From Selenomonadaceae bacterium (GTDB lineage Bacteria; Bacillota; Negativicutes; Selenomonadales; Selenomonadaceae), in assembly GCA_017427545.1 (NCBI GenBank), contig JAFRSO010000077.1:1-64000 (forward strand): a stretch of DNA of 64,000 nt, written 5' to 3'. The position numbers and the translations under genes were made by a program. The stretch's first letter is position 1; the number at the start of each line of letters is the position of its first letter. This document shows positions 1 through 64,000 of the stretch, piece after piece. The notes beneath the pieces were generated by a model. It was not told the origin of the DNA, did no database searches, and saw nothing but the letters and a program-made list of their open reading frames with translations.

Positions 1-109
1 CAAGCGCCGTTTCCTGGCGCTCGTTTCGTGTTTCCTTATCTGTCCCGGTCCGCCAAAAAGCTGGCAAGGGCCGCAAGAGTCTCCGGTTCCGGGAATTCCG
101 ACAGGTAGG
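1..109. other. Unassigned GC-rich segment at window edge
   Basis: This stretch is richer in G and C than its neighbours and no gene is recognised in it. Positions 3-21 can form a hairpin (AGCGCC paired with GGCGCT around a 7-nt loop). The minus strand carries a short open stretch reading LSEFPEPETLAALASFL and then a stop, which could be a gene remnant. It may instead be the tail of a gene that begins outside the window. Confidence 0.2.
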
Positions 110-179
110 AATAAGGAACAAGGAACAAGGAACAAGTTTAAATCCCTAGTTCCCAGTTCCTAATTACTAGTTCCTAATC
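110..179. repeat. Heptanucleotide repeat array 1
   Basis: Ten consecutive 7-nt units lie in one register. They begin as AATAAGG and AACAAGG and change to CCTAGTT, CCTAATT and ACTAGTT. The array ends 17 nt before the ATG of the LCP gene, so it forms much of that gene's visible leader. Confidence 0.85.
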
Positions 180-196
180 GAAAAGTGAGCGGACAA

Positions 197-1216
197 ATGG
201 CTAACGAAACCAAAGATAACATAGAAAAGAAGCGTAAAAATTTGAGGCGCAGGCGCAGAATTAAAGCCTTCCGCCTGGTTTTTACGTTGGTTATTTTATG
301 CTTGATTGGTTCGGCAATTTTGTTCGTCGGATTCAGCGTGTACAATGCGGGCGTTCGCGTTTATAATGAATTCGCAGAAATGTACAAGGGCTACACTGAT
401 CGTCGGACGGCTCGCATGGGTTCGGCTGATCCAAAGTTCGAGGGCTACACAAATGTTTTGATTCTCGGCGTCGACGACAGCCATTTGCAAGAGGCGGATA
501 CGATTTTGGTATTGAGTTTTTCCAACGAGACCGGCAAGAGTCGAATCATTTCAATTCCACGTGATACGCTTGTAACGTCGCAGAGCAATTCGGGAAAAAT
601 CGGCACGCTTTACAGTTGGGGCGGAGCAACTGTTCTCGTCCGCGAAGTTTCAAAACTTCTGGGCATTTCAATTCATCAGTACGTAATTATCGACATGACG
701 ACTTTTGCGGAATTGATTGACACTTTGGGCGGGCTGGATATTTACGTCGAAGAGAACATGGATTACGACGACGAAGTTGCCGGCTTATCGATTCACATTC
801 CGCAGGGCTATCAACATTTGTCGGGCGAAGAGGTTCAAAAATATTTGCGTTATCGCGGCGAGAAATTGGGCGATGTCGGACGCGTTCAACGTCAACAGAA
901 ATTCATCAAAGCGTTGTATGCAAAAGTTCTTCAGCTCGACACGATACCGAAACTTCCCGCCATTGCCGAAATATTCCGCAACAAAATGGAGACCAGTGCA
1001 GAAATTTTTGACTCGGCGCATTTGGCAAACGTCTTGCGAAAAATGAGTTCCGATCCGCCGTCGACGCTGATGTTGCCCGGCTCTGAAAATGATGACGGCT
1101 TGTGGATTGTGAACGTCGCGGAGTTGGAAGCGCGAATGAGTGAACTTTTCCCGCTGCAGGATATGATTAAAAATTCGGTTGAAGGTGACGCGGACAGCGA
1201 ACAGATTAGTGATTAG
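197..1216 (+). CDS. LytR-CpsA-Psr (LCP) family protein
   Basis: LCP enzymes transfer undecaprenyl-linked glycopolymers onto peptidoglycan or another surface acceptor on the outer face of the inner membrane. The protein has a basic N-terminus (residues 11-26), one membrane segment (about 25-47) and then the LCP domain, with VLILGVDD, SIPRDTLV (the conserved Arg) and the later LRYR and GRVQRQQ motifs that contact the polyprenyl phosphate. I chose ATG 197 because GAGCGG lies about 5 nt upstream; an in-frame GTG at 185 is also possible. Its TAG stop lies inside heptamer array 2. In Firmicutes lytR commonly precedes rsfS, as here. The glycan it ligates cannot be told from the sequence. Confidence 0.9.
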   Translation: MANETKDNIEKKRKNLRRRRRIKAFRLVFTLVILCLIGSAILFVGFSVYNAGVRVYNEFAEMYKGYTDRRTARMGSADPKFEGYTNVLILGVDDSHLQEADTILVLSFSNETGKSRIISIPRDTLVTSQSNSGKIGTLYSWGGATVLVREVSKLLGISIHQYVIIDMTTFAELIDTLGGLDIYVEENMDYDDEVAGLSIHIPQGYQHLSGEEVQKYLRYRGEKLGDVGRVQRQQKFIKALYAKVLQLDTIPKLPAIAEIFRNKMETSAEIFDSAHLANVLRKMSSDPPSTLMLPGSENDDGLWIVNVAELEARMSELFPLQDMIKNSVEGDADSEQISD

Positions 1217-1247
1217 CTGCTAGCTGCTAGCTACTAGTTCCTAAAAA
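1213..1247. repeat. Heptanucleotide repeat array 2
   Basis: Five units (TTAGCTG, CTAGCTG, CTAGCTA, CTAGTTC, CTAAAAA) begin at the stop codon of the LCP gene and run up to the ribosome-binding site of rsfS. Confidence 0.85.
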
Positions 1248-1261
1248 CGGAGGTATGTAAC

Positions 1262-1606
1262 TTGAAGACATTTGATTTGGCAAAAAAAATTTGTAAGGCG
1301 GCCTCTGACAAGAAGGCAAGCGAAGTTATTACAATGGACATGCGCGGCGTGATGTTCTCGACGGATTATTTTGTCGTGTGTTCAGCGCAGACGGCAACTC
1401 AAGTGCGAGCGATTGCCGACAACATTGAGGAGGAGCTTGACAAGGAAGGCATTCACTTCAGCCACCGCGAGGGCTATCATGAGGGCGAATGGATTTTGCT
1501 TGATTACGGCGATGTTGTCGCGCACATTTTCAAGGAGGAAAATCGCCAGTATTATGCGCTTGAGCAGCTTTGGAGTGAGGCTAAGATAAAACTCTATGAA
1601 GAATAA
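1262..1606 (+). CDS. rsfS: Ribosomal silencing factor RsfS
   Basis: RsfS binds ribosomal protein L14 on the 50S subunit and blocks subunit joining when nutrients are short. The 114-residue product has the usual family length and the conserved core DYFVVCSAQTATQVRAIAD followed by HEGEWILLDYGDVVAHIF. The start is TTG at 1262, about 8 nt after a good GGAGG; no ATG fits. The 3' end overlaps the next gene by 11 nt, which suggests translational coupling. Confidence 0.96.
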   Translation: MKTFDLAKKICKAASDKKASEVITMDMRGVMFSTDYFVVCSAQTATQVRAIADNIEEELDKEGIHFSHREGYHEGEWILLDYGDVVAHIFKEENRQYYALEQLWSEAKIKLYEE

Positions 1607-2456
1607 ATTACAGCTGAAGCCGATGACGGTCGCGGAACTTAAAGTCGTCCGCCAAAATGAAATGGGAGCTTTCCTTGACGCCGGCACCGGTAAAACTTCC
1701 GATGATATTTTACTGCACAAGGCACAACAGACTGCGGAAGTTTCAATTGGCGAGAAGGTAAAAGTTTTCCTCTACCTTGATCCGAAAAAAAGATTGACGG
1801 CAAGTATGAGAGTCCCGAAGATGCGCGAAGGGCAAATTGCGCGGCTGAAAATTATCAACGTGACGGGCGACGGAGCTTTTGTTGACGTTGGGGCGGAGCG
1901 CGGAATTTTTATGCCGTTCGCCGAAATGCGCGGTCGTCCGAAAGTCGGAGAAATTGTTTGGGCGAAACTTTACAGCGATAAATCCGGACGGCTTGCAGTG
2001 TCAATGAAAGTTTCCGATGAAATTCGCCGAGCCTCAAAACCTGCCGAAGGTATCAAGCGCGGCGATAAAATTAAGGGCGCGGTGTTCAACATTATTGACG
2101 CGGGCGCATTTGTTTTCAGCGAGGAAAGATATATCGTTTTCATTGCGCGGAAGGAAATGCCGCGTGAATTGAGGATTGGCGAAGTCGTCGAGGCGCGAGT
2201 AACTTTTTTGCGTGAGGACGGTCGCCTTGACGCTTCCTTGCGCGCCATAAAAGAAACTGCCCTTGAACGTGACGCCGAAAAAATTTTTAACTTCATGCAG
2301 AAAAACGGCGGCTCAATGAATTTTCACGACAAGACTGCTCCCGAAAAAATTCAGGCCGTGTTCAAAATCAGCAAGGCGGCCTTTAAGCGGGCAGTCGGTC
2401 ATCTTTACAGTCAGCGGCGAATTGAAAAAATTGACGGCGGATTTAAAATCATTTAG
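1596..2456 (+). CDS. cvfB: S1-domain RNA-binding protein, CvfB/YitL family
   Basis: The 286-residue protein has the CvfB layout: repeated S1-type OB folds (roughly residues 5-65, 70-135 and 140-205) followed by a winged-helix-like C-terminus (about 225-286). The second repeat shows the S1 pattern GDGAFVDVGAERGIFMPFAEM. CvfB proteins bind RNA and affect virulence-factor expression in staphylococci; the role here is inferred from the family. The start overlaps the end of rsfS by 11 nt. A terminator follows directly. Confidence 0.85.
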   Translation: MKNKLQLKPMTVAELKVVRQNEMGAFLDAGTGKTSDDILLHKAQQTAEVSIGEKVKVFLYLDPKKRLTASMRVPKMREGQIARLKIINVTGDGAFVDVGAERGIFMPFAEMRGRPKVGEIVWAKLYSDKSGRLAVSMKVSDEIRRASKPAEGIKRGDKIKGAVFNIIDAGAFVFSEERYIVFIARKEMPRELRIGEVVEARVTFLREDGRLDASLRAIKETALERDAEKIFNFMQKNGGSMNFHDKTAPEKIQAVFKISKAAFKRAVGHLYSQRRIEKIDGGFKII

Positions 2457-2465
2457 AAAAAAATT

Positions 2466-2497
2466 ATCCTCCACTCAAACGAGCGGGGGATTTTTTG
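2466..2497. terminator. Bidirectional rho-independent terminator
   Basis: TCCTCC pairs with GGGGGA (one G-T pair), and CTC pairs with GAG inside around an AAAC loop. A run of six T follows on the plus strand and seven T on the minus strand. It sits between the convergent ends of cvfB and the binding-protein gene and can serve both. Confidence 0.75.
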
Positions 2498-2510
2498 TTG
2501 CCGATATCGA

Positions 2511-4043
2511 TTACTTTTTATCCAACGCCGCAGTAATTTCGTAATAATCGGAAGGGTGCGCCTTGAAGCCTTCGACGTTCGGTTTCATGACAAATGACAT
2601 GCGCAAATGCGAGGCGTAAATCAGTGCGCAGTCGTCCAAAATTTGTTGCGACATTTTAACGGCAAGTTCGGAACGTTTATCCGCGCCAAAAGTGTTATGC
2701 AATTCATTTTCCAGGGCGGCAATTTTTTCGCTGTCATAAAAGCCGGCATTATCGACGGCACCGGGCACAATGTGGCTCGTGAAATAATATTCGGGATCGC
2801 CGGTCGGGGCAGTGACAATCGCCTTGCTGAAAATATCGTAGTCGCCGCTCTTGAGGAAAGTTTTGTAATTGTCGGTGGCGTTGACGTTGAGTTTAATGCC
2901 GATGAGTTTCAAGTTAGCTTGCGCGGCCTCTGCGAGAAGCGGAAGTTCTTGACGTGAGGTGTAAGTCAGCCAACGCAATTCAAGATTTTTACCGGCCTTG
3001 TCAACGTAACCGTCGCCGTCAGAATCAATCCAACCCGAATCAGCCAAAAGTTTTTTCGCAGCGTCGAGGTCGTAAGAAACCGCGTGAACTTTATCGCCAC
3101 CGAAAGTCAAATTGGCGGGAAAAGCTCCGATTGCAGGTGAACCGTTGCCGTTGAGCAGGACTTTGCAGAAATTTTCCTTGTCAATCGCCATAGAAATTGC
3201 CTTGCGAACGTTGAGGTCTTGCAATTCGGGCGTCTTGAAATTGAACGCCGCCTGATAAACTCTGGACGTTTCGACTTGCGAAATTTTGTAGCCGTCCTTG
3301 AAAAGTTGCAGGCCGGAATATGGCAACCCTTGTACCGCGTCGAGTTCACCGTTTTGCATTGCCATAGTCAGCGTATCGCCGTCGGGAATGCTCTTGACAA
3401 AAATTTTATCCAACTTCGGCTTGACGGCTCCCCAATAATTTTCATTCGGGACAAGCTCAATTTGCGTGTCAGTGACTTTGACGGCTTTGTAAGGGCCGGT
3501 GCCGACGACGATATTATCCTTGACGCCCGCCTCAACGTCGATAATGCAGCCGTAAGGGTCGCTCAAATAATTCAACAGCGCGGGAACTTTTTCGGAAGAT
3601 TTAATCGTCACGAATTGTCCGTCCGCTTCAATCGCAGAAATTTTCAAGTCACGGGGAGCGCGGTCGTGATTTGCAATCAAAGCCTCCAAACAAGCTTTAA
3701 CTGCCGCACCGTCAACTTTTTTGCCGTTCGAGAAAGTCGCCGCGTCATTGATTTTAATTTTAACGGTGAAGTCGTCAACCTGCTCAAAATTTTCTGCAAG
3801 CCACGGTTCAAGCTCCATGTGCACGTTGAATTTGAAAAGCGTTTCGCCGATACCGTAACGGAGAGTGCTCCAGCCGCTGTAGCTTTCGTGAGGATTTGTG
3901 CCGACATTTTCCATTGCCACGCCGTAAGCAACAGTTCCGTAAGTGAAAATTTTTTCGTCCGTCGAGACAGATTTTTCATCGCCGCAACTTGTAAGGAACA
4001 AGGAAAAAGGAATAAGGAACAAGATTAACAAAAATTTTTTCAT
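2511..4043 (-). CDS. ABC transporter substrate-binding lipoprotein, family 5 (peptide/nickel)
   Basis: This is a periplasmic solute-binding protein of the SBP_bac_5 family (510 residues), anchored as a lipoprotein. The signal peptide ends in the lipobox LTSC with Cys20. The body has the family features: a gate region around FEQVDDFTVKIKI, the RKAISMAID motif, and the closing motif around GDPEYYFTSHI. The ligand could be a peptide, nickel or a metallophore; sequence alone does not decide. No permease or ATPase genes are adjacent. The hydrophobic core of the signal peptide is encoded by heptamer array 3. Confidence 0.88.
   Translation of the reverse strand: MKKFLLILFLIPFSLFLTSCGDEKSVSTDEKIFTYGTVAYGVAMENVGTNPHESYSGWSTLRYGIGETLFKFNVHMELEPWLAENFEQVDDFTVKIKINDAATFSNGKKVDGAAVKACLEALIANHDRAPRDLKISAIEADGQFVTIKSSEKVPALLNYLSDPYGCIIDVEAGVKDNIVVGTGPYKAVKVTDTQIELVPNENYWGAVKPKLDKIFVKSIPDGDTLTMAMQNGELDAVQGLPYSGLQLFKDGYKISQVETSRVYQAAFNFKTPELQDLNVRKAISMAIDKENFCKVLLNGNGSPAIGAFPANLTFGGDKVHAVSYDLDAAKKLLADSGWIDSDGDGYVDKAGKNLELRWLTYTSRQELPLLAEAAQANLKLIGIKLNVNATDNYKTFLKSGDYDIFSKAIVTAPTGDPEYYFTSHIVPGAVDNAGFYDSEKIAALENELHNTFGADKRSELAVKMSQQILDDCALIYASHLRMSFVMKPNVEGFKAHPSDYYEITAALDKK
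3991..4025. repeat. Heptanucleotide repeat array 3, inside a signal peptide
   Basis: Five units (GTAAGGA, ACAAGGA, AAAAGGA, ATAAGGA, ACAAGAT) lie inside the coding sequence. On the minus strand they encode ILFLIPFSLFLT, the hydrophobic core of the lipoprotein signal peptide. Confidence 0.8.
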
Positions 4044-4216
4044 CAGTAGTCGCCTCCTTGCAAAGGATTATAAATTTTCGGCGGGGAAAAAATAAGCCCT
4101 ACGCGGGGATTGAAGCTGGAAAAATTTTTATCTTCACGAAGAGTAAAAACTTCAACGGTTTTTCAGATTGAACTGTTATATTGGCTGTAAATAATTTCAC
4201 GAAAGGAAGATGCGCA

Positions 4217-5401
4217 GTGAAAGTTTTTTGCAGTGTCATTGCAATTATTTTTACCTTATGTTCGATAGCTGCCTCCGCAAATGCCGCGCAGAAAAAAATT
4301 CTCATCAACTCCGCAAGCCGCCTCATGCTATTTTATGACGGCAATGTTAAAGTCGCGGTTTATCATCTCGGCTTGGGCAAAGTGAGTACTCCGACGCCCA
4401 CCGGCTATTTCAAAATCAACAGCAAGGAAATTAATCCGCCGTGGATTGATCCGTCAGACCCCGAATACGAAGTCCCTTCCGGCCCCGATAATCCGCTGGG
4501 CTATCGTTGGATGCAAATTTGGGATAATTACGGCATTCACGGCACCAATCGCCCCGAAAGTATCGGCGGCTACGTCTCCAACGGTTGTATTCGCATGAAC
4601 GAACGCGACGTTGAGGAACTTTTTGACGCCGTGGAAGTCGGCACGCCCGTTGAGATAACTTATAATCGCGTTGTCGTCGAAAAGACTGCCGATGATGATG
4701 TTGTCTATTACATTTACCCCGACGGCTACGGCTGGCAAAATGTCACGGTTGCCGACGTGACGAAATGGATTGAACCTTTCGGCGTACTGGCGTTCGAGAG
4801 TGAATACGACATTTCCAAAAAAATTGAGGCCTCCGACGGTGAACCGACTTTTATCGGCAAGCCCTACAACGTCGAAATCAACGGTCAAATTGCTCAACCG
4901 ACTGACGCCAATAACACCAGATTTTTTGCCAAGGCCGTCATGCACAACGGGATAACTTATATGCCCGTCGTCCCCATTGCAAAAATTTTGCGCTTGAAAC
5001 TTGAATGGCACAAAGGCGAGTCGACGCTTAAAAGTCGTTTCGGTAAAGTCGTCTGCTACGAGAAAAAAGACCAGCTCTATTGCAACGCTGATGACGCACC
5101 GGTTCTTTTCAATATCGAAGGTGGCTTGCAGACTAATTCGGACGGTGTAAAAATTTTTCGGTTTAAGTCATTGCCGGTAACCGAAAAGCCGATTGTCGAT
5201 CCGAATCCGACTAAGCCCGATAAAAATACTCCGACTGTCGACAAGCCGAAAGATACGCCTCAACCTGAAGTCAAGCCGCAAGATAAACCTCAACCCGAAG
5301 TTCAACCCGAAGTCAAGCCGCAAGATAAAATTTCGTCAGATAAAGTTGATAAACCTTTTGAGGAAAATAAATCTGAATCCGGGGAGGCGGCGAAGTTATG
5401 A
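4217..5401 (+). CDS. L,D-transpeptidase (YkuD) with signal peptide
   Basis: YkuD enzymes form 3-3 peptidoglycan cross-links or attach proteins to peptidoglycan in the periplasm. Residues 1-24 are a signal peptide ending ANA-A. The catalytic domain (about 27-150) contains YGIHGTN (His108) and SNGCIRM (nucleophile Cys124). Residues 215-320 resemble a copper-amine-oxidase N-type domain, and the tail is a Pro/Lys/Gln-rich repeat (PKDTPQPEVKPQDK type), perhaps a wall-spanning linker. GTG 4217 is preferred over an upstream in-frame TTG at 4181 because AAGGAAG precedes it and a clean signal peptide follows. The stop overlaps the polA start (ATGA). Confidence 0.9.
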   Translation: MKVFCSVIAIIFTLCSIAASANAAQKKILINSASRLMLFYDGNVKVAVYHLGLGKVSTPTPTGYFKINSKEINPPWIDPSDPEYEVPSGPDNPLGYRWMQIWDNYGIHGTNRPESIGGYVSNGCIRMNERDVEELFDAVEVGTPVEITYNRVVVEKTADDDVVYYIYPDGYGWQNVTVADVTKWIEPFGVLAFESEYDISKKIEASDGEPTFIGKPYNVEINGQIAQPTDANNTRFFAKAVMHNGITYMPVVPIAKILRLKLEWHKGESTLKSRFGKVVCYEKKDQLYCNADDAPVLFNIEGGLQTNSDGVKIFRFKSLPVTEKPIVDPNPTKPDKNTPTVDKPKDTPQPEVKPQDKPQPEVQPEVKPQDKISSDKVDKPFEENKSESGEAAKL

Positions 5402-7917
5402 AAAAATTTTTGATTATCGACGGCAACAGCATTTTCTATCGTGCGTTTTATGCCATGCCGCCATTGACAGCTCCAACCGGTGAGCAGACCGGCGCGGTTG
5501 TCGGATTTGCGAATATGATTTTGAAGACTCTTCGTGAACGAACTCCCGACTTTGCAGCGGTTGCCCTTGACGTGGCGAAGAAAACTTTCCGCAATAAAAT
5601 TTTTGACGGCTACAAGGGCACGCGTCCCAACATGCCTAACGACCTTGCCACTCAACTGCCCTTGATGAAAGAATTTGTCGACGTTCTCGGAATTAAAATT
5701 TGCGGCGTTCCCGATTATGAGGCGGATGACATTATCGGCACGCTGGCAACTCAAGCCTCGGAAAATTTTTTCGTGGAAATTTTGACGGGCGACCGCGACG
5801 CTCTCCAACTCATCAACGACACGATTCATGTCATGCTCATGAAAAAAACTACCGCTGAAATTTACGACAAGGATAAATTCTTCGCGGAATACGGCTTCAA
5901 TCCGCCGCAACTCGTCGACTATAAAGGTCTTCGCGGCGACACTTCTGACAATATCCCCGGCATTAAAGGTATCGGTGAAAAAAGTGCTACGTCGTTGATT
6001 CAAAAATACGGCTCCGTTGAAAATGTTATTGCCAACGTCGACAAAATCGTTTCGAGAAAACTTCACTCACTCATTAAAGATTTTGCTGACGACGCACTTT
6101 TGAGCAAGCAGCTTGCAAAAATTGTTTGTGACGTTCCGGGAATTATTTTTAGCGCGGACGAATTTAAGATTGAGCCGGATTTAGCGCGCGTCGATAAATT
6201 TTGCAACCGCTACGCCCTCAACAACATCAAGCAAAAAATTCATGATCTGTTTGATTCGTACAATCTGTTCGAGACTTACAGACGAAATGTTTTATCCGTT
6301 CCGCAGCCTCAACCTTTCGACCGCGACAAAATTTTTTCGGCGGAAAGTATCATCATCGCGAACAATGGCGTAAATGATATTGCCGTTAAAATTTGGGGCG
6401 GCGAAAATTTCTCGGCGAGGCGTGCGAATTTGCAAGAAATTTTTAGCGACTTCAAAGGCCGAATCATTTTGAGCGGGCTGAAAAATTATCTGCGCATGTT
6501 CAAAGTTTCCGCGATTGAAAATATTTTTGACGTGGAGTTGGCGGCGTATTTGCTCTATCCCGAATGGAAAGATTATTCTTGCGAAAAACTTTTGCCCTTG
6601 GAATTCGACGGCTTGCAAGTGCCCGAAAGAACTTCCGCAGCTCACGCGGCCGCCTTGGAAAAATTGTGCGAACTCTACGATAACAAGTTGCATGAAGGCG
6701 AATTGGTCGAGCTTTACACCGAAATTGAATTGCCGACGACTTGTGTTTTGGCGCGCATGGAAGAACGCGGCGTTTTCGTCAACAAAAATATTCTCAAGCT
6801 GAAAAACGCTGAAATGTCCGAACGCATTGCCGCCTTGAGGTCAAACATTTACGAGTTGGCGGGCGAAACTTTCAATCTCAATTCCTCCCAGCAACTCGCC
6901 GCGATTCTCTTCGACAAATTAAAACTTCCGCCCGTCAAGAAAACTAAAACCGGCTATTCGACCGACGCTGAAGTTTTGGAAACTCTCAAGTGGCGTCATC
7001 CGATTGTTGCCGAAGTTTTGAACTTCCGCGCCTTGACAAAACTCAAATCAACTTATCTTGACGGCTTGAGCAATCTTATCGGCAGGGACGGCCGCATTCA
7101 CACGAATTTTAATCAGACTGTTACGGCGACCGGCAGACTTTCCAGCTCCGAACCGAATTTGCAAAATATTCCCGTCCGCACCGATGAAGGCAGAGCAATT
7201 CGCGCAATGTTCGAGCCGGGCGAAGGTTACGATTGCATTCTTTCCGCTGACTATTCGCAGATTGAATTGCGATTGCTTGCGCACATGTCCGGCGACGAAA
7301 ATTTAATTGATGCCTTCGTCAAGGGGCAAGATATTCATGCGCGGACGGCCGCTGAAGTTTTTGGCGTGGCGATTGATGAGGTGACACCCGAACTTCGCCG
7401 CAAAGCTAAGGCCGTCAATTTCGGTATCGTCTACGGGATAAGCGACTACGGACTTTCGCAGAATTTGAATATCAGCCGCAAGGAGGCGGGTAAATATATT
7501 GAACTTTACTTTGAACGTTATCCCGGCGTGAAAGATTTTCTCGACGCGACAGTTGCGCAGGCTCATCTCAACGGCTTCGTTACGACAATGTCCGGACGCA
7601 GACGTTTTTTGGCGGCGATTAACAGCAAAAATTTCAATCAGCGTTCACTTGCCGAGCGTATGGCAATGAATACGCCGATTCAAGGCAGTGCGGCGGATAT
7701 TATCAAGTTGGCGATGATTCAGGCGGAGAAAAATCTTAGCGGCTTCCAAAGTCGGATAATCATTCAAGTGCACGACGAACTTGTTTTGGAGGCAAAAGAA
7801 TCCGAGCTTGTCGAGGTTGAAAAAATTCTTCGCGATGCAATGGAAAACGTCGTAAAACTTTCCGTACCGCTGGTTGTCGACGTTCACAGCGGCGCAAATT
7901 GGTCGTTGGCAAAATAA
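5398..7917 (+). CDS. polA: DNA polymerase I
   Basis: Repair and Okazaki-fragment polymerase of 839 residues. An N-terminal 5'-3' exonuclease (about 1-285) carries DYEADDIIGTLA and GDTSDNIPGIKGIG. A central region (about 300-420) is the 3'-5' exonuclease fold; it lacks the first Asp-x-Glu (the strand reads IIIANNGVNDI), so proofreading is probably absent. The polymerase domain has motif A DYSQIELRLL (Asp618), motif B RRKAKAVNFGIVYG and motif C QVHDEL (about residue 790). The ATG overlaps the stop of the L,D-transpeptidase gene, an unusual partner that suggests co-translation. A terminator follows. Confidence 0.97.
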   Translation: MKKFLIIDGNSIFYRAFYAMPPLTAPTGEQTGAVVGFANMILKTLRERTPDFAAVALDVAKKTFRNKIFDGYKGTRPNMPNDLATQLPLMKEFVDVLGIKICGVPDYEADDIIGTLATQASENFFVEILTGDRDALQLINDTIHVMLMKKTTAEIYDKDKFFAEYGFNPPQLVDYKGLRGDTSDNIPGIKGIGEKSATSLIQKYGSVENVIANVDKIVSRKLHSLIKDFADDALLSKQLAKIVCDVPGIIFSADEFKIEPDLARVDKFCNRYALNNIKQKIHDLFDSYNLFETYRRNVLSVPQPQPFDRDKIFSAESIIIANNGVNDIAVKIWGGENFSARRANLQEIFSDFKGRIILSGLKNYLRMFKVSAIENIFDVELAAYLLYPEWKDYSCEKLLPLEFDGLQVPERTSAAHAAALEKLCELYDNKLHEGELVELYTEIELPTTCVLARMEERGVFVNKNILKLKNAEMSERIAALRSNIYELAGETFNLNSSQQLAAILFDKLKLPPVKKTKTGYSTDAEVLETLKWRHPIVAEVLNFRALTKLKSTYLDGLSNLIGRDGRIHTNFNQTVTATGRLSSSEPNLQNIPVRTDEGRAIRAMFEPGEGYDCILSADYSQIELRLLAHMSGDENLIDAFVKGQDIHARTAAEVFGVAIDEVTPELRRKAKAVNFGIVYGISDYGLSQNLNISRKEAGKYIELYFERYPGVKDFLDATVAQAHLNGFVTTMSGRRRFLAAINSKNFNQRSLAERMAMNTPIQGSAADIIKLAMIQAEKNLSGFQSRIIIQVHDELVLEAKESELVEVEKILRDAMENVVKLSVPLVVDVHSGANWSLAK

Positions 7918-7934
7918 CTTGAACCAATCAAACG

Positions 7935-7968
7935 AAAACCGCCAAGGCATTTACCCTGACGGTTTTTT
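7935..7968 (+). terminator. Rho-independent terminator of polA
   Basis: AAAACCGCCA pairs with TGACGGTTTT with one mismatch, followed by a T run. It lies 18 nt after the polA stop and faces the end of mutB. Confidence 0.75.
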
Positions 7969-7991
7969 AGTTTCAAGCTTTAAATTTTTTT

Positions 7992-8033
7992 CTAGCAGCT
8001 AGAAGCTAACAGCTAACAGCTAACAGCTATCAA
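7992..8033. repeat. Heptanucleotide repeat array 4
   Basis: Six units (CTAGCAG, CTAGAAG, CTAACAG three times, CTATCAA). The last unit contains the TGA stop of mutB on the minus strand. Confidence 0.85.
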
Positions 8034-10231
8034 CCGGCTTCTTCTTCCTCTTTAGCACGTTCAATCAAAATGTTAAGCAACTTAACGGACGCTTCGGGGA
8101 TATTTGTGCCAGGTGCGAAAATTGCAACGGCTCCGCTCTTGTAGAGGTGGTCGTAATCTTGAACGGGGATAACGCCGCCGATTGCAACGAGAATATCTTC
8201 ACGGCCGAGTTTCTTGAGTTCGTCGACGAGTTCGGGCAACAGGGTATTGTGCCCCGCGGCCAGTGAACTGAATCCGACAATGTGAACGTCGTTATCGACA
8301 GCATCTTGAGCGGCCTCTTGAGGAGTTTGGAAGAGCGGCCCGACGTCGACATCCCAACCCATATCCGCGAAACTGGACGCGATAACTTTTGCGCCGCGAT
8401 CGTGACCGTCTTGACCAATCTTCGCGACAAAAATTCTCGGACGACGGCCGGTAATATTTTCAAACTCATCAGCAACTTTGCGAGCCTTATCGAGTTTGCC
8501 ATCATCGCCGAATTCTTTGGAGTAAACGCCGCTGATTGTGTGAATCGTCGCAACGTAACGGCCGGAAACTTTTTCCACAGCGTCAGAAATTTCACCGAGT
8601 GAGCAACGTACGCGAGCCGCTTCAACCGCGCATTCAAGCAAGTTGCCGTTGTCGCGAGATTCGGCAGCCTTCGTGATAGCTTCGAGTGCTGCGCGGACAT
8701 CATCTTCGTTACGTTCGGCGCGGAGTTTGTTGAGGCGTTCAACCTGCGCATTTCTAACGGCGGTGTTGTCGACGGCGAGAATTTCGAGCGGATCTTCCTT
8801 GTCGAGGCGGAATTTATTCAAGCCGACAATCGTCTCATTGTTGGAGTCGATACGAGCTTGACGACGTGCAGCAGCCTCTTCGATACGCATTTTCGGCAAG
8901 CCGGTTGCGATAGCCTTGGCCATGCCGCCGAGCTGTTCAATCTCCTGAATATGCGCCCATGCACGACGAATAATTTCATTCGTGAGAGCTTCGACGTAAT
9001 ATGAGCCGCCCCACGGGTCGATAATCTTGCAAACGCTTGTCTCGTCCTGAATGTAAAGTTGAGTGTTGCGGGCGATACGTGCGCTGAAGTCGGTAGGCAG
9101 TGCAATAGCTTCGTCGAGTGCGTTGGTGTGGAGTGATTGAGTGTGGCCGAGAGCCGCGCCCATTGCCTCCATAACCGTGCGGGAAATGTTGTTGAAAGGA
9201 TCTTGCGCCGTGAGTGACCAACCGGAAGTCTGGCAGTGTGTGCGAAGTGCCATTGACTTTGCATCGGTGCCGCCCATTTGCTTGACGATTTTTGCCCACA
9301 GGACGCGAGCCGCTCTCATCTTCGCAACTTCCATGAAGTAATTCTTGCCGATAGCCCAGAAGAAACTCAAGCGTTTTGCGAAGGCGTCAACCTTCAAGCC
9401 GGCGTTGATACCCGTGCGAATGTATTCAAGACCGTCCGCGAGTGTGTAGCCCAACTCAATGTCAGCAGGCGCACCGGCCTCTTGCATGTGATAGCCGCTG
9501 ATTGAAATTGAATTGAACTTCGGCATATATTTCGTCGTGTACTCGAAAATGTCGCCGATGATACGCATTGACATATCGGGCGGGTAAATGTAGGTGTTGC
9601 GCACCATGAATTCTTTGAGAATATCATTTTGAATCGTGCCGTTCAAAATGGATTTGTCGACGCCCTGTTCAATGCCGCTCTGAATGAAAAATGCCAGAAT
9701 CGGAAGAACTGCGCCGTTCATCGTCATTGACACGGACATTTGGTCGAGGGGAATGCCGCTGAACAAAATATTCATATCGAGCATTGAGCAGACACTGACG
9801 CCCGCTTTACCGACATCACCGAAGACGCGAGGATTATCGGCATCGTAACCGCGGTGCGTGGGCAAGTCAAATGCAATCGACAAACCTTTTTGACCGGCGG
9901 CGAGGTTGCGGCGATAGAAAGCGTTGGATTCTTCAGCCGTCGAGAAGCCCGCATATTGACGGACAGTCCACGGACGGAAAACATACATTGTCGCGTAAGG
10001 GCCGCGCAGGAACGGCGGAATGCCGCTCACGAAATCCAAATGGTTCATGTGCGCGTATTCGTCATGAGTATACAGCGGCTTAACAGGAACATGCTCCATC
10101 GTCTTGTAGATGAGCTTGTCATAATCTTCCTTAGCTGCCTGTTCAAATTTAGCCTTCCACTCTGCCGCGTCAGAAGCCGGGGCGTCGCTCAGACCAATCT
10201 GCGTGAAATCCGGATTGTTGTAACTTGCCAT
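8030..10231 (-). CDS. mutB: Methylmalonyl-CoA mutase, large (catalytic) subunit
   Basis: This adenosylcobalamin enzyme interconverts succinyl-CoA and (R)-methylmalonyl-CoA, a step in propionate formation from succinate. The 733-residue subunit has an N-terminal TIM barrel (for example [16 protein letters not shown] and the NTEP-like substrate region) and a C-terminal B12-binding domain with GQDGHDRG, where His610 is the expected lower cobalt ligand. It starts 2 nt after the stop of mutA, so the two are co-expressed. No epimerase, MeaB chaperone or decarboxylase gene lies in the window. The stop codon is inside heptamer array 4. Confidence 0.97.
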
Positions 10232-10233
10232 TA

Positions 10234-12390
10234 TTACATCCCCTTTTTCTGTTGAAGAGCTTGGATAACTTTATAGCAATTCGCCCTGACGTTGATATAA
10301 TCGTCAATGCCCGCCTGCTTGTAAGGTTCGACGAGTTCAGCGGGAGCGGTTCCTGCCAGATAAACTGTCGCGTTCGGGAGAGCCTCATGGAGTTTCGGGG
10401 CGAGTGCGGGGACAATTTCGGGATAAGTTGCGTCGGTGGAGCAAATGACAACTGCGTCCGCGCCGGATTCTTTAGCCGCCGCCGCTGCCTCGTCGACGGT
10501 CGGGAAGCCGTTGTTGCCCAAAACTTGGAACGCGCCAACTTGCAAAAATCCCGTGGTGAAATCTGCGCGAGCTTTGTGTTGAGGAATGGGTCCCATGTTC
10601 GCGAGGAAAATTTTAACGTTATCGCCCGTCGAAGCCTTGAACTTCTCGGTCTTTTCGCGAAGAGCCTCAAAACGTTCACTCCAACGATGAGCCTCAATCT
10701 TTTTAATCTCCGCAACTTCAGCTGTACCCAAAGCCTTGCGAATTTCGGCAATGGTCGCGCCCTTTTCAGCGGCGGCAATCACGCAATTAGCGCAACCGTC
10801 CTTAACATCATCAAGCGCGTCTGCTACAGCGGCAGAATCAACCTTGGAGAGGTAGACATCAATCGTAGTCTTGCGAACTTTCATGTTATGTTCTTGACTT
10901 TCGGGGCGAGCGTCAATGCGTTCCTCCGTCATGTTCGGATACATGTTGTTGCCGACGATACGATCCTTGCGAGTTTCAGCCGCCTTGAAACGTGCGGCGA
11001 GAATTGCGGCGATTTGATCTTGCGGATAACCTTCCTTGAGCGCGGCGACGATACCGCCCTTGCCCTCAATGACTTGGAACTCCGCCCAAATTTTTTCCTT
11101 AATCTCTTTGGTAAGATTTTCGACAGCCCAACTGCCGCCTGCAGGATCAATCGGTTGAAGAAGTCCGAATTCCTCTTGCAAGATGATTTGCATGTTGCGG
11201 GCGATACGACGGCTGAATTCGTCACCTTTGCGAACGGGTTCATCAAACGTCGAATTCTCGAAGCTGTCAACGCCGCCAACTACGCCGCTGAAAAGTTCGG
11301 TCGTATCGCGGAGCATGTTGACGTAAGGATCATAAACGGTCTTGAAGAATTTTGCGGGGCGACCGTGAATGTGCATTTTCTGCGATTCAGCATTGCCGCC
11401 GAACGCCTTGACAATCTGCGCCCAAATCGGACGGACTGCGCGGAGTTTTGCAATCTGCATGAAGAAATTCGCGCCCATTGAGAAGCTGAACATAATTTGG
11501 CTTGCAGCCTCATCAATCGTCAAGCCGCGGTCAAGCAGTGCGCGAAGATAAGCTACGCCCGTTGCCAAAGTGTAAGCGACTTCCTGAATATCATTTGCGC
11601 CGCCGTTTGAAAAGACGTTGCTCTTGACGAAAATCGTTTTGACAGCGGGAGCATTTTTGACAGTCCATTTCGCGGAAGTAGCCGCCTCGTCAAAAAGTTT
11701 GTCGAGGTCTTGAGTAAGCCGGCCGTTAGCAGCGTATTCGGCAATGGGATTGGCACCGATGACGCCTTTGAGTTTTGCAACGTCACCGCCATTTTTCTTG
11801 ACGGCCGCAACAATCATTGCCAGCAGCGGCAGGGCACTTTCGCCGGTGTAGACGTAGAGAGGATATTGGTCAAGCTTGAGGTCTTTAAGCAAAGATTCGA
11901 CATCGCCGAGAGTCGTCAAACTCACGCCGCCTTTGCCGATATGCTTACATTCGCGAGCGTCCTTACCTTTGCGGGTTGCGCAGTCGACTTTGACGTTGTA
12001 AATCGTGGAGCCTTTTTCAATCTCGTGCTTGAGCAGTTCGTTATTTTCGGCAGGGAAAGTTTCATCGCAAGCCTGCGCAATTCCCCAAGGTGCATTGACG
12101 TAGCCGTTCGGAGTCACGCCGCGCAGATAATCGCCCATGCCGGGGAAAGATTTTGTCGGCTGAATCGGTTCGGTGTCCGCGTGGAAATACATCGGCGAGA
12201 ACGTAATTCCCTCATAAGTTTTGGTGAAAAGTTTTTTCTCGAACGGTGCGCCTTTCAAAAGGGCGATACAAGCTTCCTTCCACTGCTCGTAAGTCGGCGG
12301 AGTGAATTCGTCAAGCGGGACTTCGGGGAAATTTTCTTGCGCTTCAGCTTTTCTTATCAGAGCCTGAAGGTCAAGTTCTGCATTGCTCAT
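10234..12390 (-). CDS. mutA: Methylmalonyl-CoA mutase, small subunit
   Basis: Non-catalytic partner of MutB (718 residues), forming the heterodimer with it. It keeps the mutase barrel and a C-terminal cobalamin-binding-like fold, but the DxHxxG ligand motif is missing (the equivalent segment reads [12 protein letters not shown]), as expected for this subunit. The start at 12390 follows ATAGGAGG at good spacing. It is the first gene of a two-gene minus-strand operon. The 216-nt gap upstream, shared with the divergent glucosidase gene, shows no cobalamin riboswitch that I can recognise. Confidence 0.95.
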
Positions 12391-14073
<1,683 letters not shown>

Positions 14074-14076
<3 letters not shown>

Positions 14077-14115
14077 CTGTTAGCTACTAGCTACTAGCTA
14101 CTAGCTGCTAGTTCC
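14074..14115. repeat. Heptanucleotide repeat array 5
   Basis: Six units (TAGCTGT, TAGCTAC three times, TAGCTGC, TAGTTCC) lie between convergent genes. The array contains the stop codons of both: TAG of the glucosidase on the plus strand and, on the minus strand, the last codons (ELAASS) and stop of the glycosyltransferase. Confidence 0.85.
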
Positions 14116-16136
14116 ATAATCCGCTCAACGACTTTTTCAGAGGCGTGACCGTCGTCGAAGGGCTTAACCGTCTCGATAAATTTTTTAATCTTCGGCTCAA
14201 GGGCGGCGGCGTCAAAAGTCTCAATGCAGTTGAAAAGTTCCGCCTCACTCCGATTGATTTTGTAAGGCAAATCGAAAATCAGCTGCTTAAATCCGCGCTC
14301 CTTGGTGTAGACGTCAAAATCTTTGGCGTAAATGAAAACTTTCTTGCCGCTGAACATGAAATCGCAGATAACCGAAGAGTAATCGGAAATCAGCGCGTCC
14401 GAAATCAAAATCAGCTCCTGCATATCGGGATAAGTCGTCGCGTTGATTATGTTCTCCGAGCCAAAATTTTCACCGGCAAAAAATTCGGCAACGTTTGGAT
14501 GAAAGCGCATTAAAAGCGTCCACTCGTCACCGAATTTTTTTTCCAGCACGTCAAGAAGTTTTTTAGCGTCGAGGCGGCAAGTTTCAATCATATCGTCAAC
14601 ATTATCACGGAAAGTCGGCGCGTACATTACAACCTTGCTGAAGGGCGGCACTTTCAAATTTTTTCTGACGCGGGCAATCAATTTTTCGTCGCGCTTGAAA
14701 AAAATATCGTTGCGCGGCAGTCCGCACTTCAAAATTTCCCCGTCATACCAGCAAGCCCGCTTGAACTCGTCAAACTGTTCCTGCGTGTTGACCATCATCA
14801 AATCGGTTATCGCAGAATTTTTCTTCGTCTGAAATAAATATTCCGGCGACAATTTTTCAGCGGCGTCCTTTTCGATGAACTTAAAACCTTGCCCGCCGTG
14901 CCACGTCATGATAAAAAATTGTCCGTCCTTCTTGCCGGGGAAGGGCAACAAATTTTTCGTGTTCGAAACGATAACTTTAGCCGTCGCCAACTCGTAAATC
15001 GAATCGACACTGCCGTAACTGACCTTGCGGATTTTTTCGGGCATCGGCTCATTCATGTCGTTGACAAGCCAAACCATATCGAATGGCAGATTTTGGCGTA
15101 AAATTTCTTCGGCAATGTACTTGGGATTGCAACCGTAGCCGCGCCCCATGAAATTCACGAAAACGATTTTGTTAGCGGAAAGTTTTGTGCGCTTGAAAAA
15201 ATTAATTAACTGCTTGGAAAGATCGCTGTTCTTCTGCGCGAGAACTTTCACTTGCTGACGGAGGACGTTGGCAGTCTTGAAAAAATATTTCGTGAAATTT
15301 TTACCGCTCGGAAAGTAAGGAGTCAACGCCGCGTCCAGCTCTGCCGAAATATTTTTCTTGTCGGAAACGATACGCGCCGATATTCTGCCAAAAAGTGCCG
15401 ATAAAATATTTTCCCGCCAAAGCTCGTAATTCTTGAAGCGCGGAATTTTATCGAGAAATTTTTCAATGTACGCCGCACCCTCAAGCATTGCCCGCAGTCC
15501 GTCAGTCTCGTTCGTGACGGAAATTTTCCGCTGAATGTAAAACGCGTCACGCAAAATGTAATACCTCTGCGCCATGCACATCAACGCGAAGTTAAACGCC
15601 TCGTCCGCCGCGTAATTGTTCAGGAATTTTAAATTTTTCTGCGCCAAAAAATCTCGTCGACAAAAACAAAGCTCCGCCCTTGAGGAAATTGCCCCCGTCC
15701 GCCACTGCTCCAATTTATACAGCAATTTATTTTGCAGAAAACCTTGCTGGTTGAATTTGTCCCAACGGCATTTCAACTTTTGCCCAAGCAGAAAATTTCC
15801 CGCCGCGTGAACGATTTGAGCCTCTGACTTTTCGGCGACAATGTAAAATTTTTTCAGCGTGGACGACAACAGAAAATCTTCGCCCTTCACGAAGAAAATA
15901 TATTTACCGACCGCGTGTTTCATGCCGACATTGCGGGCGGATTTATTTTTTTCGGCGGGAATAATTTTAATCTTGTCATTGCCGCTGTAAAGTTTTTGGC
16001 AAATTCCGGAGTCGCCGACCAAAATTATCTCGAAGTCTTGAAACGTCTGCTGCAAAATGCTGTCGACGCATTTTTTTATGTAAGGTTCGGCGTCATCAAT
16101 CGTCACGACAACCGACACGCTCAAATTATCACTCAA
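14094..16136 (-). CDS. GT2 glycosyltransferase fused to CDP-glycerol phosphotransferase (TagF/TagB-like)
   Basis: The protein has two domains. Residues 1-200 form a GT-A family 2 glycosyltransferase (SVVVTIDDAEPYIKKCVDSI, then FVKGEDFLL in the DxD position). Residues about 310-675 form a CDP-glycerol:glycerophosphotransferase-like domain (FVNFMGRGYGCNP, MTWHGGQGFKFI, RFHPNVAEF, ISDYSSVICDF). It probably builds a phosphoglycerol- or polyol-phosphate-containing surface polymer at the inner membrane. I chose TTG 16136, preceded by AGGGGGA, over an in-frame TTG at 16163 that would overlap the preceding gene. The last residues and stop come from heptamer array 5. Confidence 0.85.
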   Translation of the reverse strand: MSDNLSVSVVVTIDDAEPYIKKCVDSILQQTFQDFEIILVGDSGICQKLYSGNDKIKIIPAEKNKSARNVGMKHAVGKYIFFVKGEDFLLSSTLKKFYIVAEKSEAQIVHAAGNFLLGQKLKCRWDKFNQQGFLQNKLLYKLEQWRTGAISSRAELCFCRRDFLAQKNLKFLNNYAADEAFNFALMCMAQRYYILRDAFYIQRKISVTNETDGLRAMLEGAAYIEKFLDKIPRFKNYELWRENILSALFGRISARIVSDKKNISAELDAALTPYFPSGKNFTKYFFKTANVLRQQVKVLAQKNSDLSKQLINFFKRTKLSANKIVFVNFMGRGYGCNPKYIAEEILRQNLPFDMVWLVNDMNEPMPEKIRKVSYGSVDSIYELATAKVIVSNTKNLLPFPGKKDGQFFIMTWHGGQGFKFIEKDAAEKLSPEYLFQTKKNSAITDLMMVNTQEQFDEFKRACWYDGEILKCGLPRNDIFFKRDEKLIARVRKNLKVPPFSKVVMYAPTFRDNVDDMIETCRLDAKKLLDVLEKKFGDEWTLLMRFHPNVAEFFAGENFGSENIINATTYPDMQELILISDALISDYSSVICDFMFSGKKVFIYAKDFDVYTKERGFKQLIFDLPYKINRSEAELFNCIETFDAAALEPKIKKFIETVKPFDDGHASEKVVERIMELAASS

Positions 16137-16149
16137 AGCAATTCCCCCT

Positions 16150-17181
16150 TCACTCCGGCTCAAACAAATTCAAAAATCTTTCCAGGCAGTAGAGTTGCCA
16201 TTTCTGATTGCCCGTGAATTTTTTCATGTCAAGAAATTTTTTGAACTCGTGACGCGTCGGCCGCCAATGCTCAAAATAAAAATCGACGGGGCGCGGCATC
16301 GGAATTTTTTCGGGAATGGGGAAGCCGGGATATTTTTTCTTGAACAGCTCACGGATTAAATATTTTGACTCGCCGCCGCGAATACGTTTCAAGTCAAGCG
16401 GCTCACTCGGCTCAAGATTTGCATACGGGTCAAGATAATCAATCTGCGCAACCTCGAAGGCGTTCATGTATGAACCGGAACTTTCAACGGCAAATACCTC
16501 GTCCATAAACTGCAAAAAATTAATTTTATCGCCCTGCCGATACCGCTCAAAAAGATATTTCACGTCAACAGAATTTTTCAGAACTGCTGCGGGTTCCGTG
16601 AAGGTGTAACGCTTAACAAAGTCGTCGAAGCTCCAATCCTGCGACAAAAGTTTGTCCATGCCACCAAAAATTAAATCGCTGCTCTCACCGACAATCATAC
16701 AGTCCACGCCGTCAAATTTTGCCTGCACTGCCGCCACGACAAGTTGAGGTTCGATTGAGTGGACGGGCGCGCATTTATTTTTCATGACGGAATCAATGTG
16801 CGGCTCAATCGTCTGCCAATTTATGTCGACGTAATGAAGTTGCAAGCCGTAAGTCTTGGCATAAAATTCAGCCCGCTTGAGTTCGTCCTGATAAATCGTG
16901 CCGTTGAGAAATCGGAAAGTGTAAGCGTCGCACCCTTTCATATACGCCGCCAAAATTGCCGAGTCCATGCCGCCCGACAACATAAGCCCCAACTTTTTAC
17001 CGCGCACTTCGGAAAAATTTTTCTCAATCGCCGCGTCAATGTCTTCCGCCGAAGAAACTTTAATCTTGTCCTTAGGCGGCACAAAATTTTTATGATGAAG
17101 CCCCGCGAAAAAATTTATGTCGTCGCGTTCGATATAGCGGAAGACCAGATAAGAACTCATGCAAAAATTTTTGTCAATCAT
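16150..17181 (-). CDS. Asparagine-synthase-like ATP-pyrophosphatase, no glutaminase domain
   Basis: This 343-residue protein has the PP-loop SGGMDS (residues 69-74) and the Asn_synthase fold, but no N-terminal class II glutaminase domain and no Cys2. Ammonia must therefore come from another source, or the enzyme adenylates another carboxylate. Similar stand-alone proteins occur in capsule and LPS clusters, where they may amidate an acidic sugar or a linked amino acid. It overlaps the start of its upstream neighbour tagD (ATGA), so the two are translationally coupled. The substrate cannot be told from sequence. Confidence 0.78.
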   Translation of the reverse strand: MIDKNFCMSSYLVFRYIERDDINFFAGLHHKNFVPPKDKIKVSSAEDIDAAIEKNFSEVRGKKLGLMLSGGMDSAILAAYMKGCDAYTFRFLNGTIYQDELKRAEFYAKTYGLQLHYVDINWQTIEPHIDSVMKNKCAPVHSIEPQLVVAAVQAKFDGVDCMIVGESSDLIFGGMDKLLSQDWSFDDFVKRYTFTEPAAVLKNSVDVKYLFERYRQGDKINFLQFMDEVFAVESSGSYMNAFEVAQIDYLDPYANLEPSEPLDLKRIRGGESKYLIRELFKKKYPGFPIPEKIPMPRPVDFYFEHWRPTRHEFKKFLDMKKFTGNQKWQLYCLERFLNLFEPE

Positions 17182-17606
17182 GTCGGCACCCCTTCATTGC
17201 GCAAGCGAATCAGCGTCTGATTTATCAGCGTGGAACTTGTGCCCTTCGTGTAAGGGAAGTAAATCACTCTGACGCCGACGCGCTGAAATTTTTCTTCCAA
17301 CTCCTGCCAACGTTCGGATTGATACCAATCGTCGCCGACGAAGAGAATATCAAACTTCAACTTTTCCCATGCTGCAAATTTATCAAGACTTTCTTGCGCA
17401 ATGGCGGCGTCGACATATTTAATGCTGCGGACAATTTCCAACCGCTCTTCAAAGGGAATGACCGCGCGCTTATTTTTATATTTAACAAGCTCATCAACCG
17501 TCACGCCGACAATCAGCTTGTCACAAAGCCCCTTGGCATTTTTCAGCAAATTTAAATGCCCGATATGAAACAGGTCATAAACGCCCGTCGTGTAACCGAT
17601 AATCAT
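17178..17606 (-). CDS. tagD: Glycerol-3-phosphate cytidylyltransferase (TagD-like)
   Basis: It makes CDP-glycerol from CTP and sn-glycerol-3-phosphate, the donor for the TagF-like enzymes in this cluster. At 142 residues it matches TagD in length and shows the nucleotidyltransferase signature GVYDLFHIGHLNLL (HIGH at 14-17) and the C-terminal TKGTSST loop. In a diderm organism the product is probably a phosphoglycerol-decorated capsule or O-chain and not wall teichoic acid; that is inference. A related adenylyl/cytidylyl specificity cannot be excluded. Confidence 0.9.
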   Translation of the reverse strand: MIIGYTTGVYDLFHIGHLNLLKNAKGLCDKLIVGVTVDELVKYKNKRAVIPFEERLEIVRSIKYVDAAIAQESLDKFAAWEKLKFDILFVGDDWYQSERWQELEEKFQRVGVRVIYFPYTKGTSSTLINQTLIRLRNEGVPT

Positions 17607-17630
17607 ACTTTTCCTCGCATGTCAAAATTT

Positions 17631-18311
17631 TTAATTCGTCCCGAACCAATCAGTGGCCTTGAAGAAATTTTCTGCGTCGCGCAAATCTTCAGGAGTATCA
17701 ATTTCGAGCCGGTCAATTATTGCAGACGACGCCGGAAGAAATTTTTCCAAATGTTCAAAGGTATGCGTATTGCCGTTTATCATCAATCCTGCAGGCATAT
17801 AAACAACATTTGCCCATTCGTAAGCAGATTTTTTTTCGTAAGAAAAACCGCGAATCATCAAAGCTTGCCCGCTCGGCTCAACGTCGCAATAAACCGGGTC
17901 GCCCGAAATTCTTTCTGACACGGCAATAAGCAATTTCTCATCATCAATTTTTGCCGCAGTCTCCAAAAATTCCGCAAAAGAATTCGGCTCAATAACCATG
18001 TCGCCATCCATGAAAATTGCCGCGCCGTCAATAATTTTTGCCGCCATGTAAAAACTTCCCAACGTCTTTGTATGCTGAAAATTTGCATTGCGAACAAAAA
18101 TTATATCACGACGAATTTTCTTTGCGAAAGACATCACTTTTTCTTCCATGAAACCGACTACGAGAAAAATATTTTCGACATTCTCCAGCAAGGACAGCTG
18201 ATATTCCAAAATGGTTTTATTTCGTATTTTAATCAGAGGTTTTGGTTTGCCGACACCCAAACGCGTACCCATGCCGGCCGCTGCAATCACAACATTTCTA
18301 ACAGTCTGCAT
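17631..18311 (-). CDS. Nucleotidyltransferase, LicC-like (NTP_transferase)
   Basis: This is a sugar-phosphate or phosphocholine-type nucleotidyltransferase (226 residues) with AAAGMGTRLG (residues 11-19), the Lys of GKPKPLIKI, and the metal-binding FMDGDM (about 97-102). It resembles LicC-type CTP:phosphocholine cytidylyltransferases, but the activated group is not determined. The 5' end overlaps the HAD phosphatase gene by 25 nt, so the pair probably acts on the same or successive intermediates. No choline kinase or transporter is nearby. Confidence 0.8.
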   Translation of the reverse strand: MQTVRNVVIAAAGMGTRLGVGKPKPLIKIRNKTILEYQLSLLENVENIFLVVGFMEEKVMSFAKKIRRDIIFVRNANFQHTKTLGSFYMAAKIIDGAAIFMDGDMVIEPNSFAEFLETAAKIDDEKLLIAVSERISGDPVYCDVEPSGQALMIRGFSYEKKSAYEWANVVYMPAGLMINGNTHTFEHLEKFLPASSAIIDRLEIDTPEDLRDAENFFKATDWFGTN

Positions 18312-18883
18312 AAAGCACCTCCGTCAAAAACAACGTAATCGGAAACGGAAATCGCCGCGCTCACAGGTTTATGAACTCCGCCGTAAGCTACAGAAATATT
18401 TGCCTCCTCGAACATCGGCACATCGTTGAAACTTTCGCCGACCGCTATAACTTTGTCGGAAGTTTTTTTCAGCTCGCGAATTGCTGCGCCTTTGTTGAGG
18501 ATTTTTTTCAGAACAGGATTATTCTTGCTGTCAAGCTCACTCGTCGAAGAAAAATTTTTGCAACCGAGTTTGGCGATTATCGGCTCAATCCAACAATCCA
18601 AGTTGCCGGTTACAATCACACATTGCTTTTTATTTTCGCGAATGAACGCGGCAATTTCTTCGTCAAGTTCCACGCCGTCCATAATTTCCCGAATTCTTTT
18701 CAGCGGAATATTCCTCAAAATCAGATAACGCATACGGAAAGATTTTTCAAAGGGAATTTTCCCGCTCAAAGTCAAATCGGTCAAAAGTTTCATTTCGTCC
18801 GAAAGATCCAACTCTTCAGCCAGCAACGGAAGAGTTTCTACTTTGGTGACGGTGCCGTCCAAGTCAAATGCAAATTTTTTCAT
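18287..18883 (-). CDS. HAD-superfamily phosphatase (phosphoserine-phosphatase-like)
   Basis: This 198-residue HAD hydrolase has motif I FAFDLDGTV (nucleophile Asp7, Asp9), motif II VIVTGN and motif IV VGESFNDVPMF. The layout resembles the SerB/PSP subclass with a helical cap. ATG 18883 follows AAGGTGA; an upstream in-frame ATG at 18943 would extend into the preceding gene. It overlaps the LicC-like gene by 25 nt. The substrate is unknown; context favours a phosphorylated precursor of the surface polymer. Confidence 0.82.
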   Translation of the reverse strand: MKKFAFDLDGTVTKVETLPLLAEELDLSDEMKLLTDLTLSGKIPFEKSFRMRYLILRNIPLKRIREIMDGVELDEEIAAFIRENKKQCVIVTGNLDCWIEPIIAKLGCKNFSSTSELDSKNNPVLKKILNKGAAIRELKKTSDKVIAVGESFNDVPMFEEANISVAYGGVHKPVSAAISVSDYVVFDGGALCRLLEML

Positions 18884-18887
18884 CACG

Positions 18888-19612
18888 TCACCTTTTATAC
18901 ATAAAGCAATCAAAATTGAAAGGCTCGTTCCAAAAGCCCTCAATGTGGTGCTTGGGAAATGTCACTTGCAAATTATTTTTCGCGGCGTATTCCCTGAAGA
19001 AATCTTTTGAGATAAAAAGTTTCGGCAAATTTTTATAAAGCTCATCATAATTTTTCGTGTGCTCGCGACGATACTTGAAGTAATCATCTTTTGTTACCGC
19101 GTTGAGAATTCTCAAGATACCGACGCTGTACTTTGACTTGGCAACCATGCGATCCAAAACTTTTTCTGCATAGTTCAAATCGGGGAAGTAATAAAATACA
19201 GCACCGGCAAAAACTGCGTCGTATTTTATTTCCGTCGGCAAGTCGATAGCTTCACCCGCAATGCACTCGATCAAATTTTCTTCGCCGACGACTTTTTTTG
19301 CAACGGCTAGCAAATTCTCCGCATAATCCAAGCCGCCGACTTTGAAGCCGTCTTTGTGGAAAAAATAGAGATTTGCACCGCTGCCGCAACCAACTTCAAA
19401 TAACCCCCCCCACTCTTTTTATCGGACAATCCGAGGTTATCCTTGATGTATTCGTATTCTTTTCTGAATTCGTCGGCGGCAATGGACGTGTTTTTAAAAT
19501 CCCAGCCGACAATTCTTTTCAGCTCCAAAATCAGCCGCTGTTCATCTTGAACGTTCAGTTCACTGAAGTTTATCTTGCGGTTATTCCAAAGTTCCTGCCA
19601 ATGATTTTCCAT
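18888..19612 (-). pseudogene. SAM-dependent methyltransferase, frameshifted at a G8 tract
   Basis: Two overlapping frames together encode one class I methyltransferase. The first half (MENHWQELWNNRKINF onward) runs to KKSGGG. The second half begins LFEVGCGSGAN (motif I) and continues through DYAENLLAVAKK to the stop at 18888. They join exactly at eight G (minus strand; C8 at 19404-19411). Nine or six G would restore a single frame with an intact SAM-binding motif; eight G sends the ribosome into a frame that stops about 30 codons on. It could be a slipped-strand ON/OFF switch, a decayed gene, or a homopolymer sequencing error. It lies in the surface-polymer cluster. Confidence 0.8.
19404..19411. 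repeat. C8/G8 homopolymer in methyltransferase gene
   Basis: This single-base run of eight C (eight G on the coding strand) sits at the codons just before motif I and breaks the reading frame. It is the only such run noticed in the window. Confidence 0.9.
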
Positions 19613-19648
19613 GATAACCATCCTTAACAGCAGATTATTTTTCTCGCT

Positions 19649-20344
19649 TCATTTTAAATCATCAAATTCATTTTTCAGCTTTTCCAGCGTGATGAGCATG
19701 GGGTCATAAAAATTTATTCCGCCGAGACGCTCTTTGCACTTGTCGTAAAGAACAGGCAGCTCCGTGCAACCGAGAATAAAATTGCCCGAAATATTTTTGC
19801 GCTGAACGAAGTCTGTAAAGGTATTTTGTATTTCTGCCGTACACTTATCTTGCTTGACTGCCTCGATAAAATTCCGCAAGATAAAAAATTCTTCTTCCGA
19901 CGGCGCAAAACATTCAATAGCTCTCGCGCTTAATTTCTGTTCATATATACCGGTAAGAATCGTACCTTCAGAGGCAAGCAAGAAAACTTTTTTTACGCCG
20001 CGACTTTGCAACCGGTCAGCGCACTCATCGATTATGTCGACAACGTAATTTTTCGCGACAGGAAATCTTTCGTAAATTTTTTCAAGGAAAACGTGAGCTG
20101 TATTGCACGCAATTAAAATTTTCGTGGCACCGGCTTGAGTCAAAAATTTAATGGACTCTGTCATCTGTTCGACGAGAAGCTCAACATTTTCATTGTAAAG
20201 CAAAGCGCGAACTCTGCTGGGCATCGTGCAGTTATTATCAATTATGATTCGCGGACGATCCCATTCCTTTTCGGCAGGAAAAACTTTTGCCCATTGCTCA
20301 AAAAGATTAATCGTGGCATTTGTCGCAACGCCCAATACTCCCAT
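19649..20344 (-). CDS. Aspartate/glutamate racemase family protein
   Basis: This cofactor-independent amino-acid racemase of the Asp/Glu/hydantoin family (231 residues) has its two catalytic cysteines in ACNTAH (Cys80) and GCTELP (Cys193). D-amino acids made by such enzymes go to peptidoglycan or decorate surface glycans. Its place between two glycan genes suggests it may supply a D-amino-acid substituent, perhaps for the asparagine-synthase-like enzyme. The start lacks a strong ribosome-binding site. Whether Asp or Glu is preferred is not decidable here. Confidence 0.85.
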   Translation of the reverse strand: MGVLGVATNATINLFEQWAKVFPAEKEWDRPRIIIDNNCTMPSRVRALLYNENVELLVEQMTESIKFLTQAGATKILIACNTAHVFLEKIYERFPVAKNYVVDIIDECADRLQSRGVKKVFLLASEGTILTGIYEQKLSARAIECFAPSEEEFFILRNFIEAVKQDKCTAEIQNTFTDFVQRKNISGNFILGCTELPVLYDKCKERLGGINFYDPMLITLEKLKNEFDDLK

Positions 20345-20371
20345 AATAAATTTTTACTGTTTCATGATTAA

Positions 20372-22791
20372 TTAACCTTTCAAATCGTCGGCAATGCTCT
20401 TGAAAATAAATTTACTCGCCGTCATGCCGTTGCGGTTGAAGTAGTTGAGGTTTTCGTCAAAAATCTTTTCCGCTCAACATATTTCGGGTCGTCGCCGTCG
20501 ATAAAAATTTTTTGCATGAGCGCGGCAATCCCATTCAAATCGCGACCGTCAACGAGATACGAGACGTTTAAAATACCGTTGCCCATGTCGTTGAATCGTT
20601 GAGTTTCGCGCGTCAAAAAAATCATCGGCTTATGCGTGAATTGATATTCGGCAATGAATGAGCCGCTGTCCAAAATCATACCGTCGGACGTGGCGAAAAT
20701 TTCTTGATAGTAGCCGCCCGTGACGACTTTGGCATTGGGCAAGCGGTTCCAAGCGTCCAAATATTTTTCAAAGTCTTTGATCGAAGGGAAAAGCCCTGAA
20801 CTGACTGCCGAGAAAAGTAAATTCGGGTGCGGCTTGAAGACCCAAGAAGTTTCCGGATGAGCCTTCGCGAACTCGTACATAAATTGAAAATTCCATTGGA
20901 AGGTAGAATACAAAACACCGGCATTAATCGACCAGTGCGGCGCGTAAATAATTTTCTTCGCATTCGGACGCGCCATCTTCCAATCAAATTTAAATTCGTG
21001 AGCCGTCTGATAAAAAATATCCATTTTCGGATAGCCGCTGTAAAATCCGCGAGCAGAACCATTTTCACATACTTGCTTGAAGATTTCGGTAGTATTTTTC
21101 GTATCCAAGAAAACTTTCCACGTCACGCGCATTATAGGATAAGCAAGCCACGAATATAATTTTGAAACTTGAATGCTGTAGGGTATTTGAGTCATCAAAG
21201 TTTTCGGCGTCAGATTTGACAGTTGAAAAGCCATCGGCAAAACTTCAAGATAAGGCGTCAAGAAAATCAACACGTCTTGGGCGGGAACGTCGGAATTTTT
21301 TTCGGCGAGGGCAGTAACGTTGAGTCCGCGAGATTTGAATTGCTCGACGCCGTGTAGAAAATCTTTTCGGACAAGTTCATCTTTAGCGGTATCGGTTCGC
21401 AGGCATAAAAAAATTGTCGGTTCAAAGCGACTGTCTGCAGCAAAAAAATTATAAATCTCGTCACCGCACCACATCGACGAATCATAAAGCACGAAGCCGA
21501 TTTTAATTTTATCTTTGCGGCGAATCAGCTCAACCGACTTTTCAAAGACGCGGGACATCAGCGCGTTATAATCTTCTTTCGGCAAAAATTGTGTCAGCGC
21601 GTTGAAGTAGCCGTAATTCATTGCGACGAAATTTTCTTCCGACAAAATTTTTTCATCATAAAGCCGCAAGCCCAGATAAATACTCGAATAGGCCGCGCCC
21701 TTCAAATTCAAATGCGCCATGTTGTAAAAGCAATCGTAGCCCAACTCCAAGTCGAACAAGTCAATGCAAGTGAAGTCGTAATTTTTCTCAAGGCAATTGA
21801 TTATTGAACGGAAGCGTTCCAAAAGTTCAGCGTCGTAATTTTTCCACATAGCCGGAGCAAATGGAAAGACTACGCCTACAGGTTTTGCGCCATTGTCCAA
21901 GCAAAGTTTAATGTGCTCTTCAAGGATTTGAATATTTTTTTCGACGACTTGCGGGCGAAATTTTTTCGTCAAATTTTTCAGCTCATCTTCCCACGTGATG
22001 ACAGCCTTTGCGGGAAGTTCGCCGTTGAGTGCATTTTTAACGCTGTCAAAATTTAAATCCGCCTGTTGAGCCATAACATTGCAGTAAAAATTTTTAACGT
22101 CGTCTTTGACCAAAATGTTCAACAAGCGGTCGTGCAAAGTGGTCGGCGGAGCATTGATGGCAAGCATGTATTGAAGATTTCGCGGACAGACTGAAAAAGA
22201 TTCGGCGTTGGTGTAGCGGAAAGAATATGGCGCGAGACCAATTAGGACAAATTTAATCGTGCCGGGCGGGACGTGATTGAAAATATGTTTAGCCGTCAAA
22301 TAACCTTGGATCAAATCTTGATTGGATCCGCTGAGATTGACGCCTCTGCCGCGCGCGTGAGGAATATATCTTAAATCCAATCCGACTTCAGTGTAACTTA
22401 TGCCCGTTGCAAAAAAATCCGCGCCATATTTTTCGACGTAACGAAGATTCGCGAACCATTCAACCGAAATGTGCGAAAGAATGTCAAAGTTGACGATATT
22501 ATCTTCCGGCACGCCACAGTTCATCAAAAATTTTTTCGTCTTCCAAATATCGTTGACGCTATTTTGATAACCGCTTATCAGCCAGATAAAATTACTGCCC
22601 GCGTCCAAAAGATTTTGCATATCCGAAAAAGATACGAGCGGGATTTTTTCCTCGCCGCGATTTAAAACTTTCCCGTTGCCGTTATCAATCACTATCGAAA
22701 CGAGATTTATGTTGTCGAAGTTCAGAGAGTTTATGGCGCGCTCAAAAAATTTTTCATTCAGCACGACGAGTACGACAGATAATTTTTCCAT
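20372..22791 (-). CDS. SGNH-like plus TagF-like fusion protein, frameshift near the 3' end
   Basis: The N-terminal half resembles an SGNH/DltD-like esterase or acyltransferase fold: GISYTEVG (Ser132) and DCFYNMAHLNLKG (Asp353, His360). The C-terminal half (about 440-760) is a CDP-glycerol-phosphotransferase-like domain (IIYAPHWSIN, WVFKPHPNLLF, LDSGSFIAEYQF). ATG 22791 follows GGAGG. As given, the frame ends at 20422. One extra base in the T4 run at 20466-20469 would give KIFDENLNYFNRNGMTASKF and a stop at 20372, which reads like the true C-terminus, so a one-base deletion or sequence error is likely. It may acylate and polymerise a polyol-phosphate glycan. Confidence 0.7.
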
Positions 22792-22807
22792 GTGACAGCC
22801 TCCAAAT

Positions 22808-23830
22808 TTATTCGGGCAGAGCGTCAAGCAGTTTGAGATTGGTGCCGTCCGCGAAGATAATTTCCGTGACCTCAACCTTAATGTCGTTTATCTTAAGTCC
22901 ATGCTTCATTGCGTCGGAATCAGCCCTCACGAAGGGATTTAAAGTTTTCGTCACGTCAAAAAGTTGCAAGCCTTGAGCGGCGTCCGTCATGTCAAGTGCA
23001 AAGGGCGTGAAACTTTCGCGGTCGCCCTTGCCGATGATGACGTTGCCGATAACCTTGGCAAGCGGCTTGTCGAAGTGAACATCAGCTTTAATCACAATGT
23101 CAAGCGTCTGTGAAAAGCCGTATTCGTCGCCGCCGGAATTTTTGACGCTGAAACTTTTCACGCGAAAAACTTCGTCCATTTCACGACTGATCGGCGCGTT
23201 GAGGGAATTGAGCTTGCGTCGGAGTGCACTGCGCCAGCCGTTGTAATAAGATTCAAAGCCTTTCGCGCCCGTGACACGCCAATTATCTTCCGCGTCAGCT
23301 TCAAGCAACAATTCAACCTCGAAACTGAATTTCATGTTCTGATTGTAAAGCATAACCGTAACGACTTTATCGTTGCCATCTTTTTGCGGCTTGGAAATAC
23401 TTTTGATTTGGCAGGAAGTCACGCCCGAATTTTTGAGAAATTTTTGAGCGTCGGTGAGTTTTGCGGGGAAGGTGACTTTGCCTGTCGAAATGTATTCTTC
23501 CGCCGCAGATTTCGCCGCGTTGATAAAGTCCGGCTCCAACCGGTCATAACGGCGTTGAAGTTCGTCCATTGAGTAAGCCGTCGGGGTGAGCGTGGAGTTG
23601 ATTTGTGCGGACAAAATTTCTTCCGCCGCATTTTTAATCAGCGCGTCAAGGTCGACGTGTTTTTTAAAAGTTTCAAGGTCGTGAGCCTCGACAGCCTGCC
23701 CGGCAACTACAACGGGATTGGCACTTCGCTTTTGGAGCTGCTGCACGTTGTGATAAACTCCGAAGCCGACAGCTACAGTTAGAATCAGCAAGACTGCAAC
23801 CAATGCTATAATTTTTTTAGTGTTCCCCAT
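22808..23830 (-). CDS. Membrane-anchored protein of unknown function (possibly DUF2939-like)
   Basis: The 340-residue product has one N-terminal membrane segment (about 7-27) and a large exported domain. The part EAHDLETFKKHVDLDALI resembles DUF2939-type proteins, in which a helical segment follows the anchor; this is a weak resemblance. No enzyme motif is visible. It lies directly downstream of trmD, and its start codon is at the edge of heptamer array 6. Function unknown. Confidence 0.6.
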   Translation of the reverse strand: MGNTKKIIALVAVLLILTVAVGFGVYHNVQQLQKRSANPVVVAGQAVEAHDLETFKKHVDLDALIKNAAEEILSAQINSTLTPTAYSMDELQRRYDRLEPDFINAAKSAAEEYISTGKVTFPAKLTDAQKFLKNSGVTSCQIKSISKPQKDGNDKVVTVMLYNQNMKFSFEVELLLEADAEDNWRVTGAKGFESYYNGWRSALRRKLNSLNAPISREMDEVFRVKSFSVKNSGGDEYGFSQTLDIVIKADVHFDKPLAKVIGNVIIGKGDRESFTPFALDMTDAAQGLQLFDVTKTLNPFVRADSDAMKHGLKINDIKVEVTEIIFADGTNLKLLDALPE

Positions 23831-23870
23831 TCCTAACTCCTAACTCCTACCTCCTAACTCCTAACTGATA
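23829..23870. repeat. Heptanucleotide repeat array 6
   Basis: Six units (ATTCCTA, ACTCCTA twice, CCTCCTA, ACTCCTA, ACTGATA). On the minus strand it encodes the last residues of TrmD (LSVRS, stop) and reaches into the start codon of the next gene. Confidence 0.85.
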
Positions 23871-24543
23871 AGAGTTCCGGTCTTCGTTCGCGAGTCAAAG
23901 TCAACGCTTGAGCTTCGCGCCATTTTTTTATTTCAGCGTGATTGCCGGACAATAAAACTTCGGGGACGATTTTACCTTCAAACTCTCGCGGGCGGGTGTA
24001 TTGCGGATAACCCAGCATTCCCGAAAAAAAAGAATCGGTCGTCGCCGACTCCGCAGAACCTAAAACGTCGGGGAGCATTCTCGCCACGGCGTCGACGATA
24101 ACCATTGCGGGCAATTCTCCGCCCGTCAAAACATAATCGCCGATTGAAATCAACTCGTCGGCAAGGTCGTAAATTCTGGCGTCGAAGCCTTCGTAATGTC
24201 CGCAGACAAAAATAATTTGGTCGAGTTCGGCAAGTTCTTTGGCCTTCGATTGAGTAAAAACTTCGCCGCTCGGATCAGTGATGATTATCTTGCGTGAAAA
24301 ATTCTCGTCGGATTTATTGAGCACGTCACGGACTGCAAGATAAACAGGTTCCGGCTTGAGTACCATACCTGCGCCGCCTCCGAAAGGTGAATCGTCAACC
24401 TGCTTGTGCTTGTTGAAGGCGAAGTCGCGCAGTTGAGTGAATCGAATCTCCAAAATATTTTTCTCGACGGCGCGCTTGATAATGCTCTCGCCGAAAACTC
24501 CCGTGAACATTTCGGGAAAAAGTGTAATGATGTCAATAAGCAT
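23854..24543 (-). CDS. trmD: tRNA (guanine-N1)-methyltransferase
   Basis: It methylates G37 of tRNAs reading CNN codons, using SAM and the knotted SPOUT fold. It has the canonical start MLIDIITLFPEMF, the motif DDSPFGGGAGMV, and the SAM-binding ISIGDYVLTGGELPA. ATG 24543 is preferred over an upstream in-frame ATG at 24579; it overlaps the end of rimM by 11 nt. The last four residues (SVRS) are encoded by heptamer array 6, so the natural C-terminus may have been replaced. Confidence 0.97.
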   Translation of the reverse strand: MLIDIITLFPEMFTGVFGESIIKRAVEKNILEIRFTQLRDFAFNKHKQVDDSPFGGGAGMVLKPEPVYLAVRDVLNKSDENFSRKIIITDPSGEVFTQSKAKELAELDQIIFVCGHYEGFDARIYDLADELISIGDYVLTGGELPAMVIVDAVARMLPDVLGSAESATTDSFFSGMLGYPQYTRPREFEGKIVPEVLLSGNHAEIKKWREAQALTLTRERRPELLSVRS

Positions 24544-25024
24544 TTTCGTCAACCAGAATTTTCTTCGCGGCAATGTCAATCGATTTGACGACGGATTTCA
24601 GCGCGGGTATCAAAATATTTCCGTCAACCTCAAAAACGTCATTGCTGCCGGTCTTGAGGACGTTGGTAACGGTGCCAAGTTTTTTATCGCCGTCGAAAAC
24701 TTCACAACCGATTATGTCGAAAGTATAAAATTCACCGTCGGCAAGAGGCGCGGCATTTTTCCTGTCGACCGTCAAAAATTTATTCGTCAAAGCCCGCGCA
24801 GCTTCTCGACTGTCCACGCCCGCGAACTTCATAAAAATTTGCCCGCCGATATGTTTGACTTCCTCGACGTGAAAAATTTTTCCGCCGACAGAAATTTTTT
24901 CCAAGCCGTCGAAGCGTCCTTCAAAATCGGTCAGCGGAATTATTTTGACTGTGCCGTCAAGTCCGCGAGCCGCGCCGATTTTCCCGACGATTATTTCAGC
25001 CGCGGATTGCAATGATTTTGTCAT
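24533..25024 (-). CDS. rimM: Ribosome maturation factor RimM
   Basis: 30S assembly factor that binds ribosomal protein S19. The 163-residue protein has the N-terminal RimM barrel (IIVGKIGAARGLDGTVKI) and the C-terminal PRC-barrel (DIIGCEVFDGDKKLGTV). ATG 25024 follows GGTGGA, and the gene overlaps ylqD by 29 nt and trmD by 11 nt, making a tight ylqD-rimM-trmD operon. rpsP, KH-protein and ffh genes, often upstream in Firmicutes, are not present here. Confidence 0.96.
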   Translation of the reverse strand: MTKSLQSAAEIIVGKIGAARGLDGTVKIIPLTDFEGRFDGLEKISVGGKIFHVEEVKHIGGQIFMKFAGVDSREAARALTNKFLTVDRKNAAPLADGEFYTFDIIGCEVFDGDKKLGTVTNVLKTGSNDVFEVDGNILIPALKSVVKSIDIAAKKILVDENAY

Positions 25025-25391
25025 CTTCCACCAAAATTTCTACGTTCGTTGCCTCACGGAGATTGTCGCCGACTTTCAACTCAACTTGCCTGTCAGCCGT
25101 ACCTTGAATGATTTCCGCGCCGAGTGCTAACTTTTCAAAAGTCTCCTTGCGGCGATGAGCCTCGTCCAAACGTGCTTGACGTGGAGCCATTTCATTAGAA
25201 AAGTAGTTGCGAATTTGTCCTTCATACTGCGGATTTTTTTCAAGCTCGCGTTGCATGTCGATATTAATTTGCTTGAGTTCGAGTTCCATTTGTTCGGCGA
25301 CTTTAACTGCCTCGTCGACGAGACGCGCCCGAAGTTTTTCGGTAAGTTTTGCTTTCACGGTAACGGGAACCGTAACTTTAATGCTGTTCAT
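24996..25391 (-). CDS. ylqD: YlqD-family protein
   Basis: This small conserved Firmicute protein of unknown function (131 residues) is usually encoded beside rimM, as here. The N-terminus is basic and beta-rich (IKVTVPVTVKAKLTEKL), the middle is a long charged helix likely to form a coiled coil (about 30-85), and the C-terminus is a beta-rich domain (VELKVGDNLREATNVEILV). ATG 25391 follows AAGGAG; an in-frame upstream ATG at 25475 is less likely. Confidence 0.85.
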   Translation of the reverse strand: MNSIKVTVPVTVKAKLTEKLRARLVDEAVKVAEQMELELKQINIDMQRELEKNPQYEGQIRNYFSNEMAPRQARLDEAHRRKETFEKLALGAEIIQGTADRQVELKVGDNLREATNVEILVEDDKIIAIRG

Positions 25392-25511
25392 TTTCTTAAC
25401 TCCTTTTTTCTGAAAATCGGTTACAAGTTTAACAGGTAATTTTTCAAAGTCAATCGGAAAAGTTTTTCTTGTCACACGCCGCTTTTTTGGTGTAAAATGC
25501 GCGAAATGAAA

Positions 25512-25588
25512 TTAGGGACTAGGAACTGGGAACTAGGAACTAGTTTTTACTATTCCCTACTAGTTCTTAGTTCCTAATTACTAGTTCC
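25512..25588. repeat. Heptanucleotide repeat array 7, with inverted halves
   Basis: Eleven units stay in register. The first half is of GGAACTA type and the second half is its complement type (TAGTTCC), so the array can fold into a long imperfect hairpin. It fills the gap between divergent ylqD and ireB. Confidence 0.85.
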
Positions 25589-25607
25589 TTAGCAAAGGAG
25601 TGATTCG

Positions 25608-25889
25608 ATGAGCGGCGACGAAACTAAAACTGTCGACGACGAAACCCGAATGTTTAACTTCGGCGTCGAAGAAAATCGTGCGCAAAAAGTTATACGCAAT
25701 GCCTACAAAGCAATGACCGAGAAGGGCTATAATCCCGTGCACCAGTTGGTTGGGTATCTTTTGAGCGGCGACCCTGCATACGTGACGAGTTATCGAGAGG
25801 CGCGCAGCATGATCCGCAAGGTTGAGCGCGACGAACTTTTGGAAGAACTCGTGCGAGCTTATCTTGAGCGATTGGGGGGCAAGACGTGA
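25608..25889 (+). CDS. ireB: IreB family regulatory phosphoprotein (UPF0297)
   Basis: This small (93-residue) protein is a substrate of the PASTA kinase IreK in enterococci and affects cephalosporin tolerance. It shows the family core [19 protein letters not shown] and a Thr-rich N-terminus ([12 protein letters not shown]) where phosphorylation occurs in IreB. AAAGGAG precedes the ATG. It is followed by ruvX and a DUF1292 gene, the usual Firmicute order. No PASTA kinase gene is in the window. Confidence 0.94.
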
Positions 25890-26299
25890 GGGCTTTGGCT
25901 CTTGATATCGGCAACAGGACGATTGGCATTGCCGCAAGCGATTTACTCGGCATAACCGCGCAAGGTGTCGAGACGATTCAACGCACGTCAAACAAAAATG
26001 ACTTGCGACGCCTCAAAGAACTTGTTGAGCAATTTGAGGTGACGACATTTGTAATCGGCTTCCCGAAAAATATGGACGGTACCGAAGGTGAACGTTGCGA
26101 GGCGATAAAAAAATTTGCGGCGAAACTCAACACAGCGTTCCCTACCGTCAAGCAAATTTTTTGGGACGAACGCTTGAGCACTGTTGCGGCGACGAAAAAT
26201 TTAATCGCGGCTGATGTCAGTCGCAAGAAGCGCAAAAAAGTTATCGACAAAATGGCGGCAGTTTATATTTTGCAAGGCTGGCTAGATAGCAATGCGTAA
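25886..26299 (+). CDS. ruvX: RuvX/YqgF Holliday-junction resolvase-like protein
   Basis: RNase-H-fold nuclease family needed for 16S rRNA 5'-end maturation in E. coli and proposed to act on Holliday junctions. The 137-residue protein has [16 protein letters not shown] (first acidic residue), [11 protein letters not shown] and [11 protein letters not shown] (second acidic pair). It starts at GTG 25886, overlapping the ireB stop. The C-terminal residues SNA and the stop TAA are read from heptamer array 8. Confidence 0.94.
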
Positions 26300-26328
26300 T
26301 GCGTAATGCGTAATGCGCAATGAAAAAT
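26287..26328. repeat. Heptanucleotide repeat array 8
   Basis: Six units (TAGCAAT, GCGTAAT three times, GCGCAAT, GAAAAAT). It contains the last codons and stop of ruvX and runs to the ribosome-binding site of the DUF1292 gene. Confidence 0.85.
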
Positions 26329-26344
26329 CGAGGAGGATTTTTAA

Positions 26345-26659
26345 ATGGCGGATAAGCGCAACGAAGAAATTTTGGACGACGATTTTTTGATTGAAATGAC
26401 TGACGAGGACGGCAACGTTTTCTATTATGTCGAGGAGATGATTATCCCCGTTGACGGTGAAAATTTTGCACTCCTGGTTGAGGTTAAAGACGATCATGAC
26501 CACGGCGAAGGTTGCGATTGCGGCTGCGAGGACGACGACGTTATCATTGCAAAAATCGTAATCAACGCGAACGGTGAGGAAGAATTTATCGAGCCGACTG
26601 ATGAGGAGTTCGAGAAAGTTCAAGAGGCCTATGAAAAACTTTTGGATGAGGAAGAATGA
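26345..26659 (+). CDS. DUF1292 protein with Cys/His cluster
   Basis: This 104-residue acidic protein of the DUF1292 (YrzB-like) family sits in the conserved position after ruvX. The family core is DDDFLIEMTDEDGNVFYYVE. An unusual insert DHDHGEGCDCGCEDDD near the middle has three Cys and two His in a row and could bind a metal. GAGGAGG precedes the ATG. The stop overlaps the mltG start (ATGA). Function unknown. Confidence 0.85.
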   Translation: MADKRNEEILDDDFLIEMTDEDGNVFYYVEEMIIPVDGENFALLVEVKDDHDHGEGCDCGCEDDDVIIAKIVINANGEEEFIEPTDEEFEKVQEAYEKLLDEEE

Positions 26660-27843
26660 GTAACGCGCCCGACGATAAAAAATTTTCAAGCGACGCCGAT
26701 ACCAAGCAATTAAAAATCCCCTCACGTCGAGAAGGGAAAAAATCTTTCCGCGAAAAGCTGAACATTTCCCTAAACGAATTGCGCGAGGAAATTTCTTTGC
26801 GATATGTGGGAACCGTGGCGGGCGTAGTTTTTGCTTGCATTGTCGTAATCGGCGCGGTATTAGTTTTCGCAGATCCGTCAGTCGCTCAAGTTCAAAAGCC
26901 GACAACTCCGACGACTGAAACTAAAGATGAAAATGTCGTCGAGGAGGAAGAACATCGCGTCCAGATAAAAATTCGTGAAGGACTTTCGACCGCCGAAATT
27001 GCCGAACGTCTTGCCGAAAAGGACGTTATCGACAGCAGCTTGAAGTTCCGACTGCTTGCGAGGATTTACGATTACGACGACAAATTTCGACCCGGAGCTT
27101 ACACGTTTACTGTCGGCATGAGCGACGACGAAGTTTTTCAGAAATTGTTGACGGGCGAGCGCAAAGCGATTAAATTCACGATACCTGAAGGCTTCGGCGT
27201 CAAGGAAATTGCCGAGCGGCTTTACAATCTTGATCTCGTCGACAAGGAAGATTTCCTCAAGGCGGCTGAAGATTTCACGCCCTATGATTACATGCGCAAG
27301 CGTAAAAATGTTTTCTTCGCGGCGGAAGGATTTTTATTCCCCGACACTTACACCGTCGAAAGTGACATGGAGATTGACGAAATTTTGACGCTGATGGCGA
27401 AAACTTTTGACGAACGTTTGACGCCGACAATGCGTGTCCAGGCGGAGAAAATGGGCTTGTCGGTTTACGACTTGATAACGCTGGCGTCGTTGGTTGAGCG
27501 GGAAGTTCGTTTCCCCGAAGATCGAGCAATCGTCGCACAAGTTTTACTCAAGCGGCTCAAATTGAACATGCCGCTGCAGACCGACGCAACGTTACAATAT
27601 TTGATGGACGCGCCGAAGGAAGACGTTTCAATCGAGGACACACAAATCGATTCGCCGTACAACACGTATCAGCATACGGGATTGCCGCCCGGACCGATTG
27701 CCAATCCCGGCATGGCGTCGATTGAAGCCGTACTTCACCCTGCCGCGACCGATTATCTTTACTTCGTCGCCGACCGTCGCGGCCACAATCATTACGCCTA
27801 CACTTATGAGGAGCATTTAAATCTTGTCAATCAATATCGTTGA
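26656..27843 (+). CDS. mltG: Endolytic murein transglycosylase MltG
   Basis: MltG cleaves nascent glycan strands at the inner membrane and is thought to set their length. The 395-residue protein has a basic cytosolic N-terminus, one membrane segment (about 55-75), a LysM-like region (RIREGLSTAEIAERLAEKDV type) and the YceG catalytic domain with LASLVEREVRFPEDR (catalytic Glu) and the closing PGPIANPGMASIEA. The start overlaps the DUF1292 stop. Confidence 0.95.
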   Translation: MSNAPDDKKFSSDADTKQLKIPSRREGKKSFREKLNISLNELREEISLRYVGTVAGVVFACIVVIGAVLVFADPSVAQVQKPTTPTTETKDENVVEEEEHRVQIKIREGLSTAEIAERLAEKDVIDSSLKFRLLARIYDYDDKFRPGAYTFTVGMSDDEVFQKLLTGERKAIKFTIPEGFGVKEIAERLYNLDLVDKEDFLKAAEDFTPYDYMRKRKNVFFAAEGFLFPDTYTVESDMEIDEILTLMAKTFDERLTPTMRVQAEKMGLSVYDLITLASLVEREVRFPEDRAIVAQVLLKRLKLNMPLQTDATLQYLMDAPKEDVSIEDTQIDSPYNTYQHTGLPPGPIANPGMASIEAVLHPAATDYLYFVADRRGHNHYAYTYEEHLNLVNQYR

Positions 27844-27877
27844 AGCAATGCGTAATGCGCAATGCGTAATGCGCAAT
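27843..27877. repeat. Heptanucleotide repeat array 9, at a gene start
   Basis: Five units (AAGCAAT, then GCGTAAT and GCGCAAT alternating) follow the mltG stop and are translated as the N-terminus of the U32 peptidase-like protein (MRNAQCVMRN). Confidence 0.85.
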
Positions 27878-29077
27878 GATTTTGTCAAGCCCGAACTTTT
27901 AGCACCGGCGGGAAATTTCGAGAAGTTACAGGCCGCGCTGATTTATGGGGCGGACGCAGTTTATTTCGGCGGAAAAAATTTCAGTCTTCGAGCGTTCGGC
28001 GATAATTTCACTCGCGACGAAATTTTAAAGGCCGTCGACTTCACTCACTCTCGCGGCAAAAAAATTTATGCGGCGGTGAATGTCTTCGCGCACAATGCCG
28101 ACCTTGAAGCCCTTGCCGATTATCTGAAATTTTTGGACGCGGCAGGAGTCGACGCGGTTTTAGTTTCGGATTTGGGCGTACTGGCTTTGGCGAAGGAGAC
28201 GAATTTAAAAATTCACATCAGCACGCAAGCCAACGTCACAAATTGGCGGGCGGTGAAATTTTTTCAAGACCTGGGCGCAAGTCGAATTGTTTTAGCCCGC
28301 GAACTTACCCGCGAAGAAATTTTGAACATCAAGGCTAACTGCGCGGCGGAGCTTGAAATTTTTATCCACGGCGCAATGTGCATATCATATTCCGGACGCT
28401 GTTGGCTGTCGAAATTTTTGACGGGGCGCGATGCCAATCAAGGGGCGTGTACTCATTCTTGCCGCTGGAAATATAATTTGGTTGAGGAAACTCGCGGCGG
28501 TGAATTTTTTCCTGTCGGCGAAGATGATCGCGGCTCCTACGTCATGAACTCGAAAGATTTATGCCTGCTCCCGCACCTCGACAAAATTATTCAAAGCGGC
28601 GTCGCCTCACTCAAGATTGAAGGCCGCATGAAGAGTGTTAATTACGTGGCGGGCGTCGTCAAGATTTATCGGGCGGCGATTGATTCTTACTTCGACGGAA
28701 ATTTCAGCGTCCGTAATGAATGGCTTGACGAACTCGACAAGATTGCACATCGACCATATACGACGGGATTTTTCATCGGTGACGGCAAGCCGACTGAAAT
28801 TTATTTGACATCAAAGCCGAGCCGAGCGTCCGATTTTTTGGGGATTGTCCGAGACTTCGACGCCTCAACAATGATTGCGACGATTGAACAGCGCGGCAAG
28901 TTTGAAGTCAATCAGCGCGTGGAATTTCTTCAGCCGACGGGAAAAACTTTTTCACAGACGATAACTTCAATGCGTGATGAGGACGGTCAAGAAATTTTTT
29001 CCGCGCCACATGCTCAACAGCTCGTGAAAATTCCCGTTGATAAGCCCGTGGAAATTTGGTCGCTAATGAGGAGTTGA
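27848..29077 (+). CDS. U32-family peptidase-like protein (TrhP/YhbU type)
   Basis: Members of this family in bacteria hydroxylate wobble uridine (TrhP) or act on 23S rRNA (RlhA); older annotation calls them collagenase-like peptidases. The core PELLAPAGNFEKLQAALIYGADAVYFGG, the SYSGRCWLS and GACTHSCRWKY cysteine motifs and KSVNYVAGVVKIYR are typical. The start is uncertain: in-frame ATGs at 27848 and 27869 both lie in heptamer array 9 and neither has a clear ribosome-binding site. Re-initiation after the mltG stop 4 nt earlier is plausible. Confidence 0.88.
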   Translation: MRNAQCVMRNDFVKPELLAPAGNFEKLQAALIYGADAVYFGGKNFSLRAFGDNFTRDEILKAVDFTHSRGKKIYAAVNVFAHNADLEALADYLKFLDAAGVDAVLVSDLGVLALAKETNLKIHISTQANVTNWRAVKFFQDLGASRIVLARELTREEILNIKANCAAELEIFIHGAMCISYSGRCWLSKFLTGRDANQGACTHSCRWKYNLVEETRGGEFFPVGEDDRGSYVMNSKDLCLLPHLDKIIQSGVASLKIEGRMKSVNYVAGVVKIYRAAIDSYFDGNFSVRNEWLDELDKIAHRPYTTGFFIGDGKPTEIYLTSKPSRASDFLGIVRDFDASTMIATIEQRGKFEVNQRVEFLQPTGKTFSQTITSMRDEDGQEIFSAPHAQQLVKIPVDKPVEIWSLMRS

Positions 29078-29081
29078 TAAA

Positions 29082-29429
29082 ATGGGATTTTGGAGTAATA
29101 TTTTTGGCGGCGGGAATGAGGACGCTGAACCGGTTGCCCCCGTCAATTTGGAAAATGCCGTGCGTAAATCGGGACGTGCTGAAGGTCGCGTTCAAGGCGT
29201 CGGATTCAGATTTTTTGTTCAGAGCAACGCCAAGGCTATGGGCGTGACGGGTTGGGTTAAAAATATGAGTGACGGATCCGTTACGATGGAACTTCAAGGC
29301 GAGGCGGATATTGTCGAACGGCTCATTGCCAAAATTCAACGCGGCAACGATTGGATTAAAGTCACCAATTTTACGAGTTCGGACTTGAGCGTTGTTGCCG
29401 GCGAAGATAAATTTGCTATCAGATATTGA
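29082..29429 (+). CDS. Acylphosphatase (first of a tandem pair)
   Basis: It hydrolyses acyl phosphates such as carbamoyl or acetyl phosphate. The acylphosphatase signature GRVQGVGFRFFV (anion-binding Arg) and GWVKNMSDGSV (catalytic Asn) are complete. The 115-residue product has a 20-residue N-terminal extension rich in Gly and acidic residues before the domain. AGGAG precedes ATG 29082. It starts 4 nt after the U32 gene and is followed 9 nt later by a close paralogue. Confidence 0.93.
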   Translation: MGFWSNIFGGGNEDAEPVAPVNLENAVRKSGRAEGRVQGVGFRFFVQSNAKAMGVTGWVKNMSDGSVTMELQGEADIVERLIAKIQRGNDWIKVTNFTSSDLSVVAGEDKFAIRY

Positions 29430-29438
29430 GGAAAAATT

Positions 29439-29750
29439 ATGGGCTTACTTACGAATCTTTTTTGCAGAGAATCTGAAGTTGTGCGCAAGGCGGGACGTGC
29501 TGAAGGTCGCGTGCAAAAGGTCGGCTTCCGAGTTTTCGTCAGGAATACGGCAAGGGCTTTCGGCGTGACGGGCTGGGTTAAAAATATGAATGACGGCTCC
29601 GTTGCAATGGAACTTCAAGGTTCGCCGAAAATTATTGAACAAGTCATCGACAAAATTAAAACGGGCAGAGGTCGAATCCAAGTCACGAATCTTGAACTTG
29701 CCGACATGCCCGCCGTTGAAGGAGAGGATAAATTTGCAATCAGGAAGTGA
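29439..29750 (+). CDS. Acylphosphatase (second of a tandem pair)
   Basis: Paralogue of the preceding gene (103 residues), with [12 protein letters not shown] and [11 protein letters not shown], so both active-site residues are kept. The two copies share long identical stretches in the central domain ([10 protein letters not shown] versus [10 protein letters not shown]), which points to a tandem duplication. The N-terminus is short and hydrophobic (MGLLTNLFC). Its 3' end overlaps the TTG start proposed for aroQ by 17 nt. Confidence 0.93.
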
Positions 29751-30210
29751 AGGTGTCAACGTCAAGCGAATTTTGGTTTTGCACGGGCCGAATTTAAATT
29801 TGCTGGGCACACGTGAGCCGGAAATTTACGGTTGGTTGACACTCAATGACATAAACGAACTTTTACATGAGCGGGCAAAAACTTTAGGCGTTGATACGAT
29901 TGATTTTCTGCAGTCGAATTTTGAGGGCGAACTCGTCGAGGCGATTCAAAAAGCTCGCGGGCGTTACGATTTTATTTTACTCAACGCGGGCGCGCTCACT
30001 CACTACAGCATTGCCCTGCGCGACGCGATAGCAGCAGTGCCCGTCCCCGTGATTGAAGTTCATCTGTCGAATATTCATCGCCGCGAAGAATTCCGCCGCA
30101 CGTCAGTTATCGCGCCGGTAGTCATGGGGCAAATTTGCGGCTTCGGCGTCGACAGCTACATTGCGGCTCTTTCAATTGCCGTCCGCAAACTCCAAAAGGA
30201 TACTAAGTAG
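29734..30210 (+). CDS. aroQ: Type II 3-dehydroquinate dehydratase
   Basis: Third step of the shikimate pathway. The 158-residue product shows [21 protein letters not shown] (catalytic Tyr in the mobile loop), [17 protein letters not shown] and [16 protein letters not shown] place the start at TTG 29734 because GGAGAGG lies 6-7 nt upstream and no ATG is available near the domain. The TAG stop is the first triplet of heptamer array 10. Confidence 0.94.
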
Positions 30211-30242
30211 CTGTTAGCTGTTAGCTGCTAGCTGTTAGGAAA
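30208..30242. repeat. Heptanucleotide repeat array 10
   Basis: Five units (TAGCTGT twice, TAGCTGC, TAGCTGT, TAGGAAA). It begins at the aroQ stop codon and ends just before the peptidase ATG, where TAGGAAA may serve as a weak ribosome-binding site. Confidence 0.85.
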
Positions 30243-30248
30243 TTAGAT

Positions 30249-31331
30249 ATGGAAAAAAATTTTAACTTCAGCGGACGACTGGCGAATCTTCAAGAAAAAA
30301 TTTCTGCCGAAGAGGTCGACGCAATTTTAATTACGAAGGCTCCCAACGTTGCATATTTCAGCGGATTTCGCGGCGACAGCACGGCACTTTTCATCGGGAA
30401 AAATTTTCGCAAGCTCATAACTGACGGTCGTTACACTGAACAAGCCATCACTCAAGCAAAAAATTTTACTCTCGTCGAGCAAACGGAAGGGCTTTATAAA
30501 AAAATCGTCGAAGAGATAAAAATTTCCGGCTGCAAAAAAATCGGTTTTGAAGGTCTCGTCATGACGGTTGCTCAAAACAGTTACCTCAAGAAAGAACTTC
30601 CTGCCGTCGAATTTAAATCGGTTACGATTGATGATTTGCGGCAAGTCAAGGATTCGGCGGAGATTGCCAACATTCGCGAGGCGTGCGATATTGCCGACAA
30701 GGCCTTTAAAAAAGTTTTGAACGTCATCAAACCGAACGTCCGCGAGATTGAAGTTGCCGCGGAGCTGGAATATTTTATGCGGCGACTCGGCTCTGAAAAA
30801 GCTGCGTTTGAAACGATTGTAGCTTCAGGTTGGCGGGGCAGTCTTCCGCACGGCATTGCCACGGAGAAAAAAATTTCTGCCGGCGAACTCGTCACAATGG
30901 ATTTCGGCGCGATTTACAACGGCTACTGCTCGGACATTACGCGGACAATTTGTGTCGGGAAGGCTTCGGCTGAACAGAAAAAAATTTATAACACTGTCCT
31001 TGACGCGCAACTTTTCGGCTTGGAAATTATCACGGCGGGCAAGGGCGGTGTTGAAATTGACGCGGCAGTTCGTGACAGGTTGACGGCGGCGGGCTATGGC
31101 AATTATTTTGTTCACGGCTTGGGACACGGCGTCGGCTTGGAGATTCATGAGGAACCGCGTTTGAGTAAGCTAAGCAAATGTGAAAGTCTTCTGGCGAATA
31201 TGATTGTCACTGACGAGCCGGGGCTTTACATTGAAAATTTCGGCGGCGTGAGGATTGAGGACACCGTTTTAGTCACAAACGGCAAGGCTCAACCTTTGAC
31301 GCGTTCGCCAAAAAATTTGATTGAATTGTAG
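30249..31331 (+). CDS. Xaa-Pro aminopeptidase family protein (M24)
   Basis: Metallopeptidase of the M24 pita-bread fold (360 residues) that removes N-terminal residues before proline. The N-terminal creatinase-like domain (1-130) includes KAPNVAYFSGFRGDS. The catalytic domain carries the metal ligands MDFGAIYNGYCSDITRT (two Asp), GLGHGVGLEIHEEPRL (His, Glu) and VTDEPGLYIENFGGVRIED (Glu, Glu). Pairing with efp directly downstream is the common Firmicute arrangement; proline-rich peptides link the two functions loosely. The stop TAG overlaps heptamer array 11. Confidence 0.94.
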   Translation: MEKNFNFSGRLANLQEKISAEEVDAILITKAPNVAYFSGFRGDSTALFIGKNFRKLITDGRYTEQAITQAKNFTLVEQTEGLYKKIVEEIKISGCKKIGFEGLVMTVAQNSYLKKELPAVEFKSVTIDDLRQVKDSAEIANIREACDIADKAFKKVLNVIKPNVREIEVAAELEYFMRRLGSEKAAFETIVASGWRGSLPHGIATEKKISAGELVTMDFGAIYNGYCSDITRTICVGKASAEQKKIYNTVLDAQLFGLEIITAGKGGVEIDAAVRDRLTAAGYGNYFVHGLGHGVGLEIHEEPRLSKLSKCESLLANMIVTDEPGLYIENFGGVRIEDTVLVTNGKAQPLTRSPKNLIEL

Positions 31332-31399
31332 GAACTAGGAACTAGTTTTTACTAATCCCTAATCCCTACTATTTCCCAGTTCCTAATTACTAGTTCCTA
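31330..31399. repeat. Heptanucleotide repeat array 11, with inverted halves
   Basis: Ten units in register, starting AGGAACT and ending GTTCCTA, so the two ends are complementary. It covers the gap between the peptidase stop codon and the efp ribosome-binding site. Confidence 0.85.
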
Positions 31400-31416
31400 A
31401 ACAGGAGGTTATACCA

Positions 31417-31974
31417 ATGATTTCAAGTACAGATTTTCGGACAGGCTTAACGATTGAGATTGACGGCATGGCATGGCAGGTCGTCGAATTCCAGCACGTC
31501 AAACCCGGTAAAGGCGCAGCATTCGTCCGCACGAAAATTAAAAACGTTGAGACCGGTGCAGTCGTCGAACGCACTTTCAATCCCAACGAAAAGATGCCGC
31601 CCGCTCGCCTCGATACCAGCCGTATGCAATTCCTTTACGAATCCGACGGCCAATATACTTTCATGGACGTTGAAACTTATGAGCAGATTGAACTCAATAA
31701 GGAGCAACTCGGCAACGCGCTCAATTTCCTCATGGAGAACATGGAAGTCAACCTGCAGACGTTCAAAGGGCGCATTATCGGCGTCAATCTTCCCAACAGC
31801 GTCGAACTCAAAGTCACCGAATGTGAACCGGCCGTCAAAGGCAACACTGCTACCGGCGCAACGAAAAATGCCACGCTTGAGACCGGTTATGTAGTTCGTG
31901 TGCCGCTGTTCATAAATGAAGGCGACGTTCTGCGAATCGACACGCGCACCGGCAATTACATTGAACGCGCATAA
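31417..31974 (+). CDS. efp: Elongation factor P
   Basis: It relieves ribosome stalling at polyproline. The 185-residue protein has the three-domain EF-P fold; domain I contains the loop [16 protein letters not shown] with the Lys that can be modified, and domain III ends [19 protein letters not shown] precedes the ATG at good spacing. No lysyl- or rhamnosyl-type EF-P modification gene is nearby. Its stop codon abuts the stop of mnmG on the other strand with no gap. Confidence 0.97.
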
Positions 31975-33840
31975 TCATCGGCGAAGAGTTTCAATCCAAA
32001 CGAGCAGAACTGAAATATCAGCGGGCGACACTCCCGAAATCCTCGACGCCTGCCCGATTGAACGAGGTTTTATGGCGGAAAGTTTTTCGCGAGCCTCGAC
32101 GCGTAAATTTTTTATGGCGTTGTAATCAATTTCTGCGGGAATAATTTTATCTTCAAGGCGGTCAAGCTTCTCGGCAAGCTCCGCCTGTTTTTTTATGTAA
32201 CCCTCGTAGAAAAATTTTATCTCGACTTGAGCGGCGGCTTCAGCTGAAATTTTTGGCAAGTCAAATGCCCCGCGAAGTTTTTCATACGTGACATTGGGTC
32301 GGCGCAAAAGTTCTGCAAGCGGCATGGCGTTATGAATTTCGCCCAGCTCCAAGCTCGAAAGTTTTTGATTGATTTCAGCACTCGGCGTTAATTTAATTTC
32401 GTTCAATCGTTGCGTTGCCAAAGAAATTTCCGCGCGCTTGGTCTCGAAAAGTTTTCGACGTTCGGCGGACGCCAATCCGATTTTTATGGCGTAAGGCGTC
32501 AATCGCAAGTCGGCGTTGTCTTGTCGGAGCAACAATCGATATTCGGCTCGCGAAGTCATCATGCGGTAAGGTTCATTCGTGCCCTTCGTGACCAAATCAT
32601 CAATCAACACGCCGATATAAGCTTCAGAGCGTTTCAAAATCAGCGGCTCAAAATTTTTCACGAACGCCGCCGCATTTATCCCCGCAATCAATCCTTGAGC
32701 GGCTGCCTCCTCATAACCTGATGTGCCGTTCGATTGTCCCGCCGAAAAAAATCCCGAAATATTTTTAAACTCCAACGTCGGTTTGAGTTGCAACGGATCC
32801 AGGCAATCATATTCAATCGCATAACCCGCCCGCATAATTTTTGCCCGCTCAAGACCCGGTATCGTGTGCAAAAATTCTATCTGCACGTCCATCGGCATTG
32901 ATGTCGACATGCCCTGAACGTAAAATTCTTGCGTGTTCAAACCTTCCGGCTCCAAAAATAATTGATGACGTTCTTTGTCGGGGAAGCGAATTATTTTCGA
33001 CTCAATCGACGGACAATATCGCGGCCCGATTCCCTCAATGATTCCGTTCGCCATTGGTGCGCGATGAAGATTGCGCCGTAAAATTTCATGCGTCCGTTCA
33101 TTCGTGTAAGTCAAATAGCAGTTTACGAGATTTTTAACCGGCTCGCGCGTCATGAATGAACAATTTTGCGGAGGATCGTCGCCGCGTTGAAGTTCCATTT
33201 TGCTGAAGTCCAAAGTTCTCCCGTCGACACGTGCAGGAGTTCCCGTCTTGAAGCGCATGAGCTTGACGCCCAAATTTTTCAGCGCGTCGGAAAGTTTAAT
33301 CGCCGCCCGCTGACCGTTGGGGCCGCCGTCAAAAATACTTTCGCCGATAATGATTCGTCCGCTGAGATATGTGCCGCTCGCCAAAATCACCGCGCTTGCC
33401 AAAAAAGTTTCGCCGGTTTCAGCACTCACGCCGACGATTTTATTTTCCTCGACCAAAATATTTTCAATCAGCAGTTGTTTCAAGTCCAAGCCGTCGACGT
33501 TCTCGCAAAAATTTTTCATGACGGCTTGATAAATTTTTTTATCGGCCTGCGCACGCAAAGCTTGAACTGCCGGACCTTTACCGGTGTTGAGTGTGCGGAA
33601 TTGAATGCAAGTTTCATCAGCGGCAATTCCCATTTGCCCGCCGAGCGCGTCAATTTCCCTTACCAGATGACCTTTGGCAGGGCCGCCGATTGACGGGTTG
33701 CAAGGCATCATTGCAAGATTTTCCAAAGATAAAGTCGTTAGCAAAGTTTTGCAGCCCAATCTCGCAGCAGCCAATGCCGCCTCAATTCCCGCGTGACCCG
33801 CACCGATTACTATCACGTCGTATTTGTCCGCGATAAACAT
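31975..33840 (-). CDS. mnmG: tRNA uridine-5-carboxymethylaminomethyl modification enzyme MnmG (GidA)
   Basis: With MnmE it installs carboxymethylaminomethyl on U34 of several tRNAs, using FAD, NADH and methylene-THF. The 621-residue product begins at ATG 33840 after GAGGAGG and shows the FAD motif VIVIGAGHAGIEAALAAARLG (Rossmann Gly-rich loop), the GidA signature GGPAKGHLVREIDALGG, RYCPSIESKI and the C-terminal helical tRNA-binding domain. An in-frame ATG at 33855 is less likely. Confidence 0.97.
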   Translation of the reverse strand: MFIADKYDVIVIGAGHAGIEAALAAARLGCKTLLTTLSLENLAMMPCNPSIGGPAKGHLVREIDALGGQMGIAADETCIQFRTLNTGKGPAVQALRAQADKKIYQAVMKNFCENVDGLDLKQLLIENILVEENKIVGVSAETGETFLASAVILASGTYLSGRIIIGESIFDGGPNGQRAAIKLSDALKNLGVKLMRFKTGTPARVDGRTLDFSKMELQRGDDPPQNCSFMTREPVKNLVNCYLTYTNERTHEILRRNLHRAPMANGIIEGIGPRYCPSIESKIIRFPDKERHQLFLEPEGLNTQEFYVQGMSTSMPMDVQIEFLHTIPGLERAKIMRAGYAIEYDCLDPLQLKPTLEFKNISGFFSAGQSNGTSGYEEAAAQGLIAGINAAAFVKNFEPLILKRSEAYIGVLIDDLVTKGTNEPYRMMTSRAEYRLLLRQDNADLRLTPYAIKIGLASAERRKLFETKRAEISLATQRLNEIKLTPSAEINQKLSSLELGEIHNAMPLAELLRRPNVTYEKLRGAFDLPKISAEAAAQVEIKFFYEGYIKKQAELAEKLDRLEDKIIPAEIDYNAIKNLRVEAREKLSAIKPRSIGQASRISGVSPADISVLLVWIETLRR

Positions 33841-33983
33841 TAAACTCCTCCTCAATTCTAACTATTGGCAAGTTCCCAATAAGGGCAACCGCGTCGATTA
33901 TACCACGTTGCAAAAATTCTTGCGCGGCTGAAAGGATATTTAAAAAACGCAGGGAATATAACCGTCACGGAGGTTGAAAAACG

Positions 33984-35792
33984 ATGGGAAGTACGGATCT
34001 TGAAGAATTCGTTGCCAAGGTCAGCGAACGGACGGATATTTATTCTGTCGTGAGCCGCTACGTATCGCTTACTCAAAAGGGTGGGCGATATTGGGGCTGC
34101 TGTCCTTTTCACAGCGAAAAAACCGCATCTTTCTGCGTAAGCGTCGACAAGGGATTTTTTTATTGTTTCGGGTGCGGCGCAGGCGGCAACGCTTTCAAGT
34201 TCCTGTCGCTCATTGAAAACGTAACTTATTTCGAGGCAATTAAACTTCAGGCGCAACGTTTGGGAATTGATTTGCCGACGAAAAGAGCTTCTCCCGAAGA
34301 GGAACGTCGACGGCGTGAGGAAAAAAATTTACTCAAAATCAACGAACTTGCGCAGGATTTTTACCACGAATGTTTAATCAATACGGCTCGCGGCGAAGTT
34401 GGCAGGAAATATCTTGAGGCGCGTGGAATTACGGCGGAGACGATTGAAACTTTCAAGCTGGGCTATGCTCCCGACGAATGGGAAGGTCTGTTTAATGAAC
34501 TTATTCGTCAAAAGTTCACTGCTCCACAGCTTGAGGCGGTCGGACTTGTCGCCAAAAGAAAAACTTCTTCCGGCTACTACGACAGATTCCGCGGGCGCGT
34601 GATGATTCCGATAAATAATATTTTCGGGCAGACGGTCGGCTTCGGCGGGCGGGTGATAAATTCCGATAACAAAGAAACTCCCAAATATCTCAACACGCCG
34701 GAGACTGTGCTTTTCAACAAGCGCAATTTGCTTTTCGGGCTGGACAAGTCAAATCGGCTGATAAGTACGGCGGGCGCGGCTATCGTCGTCGAAGGATATA
34801 TGGACGCGGTGTCACTTTTCAGCGCGGGGATAAAAAATGTCGTCGCGACACTCGGAACGGCTTTTACGACCGAACATGCCAAATTGATTCTGCGTTACGC
34901 CAAGAAAATTATTTTCTGCTACGACAGTGACGAGGCGGGGCAACGTGCCACGATTCGAGCTTTACCGATTGTTCAAGCGGAAGGTGCGGAAGTTTTCGTC
35001 ATAAAAGTTCCCGACGGTAAAGATCCCGATGAATTTATTCGCAAGCACGGAAAAGCTGCCTTCGAGGAGCTTATCAAGGGCGCGGAGCCGCTGGTCGATT
35101 ATCGCATAAAATATGTCCTTGACCACACGAATCACGACACGATCAGCGGGAAAATCCAGGCGTTGAACGAAATTTTGCCGGTTATCGCGGGGATTAAGGA
35201 AAATATCATACGCAACGAGTATTACAAAAAAATTGCCGCCGCGCTTATCTTGGATGAACGAGTTGTCGAGGAAGAGTTAAATAAAGTTTCATCTCAAGCA
35301 AAAGTTCCTGAAAAGCAATTCGCCGCCATTCAACGGAAGAAACTTCCCAAGCAAAAGTTTTCAAAGCGACAATGCGCGTGCGAAGTGGTCTTGCGAATGA
35401 TGTGGCATGAAACCGACACGTTGAGTTATGTGCTGTCGCTGTTGCCGCAAGATATTTTTTCGGAGCCGCAACAGGAAATAATCAGTTGGTTGAAAAATTG
35501 CCTGATTCAAGAAATACGCCCCGATCAAATTAATGCGGCAAGGGAATTGAGTGACGAGGCCAATGCGGAACTTTCGCGAATATTGCTTGCCGGTGCGGAC
35601 GAGCCTCGTGATATGGAAATGAATTTATTTTATGATTCGATGGATATTTTGCGCATTGCCGTGCTGAAAAAAAAATATGACGAACTTCTTGCGCAAGCCG
35701 GAAAATATACTTCGAGCCACGATGAAAATTACGTCGAACTGATTCAAAACTCGCTCAAGGTTAAACAGGAAATTGTTAAATTGAGCAATTAA
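33984..35792 (+). CDS. dnaG: DNA primase
   Basis: Synthesises RNA primers at the replication fork. The 602-residue protein has the CHC2 zinc finger ([12 protein letters not shown] ... [11 protein letters not shown]), the RNA polymerase core with TOPRIM motifs [12 protein letters not shown] and [13 protein letters not shown], and a C-terminal helicase-interaction region (about 430-600). GGAGG precedes ATG 33984. It is followed 31 nt later by rpoD, the classic primase-sigma operon. Confidence 0.97.
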
Positions 35793-35823
35793 AATTAATA
35801 TTGCTTTGAAAGGAGGCTGCAGT

Positions 35824-37164
35824 ATGACAGGAGAGAGCAAAACTGTCGAGCCGAAGAAAGGCGGTTTAAGAGGCAGCCTGTCGGGAAAGAAAAAAAATAA
35901 TTCCGCGCATAAAAAGGTTGAAATCGAGGAAGAATTTCACGCGGAAGATGTATTCAAGTCTGTCAAAGGTCGTTCGCCAAAAATCGTTTCGGTTTTGAAG
36001 GAAAGAGCTAAGCAAACCGGCGGTAAGTTGACTTGGGGCGATTTGGATAAAATTATTCAAAGCTTCGGGCTGGAAAATGACGCCGACGAGATTGACGAAA
36101 TTTTGAGTCTCTGTGAGCGCGAAGGTATCGAAATAATCAACGATGAAAATGAGATTGAAGTTGACGATACGGGCGAAAATGTCGACGGCGATTTAGCTGC
36201 GGCCGCGTCGCTTGAACAAGTCGAGCCGTTGAATGCCGCCGAAACTGCCGAAACTCACGTTGAAGAAGAGACCGGTACATCAAAGCCCACCGTTGAAGTC
36301 GATTTGAATATTCCCGACAGCGTTTCAATCGATGACCCCGTCCGCATGTATCTTAAGGAAATTGGGCGAGTGCCGCTCCTGACTGCTGACCAGGAAAAAG
36401 AAATTGCCATGCGGATGGAGTCGGAGGACGACGAAATACATACCGAGGCGCAAAAAGAATTAGCCGAAGCGAATTTGCGACTAGTCGTATCAATTGCCAA
36501 AAGGTATGTGGGGCGCGGAATGCTTTTCTTGGATTTGATTCAAGAGGGCAATCTGGGCTTGATCAAGGCCGTTGAAAAGTTTGATTATCGCAAGGGCTAC
36601 AAATTTTCAACTTACGCGACGTGGTGGATTCGTCAAGCGATAACGCGGGCGATAGCTGATCAGGCGCGCACAATCCGAATTCCCGTGCACATGGTCGAGA
36701 CGATTAACAAGCTCATCAGAGTTTCACGCAACCTGCTGCAGAAAAATGGTCGTGAACCGACTGACGAAGAAATTGCCGAGGAAATGGAAATTGACGTTGC
36801 CCGCGTCCGCGAGATAAAGAAAATTGCGCAAGAGCCGGTTTCATTGGAGACACCCGTCGGCGAAGAGGACGATTCGCATTTGGGCGACTTCATCGAAGAT
36901 CAGGACGCGCCTGCACCCGCTGACGCCGCATCATTCATGTTGCTCAAGGAACAACTCGAAGACGTGCTTGGAACTTTGACGCCGCGTGAAAAAAATGTTC
37001 TGCGGTTGAGATTCGGGCTTGAAGATGGTAGGGCGCGCACGCTTGAAGAGGTCGGCAAAAGTTTCAACGTCACCCGCGAGCGCATTCGTCAAATTGAGGC
37101 AAAGGCGTTGAGAAAACTCCGTCACCCTGCCCGCTCAAAAAAGTTGAAAGATTTTCTGGATTGA
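35824..37164 (+). CDS. rpoD: Primary sigma factor RpoD (SigA)
   Basis: Housekeeping sigma-70 (446 residues). After a lysine-rich N-terminus and region 1.1 (about 45-105) come region 1.2 ([17 protein letters not shown]), region 2 ([49 protein letters not shown]), region 3 and region 4 ([35 protein letters not shown]). ATG 35824 follows AAAGGAGG at 8 nt; an in-frame ATG at 35806 lies upstream of that site and is rejected. A terminator follows. Confidence 0.98.
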
Positions 37165-37169
37165 TAAAA

Positions 37170-37199
37170 AATTTTTCCCCGCGCAGGGGAATTTTTTTT
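37170..37199 (+). terminator. Rho-independent terminator after rpoD
   Basis: TTCCCC pairs with GGGGAA around a 5-nt loop, flanked by A/T pairs and followed by eight T. It lies between rpoD and the ribosome-binding site of era. Confidence 0.8.
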
Positions 37200-37211
37200 G
37201 GAGGGATTGAA

Positions 37212-38102
37212 ATGTATAAATCGGGATTCGTGACGGTCATCGGTCGTCCGAACGTCGGCAAGTCCACGCTCATCAATAAAATCATCGGGCAGAAGGTTGC
37301 GATAACTTCCGATAAGCCGCAGACGACGCGCAGTCGAATTCAATGCATTTTGACGCTTGACGACGCGCAAATTATTTTTCTCGACACACCCGGCATTCAC
37401 AAACCGAAATTCAAAATCGGCGAGTACATGCTCAAGGCGGCGGAAGGTACGCTTAAGGAAGTCGACGCAATTTTTTTCGTAATCGACGCGACGGAAAAAT
37501 TTGGCGGCGGCGAGAAATATATTTTGGAGCGGCTCAACTCGACGACAAAACCTGTGATTCTCGTTGTCAATAAAGTCGACCTCATCGAACGCGAAAAAAT
37601 TTTGCCGATAATCGCCGAATACTCGACGCGCAGAAATTTTGCGGCAGTCGTCCCGATAAGCGCGACGCTGGGAACAAATCTTGACGCGCTGATTGATGAG
37701 GCGAAAAAATTTTTACCGGAAGGCGTGCAATATTATCCCGCCGACATGGTGACCGATCAGCCCGAACGATTGATTGTGGCCGAACTGATTCGCGAAAAAA
37801 TTTTACACGCGACGCAAGATGAAGTTCCGCACTCAATCGCCGTCGACTTGGAAGAATTTACGCCTCGCGATAACGGCACGATTTTTATCCGCGCAACAAT
37901 TTACGTCGAACGCGAATCGCAAAAGGGAATTTTAATCGGCAAGGGCGGCGCAATGTTAAAGCAAGTCGGAGCGGCTGCGCGTCCCGAAATTGAAATGCTC
38001 CTCGGCTCAAAAATTTTTCTGGACTTGTGGGTTAAAGTCAAACGCGATTGGCGCAACTCAATTTCGTTTTTGAGGGAACAGGGATTAGGTTTAAACTCTT
38101 AA
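37212..38102 (+). CDS. era: GTPase Era
   Basis: Ribosome-assembly GTPase that binds the 3' end of 16S rRNA. The 296-residue protein has G1 GRPNVGKST, G3 DTPGIH, G4 NKVD and a C-terminal KH domain with the GKGGAMLKQVG loop. ATG 37212 follows GGAGGG. The TAA stop lies inside heptamer array 12. In many Firmicutes era is linked to recO or cdd; here it is linked to rpoD. Confidence 0.97.
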   Translation: MYKSGFVTVIGRPNVGKSTLINKIIGQKVAITSDKPQTTRSRIQCILTLDDAQIIFLDTPGIHKPKFKIGEYMLKAAEGTLKEVDAIFFVIDATEKFGGGEKYILERLNSTTKPVILVVNKVDLIEREKILPIIAEYSTRRNFAAVVPISATLGTNLDALIDEAKKFLPEGVQYYPADMVTDQPERLIVAELIREKILHATQDEVPHSIAVDLEEFTPRDNGTIFIRATIYVERESQKGILIGKGGAMLKQVGAAARPEIEMLLGSKIFLDLWVKVKRDWRNSISFLREQGLGLNS

Positions 38103-38136
38103 CTCCTAACTCCTACCTCCTAACTCCTAACTATCA
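38095..38136. repeat. Heptanucleotide repeat array 12
   Basis: Six units (ACTCTTA, ACTCCTA twice, CCTCCTA, ACTCCTA, ACTATCA) lie between convergent era and ttcA. The first unit contains the era stop and the last contains the ttcA stop. The unit order matches array 6. Confidence 0.85.
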
Positions 38137-38913
38137 AAAGCCCTTGAGTGAAAAATAATTTTCCCGCATTTGCTGACGAGTTTTAGGCGCGTCCCAAAGT
38201 TCGCCGATTGAATTTTTCCGCATCGCCGCCGCCAAATGACTGAACAGGTCGGGGAAATCTTTTTCAAGCTCGACGATTAAATTTTTTATCCGCTGACGAT
38301 TTGTCATGCCGTCAAACGGACACGGCGACTTCAAAATTTCAAAGCCGCGTGTGAAATTTTCAATCTCCGATTCGCGAAGATAAACCAGCGGTCGAATCAC
38401 GGTTAAGTTTGTGCGGTCAAGAAAAGTTTTCGGCTGAAAGGTCGTCAACTGCCCGCTCGACAACAGGCTCATAAAAAAAGTTTCAACGGCGTCGTCAAGG
38501 TGATGTGCGTAGGCAATTTTATTCGCGCCGAGTTCATTGGCTCGACGATTCATCACTGCGCGGCGGAAATAAGAGCACGTAAAGCACGGGCTTTTATTTT
38601 TTTGCTCACGAATCAGGGCGGCAATGTCGACTGCGCAAACTTCATGCTCAATGCCGAGTTCGTTGCAGAATTTTTTGACGGCTGAAATTTTTTCGGCAAA
38701 GTCGTCGCTGAATTTCTGATCAATCGTCAGCGCGGCCAGTGAAAAATTTTTCTTCATACGTCGCCGTAAAGTTGCCAGCGCGTAAGTCAAAAGTAAACTG
38801 TCCTTGCCGCCCGACACGCCGATTAAAATTCTGTCGCCGTCGTCAATCAATTCAAACTCGACGACTGCACGAATTATTTTGCTGAATAAAATTTGCGGAA
38901 GTTCACAGCGCAT
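38134..38913 (-). CDS. ttcA: tRNA 2-thiocytidine biosynthesis protein TtcA-like
   Basis: ATP-dependent thiolase that modifies C32 of tRNAs, using an iron-sulfur cluster. The 259-residue protein has the PP-loop IGVSGGKDSLLLTYAL, the CxxC of SPCFTCSYFRR, the later Cys of KSPCPFDGM and YAHHLDDAVETFFM. These are the TtcA cluster ligands. The start overlaps the end of the kinase gene upstream by 11 nt. A related TtcA-family enzyme with another target is possible. Confidence 0.88.
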   Translation of the reverse strand: MRCELPQILFSKIIRAVVEFELIDDGDRILIGVSGGKDSLLLTYALATLRRRMKKNFSLAALTIDQKFSDDFAEKISAVKKFCNELGIEHEVCAVDIAALIREQKNKSPCFTCSYFRRAVMNRRANELGANKIAYAHHLDDAVETFFMSLLSSGQLTTFQPKTFLDRTNLTVIRPLVYLRESEIENFTRGFEILKSPCPFDGMTNRQRIKNLIVELEKDFPDLFSHLAAAMRKNSIGELWDAPKTRQQMRENYFSLKGF

Positions 38914-39871
38914 TTAACAATTCCTCGCGATTTACGGCGTAAGTTCCGACTTTCGCCACGACAACTCCCGCCGCAGTGTTCGCCAAATATGCCGCCGCCG
39001 CCGAATCAATTTTCCCCGCCAAAGCCGCCGTGAATACCGCAATCACCGTATCGCCCGCGCCTGACACGTCGAAAACTTCTTGAGCGCGCGCCTTGATGTG
39101 AGAAATTTTTTCGGCCTCAATCAAACTCAAACCTTCCGCCGAACGCGTCACGACCAGTCCGCCCAAATTAAATTCGTCGATAATTTTTTGAGCGGCCTCC
39201 TCAATCTGACTGTCGACGTTGGAAATTTTTTTCGGAAGGACGGCGTTAAGTTCCTTCAAGTTCGGCGTGATGAAGTTCGCGTCAAAATATTTCTGCCACT
39301 TGTCACCTTTCGGGTCGACGACGACAATTTTTTTCTGCGCACGACACGCCCCGATAATCTCGCGGCAAATTTTTTTCGTGCAGACGCCCTTGCCGTAATC
39401 GGAAATAATTACCGCGTCGACGTTCGACAAATGCTCCGAAAAATTTTTCAACAGCGTATCAGTCGACACGACGTCAAGTTCGGAAGCGTCCTCGAAGTCA
39501 AGCCGAATCATTTGCTGATGACCGCTTATCACGCGAATTTTAGTTGTAGTCGGCTTTGAAGTTTCAATCACGCCCGAATAATTCACGCCGAGATTTTTCA
39601 GCTTGCTCAAGAAAATTTCTCCGTGATTATCCTTGCCGACCTGCCCGATTATCGACGTTTGACAGCCCAGTAACGCCAGATTGTGCACGACATTTGCCGC
39701 GCCGCCGAGAGTTTCCTTAATCTTCAAGACGCGGGCAATCGGTACGGGGGCTTCGGGAGAAATCCTCGACACTTCGCCAAAATAATATTTGTCCAACATC
39801 ACGTCGCCGACGACTAAAACTTTGCACGAGTTCAAGCCGTCAGCAACAAAATTTTTCAGTTCATCAATCAT
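38903..39871 (-). CDS. rfaE1: D-glycero-beta-D-manno-heptose-7-phosphate kinase
   Basis: First kinase of ADP-heptose synthesis for LPS inner core (stand-alone RfaE domain I). The 322-residue PfkB-family protein has SRISPEAPVPIARV and GGAANVVHNLALLG near the N-terminus, DPKGDKW in the middle, and the anion-hole motif DVSGAGDTVIAVFTAAL (catalytic Asp). Its presence indicates an outer membrane with heptose-containing LPS. GGAGG precedes the ATG. The nucleotidyltransferase half of HldE is not in the window. Confidence 0.92.
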   Translation of the reverse strand: MIDELKNFVADGLNSCKVLVVGDVMLDKYYFGEVSRISPEAPVPIARVLKIKETLGGAANVVHNLALLGCQTSIIGQVGKDNHGEIFLSKLKNLGVNYSGVIETSKPTTTKIRVISGHQQMIRLDFEDASELDVVSTDTLLKNFSEHLSNVDAVIISDYGKGVCTKKICREIIGACRAQKKIVVVDPKGDKWQKYFDANFITPNLKELNAVLPKKISNVDSQIEEAAQKIIDEFNLGGLVVTRSAEGLSLIEAEKISHIKARAQEVFDVSGAGDTVIAVFTAALAGKIDSAAAAYLANTAAGVVVAKVGTYAVNREELLNAL

Positions 39872-39892
39872 TTACAACCTCCGGTTGAGCTG

Positions 39893-39934
39893 TTAACTTC
39901 TAGTAGCTAGTTGCTAGTCGCTAGCAGCTAAAAG
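39893..39934. repeat. Heptanucleotide repeat array 13
   Basis: Six units (TTAACTT, CTAGTAG, CTAGTTG, CTAGTCG, CTAGCAG, CTAAAAG). On the minus strand it encodes the last residues (FSC) and stop of hemL. Confidence 0.85.
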
Positions 39935-41201
39935 CTCTCTCCGCCGCGTCAATCGTCCGCAAAATATCTTCGTCCGAATGTGCCGCCGACATGAAAAGCG
40001 TTTCAAATTGCGAAGGCGCAAGGTAAATTCCCTGCTCCAACATCGCGCCGAAAAATTTTTTGAACTGCTCCTGATTAGCCGCGGCCGATTCGTCGTAATT
40101 CGTTACGGGCTTGTCGCTGAAAAATATTCCGAACATTGAGCCGGCTTGAGGCGTTTGAATTTTTACATTTGAATTTTTTGCGGCGGATTGAAGACCTTCG
40201 ACGAGCTTTGAAGTTTTTGCGGAAATTTTTTCGGTCAAGTCGTCTTCAAGCAAAATCGTCAACGTTTCAATGCCCGCAGTCATCGCAAGAGGATTGCCAC
40301 TCAAAGTTCCCGCCTGATAAATCCTGCCGTCGGGCGAAACGTTGCGCATAATTTTTTCACGACCGCCATAAGCCGCACATGGTAAACCGCCGCCGATAAT
40401 TTTTCCCAGGCAAGTCAAATCGGGCGTGATGTGATATTTTTCCTGCGCGCCACCAAGTGAAACTCTGAATCCGCACATGACTTCATCGAAAATCAGCAGG
40501 GCACCAAATTTTTCCGTAACCTCACGAAGTCCGCGCAGAAAATTTTCTTTCGGCAAGACCAATCCCATATTGCCCGCGACGGGTTCGACGATAACCGCGG
40601 CAATTTCCTCACCGCATTGAGCAAAAATTTTCTCGACGGCGGTAAGGTCGTTGTAAGGCAAAGTTATCGTATCTTGAGCAGTGCCGCGCGTAACTCCGGG
40701 GCTTGAAGGTTCGCCGAAAGTCGCAGCACCGCTTCCCGCCTTGACCAGCAGTGAATCGCTGTGGCCGTGATAGCAGCCGATAAATTTTATAATCTTTTCG
40801 CGGCCGGTAAAACCTCTGGCAACTCGAAGAGCACTCATCGTGGCTTCAGTGCCGGAATTGACCATGCGCATGACTTCAATCGACGGAAAAATTTTGTTGA
40901 CGAGTTTGGCAAGTTTCGTTTCAAGTTCAGTCGGAGCACCGTAGCTGGTTCCGCGTTCGACGGCATTTTTCAGCGCGGCGACAACTTTCGGATGAGCATG
41001 ACCCAAAATCAGCGGTCCCCATGATCCGACAAAATCAATGTACTCGTTGCCGTCAATGTCGAAAATGTGACTACCCGCGCCGTGTGAAATAAACGGCGGA
41101 TTTGAATTGACGCTTGAAAACGATCTTACGGGACTGTTGACGCCGCCGGGAATGAATTTTTTCGCCTCATTGAATGCGGCGGCAGATTTTTTTAAGTTCA
41201 C
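39921..41201 (-). CDS. hemL: Glutamate-1-semialdehyde 2,1-aminomutase
   Basis: PLP enzyme that makes 5-aminolevulinate from glutamate-1-semialdehyde, feeding haem and cobalamin synthesis; cobalamin is needed by MutAB. The 426-residue protein has [42 protein letters not shown] and the Schiff-base Lys in [14 protein letters not shown] 41201 follows GGAGGT at 6 nt and fits the family start better than an in-frame ATG at 41237. The stop is in heptamer array 13. Confidence 0.95.
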
Positions 41202-41259
41202 GTTACGACCTCCCAAAATTTTTTCCGATTGTATCACAGCGGGAAAATTTTTTGAACAG

Positions 41260-41292
41260 AAAAAATAACGGCCTCATGAAATTGAAACCGTT
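41260..41292 (-). terminator. Probable terminator of the NRPS operon
   Basis: On the minus strand AACGG pairs with CCGTT across a 16-nt loop, followed by ATTTTTT. The stem starts inside the last codons of the PPTase gene. The large loop makes this a moderate prediction. Confidence 0.45.
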
Positions 41293-41942
41293 TGAAAAAA
41301 TTTTTCGGTGACGACGGTAAAACTTTCGGGCAAAAAATTTCGTTCGGTACAAATGCCGACGACTGCGCCGCTCAAGAAAAAATTTCTGCCGACAACTTTT
41401 CCGCGCCCCGATAAAATTTCCGTGGCATCAATCGCGGCAAAATCATCATCAATCCCGCGACCGATAAATTTTACGAAACTCTCCTTAATCGTCCAGAAGC
41501 TTAAAAACTTTTCATCACGCGTCCGACCTTCAAGCTTGCAAAGTTGCCGATACTCCTGCGCCGTGAAAAGATTTTCTGCAACAGTGAGGGCGTCGGAAAA
41601 ATTTTCTTCGACATCAACGCCGCTCGGAACTTCGCCGACACTACACGCCGCCCAATTATCGCTGTGCGCCAAACTTATCATCAAGCTGCCGTCGACGACA
41701 TAAGGCTTGCCGTTTAAATCCCGTTCGATTTGAATTTCTTCAACCGTTCGGGAAAATTTTTTTGCAATGACCGCGCGTACCAAAAGTTCCGCCCAAAGTG
41801 TTCGATTTCTGTCCGCCGCGAATTTATATCGCAAAATATTTTCCTGACGCCGCGCCGTGAAGTAATGCAAAAATTTTTCGACAGGCTCATCAAGTCGGCT
41901 CGTCAAATTCAGCAGATAAACTTCAATCAACTCAAACCTCAA
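41274..41942 (-). CDS. Sfp-type 4'-phosphopantetheinyl transferase
   Basis: It transfers phosphopantetheine from CoA to the carrier-domain serines of the NRPS encoded in the same operon. At 222 residues it has the Sfp-class length, with GVDVEE (Mg-binding Asp110, Glu112) and FWTIKESFVKF (WxxKEA-like, residues 150-155). The 5' end overlaps the stop of the MATE gene by 11 nt, so NRPS, transporter and PPTase form one translationally linked set. It may also serve other carrier proteins in the cell. Confidence 0.92.
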   Translation of the reverse strand: MRFELIEVYLLNLTSRLDEPVEKFLHYFTARRQENILRYKFAADRNRTLWAELLVRAVIAKKFSRTVEEIQIERDLNGKPYVVDGSLMISLAHSDNWAACSVGEVPSGVDVEENFSDALTVAENLFTAQEYRQLCKLEGRTRDEKFLSFWTIKESFVKFIGRGIDDDFAAIDATEILSGRGKVVGRNFFLSGAVVGICTERNFLPESFTVVTEKFFQTVSIS

Positions 41943-43683
41943 TAATCGTGTTGTTCATGTTGAGCACCCTGGTATAAGTGAAATTTTTTGCCAGCTTGCG
42001 AATCATATTTATGCCGCCGAGGAGAAATTGACCTTCCTCTTCAGCTTGATATTGAGTCGGGTCGAAGGGGATGCCGTCGTCGCGAATCCTCAAAATCCAT
42101 TGCTCGCCGTCATGCGAAAGATTTATATCAATCAATTTTTTCTTGACTTTGCCGTAACCGTAGCGGGAAATGTTGATAGAAATTTCTTCCGCCGCAAGCC
42201 CCAAGATATATGAAGTTTTCTCGTCGACATTTTTGGAGCGGCAATAGTCAACAATTTTTTTGGAGAGACCGATAGCAATTTTTTCATCCGCCTCAATCGT
42301 CACGTCAAATGAATCGTCATGTTCGGGCTTTGGAATCATCAGCAGGCCTTCTTGCGGAAGTTTGCCTTTATCCTGCAAATATTTTCGCGTGCCCTCAACG
42401 ATAATTATCGTCAGCAGTTCGCTTATCGGAACCGCCGCGCATACTCCGTAAATCCCGTAGTAATGCATGAGCAGAAATGTTGTCGGAATCAGCAGCACGA
42501 AAAATTCAAGTATCGTGTCGAGCGTCGCCAAGAAAGTTTCCAAAATCGTTTGATAGTAATGTTGGAGGAATTCGTTAAAGACGTACAGGACGAAACTCAA
42601 GCTGTAAATCTGCAAGCAGACTGCCGCGGTCGGGAGCAAGTCTTCGTTTTCCATGCCAAACAAAATTGCAATTTCTTCGGGGAAAACCAAGAATACGATT
42701 GTCAGAATTGAAATCAAAACGCCGCTAAGTTCCAAAACTTTTTTCATTAGCTGGCGAATCCCGAAGTAATCTTTTTCGCCGTAGAGGACGCCGCAAATAT
42801 TCGGAATGACGCTGATAATGCCGCCCGCTAAAAGTTCAGCCATAATCAGAGTATTTGAGCAGACCGCGTAAATTTCCATTGCCTCGACACCGAGAATTTT
42901 TAATACGGCGGTGTTGAGTACAAATATCTGCAAGGCCTGCATGACTTCCAACGATACGCGCGGAGTACCGGTTTTGAGTGCGGCGAAAATATCTTTGAAC
43001 CACGCAATGCCGCTCAAGTTGAATTTCAACATTCTGTCGTTGGAGCGGGCGTAGAAAATCAGCGTAATCAATCCGCAAGCATAACCGATAATCGTAGCGG
43101 CGGCGGCACCTTCCATGCCCATTCCCGCGAACTTAACCAGCACAATATCAAATACGACGTTGACGGCTTCGGCGATTGAAAACATCCACGCGCCTAAGTC
43201 GGGATGATTGTCCACGCTCAAAAATTCGCACGTCAGGAAAACCAGCGTCATTATCGGCAAGCCCAAAAGGTTGATTAAAAGATATTCTTCGACGAAGGGC
43301 AATAATCGCGGGTCGGCCGCCACGAGATTAGCAAGCGGCGCATTTATCCAAAAGGCAGTCAGCGCGCCTATGCATGAAAGAATTATTCCCGCGATTACAC
43401 AGGCGGTGAACATGTCGGACGCTTCTTTAAGCTTGCGTTCGCCCAACCAAATTGCAGCAAGCGTCGCGCCTCCCAGACCTAAAATCAATCCGGGCAGGTG
43501 CAAGACTTGAATTATCGGACTGGCCAGCGTGACTGCGGACAATGCGTCAACGCTGATTAAATTGCCGACAATTACGGCGTCGACGACCGAACCCATATGC
43601 ATCGCCATTTCTGACAAGAAACTTGGAATCAGATAGCGATAAAATTTTTTACTTACGAGATAATCGTTGCGTTTATATTCCAT
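41932..43683 (-). CDS. MATE-family transporter fused to an RsbW-like HATPase domain
   Basis: Residues 1-450 are a polytopic MATE/NorM-like exporter (about 12 membrane segments; start YLIPSFLSEMAMHMGSVVDAVIVGN). Residues about 465-583 are a soluble GHKL ATPase domain of the anti-sigma/RsbW type: AAEEISINISRYG (N box), IRDDGIPFDP (G1-like box) and GGINMIRKLAKNFTY. The transporter is likely to export the NRPS product, drug/cation antiporter style. The ATPase domain has no obvious role in transport and may bind ATP or phosphorylate a partner. It starts 3 nt after the NRPS stop and overlaps the PPTase gene. Confidence 0.85.
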   Translation of the reverse strand: MEYKRNDYLVSKKFYRYLIPSFLSEMAMHMGSVVDAVIVGNLISVDALSAVTLASPIIQVLHLPGLILGLGGATLAAIWLGERKLKEASDMFTACVIAGIILSCIGALTAFWINAPLANLVAADPRLLPFVEEYLLINLLGLPIMTLVFLTCEFLSVDNHPDLGAWMFSIAEAVNVVFDIVLVKFAGMGMEGAAAATIIGYACGLITLIFYARSNDRMLKFNLSGIAWFKDIFAALKTGTPRVSLEVMQALQIFVLNTAVLKILGVEAMEIYAVCSNTLIMAELLAGGIISVIPNICGVLYGEKDYFGIRQLMKKVLELSGVLISILTIVFLVFPEEIAILFGMENEDLLPTAAVCLQIYSLSFVLYVFNEFLQHYYQTILETFLATLDTILEFFVLLIPTTFLLMHYYGIYGVCAAVPISELLTIIIVEGTRKYLQDKGKLPQEGLLMIPKPEHDDSFDVTIEADEKIAIGLSKKIVDYCRSKNVDEKTSYILGLAAEEISINISRYGYGKVKKKLIDINLSHDGEQWILRIRDDGIPFDPTQYQAEEEGQFLLGGINMIRKLAKNFTYTRVLNMNNTIIEV

Positions 43684-43686
43684 AAT

Positions 43687-46600
43687 TTAAAATCTCGCAT
43701 TCTCCTCAAAGAAACCTAACGTGTCCAAGGCTTCGATAGCGTTTTTAATATAGTTTTCGTCAGTGATAGACCAGCGGCAGTTCAATCGGTAGAGAGCTTT
43801 GACGGTGAAGCTGTCTTCGTGATCAATTTCGTCACGTAAATTTTCGTCGGACTCATTGTAGGCAATCAAACTTGAAACGAGTAAATTTTTCTCCTCATCT
43901 TGCATGGCAAGCTTGAGCGCGGTCTCAAATTCTTTATCGCTGACAATATCAATTTTAATGCCGTATTCGTTGGCGACGTGAATAACATCGCCCATTTGAA
44001 CGCGGTGGCTGTTGACGGCGTGGAATACTGTAAATTCCGCGTTGGTGTCGGCGAGGGTAACAATCATATGCGCAGTCTCGTCAATCGGTGAAAATTCCGT
44101 CGGCTCGTCCAAAAGTGACACGGGATATTTGCCGATAGCCGAATAACTTCTAATGTCGCGCATGAAAGCGTTGTTCGAGAAGTTGATTTGGAATTCACCG
44201 TCGGAAATGCGGCTCATCAAATTGCCCACGCGAATAATTTTTCCGTCGAGCCGACCTTGACCGATTGCCGTCAAAACCAATTCTTCCGCCCTGAATTTGG
44301 AGTAAACGTATTTGTTCGAGGTGACTTCTTGCCCGATATAAAAATCATCTTCGGAAAGTTTTCTGCCCGCCTGAATTTTTTGACCGACATTATCGCCGGC
44401 AACGCTTACCGTAGAAATTTGAATCAACCGCGTATGTTTTTCGGCGCAGAGGTTAATCAAATTGCGGACGCCCTCAACATTTATGCGCGTCAAAATATCA
44501 CTCGCCGCGAAATGTTTCACGCAGGCCGCGCAGTTAATCAGCGTCTTGAACGGATAATCAATCAGCGCATTGACCGCCTCGACGTTGGTAATATCGCCGT
44601 CAATAATTGTGACGCGTTCGTTAAAAGCTTGTTCCATTGACGAGCTGAAGTAGTAGATAAACAACGTCCGCAAACGTTTTTCCGCCGAAGCCTGTTTATT
44701 GCTGCGAATGAAGCAGAAAATTTTTGCCGAAGTATTTTTAAGCAACTCGTAAAGAACGTGAATTCCCAAAAAGCCCGTCGCGCCCGTGAGCAAAACATCG
44801 CCCAAGCCCTCGTGATGAATTTCGTTGACGTATTCCACGCGATTTCTTGCAAGGGCGTTGTTGATTTGGAAAAGTTCGTTGAGGAATGAGCTGCCCTCAA
44901 TCGGTTCGGAAATTATTGGGCGTTCAATTTTTTTCTCGACGCGATCGGGTATCGGAGCCTGTTGCTTTAAAATGTACGCTTCCAACTTTTCGGCCGTCGG
45001 ATATTTGAAAATGTCGGCGTAGACAATCGGCAAATTTTTCAGGAACGCCGCCATTGCAACTTTCGACGCGGCAAGTGACGTGCCTCCGACTTCAAAGAAG
45101 TTTTCGTCCGCGCCGATATTTTTTCTGCCGAGAGCCTTTGCAAAAATTTCACACAACGTCTGCTGCAAATCGGTTGCGGCAAATTTTTTATCGTCGGCTT
45201 CGACTTGCAAGACAGGTTCGGGCAAAGATTTTTTATCGACTTTTCCGTTAGCGGTGAGCGGGAATTTTTCAAGTTGCATTAAAACTCCCGGCACCATGTA
45301 AGCAGTCAATGATGCCGCCAAATGTTTCCGCAAGTCGTCAAGGTTAATGGGACGTTCGGCAGTGAAATATCCCGCAAGATAATCGCTCGCCGAATTTTTC
45401 TTCACGACAACGATACTTGCCTTGACGCCCGCAAAATTATTCATGACGGTTTCAATTTCGCCGAGTTCAACACGAAGTCCGCGGAGTTTAACTTGATTGT
45501 CCGTCCTGCCGTGAAAAGCAATTTCACCATTCGGCAGAAGTCTTGCCAAATCGCCACTCTTATAGGCCGGTTTATCCCACAGTCGGATAAAAACTTTTTG
45601 CGTCAAGTCGTCACGATTGATATAGCCGCGGCCGATACCGTCGCCGAGAATCGTCATTTCACCGAGTGCGCCGATTGGCAACGGACGATTTTTATCATCG
45701 GTCATTACGACTTTGACGTTTGAATTCGGCAGACCGATTGTGATATTTTCCGCAGACTCGATAGCTTTCATCGTGCAGCTGATTGTAGCTTCAGTCGGGC
45801 CGTAACCGTTCATGATATAAATTTCGGGATTGACGGCGCGGAGTTTCGTGAACAATGCGGCGGGGAACGCTTCCGCCCCTAAGTCAACGGATTTTATATT
45901 TTTGACGACGGATTCAAATTCGGGGAAGTCAATCAGGTTTGCCAAATATGACGGCGTGCAACTCATCAAGTCAACAGAATTTTTCTCGCACAAGTCTTTA
46001 AGCATTAGCGGGTTATGAATTTCATCTTCATTGGCCATGCAGATTGTCAGACCATGCGCCAACGGAATAAACTCTTCCATGATTGACACGTCGAAGGTTA
46101 TAGCCGCCAGTGCCAGCGAAACTTTTCCGCGTTCAGTGTAGCCTAAAATTTCGTGATTCTTCGGATTGGCGTCGACAAAATTAACCAGATTATGATTCGT
46201 GAGCATGACACCTTTAGGCTTGCCGGTTGAACCGCTTGTGTAAATGCAATAAGCCAACGCGTTTTCGGGAACGTCGACGTTGAGATTTTCCGCAGAAATT
46301 TTTTCGGACTGCGTATCTTCTACGAGACAGATAAAAATATTCAGCGCGTCAAAAAATTCTTTGCGGCGATTGTAAATGTCGCGGGTCGTGACAATGTGAC
46401 GGACGTTAGAATCTTCGACGATAAATTTAACGCGGTCGTCGGGATAATCTGGCGTCATCGGTAAAAATGCTCCGCCGGATTTCAAAATACCTTGGCGGGC
46501 GATATAAACTTCAAGGCCGCGATTCAACATCACGCCGACGATTTTTTCAACTCCGACGCCGCTATCTTGCAGGACGTGACCGAGACGATTAGCCGCCGCG

Positions 46601-49600
46601 TTGAGTTCAGCATACGTCAGCGATTTTCCGTTAGCGATTGCGGCAACTCGTTCGGGGAATTTTTCAGCGGTGTCTTGAAGCAGTCGATATGCGGGACGCT
46701 CCAAAACTTTCCAGTCCGTGTCGTGAATATTTTTCAGCCGTTCAAGTTCATCAGCAGAGGTAATGTTCACGTCCGACAAAAATTCACGCGTCAAAAATTC
46801 TCGTGCCACTTGCGCCAGACAATCGACGAAATTTTTCACGGTCGCCGCCGAATAATAATCAGCATGATATTCCGCGTCAAAGCAGAATTCGCCGCCCTCA
46901 ATGAAAATGTCTACTCCGAAAAGCGATTTGGCGTTGTCGAGTTCAAGAGGAATTTCTTCGGCAGGTTCGCCCGCAATTTTAACGTCGTCCGAATCTTCGC
47001 CCTGATAAGCAAACATCACGTCGGCGGCAATTCCGTAGTCGCGGCTGATTTCGGCGAATGAATAAATATCGTTGGTCATGCTCGCGAAAAGTTGTTTGCC
47101 GACTTCAGCAACGTATTCGGCGACGGTTTTATTGCCGGCAATCGAACAGCTGACGGGCAAAGTTTTTACAAGCATGGCGACACTTCGGGCAAGTCTTGAA
47201 TCACTCCGCCCGTTGTAAATCGTCGTGAAAATTGCGTCGTCACGATATAAAAATTTCGCCAGCGTAAATCCGAATGCCGCGTTGAAAAATGCGTTCAGCG
47301 TAACTTTATTTGCCGCGCAGAAATTTTCGGCTGCCGCAACGTCAACATTGAGCTTGCCGAAATCAAACGCGGAAGTCTTCGCACTGCTCAAATCAAAATC
47401 TTTGGCAAGCTTGCAATCGGCATCACAGCCGCGGAAAATCGAATCGTAATAAGCTTTGGCCTTCGAGAAATTTTCACCGACGCGATATCTTTCCTCATCG
47501 AGAGCACGTTCAAAGCCGGTGTAAGTTTCCTTAGCCAAAATTTTTCCGTCGTAAGCGGCGTTGATGTCGTCAATCAAAATGTCAAAAGATTCACCGTCGC
47601 TGACAATGTGGTGGCAGTCGAGGAACAGATAGTTAGGAGTTAGGAGGTAGGAGGTAGGAGTTAAAACCTGCTCCCTGTTCCCAGTTCCCTGCTCCCTAAT
47701 TGAATAAATTTTTGCGCGATAAAGGGGCTTGTTCAAAAGTTCAAAGGGCTGAACAATTTCTTCAGTCGGCGGCAATTTATCGACGTGCAAAACGTCAACA
47801 ACCGCGTCCAAATCGTCATGGCGGCGCGCGCAAATGTCCCCGTCATCATTCATAAAAAGCGTAGTCTTCAAGTAGGGGTGCGCGTCGATTGCAACCTTAA
47901 CCGCCCGTTGCAAGCGTTCAACGTCAACATTTTTTCCGAGGCGATAAAGATTCGGGATATTGTAAGTTGTGCTGTTGGAATTGGCGACGCTCTCAACGAA
48001 AATTCCATTTTGAGTTTGCGTCAAAGGATAGTCAAGCTGCAGTTCGTAAGTTTGCGCCGCGTCAGCACCTGCCAAAAATTTTTCAAGCTGCTCAACGGTA
48101 TTGTGCTCCTTGATGTCGCGGGTACGAATGATTTTCCCGAAGGCGCGCGACAATAAAACGTTAAGCCGAATCGCGCCGATTGAAGTCAGTCCGACGCTGT
48201 AAAAGTCCGTCCGTATTCCAAAATTTTTCGTGCCGATAACTTCCGCCACGCAGTCAAAAATTTTCTGCTGATTTTGATTTTGCGGCGAAGTCGTATCGAT
48301 AGCGGCGGCAATTTTCTTTTTGGAATGGCTGTGAACTTCAACGTCGAATTTTTCCAACGCGTCGGAAGTCAAAAATTTTCCGGCAACGGCTTCACATTCG
48401 CGGGCAAAATTTTTCACGGTCTCGACTTTGTAAACGGTCGGGCGGTATTCAAATCGGAAGATGAACGCGCCGTTCTCCAAGAAAATTTCCAAGCAGAGGT
48501 CTGACATTGCGGCGGAAGGTAACAGCGGTAAAGTTCGCGAAGCAGTCCCGGCAATGTGATAATCGTTAAAGTCTTCGCCCTGATAAGCGCACATCAATTC
48601 GCCCTTGAAGCCGTAAGCCGCTGAAATTTCCGCAAAAGAGTAAATATCGTGAGCCATGCTGTTGACGAGTTGGCGGCCGACGGAATCAATGTAATTTTTG
48701 ACGGAAGAAAATTCTGCAACGTCAGTGAGGACAGGCAGCGTCTTAACGAACATGCCGACACTTTGCAGGAGGCGTGAATCGTTGCGGCCGTGATAAATCG
48801 TCGTGAAAGCCGCATTAGTCCGCCGAGTTTCCTTGCCGAGGAAGTAACCGAACATTGCCAGGAAAAATGTATTGAACGTGCAAGAGTTGGTCGCGCAAAA
48901 ATTTTTCACGGCATCAACGTCGAGGGCAGTCCGATAACTTTCAAATGCGACGACGGAATCTTTCTTGCCGATATTTTCCGCGAAGTCAACTTGCGGCAAA
49001 ATCTCAACGTCACTGTCCGTAAAAATCGAGCCGTAATAATTTTTGGCGGCAGTCAATTTATCGGAGGCGCGAGCTTTTATTTCGTCGAGAGCCGCTTCAA
49101 AGCCTGTGTAAGTTTCGCGGCTCAAAACTTTTCCGTTATAGGCGGCGTTGAGGTCGTCGAAGAAAATATCTTCCGATGAGCCGTCGTAAACGATGTGGTG
49201 GAAGTCGAGGAACAAATAGTTTTTATCGGGCGTCGAGAAAATTTCTGCGCGATAAAGAGGCTCTTCCGTCAGTTTGAAAGGTCGGACGAGTTCAGCCGGT
49301 GCGGGCAATTTCTCAACAATTTTAATCGACACTTCGGCGGGCAAATCATCTTGACGACGTGCGCGAACTTCGCCCTGTTCGTTGAAAAATATCGTCGTCT
49401 TCAAGACAGGGTGCGCGTCGATTGCCGCAATTATCGCCCGTTGCAGGCGGTTGATGTCGATTGACGAATCCAGCGGCAAAAGTATCGGCAGATTGAAAGT
49501 CGTATCGTTCGGCGCGGCGTCATACTCCACGAAAATATCTTGCTGCGTCCGTGACAGCGGATAATCTTGCTGCGCGGCGTGAGTTTGCATTTCTTCCGCG

Positions 49601-51996
49601 TCCGACAAAAATTTTTCCAGCTTTTCAATCGTGTCATGCTCGACGATATCGCGGGTTTGAATTGCCTTATTGAACGCCGACGACAGTAAAACATTGAGCC
49701 GAATCGCGCCGATTGAAGTCAAGCCCGCGCTTGTAAGTTCAGTTGTAATTCCAAATTCCCGCGTGCCCAAAACTTGTGCGACGCAATCAAAAATTTTCTG
49801 CTGAACGTCATTTTGCGGCGGAATGATTTCGACTTCGGAAATGACTTCTTCGGGTTCGGGCAAAGATTTTTTGTCGATTTTTCTGTTAGCGGTGAGCGGG
49901 AATTTTTCAAGCTGCATTAAAACTCCCGGCACCATGTAAGCCGTCAATGATGCCGCAAGATGTTTCCTCAAGTCATCAAGGTTAATCGGACGTTCGGCAG
50001 TGAAATATCCCGCAAGATAATCGCCGGCAGAATTTTTCTTCACGACAACGATACTTGCCTTGACGCCCGCAAAATTATTCATGACGGTTTCAATCTCGCC
50101 CAACTCAACGCGAAGTCCGCGGAGTTTAACTTGATTGTCCGTCCTGCCGTGAAAAGCAATTTCACCGTTGGGCAGAAGTCTTGCCAAGTCGCCGCTCTTA
50201 TACGCGGGTTTATCCCACAATCGGATAAAAACTTTTTTGGTAAGGTCGTCGCGATTGATATAGCCGCGGCCGATACCGTCGCCGAGAATTGTCATTTCAC
50301 CGAGTGCGCCGATTGGCAGTGGTCGATTTTTATCATCGGTCATGACAACTTTGACGTTGGAATTCGGCAGACCGATTGTGATATTTTCCGCAGACTCAAT
50401 CGCCTTCATGGTACAACTTATCGTCGCTTCAGTCGGGCCGTAACCGTTCATGATGTAAATGTTTGGATTGACGGCGCGTAGTTTCGTGAACAATGCGGCG
50501 GGGAATGCTTCCGCCCCAAAGTCAACGGATTTTATATTTTTGATGACGGATTCAAATTCGGGGAAGTCAATCAGGTTTGCCAAATATGACGGCGTGCAAC
50601 TCATCAAGTCAACAGAATTTTTCTCGCACAAATCCTTGAGCATGAGCGGGTTATGAATTTCATCTTCATTGGCCATGCAAATCGTCAAGCCATGTGCCAG
50701 CGGGATAAATTCTTCCATGATCGACACGTCGAAAGTTATCGCCGCCAGTGCCAGTGAAACTTTCCCGCGTTCAGTGTAGCCTAAAATTTCGTGATTCTTC
50801 GGATTGGCGTCGACAAAATTAACCAGATTGTGATTCGTGAGCATGACGCCCTTAGGTTTGCCGGTTGAACCGCTCGTGTAAATGCAATAGGCTAACGCGT
50901 TTTCGGGAACTTCGACGTTGAGATTTTCCGCAGAAATTTTTTCGGACTGCGTATCTTCAACTAAGCAAACGAAAATATTCAGCGCGTCGAAAAATGCTTT
51001 GCGGCGATTGTAAATGTCGCGGGTCGTGACGATATGACGGACGTTAGAATCTTCGACGATAAATTTAACGCGGTCGTCGGGATAATCGGGCGTCATCGGC
51101 AAAAATGCTCCGCCGGATTTCAAAATGCCTTGGCGGGCGATATAAACTTCAAGGCCGCGATTCAACATCACGCCGACGATTTTTTCAACGCCGACGCCGT
51201 TATCTTGCAGGACGTGACCGAGACGATTAGCTGCCGCGTTGAGTTCACGATAAGTCAGCGATTTTCCGTTGGCGATTGCGGCAACTCGTTCGGGAAATTT
51301 TTCAGCAGTGTCTTGAAGCAGTCGATACGCGGGACGCTCCAAAACTTTCCAATCCGTGTCGTGAAAAGCTTGCAATTTTTTCAGCTCGTCATTTGAAAGC
51401 CAATCAACGTCGCCGATTTTTTCCGCAACAAGAAATTTTGTGACGACGTGTTTATAAGCCGCGGCAAAACTTTCAATCAATGCGTCGGAATACTTGCCGC
51501 CGTCAAAGTGAATCGTCACGTTGCAAGAATTTTCAACCGTCAATGCAAAATTTTTATCACCGATATTTTGCGGCGTCGAAATAAATTCGGGGGCGTTCGG
51601 GAAATTGTAAGCCTCGGAAATTTCTTCATAGGGTGCGGAAATTATTTCGCGTGAACGGTCGACTTGCTCACGTAAATTTTTCAAGTAGTCGGCAAGATTT
51701 TGTTCGGGCGACAAATTCAAGTAGACGGGAATTTTTTTATCAGCAGCCGCCGCGAAGAAAACTTCATCAGCTCCTGCAAATCGCGCAAGTAACAAACTGT
51801 ACGCGCCCATAAAAAATTTTTCCTCCGAACAATCGAGCTTCTTGCAAGCTTGACGCAGCTGTTCTTTGGAAAGTTCGACGGATATTTTAAAATCTTTTGC
51901 AACGAAAAATTTTTCAAACGTGTCTTTAATCGGCGCGGAGTCAACTGACACGCCTCGGAATATTGAATCGAGATAAAGCTTTTCGGCCTCTGTCAT
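43687..51996 (-). CDS. Nonribosomal peptide synthetase, [C-lobe]-A-T-C-T-C-A-T-R
   Basis: A 2769-residue assembly line. In order: a partial condensation-like N-terminus (1-200, no HHxxxDG); A1 (210-710; YTSGSTGKPKGVML, NGYGPTE, K in NRKID); T1 (Ser about 759, GLTSIG); C1 (800-1235; HHIVYDG about 932); T2 (Ser about 1270); C2 (1335-1755; HHIVSDG about 1462); A2 (1754-2252); T3 (GGTSLAAS, about 2304); terminal thioester reductase (2388-2769; LLTGATGFLG, YVYSKF). Reductive release predicts a peptide aldehyde or alcohol. T2 has no A domain of its own and must be loaded by A1 or A2. A1 and A2 share the same likely pocket residues (D-V-M-S-D-G-G-I-S), so may use one amino acid. Array 14 is inserted in C2. 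ATG 51996 is preferred to one at 52044. Confidence 0.92.
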   Translation of the reverse strand: MTEAEKLYLDSIFRGVSVDSAPIKDTFEKFFVAKDFKISVELSKEQLRQACKKLDCSEEKFFMGAYSLLLARFAGADEVFFAAAADKKIPVYLNLSPEQNLADYLKNLREQVDRSREIISAPYEEISEAYNFPNAPEFISTPQNIGDKNFALTVENSCNVTIHFDGGKYSDALIESFAAAYKHVVTKFLVAEKIGDVDWLSNDELKKLQAFHDTDWKVLERPAYRLLQDTAEKFPERVAAIANGKSLTYRELNAAANRLGHVLQDNGVGVEKIVGVMLNRGLEVYIARQGILKSGGAFLPMTPDYPDDRVKFIVEDSNVRHIVTTRDIYNRRKAFFDALNIFVCLVEDTQSEKISAENLNVEVPENALAYCIYTSGSTGKPKGVMLTNHNLVNFVDANPKNHEILGYTERGKVSLALAAITFDVSIMEEFIPLAHGLTICMANEDEIHNPLMLKDLCEKNSVDLMSCTPSYLANLIDFPEFESVIKNIKSVDFGAEAFPAALFTKLRAVNPNIYIMNGYGPTEATISCTMKAIESAENITIGLPNSNVKVVMTDDKNRPLPIGALGEMTILGDGIGRGYINRDDLTKKVFIRLWDKPAYKSGDLARLLPNGEIAFHGRTDNQVKLRGLRVELGEIETVMNNFAGVKASIVVVKKNSAGDYLAGYFTAERPINLDDLRKHLAASLTAYMVPGVLMQLEKFPLTANRKIDKKSLPEPEEVISEVEIIPPQNDVQQKIFDCVAQVLGTREFGITTELTSAGLTSIGAIRLNVLLSSAFNKAIQTRDIVEHDTIEKLEKFLSDAEEMQTHAAQQDYPLSRTQQDIFVEYDAAPNDTTFNLPILLPLDSSIDINRLQRAIIAAIDAHPVLKTTIFFNEQGEVRARRQDDLPAEVSIKIVEKLPAPAELVRPFKLTEEPLYRAEIFSTPDKNYLFLDFHHIVYDGSSEDIFFDDLNAAYNGKVLSRETYTGFEAALDEIKARASDKLTAAKNYYGSIFTDSDVEILPQVDFAENIGKKDSVVAFESYRTALDVDAVKNFCATNSCTFNTFFLAMFGYFLGKETRRTNAAFTTIYHGRNDSRLLQSVGMFVKTLPVLTDVAEFSSVKNYIDSVGRQLVNSMAHDIYSFAEISAAYGFKGELMCAYQGEDFNDYHIAGTASRTLPLLPSAAMSDLCLEIFLENGAFIFRFEYRPTVYKVETVKNFARECEAVAGKFLTSDALEKFDVEVHSHSKKKIAAAIDTTSPQNQNQQKIFDCVAEVIGTKNFGIRTDFYSVGLTSIGAIRLNVLLSRAFGKIIRTRDIKEHNTVEQLEKFLAGADAAQTYELQLDYPLTQTQNGIFVESVANSNSTTYNIPNLYRLGKNVDVERLQRAVKVAIDAHPYLKTTLFMNDDGDICARRHDDLDAVVDVLHVDKLPPTEEIVQPFELLNKPLYRAKIYSIREQGTGNREQVLTPTSYLLTPNYLFLDCHHIVSDGESFDILIDDINAAYDGKILAKETYTGFERALDEERYRVGENFSKAKAYYDSIFRGCDADCKLAKDFDLSSAKTSAFDFGKLNVDVAAAENFCAANKVTLNAFFNAAFGFTLAKFLYRDDAIFTTIYNGRSDSRLARSVAMLVKTLPVSCSIAGNKTVAEYVAEVGKQLFASMTNDIYSFAEISRDYGIAADVMFAYQGEDSDDVKIAGEPAEEIPLELDNAKSLFGVDIFIEGGEFCFDAEYHADYYSAATVKNFVDCLAQVAREFLTREFLSDVNITSADELERLKNIHDTDWKVLERPAYRLLQDTAEKFPERVAAIANGKSLTYAELNAAANRLGHVLQDSGVGVEKIVGVMLNRGLEVYIARQGILKSGGAFLPMTPDYPDDRVKFIVEDSNVRHIVTTRDIYNRRKEFFDALNIFICLVEDTQSEKISAENLNVDVPENALAYCIYTSGSTGKPKGVMLTNHNLVNFVDANPKNHEILGYTERGKVSLALAAITFDVSIMEEFIPLAHGLTICMANEDEIHNPLMLKDLCEKNSVDLMSCTPSYLANLIDFPEFESVVKNIKSVDLGAEAFPAALFTKLRAVNPEIYIMNGYGPTEATISCTMKAIESAENITIGLPNSNVKVVMTDDKNRPLPIGALGEMTILGDGIGRGYINRDDLTQKVFIRLWDKPAYKSGDLARLLPNGEIAFHGRTDNQVKLRGLRVELGEIETVMNNFAGVKASIVVVKKNSASDYLAGYFTAERPINLDDLRKHLAASLTAYMVPGVLMQLEKFPLTANGKVDKKSLPEPVLQVEADDKKFAATDLQQTLCEIFAKALGRKNIGADENFFEVGGTSLAASKVAMAAFLKNLPIVYADIFKYPTAEKLEAYILKQQAPIPDRVEKKIERPIISEPIEGSSFLNELFQINNALARNRVEYVNEIHHEGLGDVLLTGATGFLGIHVLYELLKNTSAKIFCFIRSNKQASAEKRLRTLFIYYFSSSMEQAFNERVTIIDGDITNVEAVNALIDYPFKTLINCAACVKHFAASDILTRINVEGVRNLINLCAEKHTRLIQISTVSVAGDNVGQKIQAGRKLSEDDFYIGQEVTSNKYVYSKFRAEELVLTAIGQGRLDGKIIRVGNLMSRISDGEFQINFSNNAFMRDIRSYSAIGKYPVSLLDEPTEFSPIDETAHMIVTLADTNAEFTVFHAVNSHRVQMGDVIHVANEYGIKIDIVSDKEFETALKLAMQDEEKNLLVSSLIAYNESDENLRDEIDHEDSFTVKALYRLNCRWSITDENYIKNAIEALDTLGFFEENARF
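45215..46735 (-). repeat. Long direct repeat, copy 2 (A2-encoding)
   Basis: This 1.5-kb segment matches 49853-51373 at a constant offset of 4638 nt with no insertions or deletions seen at either end. Only about a dozen residue changes separate the two encoded A domains. It covers motifs A1-A10. Confidence 0.85.
47632..47701. repeat. Heptanucleotide repeat array 14, inserted in an NRPS C domain
   Basis: Ten units in register (GTTAGGA twice, GGTAGGA twice, GTTAAAA, CCTGCTC, CCTGTTC, CCAGTTC, CCTGCTC, CCTAATT) lie inside the NRPS gene. In translation they give REQGTGNREQVLTPTSYLLT, placed about 10 residues before the HHIVSDG of C2. The paralogous C1 has only four residues (TPDK) there, so the net gain is 18 residues and the frame is kept. 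Confidence 0.88.
49853..51373 (-). repeat. Long direct repeat, copy 1 (A1-encoding)
   Basis: Partner of 45215-46735; see that entry. The flanking T and C domains of the two modules are clearly more diverged than the A domains, so identity drops sharply outside these limits. Confidence 0.85.
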
Positions 51997-52141
51997 AAAA
52001 AAATCAACCTGCCTTTCCTTGACTAATGCCAAATTTGAAAGCATTTTAGTTGAGATTGTTTGCTAAGTCAACTTGAACGCGGCTTTTATCGGCGGCGGAT
52101 TTTTTGATATAATCGATGAAAATTTTTGAGGGGCGGTTGAA

Positions 52142-52741
52142 ATGATAGCGGTAATTGTAAAAATTTTCTGCGCGGCAATTTTGAGCATAGGCGGTTCGCT
52201 GTGGATAAATAAACTTTATTCGAGGAGCACGGAGTTGACTTTTCCCGGAAAAATTTTAAGCCGCTCAAGATTTCGTATACCGATTTTATTTGTGACGCAG
52301 GCAATTTTATTCAACATGACGGACGAATTATTTTTAATGGCGGCAATTTTTTTACTCATGCTGATGACGGTGACGGACTTTGAACAGTACATGCTCTTCG
52401 ATGCAATGACGGTATCATTCGTGGTAATCGGCGCATTTTACGCGTTACAGAATTCGACGTTGCAGGATAATTTTTTGGCGGCGGCATTTGGCAGCGGAAT
52501 ATTTTTTCTGCTCGCGATAATCTCTCAAGGCTCACTCGGCGGCGGCGACGTGAAATTAATTTTCGGGCTGGGAATGTGGCTCGGTGCCGGAAAACTTTTA
52601 AACGTCGTATTGGTCGGAACAATTATTGGAGGCGTTGCGGCAATTCTGATGATTCTCGCCAAGAAAAAAAGTCGTAAAAGTTATTTTGCTTACGGCCCAT
52701 ATTTTACGTTGAGTGCGTTATATTTTTTACTCGCCGGCTGA
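52142..52741 (+). CDS. A24-family prepilin-peptidase-like membrane protein
   Basis: This small (199-residue) membrane protein has the two aspartates of the type IV prepilin peptidase family: TDFEQYMLFD after the second or third helix and GGGDVKL after the next. It lacks the N-terminal cysteine methylation domain of full PilD, so it resembles the short TadV/CpaA-like or single-domain forms. Six to seven membrane helices are visible. No pilin or secretion genes are near, so its substrate is unknown. The gap upstream holds TATAAT at about 52108 with a poor -35. Confidence 0.82.
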   Translation: MIAVIVKIFCAAILSIGGSLWINKLYSRSTELTFPGKILSRSRFRIPILFVTQAILFNMTDELFLMAAIFLLMLMTVTDFEQYMLFDAMTVSFVVIGAFYALQNSTLQDNFLAAAFGSGIFFLLAIISQGSLGGGDVKLIFGLGMWLGAGKLLNVVLVGTIIGGVAAILMILAKKKSRKSYFAYGPYFTLSALYFLLAG

Positions 52742-52758
52742 AGATTTTCTAATTTGAA

Positions 52759-52923
52759 GCCGTCAAGGATGACGGCTCCGCCCGCGCACTGAGCGTGATG
52801 CGAAGTCCGCGGGCAACACCTGCTTACGGGTAATCGCAACGTTGAAATTATGAGCGATTAACGCCCCTGCGAGGCGCACTTTCTTTTTGCTACTTTTTCT
52901 TTGGGCGCGCAAAGAAAAAGTAG
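52759..52923 (+). repeat. Structured repeat element, copy A
   Basis: First of three related ~165-nt elements. It opens with the hairpin GCCGTC-aaggat-GACGGC, has a GCCCGCG/CGCGGGC hairpin, a region around CGGGTAATCGCAA, and closes with a 13-bp hairpin CTACTTTTTCTTT/AAAGAAAAAGTAG with loop GGGCGCGC. It fills most of the 293-nt gap between the prepilin-peptidase and ABC-transporter genes and has no open reading frame. Confidence 0.85.
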
Positions 52924-53034
52924 ATTAATAATATAAAAGTCATTCCACGTTACGGAATAGTTATTCAACTCTCCCTAATCCTTTACTTGAAAAACTTTTG
53001 AGCGGCGATTATACTTGCGCGGGAGGTTTTGCTC

Positions 53035-54723
53035 TTGGATACGAAAAAATTATTTCGCGGCTTCTGGTCGCTGTTCAAAGGTTATTGGTCGAGTGAGGAC
53101 AAGTGGAAGGCTCGCGGATTGTTGGCAGTCGTCATTGCAATGAACTTCGCGATGGTCTATCTGCTCGTCCAACTCAACGAATGGTATCAAATTTTTTGGG
53201 ACGCGCTACAAAATTACGAACAGGAAAGATTTTTCCCGTTGCTCGGACGATTCAGTGCGCTGGCGTTCATTTACATAATCATTGCAGTTTACGCAGTCTA
53301 CTTGCGGCAAATGTTGCAAATAAAATGGCGCACGTGGATGACGAATAATTATTTGCGCGCGTGGCTGGACGGGCAGACTTATTATCGGCTGCAGGACGCG
53401 ACTGACAACCCCGATCAGCGTATTTCGGAGGACATCGGGCAATTCGTCAACTTATCGCTTGCCCTGCTCATTGACTTTTTAAAGCAGCTGACGACTTTGG
53501 CGGCATTCGGCGTGGTGCTGTGGAATTTAAGCGGCTCAATCACAATCGCAGGCCTTGTTATTCCCGGCTACATGTTTTGGTTCTCACTCATCTATTCGGG
53601 TATCGGAACTGTTTTGGCGCACAAGGTCGGACGAAAATTAATCGCGCTGAATTTTGACCAGCAAAAGTACGAGGCTGATTTTCGTTTCAGCATGATGCGT
53701 GTCCGTGAAAATTCGGAGAGCATTGCATTTTATCGCGGCGAACAGGCGGAAATGGAAGGCTTCAATCTGAAATTTTCCAACGTCATAAAAAATTATTGGC
53801 AGCTGATGAAGAAAACCAAGCACTTGAATTTTTACGCGAACGGCTACGCGCAACTGGCTGTCCTCGTGCCGTATCTCATGGCGTATCCGAGATACTTTGC
53901 AAAAGAAATTCAACTGGGCGGGCTTATGCAAATATCATCGGCGTTCGGAAGAGTTCAAGACGCGTTAAGTTTCTTCGTCGATTCATACGACACGTTGGCG
54001 AATTTGGCAGCGGTAATCAATCGACTTGCGGGCTTCACCGAACACATGGACGAGGCTAAAAAAATTCAAAGCAAAGTCACGACTTCGACGGCTCCCGAAT
54101 TAAAAATTTCCGCGCTGAATGTTTCACTGCCGACGGGTCGCGAACTGTTGAAAAAACTTTCACTGCAACTGGAAAACGCAAAATCATTGTTGGTGACGGG
54201 GGCATCAGGTTGCGGGAAGTCGACACTGCTTAGAACTTTGGCGGGAATTTGGAATTACGCTTCGGGAGAAATTTCCTTGCCGCAAAATTCGCGCGTGATG
54301 TTCCTGCCGCAAAAACCGTATCTGCCGCTTGGAACGTTGCGACGAGCATTAATTTATCCCGCCGCAGAATGTGATTCGCCGCCCGATGATAAACTCAAGA
54401 AAATTTTGCAGACGGTCGAATTGCCGGATTTGGCAGACAAACTCGACGTGGCGGACGATTGGAGCAGAATTTTATCCTTGGGCGAACAACAGCGTCTTGC
54501 ATTTGCGAGAGTGTTATTATCCGCGCCCGATTACGTTTTCTTGGACGAGGCAACCAGTGCGCTTGATGAGCCGCGAGAAGTTGAAATGTATCAACTGTTG
54601 CGGAAGGAATTGCCCGCCGTAACAGTCGTCAGCGTTGGTCACAGGTCGACGCTGTTTAAATTGCACGACATGCAATTACATTTGGACGGCCGCGGTAACT
54701 ATCAATTAGCTGCTAGTTACTAG
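53035..54723 (+). CDS. ABC transporter, fused permease-ATPase, SbmA/BacA-like family
   Basis: Residues 1-330 form a six-helix membrane domain of the ABC_membrane_2 type (WYQIFWDALQNYE, RTWMTNNYLRAWLDGQTYYRLQ, DNPDQRISEDI). Residues 355-562 form the ATPase: Walker A GASGCGKST (about 392), signature LSLGEQQRLAFAR and Walker B YVFLDEATSALD. Relatives (YddA, BacA, Rv1819c) import hydrophilic peptides or cobalamin, or export in other cases. TTG 53035 is preferred because GGGAGG lies 8 nt upstream; TTG 53029 is too close. The C-terminal LAASY and stop are from heptamer array 15. Confidence 0.87.
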   Translation: MDTKKLFRGFWSLFKGYWSSEDKWKARGLLAVVIAMNFAMVYLLVQLNEWYQIFWDALQNYEQERFFPLLGRFSALAFIYIIIAVYAVYLRQMLQIKWRTWMTNNYLRAWLDGQTYYRLQDATDNPDQRISEDIGQFVNLSLALLIDFLKQLTTLAAFGVVLWNLSGSITIAGLVIPGYMFWFSLIYSGIGTVLAHKVGRKLIALNFDQQKYEADFRFSMMRVRENSESIAFYRGEQAEMEGFNLKFSNVIKNYWQLMKKTKHLNFYANGYAQLAVLVPYLMAYPRYFAKEIQLGGLMQISSAFGRVQDALSFFVDSYDTLANLAAVINRLAGFTEHMDEAKKIQSKVTTSTAPELKISALNVSLPTGRELLKKLSLQLENAKSLLVTGASGCGKSTLLRTLAGIWNYASGEISLPQNSRVMFLPQKPYLPLGTLRRALIYPAAECDSPPDDKLKKILQTVELPDLADKLDVADDWSRILSLGEQQRLAFARVLLSAPDYVFLDEATSALDEPREVEMYQLLRKELPAVTVVSVGHRSTLFKLHDMQLHLDGRGNYQLAASY

Positions 54724-54763
54724 CTACTAGCTACTAGCTGCTAGAAACTTATTCCTTGTTCCT
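54708..54763. repeat. Heptanucleotide repeat array 15
   Basis: Eight units in one register pass from AGCTGCT and AGCTACT types to AGAAACT, TATTCCT and TGTTCCT, linking the CTAG-type and GGAACAA-type units in a single array. It encodes the last residues and the stop of the ABC transporter. Confidence 0.88.
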
Positions 54764-54787
54764 TAAAGAGGAGTTGAAACTTTAGAA

Positions 54788-54948
54788 GCCGTCAAGGATG
54801 ACGGCGCCGCGACCACGCCGCAGGATAGCGGCGTTAGCGGCACTCTACCTTGCGGGTAATCGCAACGTTGGAGCAATGAGGATTAAACGCCCCTGCGAGG
54901 TGTCCTTTCTTTTGCATACTTTTCTTTGGACAAGCAAAGAAAAGTATG
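54788..54948 (+). repeat. Structured repeat element, copy B
   Basis: Second copy. The first hairpin is identical to copy A. The middle hairpin has different bases (ACGCCGC/GCGGCGT) at the same place. The TTGCG/CGCAA hairpin is perfect. The closing hairpin is CATACTTTTCTTT/AAAGAAAAGTATG with loop GGACAAGC, changed on both arms relative to copies A and C. With array 15 it fills the 296-nt gap before the DUF711 gene; an unused GAGGAG lies just before it at about 54769. Confidence 0.85.
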
Positions 54949-55019
54949 TTCAATAAATAAAAAGCAGATTTAACACTACGGACAAGCCGCCAATATGGCT
55001 CAACATGGAGGGAAAATTT

Positions 55020-56381
55020 TTGATAACGATTGAAGATATTCTCGAAACAAACCGCATGATAACCGTCAACAAACTCGACGTGCGGACGATAACCATGGGC
55101 ATTTCTCTGCGCGATTGTGCACATCCGAATTTGCGCGACTTCTGCCGCAACGTTTACGACAAAATCACTCGTTCAGCGGAATTTCTCGTCAAGACCGGTG
55201 AGGAAATTGAAGCTGAATACGGCGTCCCGATTATCAACAAGCGCATTTCAGTCACGCCGATTGCCATTGCCGCGGAAAGTTGCAAGGCTGAAAGTTATGT
55301 GCCCGTCGCTGAAACTTTAGACCGCGCCGCTAAGGAAGTCGGAGTAAATTTTATCGGCGGATTTAGTGCACTCGTCGAAAAAGGCTACACTTCCGGCGAC
55401 AGGATTTTGATTGAGTCGATACCTCAAGCCCTTGCCGTGACAGATTTGGTTTGCAGTTCGATTAATCTTGCGTCGACGAAAGCGGGCATTAACATGGATT
55501 GTGTCCGCGAAATGGGCGAAGTTATCAAGCGGACGGCTGAACTTACTCGCGATAAGCAGGCCATCGGCTGTGCAAAGTTGGTTATCTTCGCGAATGCCCC
55601 CGGCGATAATCCTTTTATGGCGGGAGCATTTCACGGCGTCAGCGAACCGGATAAAGTTATCAACGTCGGAGTAAGCGGCCCCGGTGTCGTAAAACATGCG
55701 CTGGAAGATTTGAAGGGCGCGAACTTCACGGAGATTGCCGAGACGATTAAAAAGACCGCGTTTAAAATTACTCGCGTCGGACAACTCGTGGCTCAAGAGG
55801 CGTCGCGCAGATTGGGTGTACCATTCGGGATAATCGACCTGTCACTTGCTCCAACACCTGCAGTCGGTGATTCGGTTGCAAGGATTTTGGAGGAAATGGG
55901 GCTTGAAGCTTGCGGCGCACCCGGTACTACTGCCGCACTTGCCCTGCTAAATGATGCCGTGAAAAAAGGCGGGCTTATGGCCAGTTCACACGTCGGCGGC
56001 TTGAGTGGCGCATTTATCCCCGTCAGCGAAGATGAAGGTATGATTCACGCGGTCAATCAGGGCAGTTTGTCGATTGAAAAGCTTGAGGCGATGACTTGCG
56101 TTTGCAGTGTCGGACTGGATATGATTGCGGTTGCGGGTGATGTGACTGCTGCGACGTTGAGCGGGATTATCGCTGATGAGGCGGCTATCGGCGTCGTCAA
56201 CAACAAAACTACCGCCGTCAGATTGATTCCCGTACCCGGCGCGAAGGTCGGCGATGTTGTCGAATATGGCGGCTTGCTGGGATATTGTCCGATTGTGCCC
56301 GTCAAAAATCAGTGGAGTTCGGAGGCGTTCATTGCTCGCGGCGGAAGAATTCCCGCGCCAGTAAGGAGCTTGACGAATTGA
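55020..56381 (+). CDS. DUF711 (UPF0210) family protein
   Basis: Conserved cytosolic protein (453 residues) of the UPF0210 family, related in fold to glycyl-radical or formyl-transfer enzymes but without an assigned reaction. Family motifs include [47 protein letters not shown] and [20 protein letters not shown]. It usually follows a small ACT-domain gene (UPF0237), which is missing here; structured repeat B occupies that place. TTG 55020 follows GGAGGG at 7 nt and gives the usual N-terminus ([13 protein letters not shown]). Confidence 0.88.
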
Positions 56382-56382
56382 C

Positions 56383-56829
56383 ATGAACGTTACAATCAGA
56401 AAAATTCAACGCGGTGATGCTGAAGTTGTCGTCGATATGATGAGAAAATTTTACACGTCCCCCGCAGTCATAACCAACGGTTCGGAAAAAATTTTTGTGG
56501 CGAACGTTGAAAATTGTTTGAACGCTTCACCTTACGTCGAAGGTTTTGTTTTTGTCGGCGATGAAAAAATTATCGGCTACGGAATCACGGCGCACAGTTA
56601 CGCCACGGAATTTGGCGGCGAATGCATTTGGCTTGAAGATATTTTTGTTGAGGCTCAATATCGCGGTCAAGGCGTCGGCACGAAATTTATCCGATACGTC
56701 AAAGAACTTTACCCCGACAAAATTTTTCGGCTTGAATCGGAGATTGATAACGTGGCGGCTCTGAAAATTTATAAACGCCTCGGCTTTAATGAGCTGTCTT
56801 ATTTGGAATTGGTTTGCACCGGTGATTGA
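56383..56829 (+). CDS. GNAT family N-acetyltransferase
   Basis: This 148-residue GNAT has the acetyl-CoA pyrophosphate-binding loop YRGQGVGTKFIRYV and the closing DNVAALKIYKRLGF. The N-terminus IRKIQRGDAEVVVDMM is typical of single-domain GNATs. It starts 1 nt after the DUF711 stop and ends 1 nt before nth, so the three are likely co-translated. The acceptor is unknown. Confidence 0.9.
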   Translation: MNVTIRKIQRGDAEVVVDMMRKFYTSPAVITNGSEKIFVANVENCLNASPYVEGFVFVGDEKIIGYGITAHSYATEFGGECIWLEDIFVEAQYRGQGVGTKFIRYVKELYPDKIFRLESEIDNVAALKIYKRLGFNELSYLELVCTGD

Positions 56830-56830
56830 C

Positions 56831-57466
56831 ATGAACGACGAAATTAAACTTGAAGAGTTGCGAATTTTGGAGGAGACATATCGCGGGGCAGTCCCTCAAC
56901 TGAAATTTGATTCGGCGTTTGAACTTTTGGTCGCAGTGATTTTATCCGCACAATGCACCGATAAGCGCGTCAATCAAGTCACGCAAAAATTATTTCCACT
57001 CGCCAACACGCCAAAAAAAATTCTCCAACTCGGTCAAGTCAAGTTGGAGGAAATTATCAAGCCGTGCGGATTGTCGCGTTCAAAGGCAAAACATATCGTC
57101 GAGAGTTCAAAAATTTTGCTGGACAATTACGGCGGCGAAGTTCCTGCCGATTTCGACGAACTGATTAAATTGCCCGGCGTCGGCAGAAAAACTGCAAATG
57201 TCGTGACGAGTGTCGCCTTCAAGACTCCCGCCATTGCCGTCGACACGCACGTTTTCAGATTGGCAAACCGCATGAAGCTTGCCGAAGGTAAAACGCCGCT
57301 TGAAGTTGAACACGGCTTGCAAAAAATTATTCCGCGCGAGAAATGGTCGGAAGCTCATCACTGGTTGATTTGGCATGGTCGAGAAATTTGCAAGGCACGC
57401 AATCCGAAATGCAATGATTGCCCGCTGTCGAAAATTTGCCCGTCGTCAACGTTAAGGAAAGATTAA
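56831..57466 (+). CDS. nth: Endonuclease III
   Basis: Base-excision DNA glycosylase/AP-lyase for oxidised pyrimidines. The 211-residue protein has the helix-hairpin-helix LPGVGRKTANVV, the catalytic Asp in VDTHVFRLANRM, the Lys region LSAQCTDKRVNQVT, and the C-terminal 4Fe-4S ligands CKARNPKCNDCPLSKIC (spacing 6-2-5). ATG 56831 is used; an upstream in-frame ATG at 56789 lies inside the GNAT gene. Confidence 0.97.
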   Translation: MNDEIKLEELRILEETYRGAVPQLKFDSAFELLVAVILSAQCTDKRVNQVTQKLFPLANTPKKILQLGQVKLEEIIKPCGLSRSKAKHIVESSKILLDNYGGEVPADFDELIKLPGVGRKTANVVTSVAFKTPAIAVDTHVFRLANRMKLAEGKTPLEVEHGLQKIIPREKWSEAHHWLIWHGREICKARNPKCNDCPLSKICPSSTLRKD

Positions 57467-57491
57467 TGCCCGCCGATAATTTTGTTAGGTA

Positions 57492-57540
57492 CTAGAACTA
57501 GGTACTAGAACTAGCAGCTAACAGCTGGCAGCTATTAGCT
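57492..57540. repeat. Heptanucleotide repeat array 16
   Basis: Seven units (CTAGAAC, TAGGTAC, TAGAACT, AGCAGCT, AACAGCT, GGCAGCT, ATTAGCT). It lies between nth and the next gene and ends just before that gene's GAGGTG ribosome-binding site. Confidence 0.82.
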
Positions 57541-57556
57541 AAAACGAGGTGATTTT

Positions 57557-58252
57557 ATGGCGGGCAATGAAATTCACTTGGACAATTTTTGTATCGGTAG
57601 CGTGGTTACCGTCATGGAGGATTTGGAGCGGCGCGTCGAAAATTTTCACAAGCAGAAAACCTACGACGAAATTTTATCCGAGGCACGCGAAGGGCTCAAA
57701 AAAATTTCACCGCAGGAAATGACGCTTGATGAGTACAAGGCGTATATCGAGGGTGAAATACAAAATATTCCGCGCAATTTTACCCGCTATCGTGACGACG
57801 TGACAGTTTGCATTTCTGACGCGGGATTTCAGGCTATGCAAAATGATTCGGAGTATGAAGCTTGGGTTTTGGAAAGTATCCGCGAAGAGTTGAGTTTTCC
57901 CGATTATCTTTGCGGCTATCCCGGCACTTACGGCCGCTACGATGTTATGCAATTCGGCGCGACTAAGGAAGATTTTCGCGGGCACATGTCAGCCATTCAT
58001 AAAAACGATTCACGCCACGTCGAAGAGGAAACTTATTGGGAGCGGCGGCTTAAGCGTTTGAAGGCGCGTCTCAAGGCGGAGCAGGAACTTTTTGAGCACG
58101 AACAAATTTTGCAAAAAATCAACGACGAGTCCGCGCAGGTCGAAGCAATTCAGCGGGCTAAGGAAGGCTTAACCGATTCTTTCGCGCCGCAAAAACTGAT
58201 TATCGGAGTGCCGGCAAGTTATCTTTTGAGCATGTTAGGTAATGCTGAATAA
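57557..58252 (+). CDS. Protein of unknown function with C-terminal coiled coil
   Basis: I do not recognise this 231-residue protein. It is soluble and charged, with a central segment rich in aromatic residues (SFPDYLCGYPGTYGRYDVMQFG) and a long Lys/Glu/Arg-rich helix (about 155-205) likely to form a coiled coil. No signal peptide or known motif is seen. The last residues PASYLLSMLGNAE appear altered by the arrival of structured repeat C: the nucleotides for ASYLLSML recur after the repeat, followed by Asp and a stop. Confidence 0.65.
   Translation: MAGNEIHLDNFCIGSVVTVMEDLERRVENFHKQKTYDEILSEAREGLKKISPQEMTLDEYKAYIEGEIQNIPRNFTRYRDDVTVCISDAGFQAMQNDSEYEAWVLESIREELSFPDYLCGYPGTYGRYDVMQFGATKEDFRGHMSAIHKNDSRHVEEETYWERRLKRLKARLKAEQELFEHEQILQKINDESAQVEAIQRAKEGLTDSFAPQKLIIGVPASYLLSMLGNAE
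58214..58238. repeat. 25-bp direct duplication, left copy
   Basis: GCAAGTTATCTTTTGAGCAT and the next five bases (GTTAG) are repeated exactly at 58446-58470. The left copy is the end of the unknown gene at 57557. Confidence 0.95.
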
Positions 58253-58274
58253 TTTTGAACGCCTAAATTTAGAG

Positions 58275-58437
58275 GCCGTCAAGGATGACGGCCCATGCCC
58301 GCGCACTGAGCGTGACGCGAAGTCTGCGGGCAACTCTACATTGCGGGTTATCGCAACCTCCGAATCATGAGCGACTAACGCCCCTGCGAGGCGCACTTTC
58401 TTTTGCTACTTTTCTTTGGGCGAGCAAAGAAAAGTAG
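58275..58437 (+). repeat. Structured repeat element, copy C
   Basis: Third copy. It has the invariant first hairpin, a GCCCGC/GCGGGC middle hairpin, a perfect TTGCG/CGCAA hairpin and a 12-bp closing hairpin CTACTTTTCTTT/AAAGAAAAGTAG with loop GGGCGAGC. It occupies the 219-nt gap between convergent genes and is bracketed by the 25-bp direct duplication. Confidence 0.87.
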
Positions 58438-58445
58438 ATAATCTC

Positions 58446-58470
58446 GCAAGTTATCTTTTGAGCATGTTAG
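58446..58470. repeat. 25-bp direct duplication, right copy
   Basis: Exact copy of 58214-58238. Read in frame it would give ASYLLSML, then Asp and TAA, which is probably the ancestral end of the gene at 57557. It ends 1 nt before the stop codon of the DeoR gene. Confidence 0.95.
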
Positions 58471-58471
58471 A

Positions 58472-59242
58472 TTAATCAGCCGAAATAATTTTCACGCCTA
58501 ACTTTTCAGCCGCCGCAATGAGATTGTCGGAAAGTTTCGCCTCGGTGATGATTCCGTCAACCTTATCAAGCGCGGAAAAACTGTAAGTGCTCTCGACGCC
58601 GATTTTCCGCGACTCGGCAATAACGTAAGATTTTTTGCTAAGATCAATCATTCGCGCCTTGTGAATACCGGCAGCGGTGTCACGCGAGGTCAGCGAATTT
58701 TTTTTGATGTCCACGCCGAACGAACCTATAAATGAAATGTCCGGACGGAAGCTTGAAAGGAAAGTCATGTTGAGCACGTCCGAAAAACCATCGCGGCTCT
58801 GATTAATCTGTCCGCCCGCGAAGTAAAGAGTTATCTTCGGATTGCGAGCCAGCATAACTAAAACGTCTACCATGTTCGTCAAAATTTTATAATTGGTTTC
58901 GGTCTTCTCCAAAATCTGCGCAATGGCAATGCTTATCGTGGAAATGTCGAGGAATATCAAATCTTGCGGTTGCATGAGTTTGACGGCGGCGACGGCAATT
59001 TTTCTCTTCGCCTCAACGTCGGAAATGCGGCGTCGATTGGCCTCCGTCATCTGAAGTTTTTCTTCTATCGTAACGGCCCCGCCGTAAGTCCTTTTCAATT
59101 TCCCGTCGAGTTCAAGCGAGCTTAAATCTTTGCGGATTGAATCCTCCGTCACGCCGAAAATTTCTGCCAGTTCCTTAACCAAAACTTTTCCGTCACGAGC
59201 CAACATTTCCAAAATTTTAGCTTGTCGTTCTTCCAAAAACAT
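58472..59242 (-). CDS. DeoR-family transcriptional regulator
   Basis: Sugar-phosphate-responsive repressor type (256 residues). The N-terminal HTH (ERQAKILEMLARDGKVLVKELAEIFGVTEDSIRKDL) is followed by the DeoR effector domain with ISTISIAIAQIL, the GG of YFAGGQIN, and KSYVIAESRKIG. No sugar catabolic genes are beside it, so the target is unknown. Its upstream side faces the integrase gene of the element that begins here. Confidence 0.9.
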   Translation of the reverse strand: MFLEERQAKILEMLARDGKVLVKELAEIFGVTEDSIRKDLSSLELDGKLKRTYGGAVTIEEKLQMTEANRRRISDVEAKRKIAVAAVKLMQPQDLIFLDISTISIAIAQILEKTETNYKILTNMVDVLVMLARNPKITLYFAGGQINQSRDGFSDVLNMTFLSSFRPDISFIGSFGVDIKKNSLTSRDTAAGIHKARMIDLSKKSYVIAESRKIGVESTYSFSALDKVDGIITEAKLSDNLIAAAEKLGVKIISAD

Positions 59243-59323
59243 ATGTCTGATACCTCGATTCTTTGTTGATATGCAAGGACTAATGAAAATTGCCTAGATA
59301 ATTTTGTCTGCAATTCGTCTGCG

Positions 59324-60514
59324 TTAAGTACTTGTCTGCAGATTTTTAGAGAAAATGGCGGCAGTTTCTTCCTGTAATTTTAGCGTGTTATGTGTGTAAA
59401 GATTTTGAGTTATTAGAATATTTGAGTGACCAAGCCGACCGGCAACGCCTTTAGGAGCCGCGCCGCCCTCAATTAATTGTGTCGCATGTGTATGACGGAA
59501 TGAATGTGCGTTTAATCCTTTCTCACGTAAGAATTTTATAAATGTTTCACGCAATACTAGCCGACCGTCATTACGTATGCAAATCAGCGAAACTTTTTCG
59601 CCTTCGGGAGCAGGCAATCCTTTTGATTGTCTGACTATATGCTTGTTCGCCTCATGGTAAATGTATACGTAACTATTACCGAATAGTTTTTCATTTTCAG
59701 CTTGCTGATTTCGCCACCGATGTAACTCACTTAGCAGATAATCATCAACGATGATATAACGTTTACTCGATTCTGTTTTTAGACTTGTAAAAAAATAACC
59801 AGCTTTTTTTAGATAGATAATCTGCCGACATAAATTTATTTTCTTCGCCTTAAAGTCAATGTTATCCCATGTCAAGCCAAGCACTTCTCCGAGCCGCATG
59901 CCCGTATGATACAACAATAGGAGCGGGATATAATACGGCGTGCCGAACGGATTTTTCTCAAGTAAAGCTTTAAATTGTTCAGGTGTGATAATATGACGTT
60001 TAACAATATTTTTAGGTGCATTTTTCGGAACTTTAATATAGGCGGCAGGATTAGAATTTATCAGTTGCGCAGGATAGACAGCATAATTCAAAGCCGTTTT
60101 TAGCAATGATAGTGTAAGAGAAATAGTCCTATAGGCGTAGCCGTTTTTTTGAAGCTCACGTAGCCAAGTGTCAAGGATTGCTGGACTTAGCTCCTGTACT
60201 TTTTTATCGCTCAAGATAGGGAAAATTTGATGAAGGCTATCGCGTTGATATCGTTGCAACGTAGTTTCCTTAACATTTTGTTTCACAACGTTTTCAAGCC
60301 ACGCCGTCATAAAATCTTTCAGCGAAATTGATTCTGAAGTTATTCCGATATTGCCGTGCAGGAAGTCATTGTAAGCGGCGACGCCCGCATTATACGCCTC
60401 GCCTTTCGTAGCATAGCCGCCCTTCTCCACGACCTTGCGCTTGCCGTCAATCTTGCCCGCCTCGAAAATGTAACTGTAAGTCTTGCCGCGCTTGCGTGTC
60501 CTAACTTGCGCCAT
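59324..60514 (-). CDS. Phage-type tyrosine integrase
   Basis: Site-specific recombinase (396 residues, Tn916/phage Int class). The N-terminal AP2-like arm-binding domain (1-60) is followed by the SAM-like core-binding domain (65-155) and the catalytic domain with Arg in TGMRLGEV (about 201), HSFRHTHATQL (about 339), LGHSNI and the nucleophile Tyr in NLYTHN (about 370). It is the outermost gene of the element, as expected. Confidence 0.94.
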   Translation of the reverse strand: MAQVRTRKRGKTYSYIFEAGKIDGKRKVVEKGGYATKGEAYNAGVAAYNDFLHGNIGITSESISLKDFMTAWLENVVKQNVKETTLQRYQRDSLHQIFPILSDKKVQELSPAILDTWLRELQKNGYAYRTISLTLSLLKTALNYAVYPAQLINSNPAAYIKVPKNAPKNIVKRHIITPEQFKALLEKNPFGTPYYIPLLLLYHTGMRLGEVLGLTWDNIDFKAKKINLCRQIIYLKKAGYFFTSLKTESSKRYIIVDDYLLSELHRWRNQQAENEKLFGNSYVYIYHEANKHIVRQSKGLPAPEGEKVSLICIRNDGRLVLRETFIKFLREKGLNAHSFRHTHATQLIEGGAAPKGVAGRLGHSNILITQNLYTHNTLKLQEETAAIFSKNLQTST

Positions 60515-60528
60515 AAAATCACCCGCCT

Positions 60529-60555
60529 AAAAAAATTCCCTCCGCCTTGGAGGGC
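60529..60555 (-). terminator. Rho-independent terminator of the lipoprotein unit
   Basis: CCCTCC pairs with GGAGGG around a 5-nt loop. On the minus strand it is followed by AA and seven T. It lies directly after the lipoprotein stop codon and separates it from the integrase gene. Confidence 0.8.
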
Positions 60556-60557
60556 TT

Positions 60558-61202
60558 TTAGTTTATGACCTTAACACCTTTGAAGAATTCATATATAGCA
60601 AACACTTTCGCCATATCTGACAATTCTTTTTCCGTGAAGTTACGCTCGGCGAATACCCTGCCTTCAAATCGGAATTTCGCGCCGCCTTCCTTTATCGCTG
60701 TTTGCAGTTTCTGATAAAGACCGCCAGTCATTTTCCCAACATATTCTTCACCGACATAACCGCCGTCAACACTTTTTACTGTTTTTCCATAGTGGAAAGT
60801 ATCAACACCGCTCGAAGTCTTAACATAGAGCGTATCGAAGTAAAGTAGTTCGCGCCCGACGTAAACAATATCTTGATACAAGTCTACGCTATAATTCTTG
60901 TTAAGTGTGACATAGGGAGCTATAGAAATTGGCGGGTGTACATCATAGTTTATCGGACAATGACAGAAAATCAATTCCTTCATATCGTCGACGCGAACAT
61001 TAAGCCCTGCCGACAATTCTGCTAACTTTGCGTCTGCCTCCGCCCGCGTAATTATTGGCACAGGAGACACTTTTTTTTCTGCAATAACTTTAGCAATGGA
61101 TTCCTCCGTTTCGGACACCGGTGGTTCAGCAGATTTTTCGCCGCCACAGCCGACAACGAAAATTGACGCAAGAATCAGCGTGACCGCCAAAAGATTTTTC
61201 AT
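60558..61202 (-). CDS. Prophage-encoded lipoprotein, function unknown
   Basis: The 214-residue product has a lipoprotein signal peptide with lipobox VVGC and a charged linker (GGEKSAEPPVSETEES). The mature part has no recognised domain; it contains a CHC motif (FCHCPINYD) and a Tyr-rich beta-type region. ATG 61202 follows GGAGG and overlaps the stop of the gene upstream (ATGA). Lipoproteins in this position of prophages often block superinfection at the envelope; here that is inference only. Confidence 0.65.
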   Translation of the reverse strand: MKNLLAVTLILASIFVVGCGGEKSAEPPVSETEESIAKVIAEKKVSPVPIITRAEADAKLAELSAGLNVRVDDMKELIFCHCPINYDVHPPISIAPYVTLNKNYSVDLYQDIVYVGRELLYFDTLYVKTSSGVDTFHYGKTVKSVDGGYVGEEYVGKMTGGLYQKLQTAIKEGGAKFRFEGRVFAERNFTEKELSDMAKVFAIYEFFKGVKVIN

Positions 61203-62263
61203 ACTATTGCCTCCTGCGTTTCGGCTAACTTTTGAGCGGCTTGACACAAGAGATTTTTATAAAAATGCACATCATCGGGCGAACGCATCTTACGCTTAAT
61301 TTCGTCTTTATCTCCCGACTTCAAGTTTATATGCAGGCACATTTCATCATAATTAAGTCGGCAAAGCCATTTTCCGCCGAATAAAATTTCAAACTGATTG
61401 TCGCTATCCTCATAAGTCAATGCCTGTTTGCTCAATGAATCATGAATTAACGTTTTGACCGTGAAGAAAGTTTCAAGGCGTTCAATATTCGGCGAATTAT
61501 TTATCACTTCGACAGGCGCGGACTTCTCGGTAATTTGAGGCTCCGACATTTCTGCCGCCATTGCTGATTTTAGTTTTTCATTAGCTTTATCGCTGATTAA
61601 TTGTGTAAATGCTCCTTTGACAAGCGGGCGAAAATCTTCAATCACGCGTTGTGTTTTGCGTCCACTGTAAATATCAGACATTACATAGGCGACAAAGCTG
61701 TCGTCGGGAGCGGTAAGTTGCTTTGATAGAAATTGTTTAATCTGGTCGTTATATCTTAATTCGTTGGCTTTGGCCGTTACCGCCGTGACATTAAACGCAG
61801 ATTTTTCAAATCGTTGCAGGTAAGGAATAACATTATCTTTCAGTGACAACAAATTGACGACGAGAAAAGGCAACTTATCCATTTTATTCAATTCTTCAAG
61901 GTCTGTATAAAACTTGTAGACAATGCCGTTGGTGAGGATACCGAATTTTGCCGACGTGGTTGCAAAATACCGAAATAACTGCCCGCCGTGTTTATCAAGA
62001 TTTTCTCCGCAAAATTTAGCTTCAATCAAAATTACGGGATTCTGCTTTTTGTCGACGATAGCATAATCAACTTTTTCTCCCTTTTTGATACCAACGTCCG
62101 CTGTATATTCGGGGACAAATTCAATAGGATTGAACACGTCATAGCCGAGCAAACTAAAAAACGGCATAATCAGTGACGTTTTTGTTGCCTCCTCTGTTTT
62201 AATTTTTGAACGCAAATTTTTTACTCGATTACAAAATTCTTTCAAGCGTTCGGAAAATTCCAT
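61199..62263 (-). CDS. PD-(D/E)XK nuclease-fold protein, HsdR_N-like
   Basis: The 354-residue protein starts with a helical segment, then a nuclease-type fold: KVDYAIVDKKQNPVILIEAK has the Asp and the Glu-x-Lys of PD-(D/E)XK enzymes, as in the N-terminal domain of type I restriction subunits. There is no helicase motor, so it is not a full HsdR. The C-terminal 90 residues have no known match. ATG 62263 follows GGGAGG. It is coupled to the lipoprotein gene and sits between integrase and repressor, where phages often carry defence genes. Confidence 0.72.
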   Translation of the reverse strand: MEFSERLKEFCNRVKNLRSKIKTEEATKTSLIMPFFSLLGYDVFNPIEFVPEYTADVGIKKGEKVDYAIVDKKQNPVILIEAKFCGENLDKHGGQLFRYFATTSAKFGILTNGIVYKFYTDLEELNKMDKLPFLVVNLLSLKDNVIPYLQRFEKSAFNVTAVTAKANELRYNDQIKQFLSKQLTAPDDSFVAYVMSDIYSGRKTQRVIEDFRPLVKGAFTQLISDKANEKLKSAMAAEMSEPQITEKSAPVEVINNSPNIERLETFFTVKTLIHDSLSKQALTYEDSDNQFEILFGGKWLCRLNYDEMCLHINLKSGDKDEIKRKMRSPDDVHFYKNLLCQAAQKLAETQEAIV

Positions 62264-62283
62264 GTCATTGCCTCCCGACAAAA

Positions 62284-62667
62284 TCACATTGCCATTGCTT
62301 GATTAACTGATTGAATACGGCTGAAATTCAACTGTCCTATCATGCCTTTCACAAGACGTTTTCCTTCGTCGCTTAAAGCGCGATAGCCATTCAGCATTTT
62401 AATTTCGTCCTCGCTATAAGGAGACGGACGCAAGTCAATTTCTTCATCGCCGAGTTTCCTCAATAACTCGTCCAGAGAAATGCCAACCGTGCAGGCTACC
62501 TTTTGTAAGGTTTCAACGGAGGGAGCTATCGGCTTGCCGCCATTTGAATTTTTATTAGCCTCCAACATTGAAATATAAGGTTTACTAATGCCAGACGCTT
62601 TTGCAAAATCGCCCATTGACATTTTGTTGCTTAGTCTGTATTCGCGAATAATTTCTCCCAACTTCAC
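62284..62667 (-). CDS. XRE-family repressor (CI-like)
   Basis: Phage repressor candidate (127 residues) with an N-terminal HTH (LGEIIREYRLSNKMSMGDFAKASGISKPYISMLE) and a short C-terminal segment, too small for a self-cleaving peptidase domain. GTG 62667 follows AAAGGAGGG; an in-frame ATG at 62703 lies inside the -10 region. It is expected to bind the palindromic operator in the divergent promoter region and keep the element dormant. Confidence 0.85.
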   Translation of the reverse strand: MKLGEIIREYRLSNKMSMGDFAKASGISKPYISMLEANKNSNGGKPIAPSVETLQKVACTVGISLDELLRKLGDEEIDLRPSPYSEDEIKMLNGYRALSDEGKRLVKGMIGQLNFSRIQSVNQAMAM

Positions 62668-62701
62668 AGCGGTACCCTCCTTTGGTTGTATTGTCAAGTG
62701 C

Positions 62702-62730
62702 ATTATACAAATATTTTAGGTTTTTGTAAA
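62702..62730 (-). promoter_or_regulatory. Repressor promoter
   Basis: On the minus strand TTTACA (62730-62725) and TATAAT (62707-62702) are 17 nt apart, directly upstream of the repressor ribosome-binding site. Confidence 0.75.
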
Positions 62731-62736
62731 GGCGGC

Positions 62737-62765
62737 TTGACATATGAGCAAATAAGGTGTATATT
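62737..62765 (+). promoter_or_regulatory. Early (rightward) promoter
   Basis: TTGACA at 62737-62742 and TATATT at 62760-62765 are separated by exactly 17 nt. The consensus operator follows within 3 nt, so a bound repressor would block initiation. Confidence 0.82.
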
Positions 62766-62767
62766 TC

Positions 62768-62781
62768 ACTTAACGTTAAGT
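62768..62781. promoter_or_regulatory. Palindromic operator ACTTAACGTTAAGT
   Basis: A perfect 14-bp palindrome overlaps the expected start site of the early promoter. Its half-site ACTTAA recurs in the palindrome at 63000-63011, supporting a shared binding protein. Confidence 0.7.
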
Positions 62782-62807
62782 ATATAAAACAGCAGGAGGT
62801 GAAATTC

Positions 62808-63002
62808 TTGCAGGAGCTTAAAAAATATCGTTTAGCGGCAGGACTTACGCAAGAGCAACTTGCCGAAAAATCAGGAATATCACGCGTGACTATCGCGAAT
62901 ATCGAACGCGGCAGTCAGTCTTTTATTAAAAGCTCGACAATCATCAAACTTGCGGACACTTTAAAAGTTGACCCGCAAGTTTTGTTATGCCCTTCGGAAT
63001 AA
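62808..63002 (+). CDS. Small XRE-family protein (Cro-like)
   Basis: 64-residue protein that is essentially one HTH domain (KYRLAAGLTQEQLAEKSGISRVTIANIERG), first gene of the rightward transcript and divergent from the repressor, as Cro is. TTG 62808 follows AGGAGGTG at about 7 nt; the in-frame ATG at 62757 lies in the promoter and cannot be used from it. Confidence 0.85.
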   Translation: MQELKKYRLAAGLTQEQLAEKSGISRVTIANIERGSQSFIKSSTIIKLADTLKVDPQVLLCPSE

Positions 63003-63011
63003 GTATACTTA
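63000..63011. promoter_or_regulatory. Second operator-like palindrome TAAGTATACTTA
   Basis: A 12-bp perfect palindrome overlaps the stop codon of the Cro-like gene and shares the half-site with the operator at 62768. It may be an additional repressor or Cro site. Confidence 0.5.
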
Positions 63012-63034
63012 ACAGTGAGCGGCGGAGGTGTGGA

Positions 63035-63214
63035 ATGAAAATCTTGATTGATGTTGAGACAAAAGAAATAGCCGAACTGCGGACATTGCTACTGCCCGAC
63101 GAACGGCTTATTGATTCAAAGATTGCTGACTTGAAGAAACAGCTCGCCGACGAAATTGTCAATGTAATTTCAGGTGTAGTTTCAGCGGCTGTAGCTTATC
63201 CGCCCAAGTTTTAA
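63035..63214 (+). CDS. Small phage protein, unknown
   Basis: A 59-residue protein (MKILIDVETKEIAELRTLLL start) with an amphipathic helical middle and a short hydrophobic C-terminus (VISGVVSAAVAY). ATG 63035 follows GGCGGAGG. It lies in the early transcript of the element. Not recognised. Confidence 0.6.
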   Translation: MKILIDVETKEIAELRTLLLPDERLIDSKIADLKKQLADEIVNVISGVVSAAVAYPPKF

Positions 63215-63236
63215 CAATAACATTAGGAGGATTGAA

Positions 63237-63797
63237 ATGGAAAAAGTTTATCCCGTGACAATCGGAGACGTAACACGCATTGAATACGGCGGACAACCCG
63301 TCATCACAACCGCGCAACTTGCAGAATTCTACGACTGCGACGAGCGCAATATAAGCGACAACTTTAAGCGCAACGAGGACAAATTTATCAGCGACAAGCA
63401 TTTCTTCAAGCTTGAAGGAAACGCCTTGAAAGAATTCAAGGACTGCTCCGCTGAAAGCGGATTAGTCGGTACCCGCGCCGCCGCACTTTATCTGTGGACA
63501 AAACGCGGAGCCGCCCGTCATGCAAAAATGCTGTCGACTGAACGCGCGTGGGAAGTTTTTGAGGCTCTGGAAGATATCTACTTCAACGGCGAAATTAAGC
63601 GCGATATGTCGGGAACGCACGGAACATACATATCTACTTTTGAACGCGGCAAGGAACTTGCGAAACTTGCGCCGCACGCTAAAGACCCTTATGTCAAGCA
63701 GTGCATTGTAGCAAAAGCCGCCAATCTTATCCTCGGCGAAGAATTCTTGGCGATACCCGAAAAAAAGACGCAAGTGCAGTTGACGCTGTTTAGCTAG
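63237..63797 (+). CDS. ORF6N-domain phage protein (antirepressor-like)
   Basis: The 186-residue protein has the ORF6N domain at about 10-100 (VTIGDVTRIEYGGQPVITT, QLAEFYDCDERNISDNFKRN, KHFFKLEG), found in phage antirepressors and related DNA-binding proteins; the rest is helical. AGGAGG precedes ATG 63237. It may antagonise the repressor or act in early gene control; which is not shown. Confidence 0.83.
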   Translation: MEKVYPVTIGDVTRIEYGGQPVITTAQLAEFYDCDERNISDNFKRNEDKFISDKHFFKLEGNALKEFKDCSAESGLVGTRAAALYLWTKRGAARHAKMLSTERAWEVFEALEDIYFNGEIKRDMSGTHGTYISTFERGKELAKLAPHAKDPYVKQCIVAKAANLILGEEFLAIPEKKTQVQLTLFS

Positions 63798-63810
63798 TGA
63801 GGATTGAAAA

Positions 63811-64000
63811 TTGAATACTCTGGACTTAGACGCGTTGCAGAAATTTACGTCGCAAGCACAAAAACTGCAGACGATAGCCGCCGAACTGCAACCATTTCTT
63901 AAACTCGTCAAGGAATTGGACGGCAAGACGATTGTATCGGAAGACAGATTGATTCGGGCGGGCGAGGCGGCTCAAATACTCGGCGTCGGCAAGTCGACAA
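63811..64000 (+). CDS. Helix-turn-helix DNA-binding protein, cut by window end
   Basis: The first 63 codons are visible. TTG 63811 follows GTGAGGA. The start is a helical segment (LQKFTSQAQKLQTIAAEL), then LIRAGEAAQILGVGKST, which is the beginning of a MerR/excisionase-type HTH. It starts 13 nt after the ORF6N gene, in the same transcript. The full length and role cannot be seen. Confidence 0.65.
   Translation, partial: MNTLDLDALQKFTSQAQKLQTIAAELQPFLKLVKELDGKTIVSEDRLIRAGEAAQILGVGKST

Follow-up and report, generated by a model that had tools for sequence, protein, structure and literature searches.

A rumen Selenomonadaceae NRPS with three carriers, two near-identical adenylation domains and a terminal reductase

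We report that an NRPS gene from a rumen bacterium of the family Selenomonadaceae probably encodes a reductase-terminated trimodular enzyme in which two adenylation (A) domains of the same specificity, homogenised by gene conversion, load three carriers (T). The gene is part of a three-gene operon (positions 41274-51996, minus strand) in the 64,000-nucleotide stretch of contig JAFRSO010000077.1 that was analysed (assembly GCA_017427545.1; referred to as the window), and the draft genome of the host comprises 2.44 Mb in 91 contigs. The relatives within the genus are rumen Selenomonadaceae MAGs. The logic of shared A domains has precedents; a graded series of shared A domains inside one genus is unusual. 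New are the homogenisation of the two A domains (A1 and A2), a one-A enzyme in the genus (genome G019), and the ordinary trimodular kin outside the genus that carry the same MATE-HATPase exporter.

Organisation of the operon

According to the ORF list, the gene order on the minus strand is NRPS (43687-51996), a MATE exporter with a C-terminal HATPase_c_2 (RsbW/SpoIIAB-like) fusion (41932-43683; 583 aa) and an Sfp-type 4'-phosphopantetheinyl transferase (PPTase; 41274-41942; 222 aa). Three bases separate the NRPS stop from the MATE start, and the PPTase gene starts before the MATE gene has ended. The three ORFs are directly adjacent or share a few bases, and the operon proposed in the preliminary description is real. 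The next gene after the PPTase on the same strand is hemL. The longest NRPS ORF (43687-52044) comprises 2,785 aa. Just 5' of the NRPS lies a sigma-70-like promoter sequence, TTGACT-17-TAAAAT (52043-52071, minus strand; consensus match only), and because it covers the upstream ATG, Met17 at position 51996, which gives 2,769 aa, is the likelier start; this agrees with the gene end given earlier. The cluster gave no match that would suggest plasmid carriage. In the species checked, none of the window's flanking genes was found beside the cassette, save for one distant nth match (in genome G038, downstream of MATE). The flanking genes thus differ between species, and so either the cassette moves or its surroundings have been rearranged.

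Pfam predicted two AMP-binding, two Condensation and three PP-binding domains and one NAD_binding_4 domain in the NRPS, MatE and HATPase_c_2 in the exporter, and ACPS and AASDHPPT_N in the PPTase. The HMM-based order was C(0.4)-A-T-C-T-C-A-T-R, followed by MATE-HATPase and PPTase, and Pfam and HMM together confirm the order A-T-C-T-C-A-T-R with a partial condensation (C) domain in front, i.e. three carriers, two C and two A domains, that had been read from the sequence. All NRPS domains are on the minus strand. The N-terminal C remnant (51379-51996; HMM, E about 1e-9 against C2) represents the C-terminal lobe, about 40% of a C domain, and is conserved at 54-77% within the genus; an AlphaFold model of the remnant together with A1 had a pLDDT of 33 and was set aside. 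It is followed by A1 (49840-51378; Pfam and alignment) with the code DVMSDGGIS, T1 (49600-49827; GLTSIG), C1 (48340-49587; HHIVYDG), T2 (48061-48291; GLTSIG), whose module is without an A domain, C2 (46750-48048; HHIVSDG), A2 (45205-46749), which has the same code as A1 and 93% DNA identity to it, T3 (44950-45183; GGTSLA) and the reductase R (43690-44847); the three carriers were identified by both Pfam and HMM. C2 contains an in-frame insert of a heptamer repeat element (GGGARCA-type; 47632-47697), which is absent from C2 of nine aligned relatives. Hence, the window NRPS has two A domains for three T domains instead of one A per carrier, the rule in most of the gut loci examined, with fewer A domains than elongation carriers while carriers and C domains are intact, as in enzymes that share A domains.

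The R domain has the features of an NAD(P)H-dependent thioester reductase that terminates an NRPS: NAD_binding_4 at 2419-2660, the Rossmann motif TGATGFLG and the Tyr-Lys pair YVYSK. It is closest to 6vtj, an NRPS structure that we take to be an archaeal PCP-R, and to the R domain of AusA (4f6l). With its motifs intact the terminal reductase is present as described, and release of an aldehyde stands as the predicted outcome.

The PPTase is of the Sfp type as judged by its ACPS fold, its long form (over 200 aa) and the motifs GVDVE and WTxKES; the only other PPTase match in the host genome is a 126-aa frame of AcpS size. The earlier view that a dedicated PPTase and exporter make the cluster self-sufficient is mostly right, with the reservation that the PPTase gene adjoins the cluster in some species only. 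In the exporter, the N-box and G-boxes of the HATPase are kept, by eye (AAEEISINISRYGYG, DDGIPFDP and LLGGINMI), and it is possible from these motifs that export is coupled to a partner-switching regulator. MATE-HATPase fusions are frequent in the relatives. Neither the fused HATPase nor the near-identity of A1 and A2 (1,513 bp, 93%) figured in the preliminary description.

Concerted evolution of A1 and A2

In the window, A1 and A2 align gap-free over 1,513 bp with 92-93% DNA identity. The edges of this repeat are exactly those of the A domains, and in the flanks the identity drops to about 0.45 within one 60-base step; C1/C2 and T1/T2 are related, yet far more diverged than A1/A2. Among full copies, A1 and A2 inside one genome are 88-92% identical at the DNA level, whereas for most species the same A position is about 76-85% identical between species, the exception being the closely related G036 and G014, whose orthologues (92%) are more alike than their paralogues. 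The window's A1 and A2 are also sisters in the A tree (0.982). These comparisons indicate that A1 and A2 are under concerted evolution in most species of the genus, probably kept alike by gene conversion, and concerted evolution has been described for some NRPSs (PMC4256081). The contig ends of genome G033, 100% identical over 138 bases, were left out of the evidence for conversion because they likely represent an assembler overlap.

With positions assigned by motif anchors and by alignment to LgrA in HMMER, the A codes in the genus follow D[VI]M[STIN]DGG[IV]S, those of A1 and A2 being nearly the same, and Asp299 is invariant there. The window's code DVMSDGGIS resembles that for cysteine, DHESDVGIT, having D235, S278, D299, G322 and I330 in common with it; Asp299 could, from the code, also suit the side chain of a basic residue.

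Relatives within the genus

Homology searches of genomes, on which the genome-wide counts rest, placed the gene family in 12 of 66 genus genomes, with an unbroken C-T-C lacking an A domain for T2 in 11 of the 66 (53-85% identity). In a sample of 398 phylum genomes two others pass E 1e-60, each matching one T-C unit only. The relatives are nearly all MAGs, and the closest copies come from records named as MAGs of Selenomonadaceae or Selenomonadales, of which many derive from goat, sheep and red deer. The full order is present on one contig in the window and in G050, G036 (cut off within R by the contig end), G024 and G056; the G014 copy is split across two contigs, and in G043, G033 and G059 contigs end inside A copies. 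Three genomes depart from this order. The G038 copy (53% identity) reads T-C-T-C-A-T-R with frames broken in A2 and R. In G019, A2 is cleanly lost and a short linker connects the flanking domains (C2 ...LAEVCRSENPPAESLRQTLCEIF... T3), while T2, C2, T3, R and the other domains are intact, leaving one A for three T domains. Finally, G057 has A-T-C-A-T-R without C1 on a contig that starts inside A1; therefore, either one species can do without the extra C-T or the front of the G057 copy is missing.

All six long sequences retain HHxxxDG in both C domains and the Ser of all three carriers, and all full copies have intact A3 and R motifs. The dN/dS values range between 0.03 and 0.24 for every domain tested, with the C remnant highest; those for T2 (0.03-0.23), C1 (0.10-0.16) and C2 (0.11-0.18) are within the range of T1 and T3, and C1 is better conserved than C2. 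Low dN/dS together with intact motifs means that selection maintains both T2 and C1. Purifying selection speaks for the importance of both, though it does not show T2 to carry an amino acid.

As to origin, T1 and T2 form sister groups (FastTree, 0.947). In the C tree the grouping of C1 with C2 has a support of only 49-59, and the alternatives, with p-AU of 0.35 and 0.10, are not rejected; judged from these alignments, the C-domain tree favours neither T-C duplication nor loss of a middle A domain. The order is indeed unusual, as first noted. However, since relatives outside the genus are mostly trimodular (A-T-C-A-T-C-A-T-R), its description as A-T-C-A-T-R with an extra C-T unit represents one of two possible origins.

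Relatives outside the genus and known systems

Outside the genus we compared 78 loci, many from Lachnospiraceae and Ruminococcus (about 40-50% identity). Counted from the domain table, about 30 of the 78 have A-T-C-A-T-C-A-T-R and about 20 have C-A-T-C-A-T-R, frequencies that are not population estimates as the loci were chosen by two short motifs. Most carry a MATE gene, often HATPase-fused, and some a PPTase gene. The Lachnospiraceae loci of the first type (L059, L063, L066; 46-49% identity in the T-C region) have the same order and fused exporter as the window save for the middle A domain and the front C remnant; in contrast to the window NRPS, each of the three A domains in those compared has a code of its own, with a mutual identity of only about 30% (two loci for identity). 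A-less terminal C-T-R modules occur in Butyrivibrio sp. Su6 (L117) and the Lachnospiraceae MAG L121. An apparent A-domain fossil ("partial A") in the Butyrivibrio locus was a run of N in the scaffold and was discarded. Four loci (L091, L093, L098 and L103) have the code DVIKIGSVT with Lys at position 278; as ruminopeptins reportedly inhibit a Glu-specific protease, this group may, as a lead only, be of the Glu-aldehyde type.

Gut Firmicute peptide-aldehyde/pyrazinone NRPSs reportedly form a 47-cluster family (Guo et al. 2017). The kinship with such clusters suggested earlier is borne out by sequence relatives among the 78 loci. Like these and the ruminopeptin cluster (rup, Ruminococcus bromii), the window encodes a small R-ended NRPS of a gut anaerobe, and many of its relatives in Lachnospiraceae, Ruminococcus and others have MATE and PPTase; unlike them, with described products that are dipeptides, it has three carriers, a T2 without an A domain, two homogenised A domains with one code and a host of a different family. 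The best NCBIfam match is the aureusimine synthetase AusA (NF047350), with A-T-C-A-T-R logic and a similar R domain (4f6l); the window NRPS has one extra C-T unit and scores 1139.7 bits against an equivalog cut-off of 2500. In yersiniabactin synthesis (HMWP2/HMWP1) one A domain also loads several carriers, those of A-less modules included (PMC9547227), but this system has Cy domains and PKS parts and is a parallel in mechanism only. Methanobrevibacter ruminantium mru0068/mru0351 are likewise rumen NRPSs beside MatE exporters and anti-sigma-type regulators, but have an archaeal host, separate regulator genes and complete modules (PMC2812497).

Loading of the second carrier

In the model that we favour, the Sfp-type PPTase would prime T1, T2 and T3, and A1 and A2 would activate one and the same amino acid, A1 loading T1 and A2 loading T3, while T2 would be loaded by A1 or A2 of its own or a neighbouring chain. 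C1 and C2 would then form the two peptide bonds, R would release the T3-bound tripeptide as an aldehyde by two-electron reduction, and the MATE-HATPase protein would export it. We infer the loading of T2, the use of the same residue on all carriers and the export; the tripeptide aldehyde would probably consist of one residue kind three times. It had been proposed that T2 must be charged in trans. T2 does lack its own A domain, but no outside enzyme is needed in the model, because A1 and A2 share one code and are almost the same in sequence, T2 resembles T1, and G019 has three carriers and one A domain. With T1 and T2 as sister groups, the A domain loading T1 plausibly loads T2, and as G019 runs three carriers on a single A domain, sharing is the simplest reading. 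Such loading is known from the single Cys A domain of HMWP2, which serves PCP1 and PCP2 in cis and PCP3 in trans (PMC9547227). More tentatively, A domains may have been lost naturally step by step (from three to two to one), with conversion keeping those that remain interchangeable and with homo-tripeptide aldehydes of an unusual residue as products.

T2 might instead stay uncharged, C1-T2 being passed through or skipped, so that a dipeptide aldehyde would give a dihydropyrazinone or pyrazinone. The missing A domain, the A-T-C-A-T-R form of G057 without C1, and the known gut products, which are dipeptide aldehydes and pyrazinones (PMC12327764), would fit. We consider this unlikely: a skipped C1 should decay, yet it keeps HHxxxDG, has a dN/dS of 0.10-0.16 and is the better conserved C domain, and many relatives with a full A set are trimodular. 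Charging of T2 in trans by a separate A enzyme with another substrate, to give a mixed tripeptide aldehyde, appears rather improbable. In principle, T2 could be loaded by a stand-alone A-GNAT protein of 648 aa (G000:C16) whose gene, in the window genome, lies next to one for a radical SAM protein; similar A-domain matches occur in G019, G024, G036 and G050, and stand-alone A domains that fill A-less modules are known from syringomycin (PMC8949500). However, the A-GNAT gene is unlinked to the cluster, T1, the partner of A1, is the carrier that T2 resembles most, and in G019 a second module has lost its A domain with no replacement adjoining. It is hardly credible that the near-identical A copies misled the assembly into a false order, or that the gene is decaying: the contigs ending inside A copies (G043, G033, G059) tell that the repeat disturbs assembly, but complete copies from other genomes rule against such an error (five genomes show the full order on a single contig), repeat collapse would remove T1-C1-T2-C2 and not just the middle A domain, and the frames are open with low dN/dS.

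Predicted product and implications

If T2 is used, as in the shared-A model, the domain order predicts a tripeptide aldehyde. Dipeptide aldehydes close to six-membered pyrazinones. For a tripeptide aldehyde the ring would be nine-membered, and on chemical reasoning a linear or hydrated form is therefore expected; the pyrazinone-like product suggested at first would apply only if T2 were skipped. By analogy with gut relatives, which make protease-inhibiting peptide aldehydes (PMC12282076, PMC12327764), the product would likely inhibit proteases.

Loading by A domains outside their own module is a standing question in NRPS engineering, and the relatives with two A domains or one per three carriers provide a ready test set for it. 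The product of the window NRPS would be a new peptide aldehyde from the rumen, likely directed against microbial or host proteases, and would be mis-predicted by substrate predictors that assume one residue for each A domain.

Insert in C2 and neighbours of the synthetase gene

The second condensation domain (C2) carries an in-frame insert at 47632-47697 (minus strand) composed of a GGGARCA heptamer repeat and, after it, a CTCCTAA-type half. A search of the window's genome with this pattern gave 57 matches, many of them overlapping, and the reversed control gave none. In G056, a genome of the same genus, the first condensation domain (C1) has a separate insert, in the loop equivalent to that of the C2 insert.

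Among the genes that follow the MATE gene in relatives (loci L041, 11093-13389, and L042, 13354-14307), a DUF362 gene occurs in G056 and G019 (also of this genus) and, in G056, a stand-alone condensation-domain gene as well; both are absent from the window. Upstream of the NRPS and divergent from it, 52142-54723 encodes a type IV prepilin peptidase together with an SbmA/BacA-like ABC transporter; in the relatives checked, neither was found to adjoin the NRPS.

Elsewhere in the window's genome, a lone adenylation domain is fused to a GNAT acetyltransferase (L123, G000:C16:14500-19500, at 1570-3513); the genes next to it code for a radical SAM protein and for an esterase. In the same genome, a STAS domain is fused to the initial part of an AMP-binding domain, followed by a stop (L125, G000:C76:4000-7500, at 1713-2654, minus strand).

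Occurrence in other lineages

The exporter (41932-43683) is a single protein, MATE fused to an RsbW/SpoIIAB-like HATPase, and the fusion was found again adjoining related NRPSs in many gut lineages.

Some adjacent A domains of one protein are 79-95% identical in L101, L122, L117 and L113; homogenisation therefore also occurs outside the genus and is not unique to it. Finally, related reductase-ended NRPSs are present in loci (L096, L102, L104, L106, L108, L112, L115, L116, L101 and L122) from records named Colimorpha, Bacteroidales, Fibrobacter, Treponema, Spirochaetia, Desulfoluna and Coriobacteriia, which suggests wide horizontal transfer of these synthetases.
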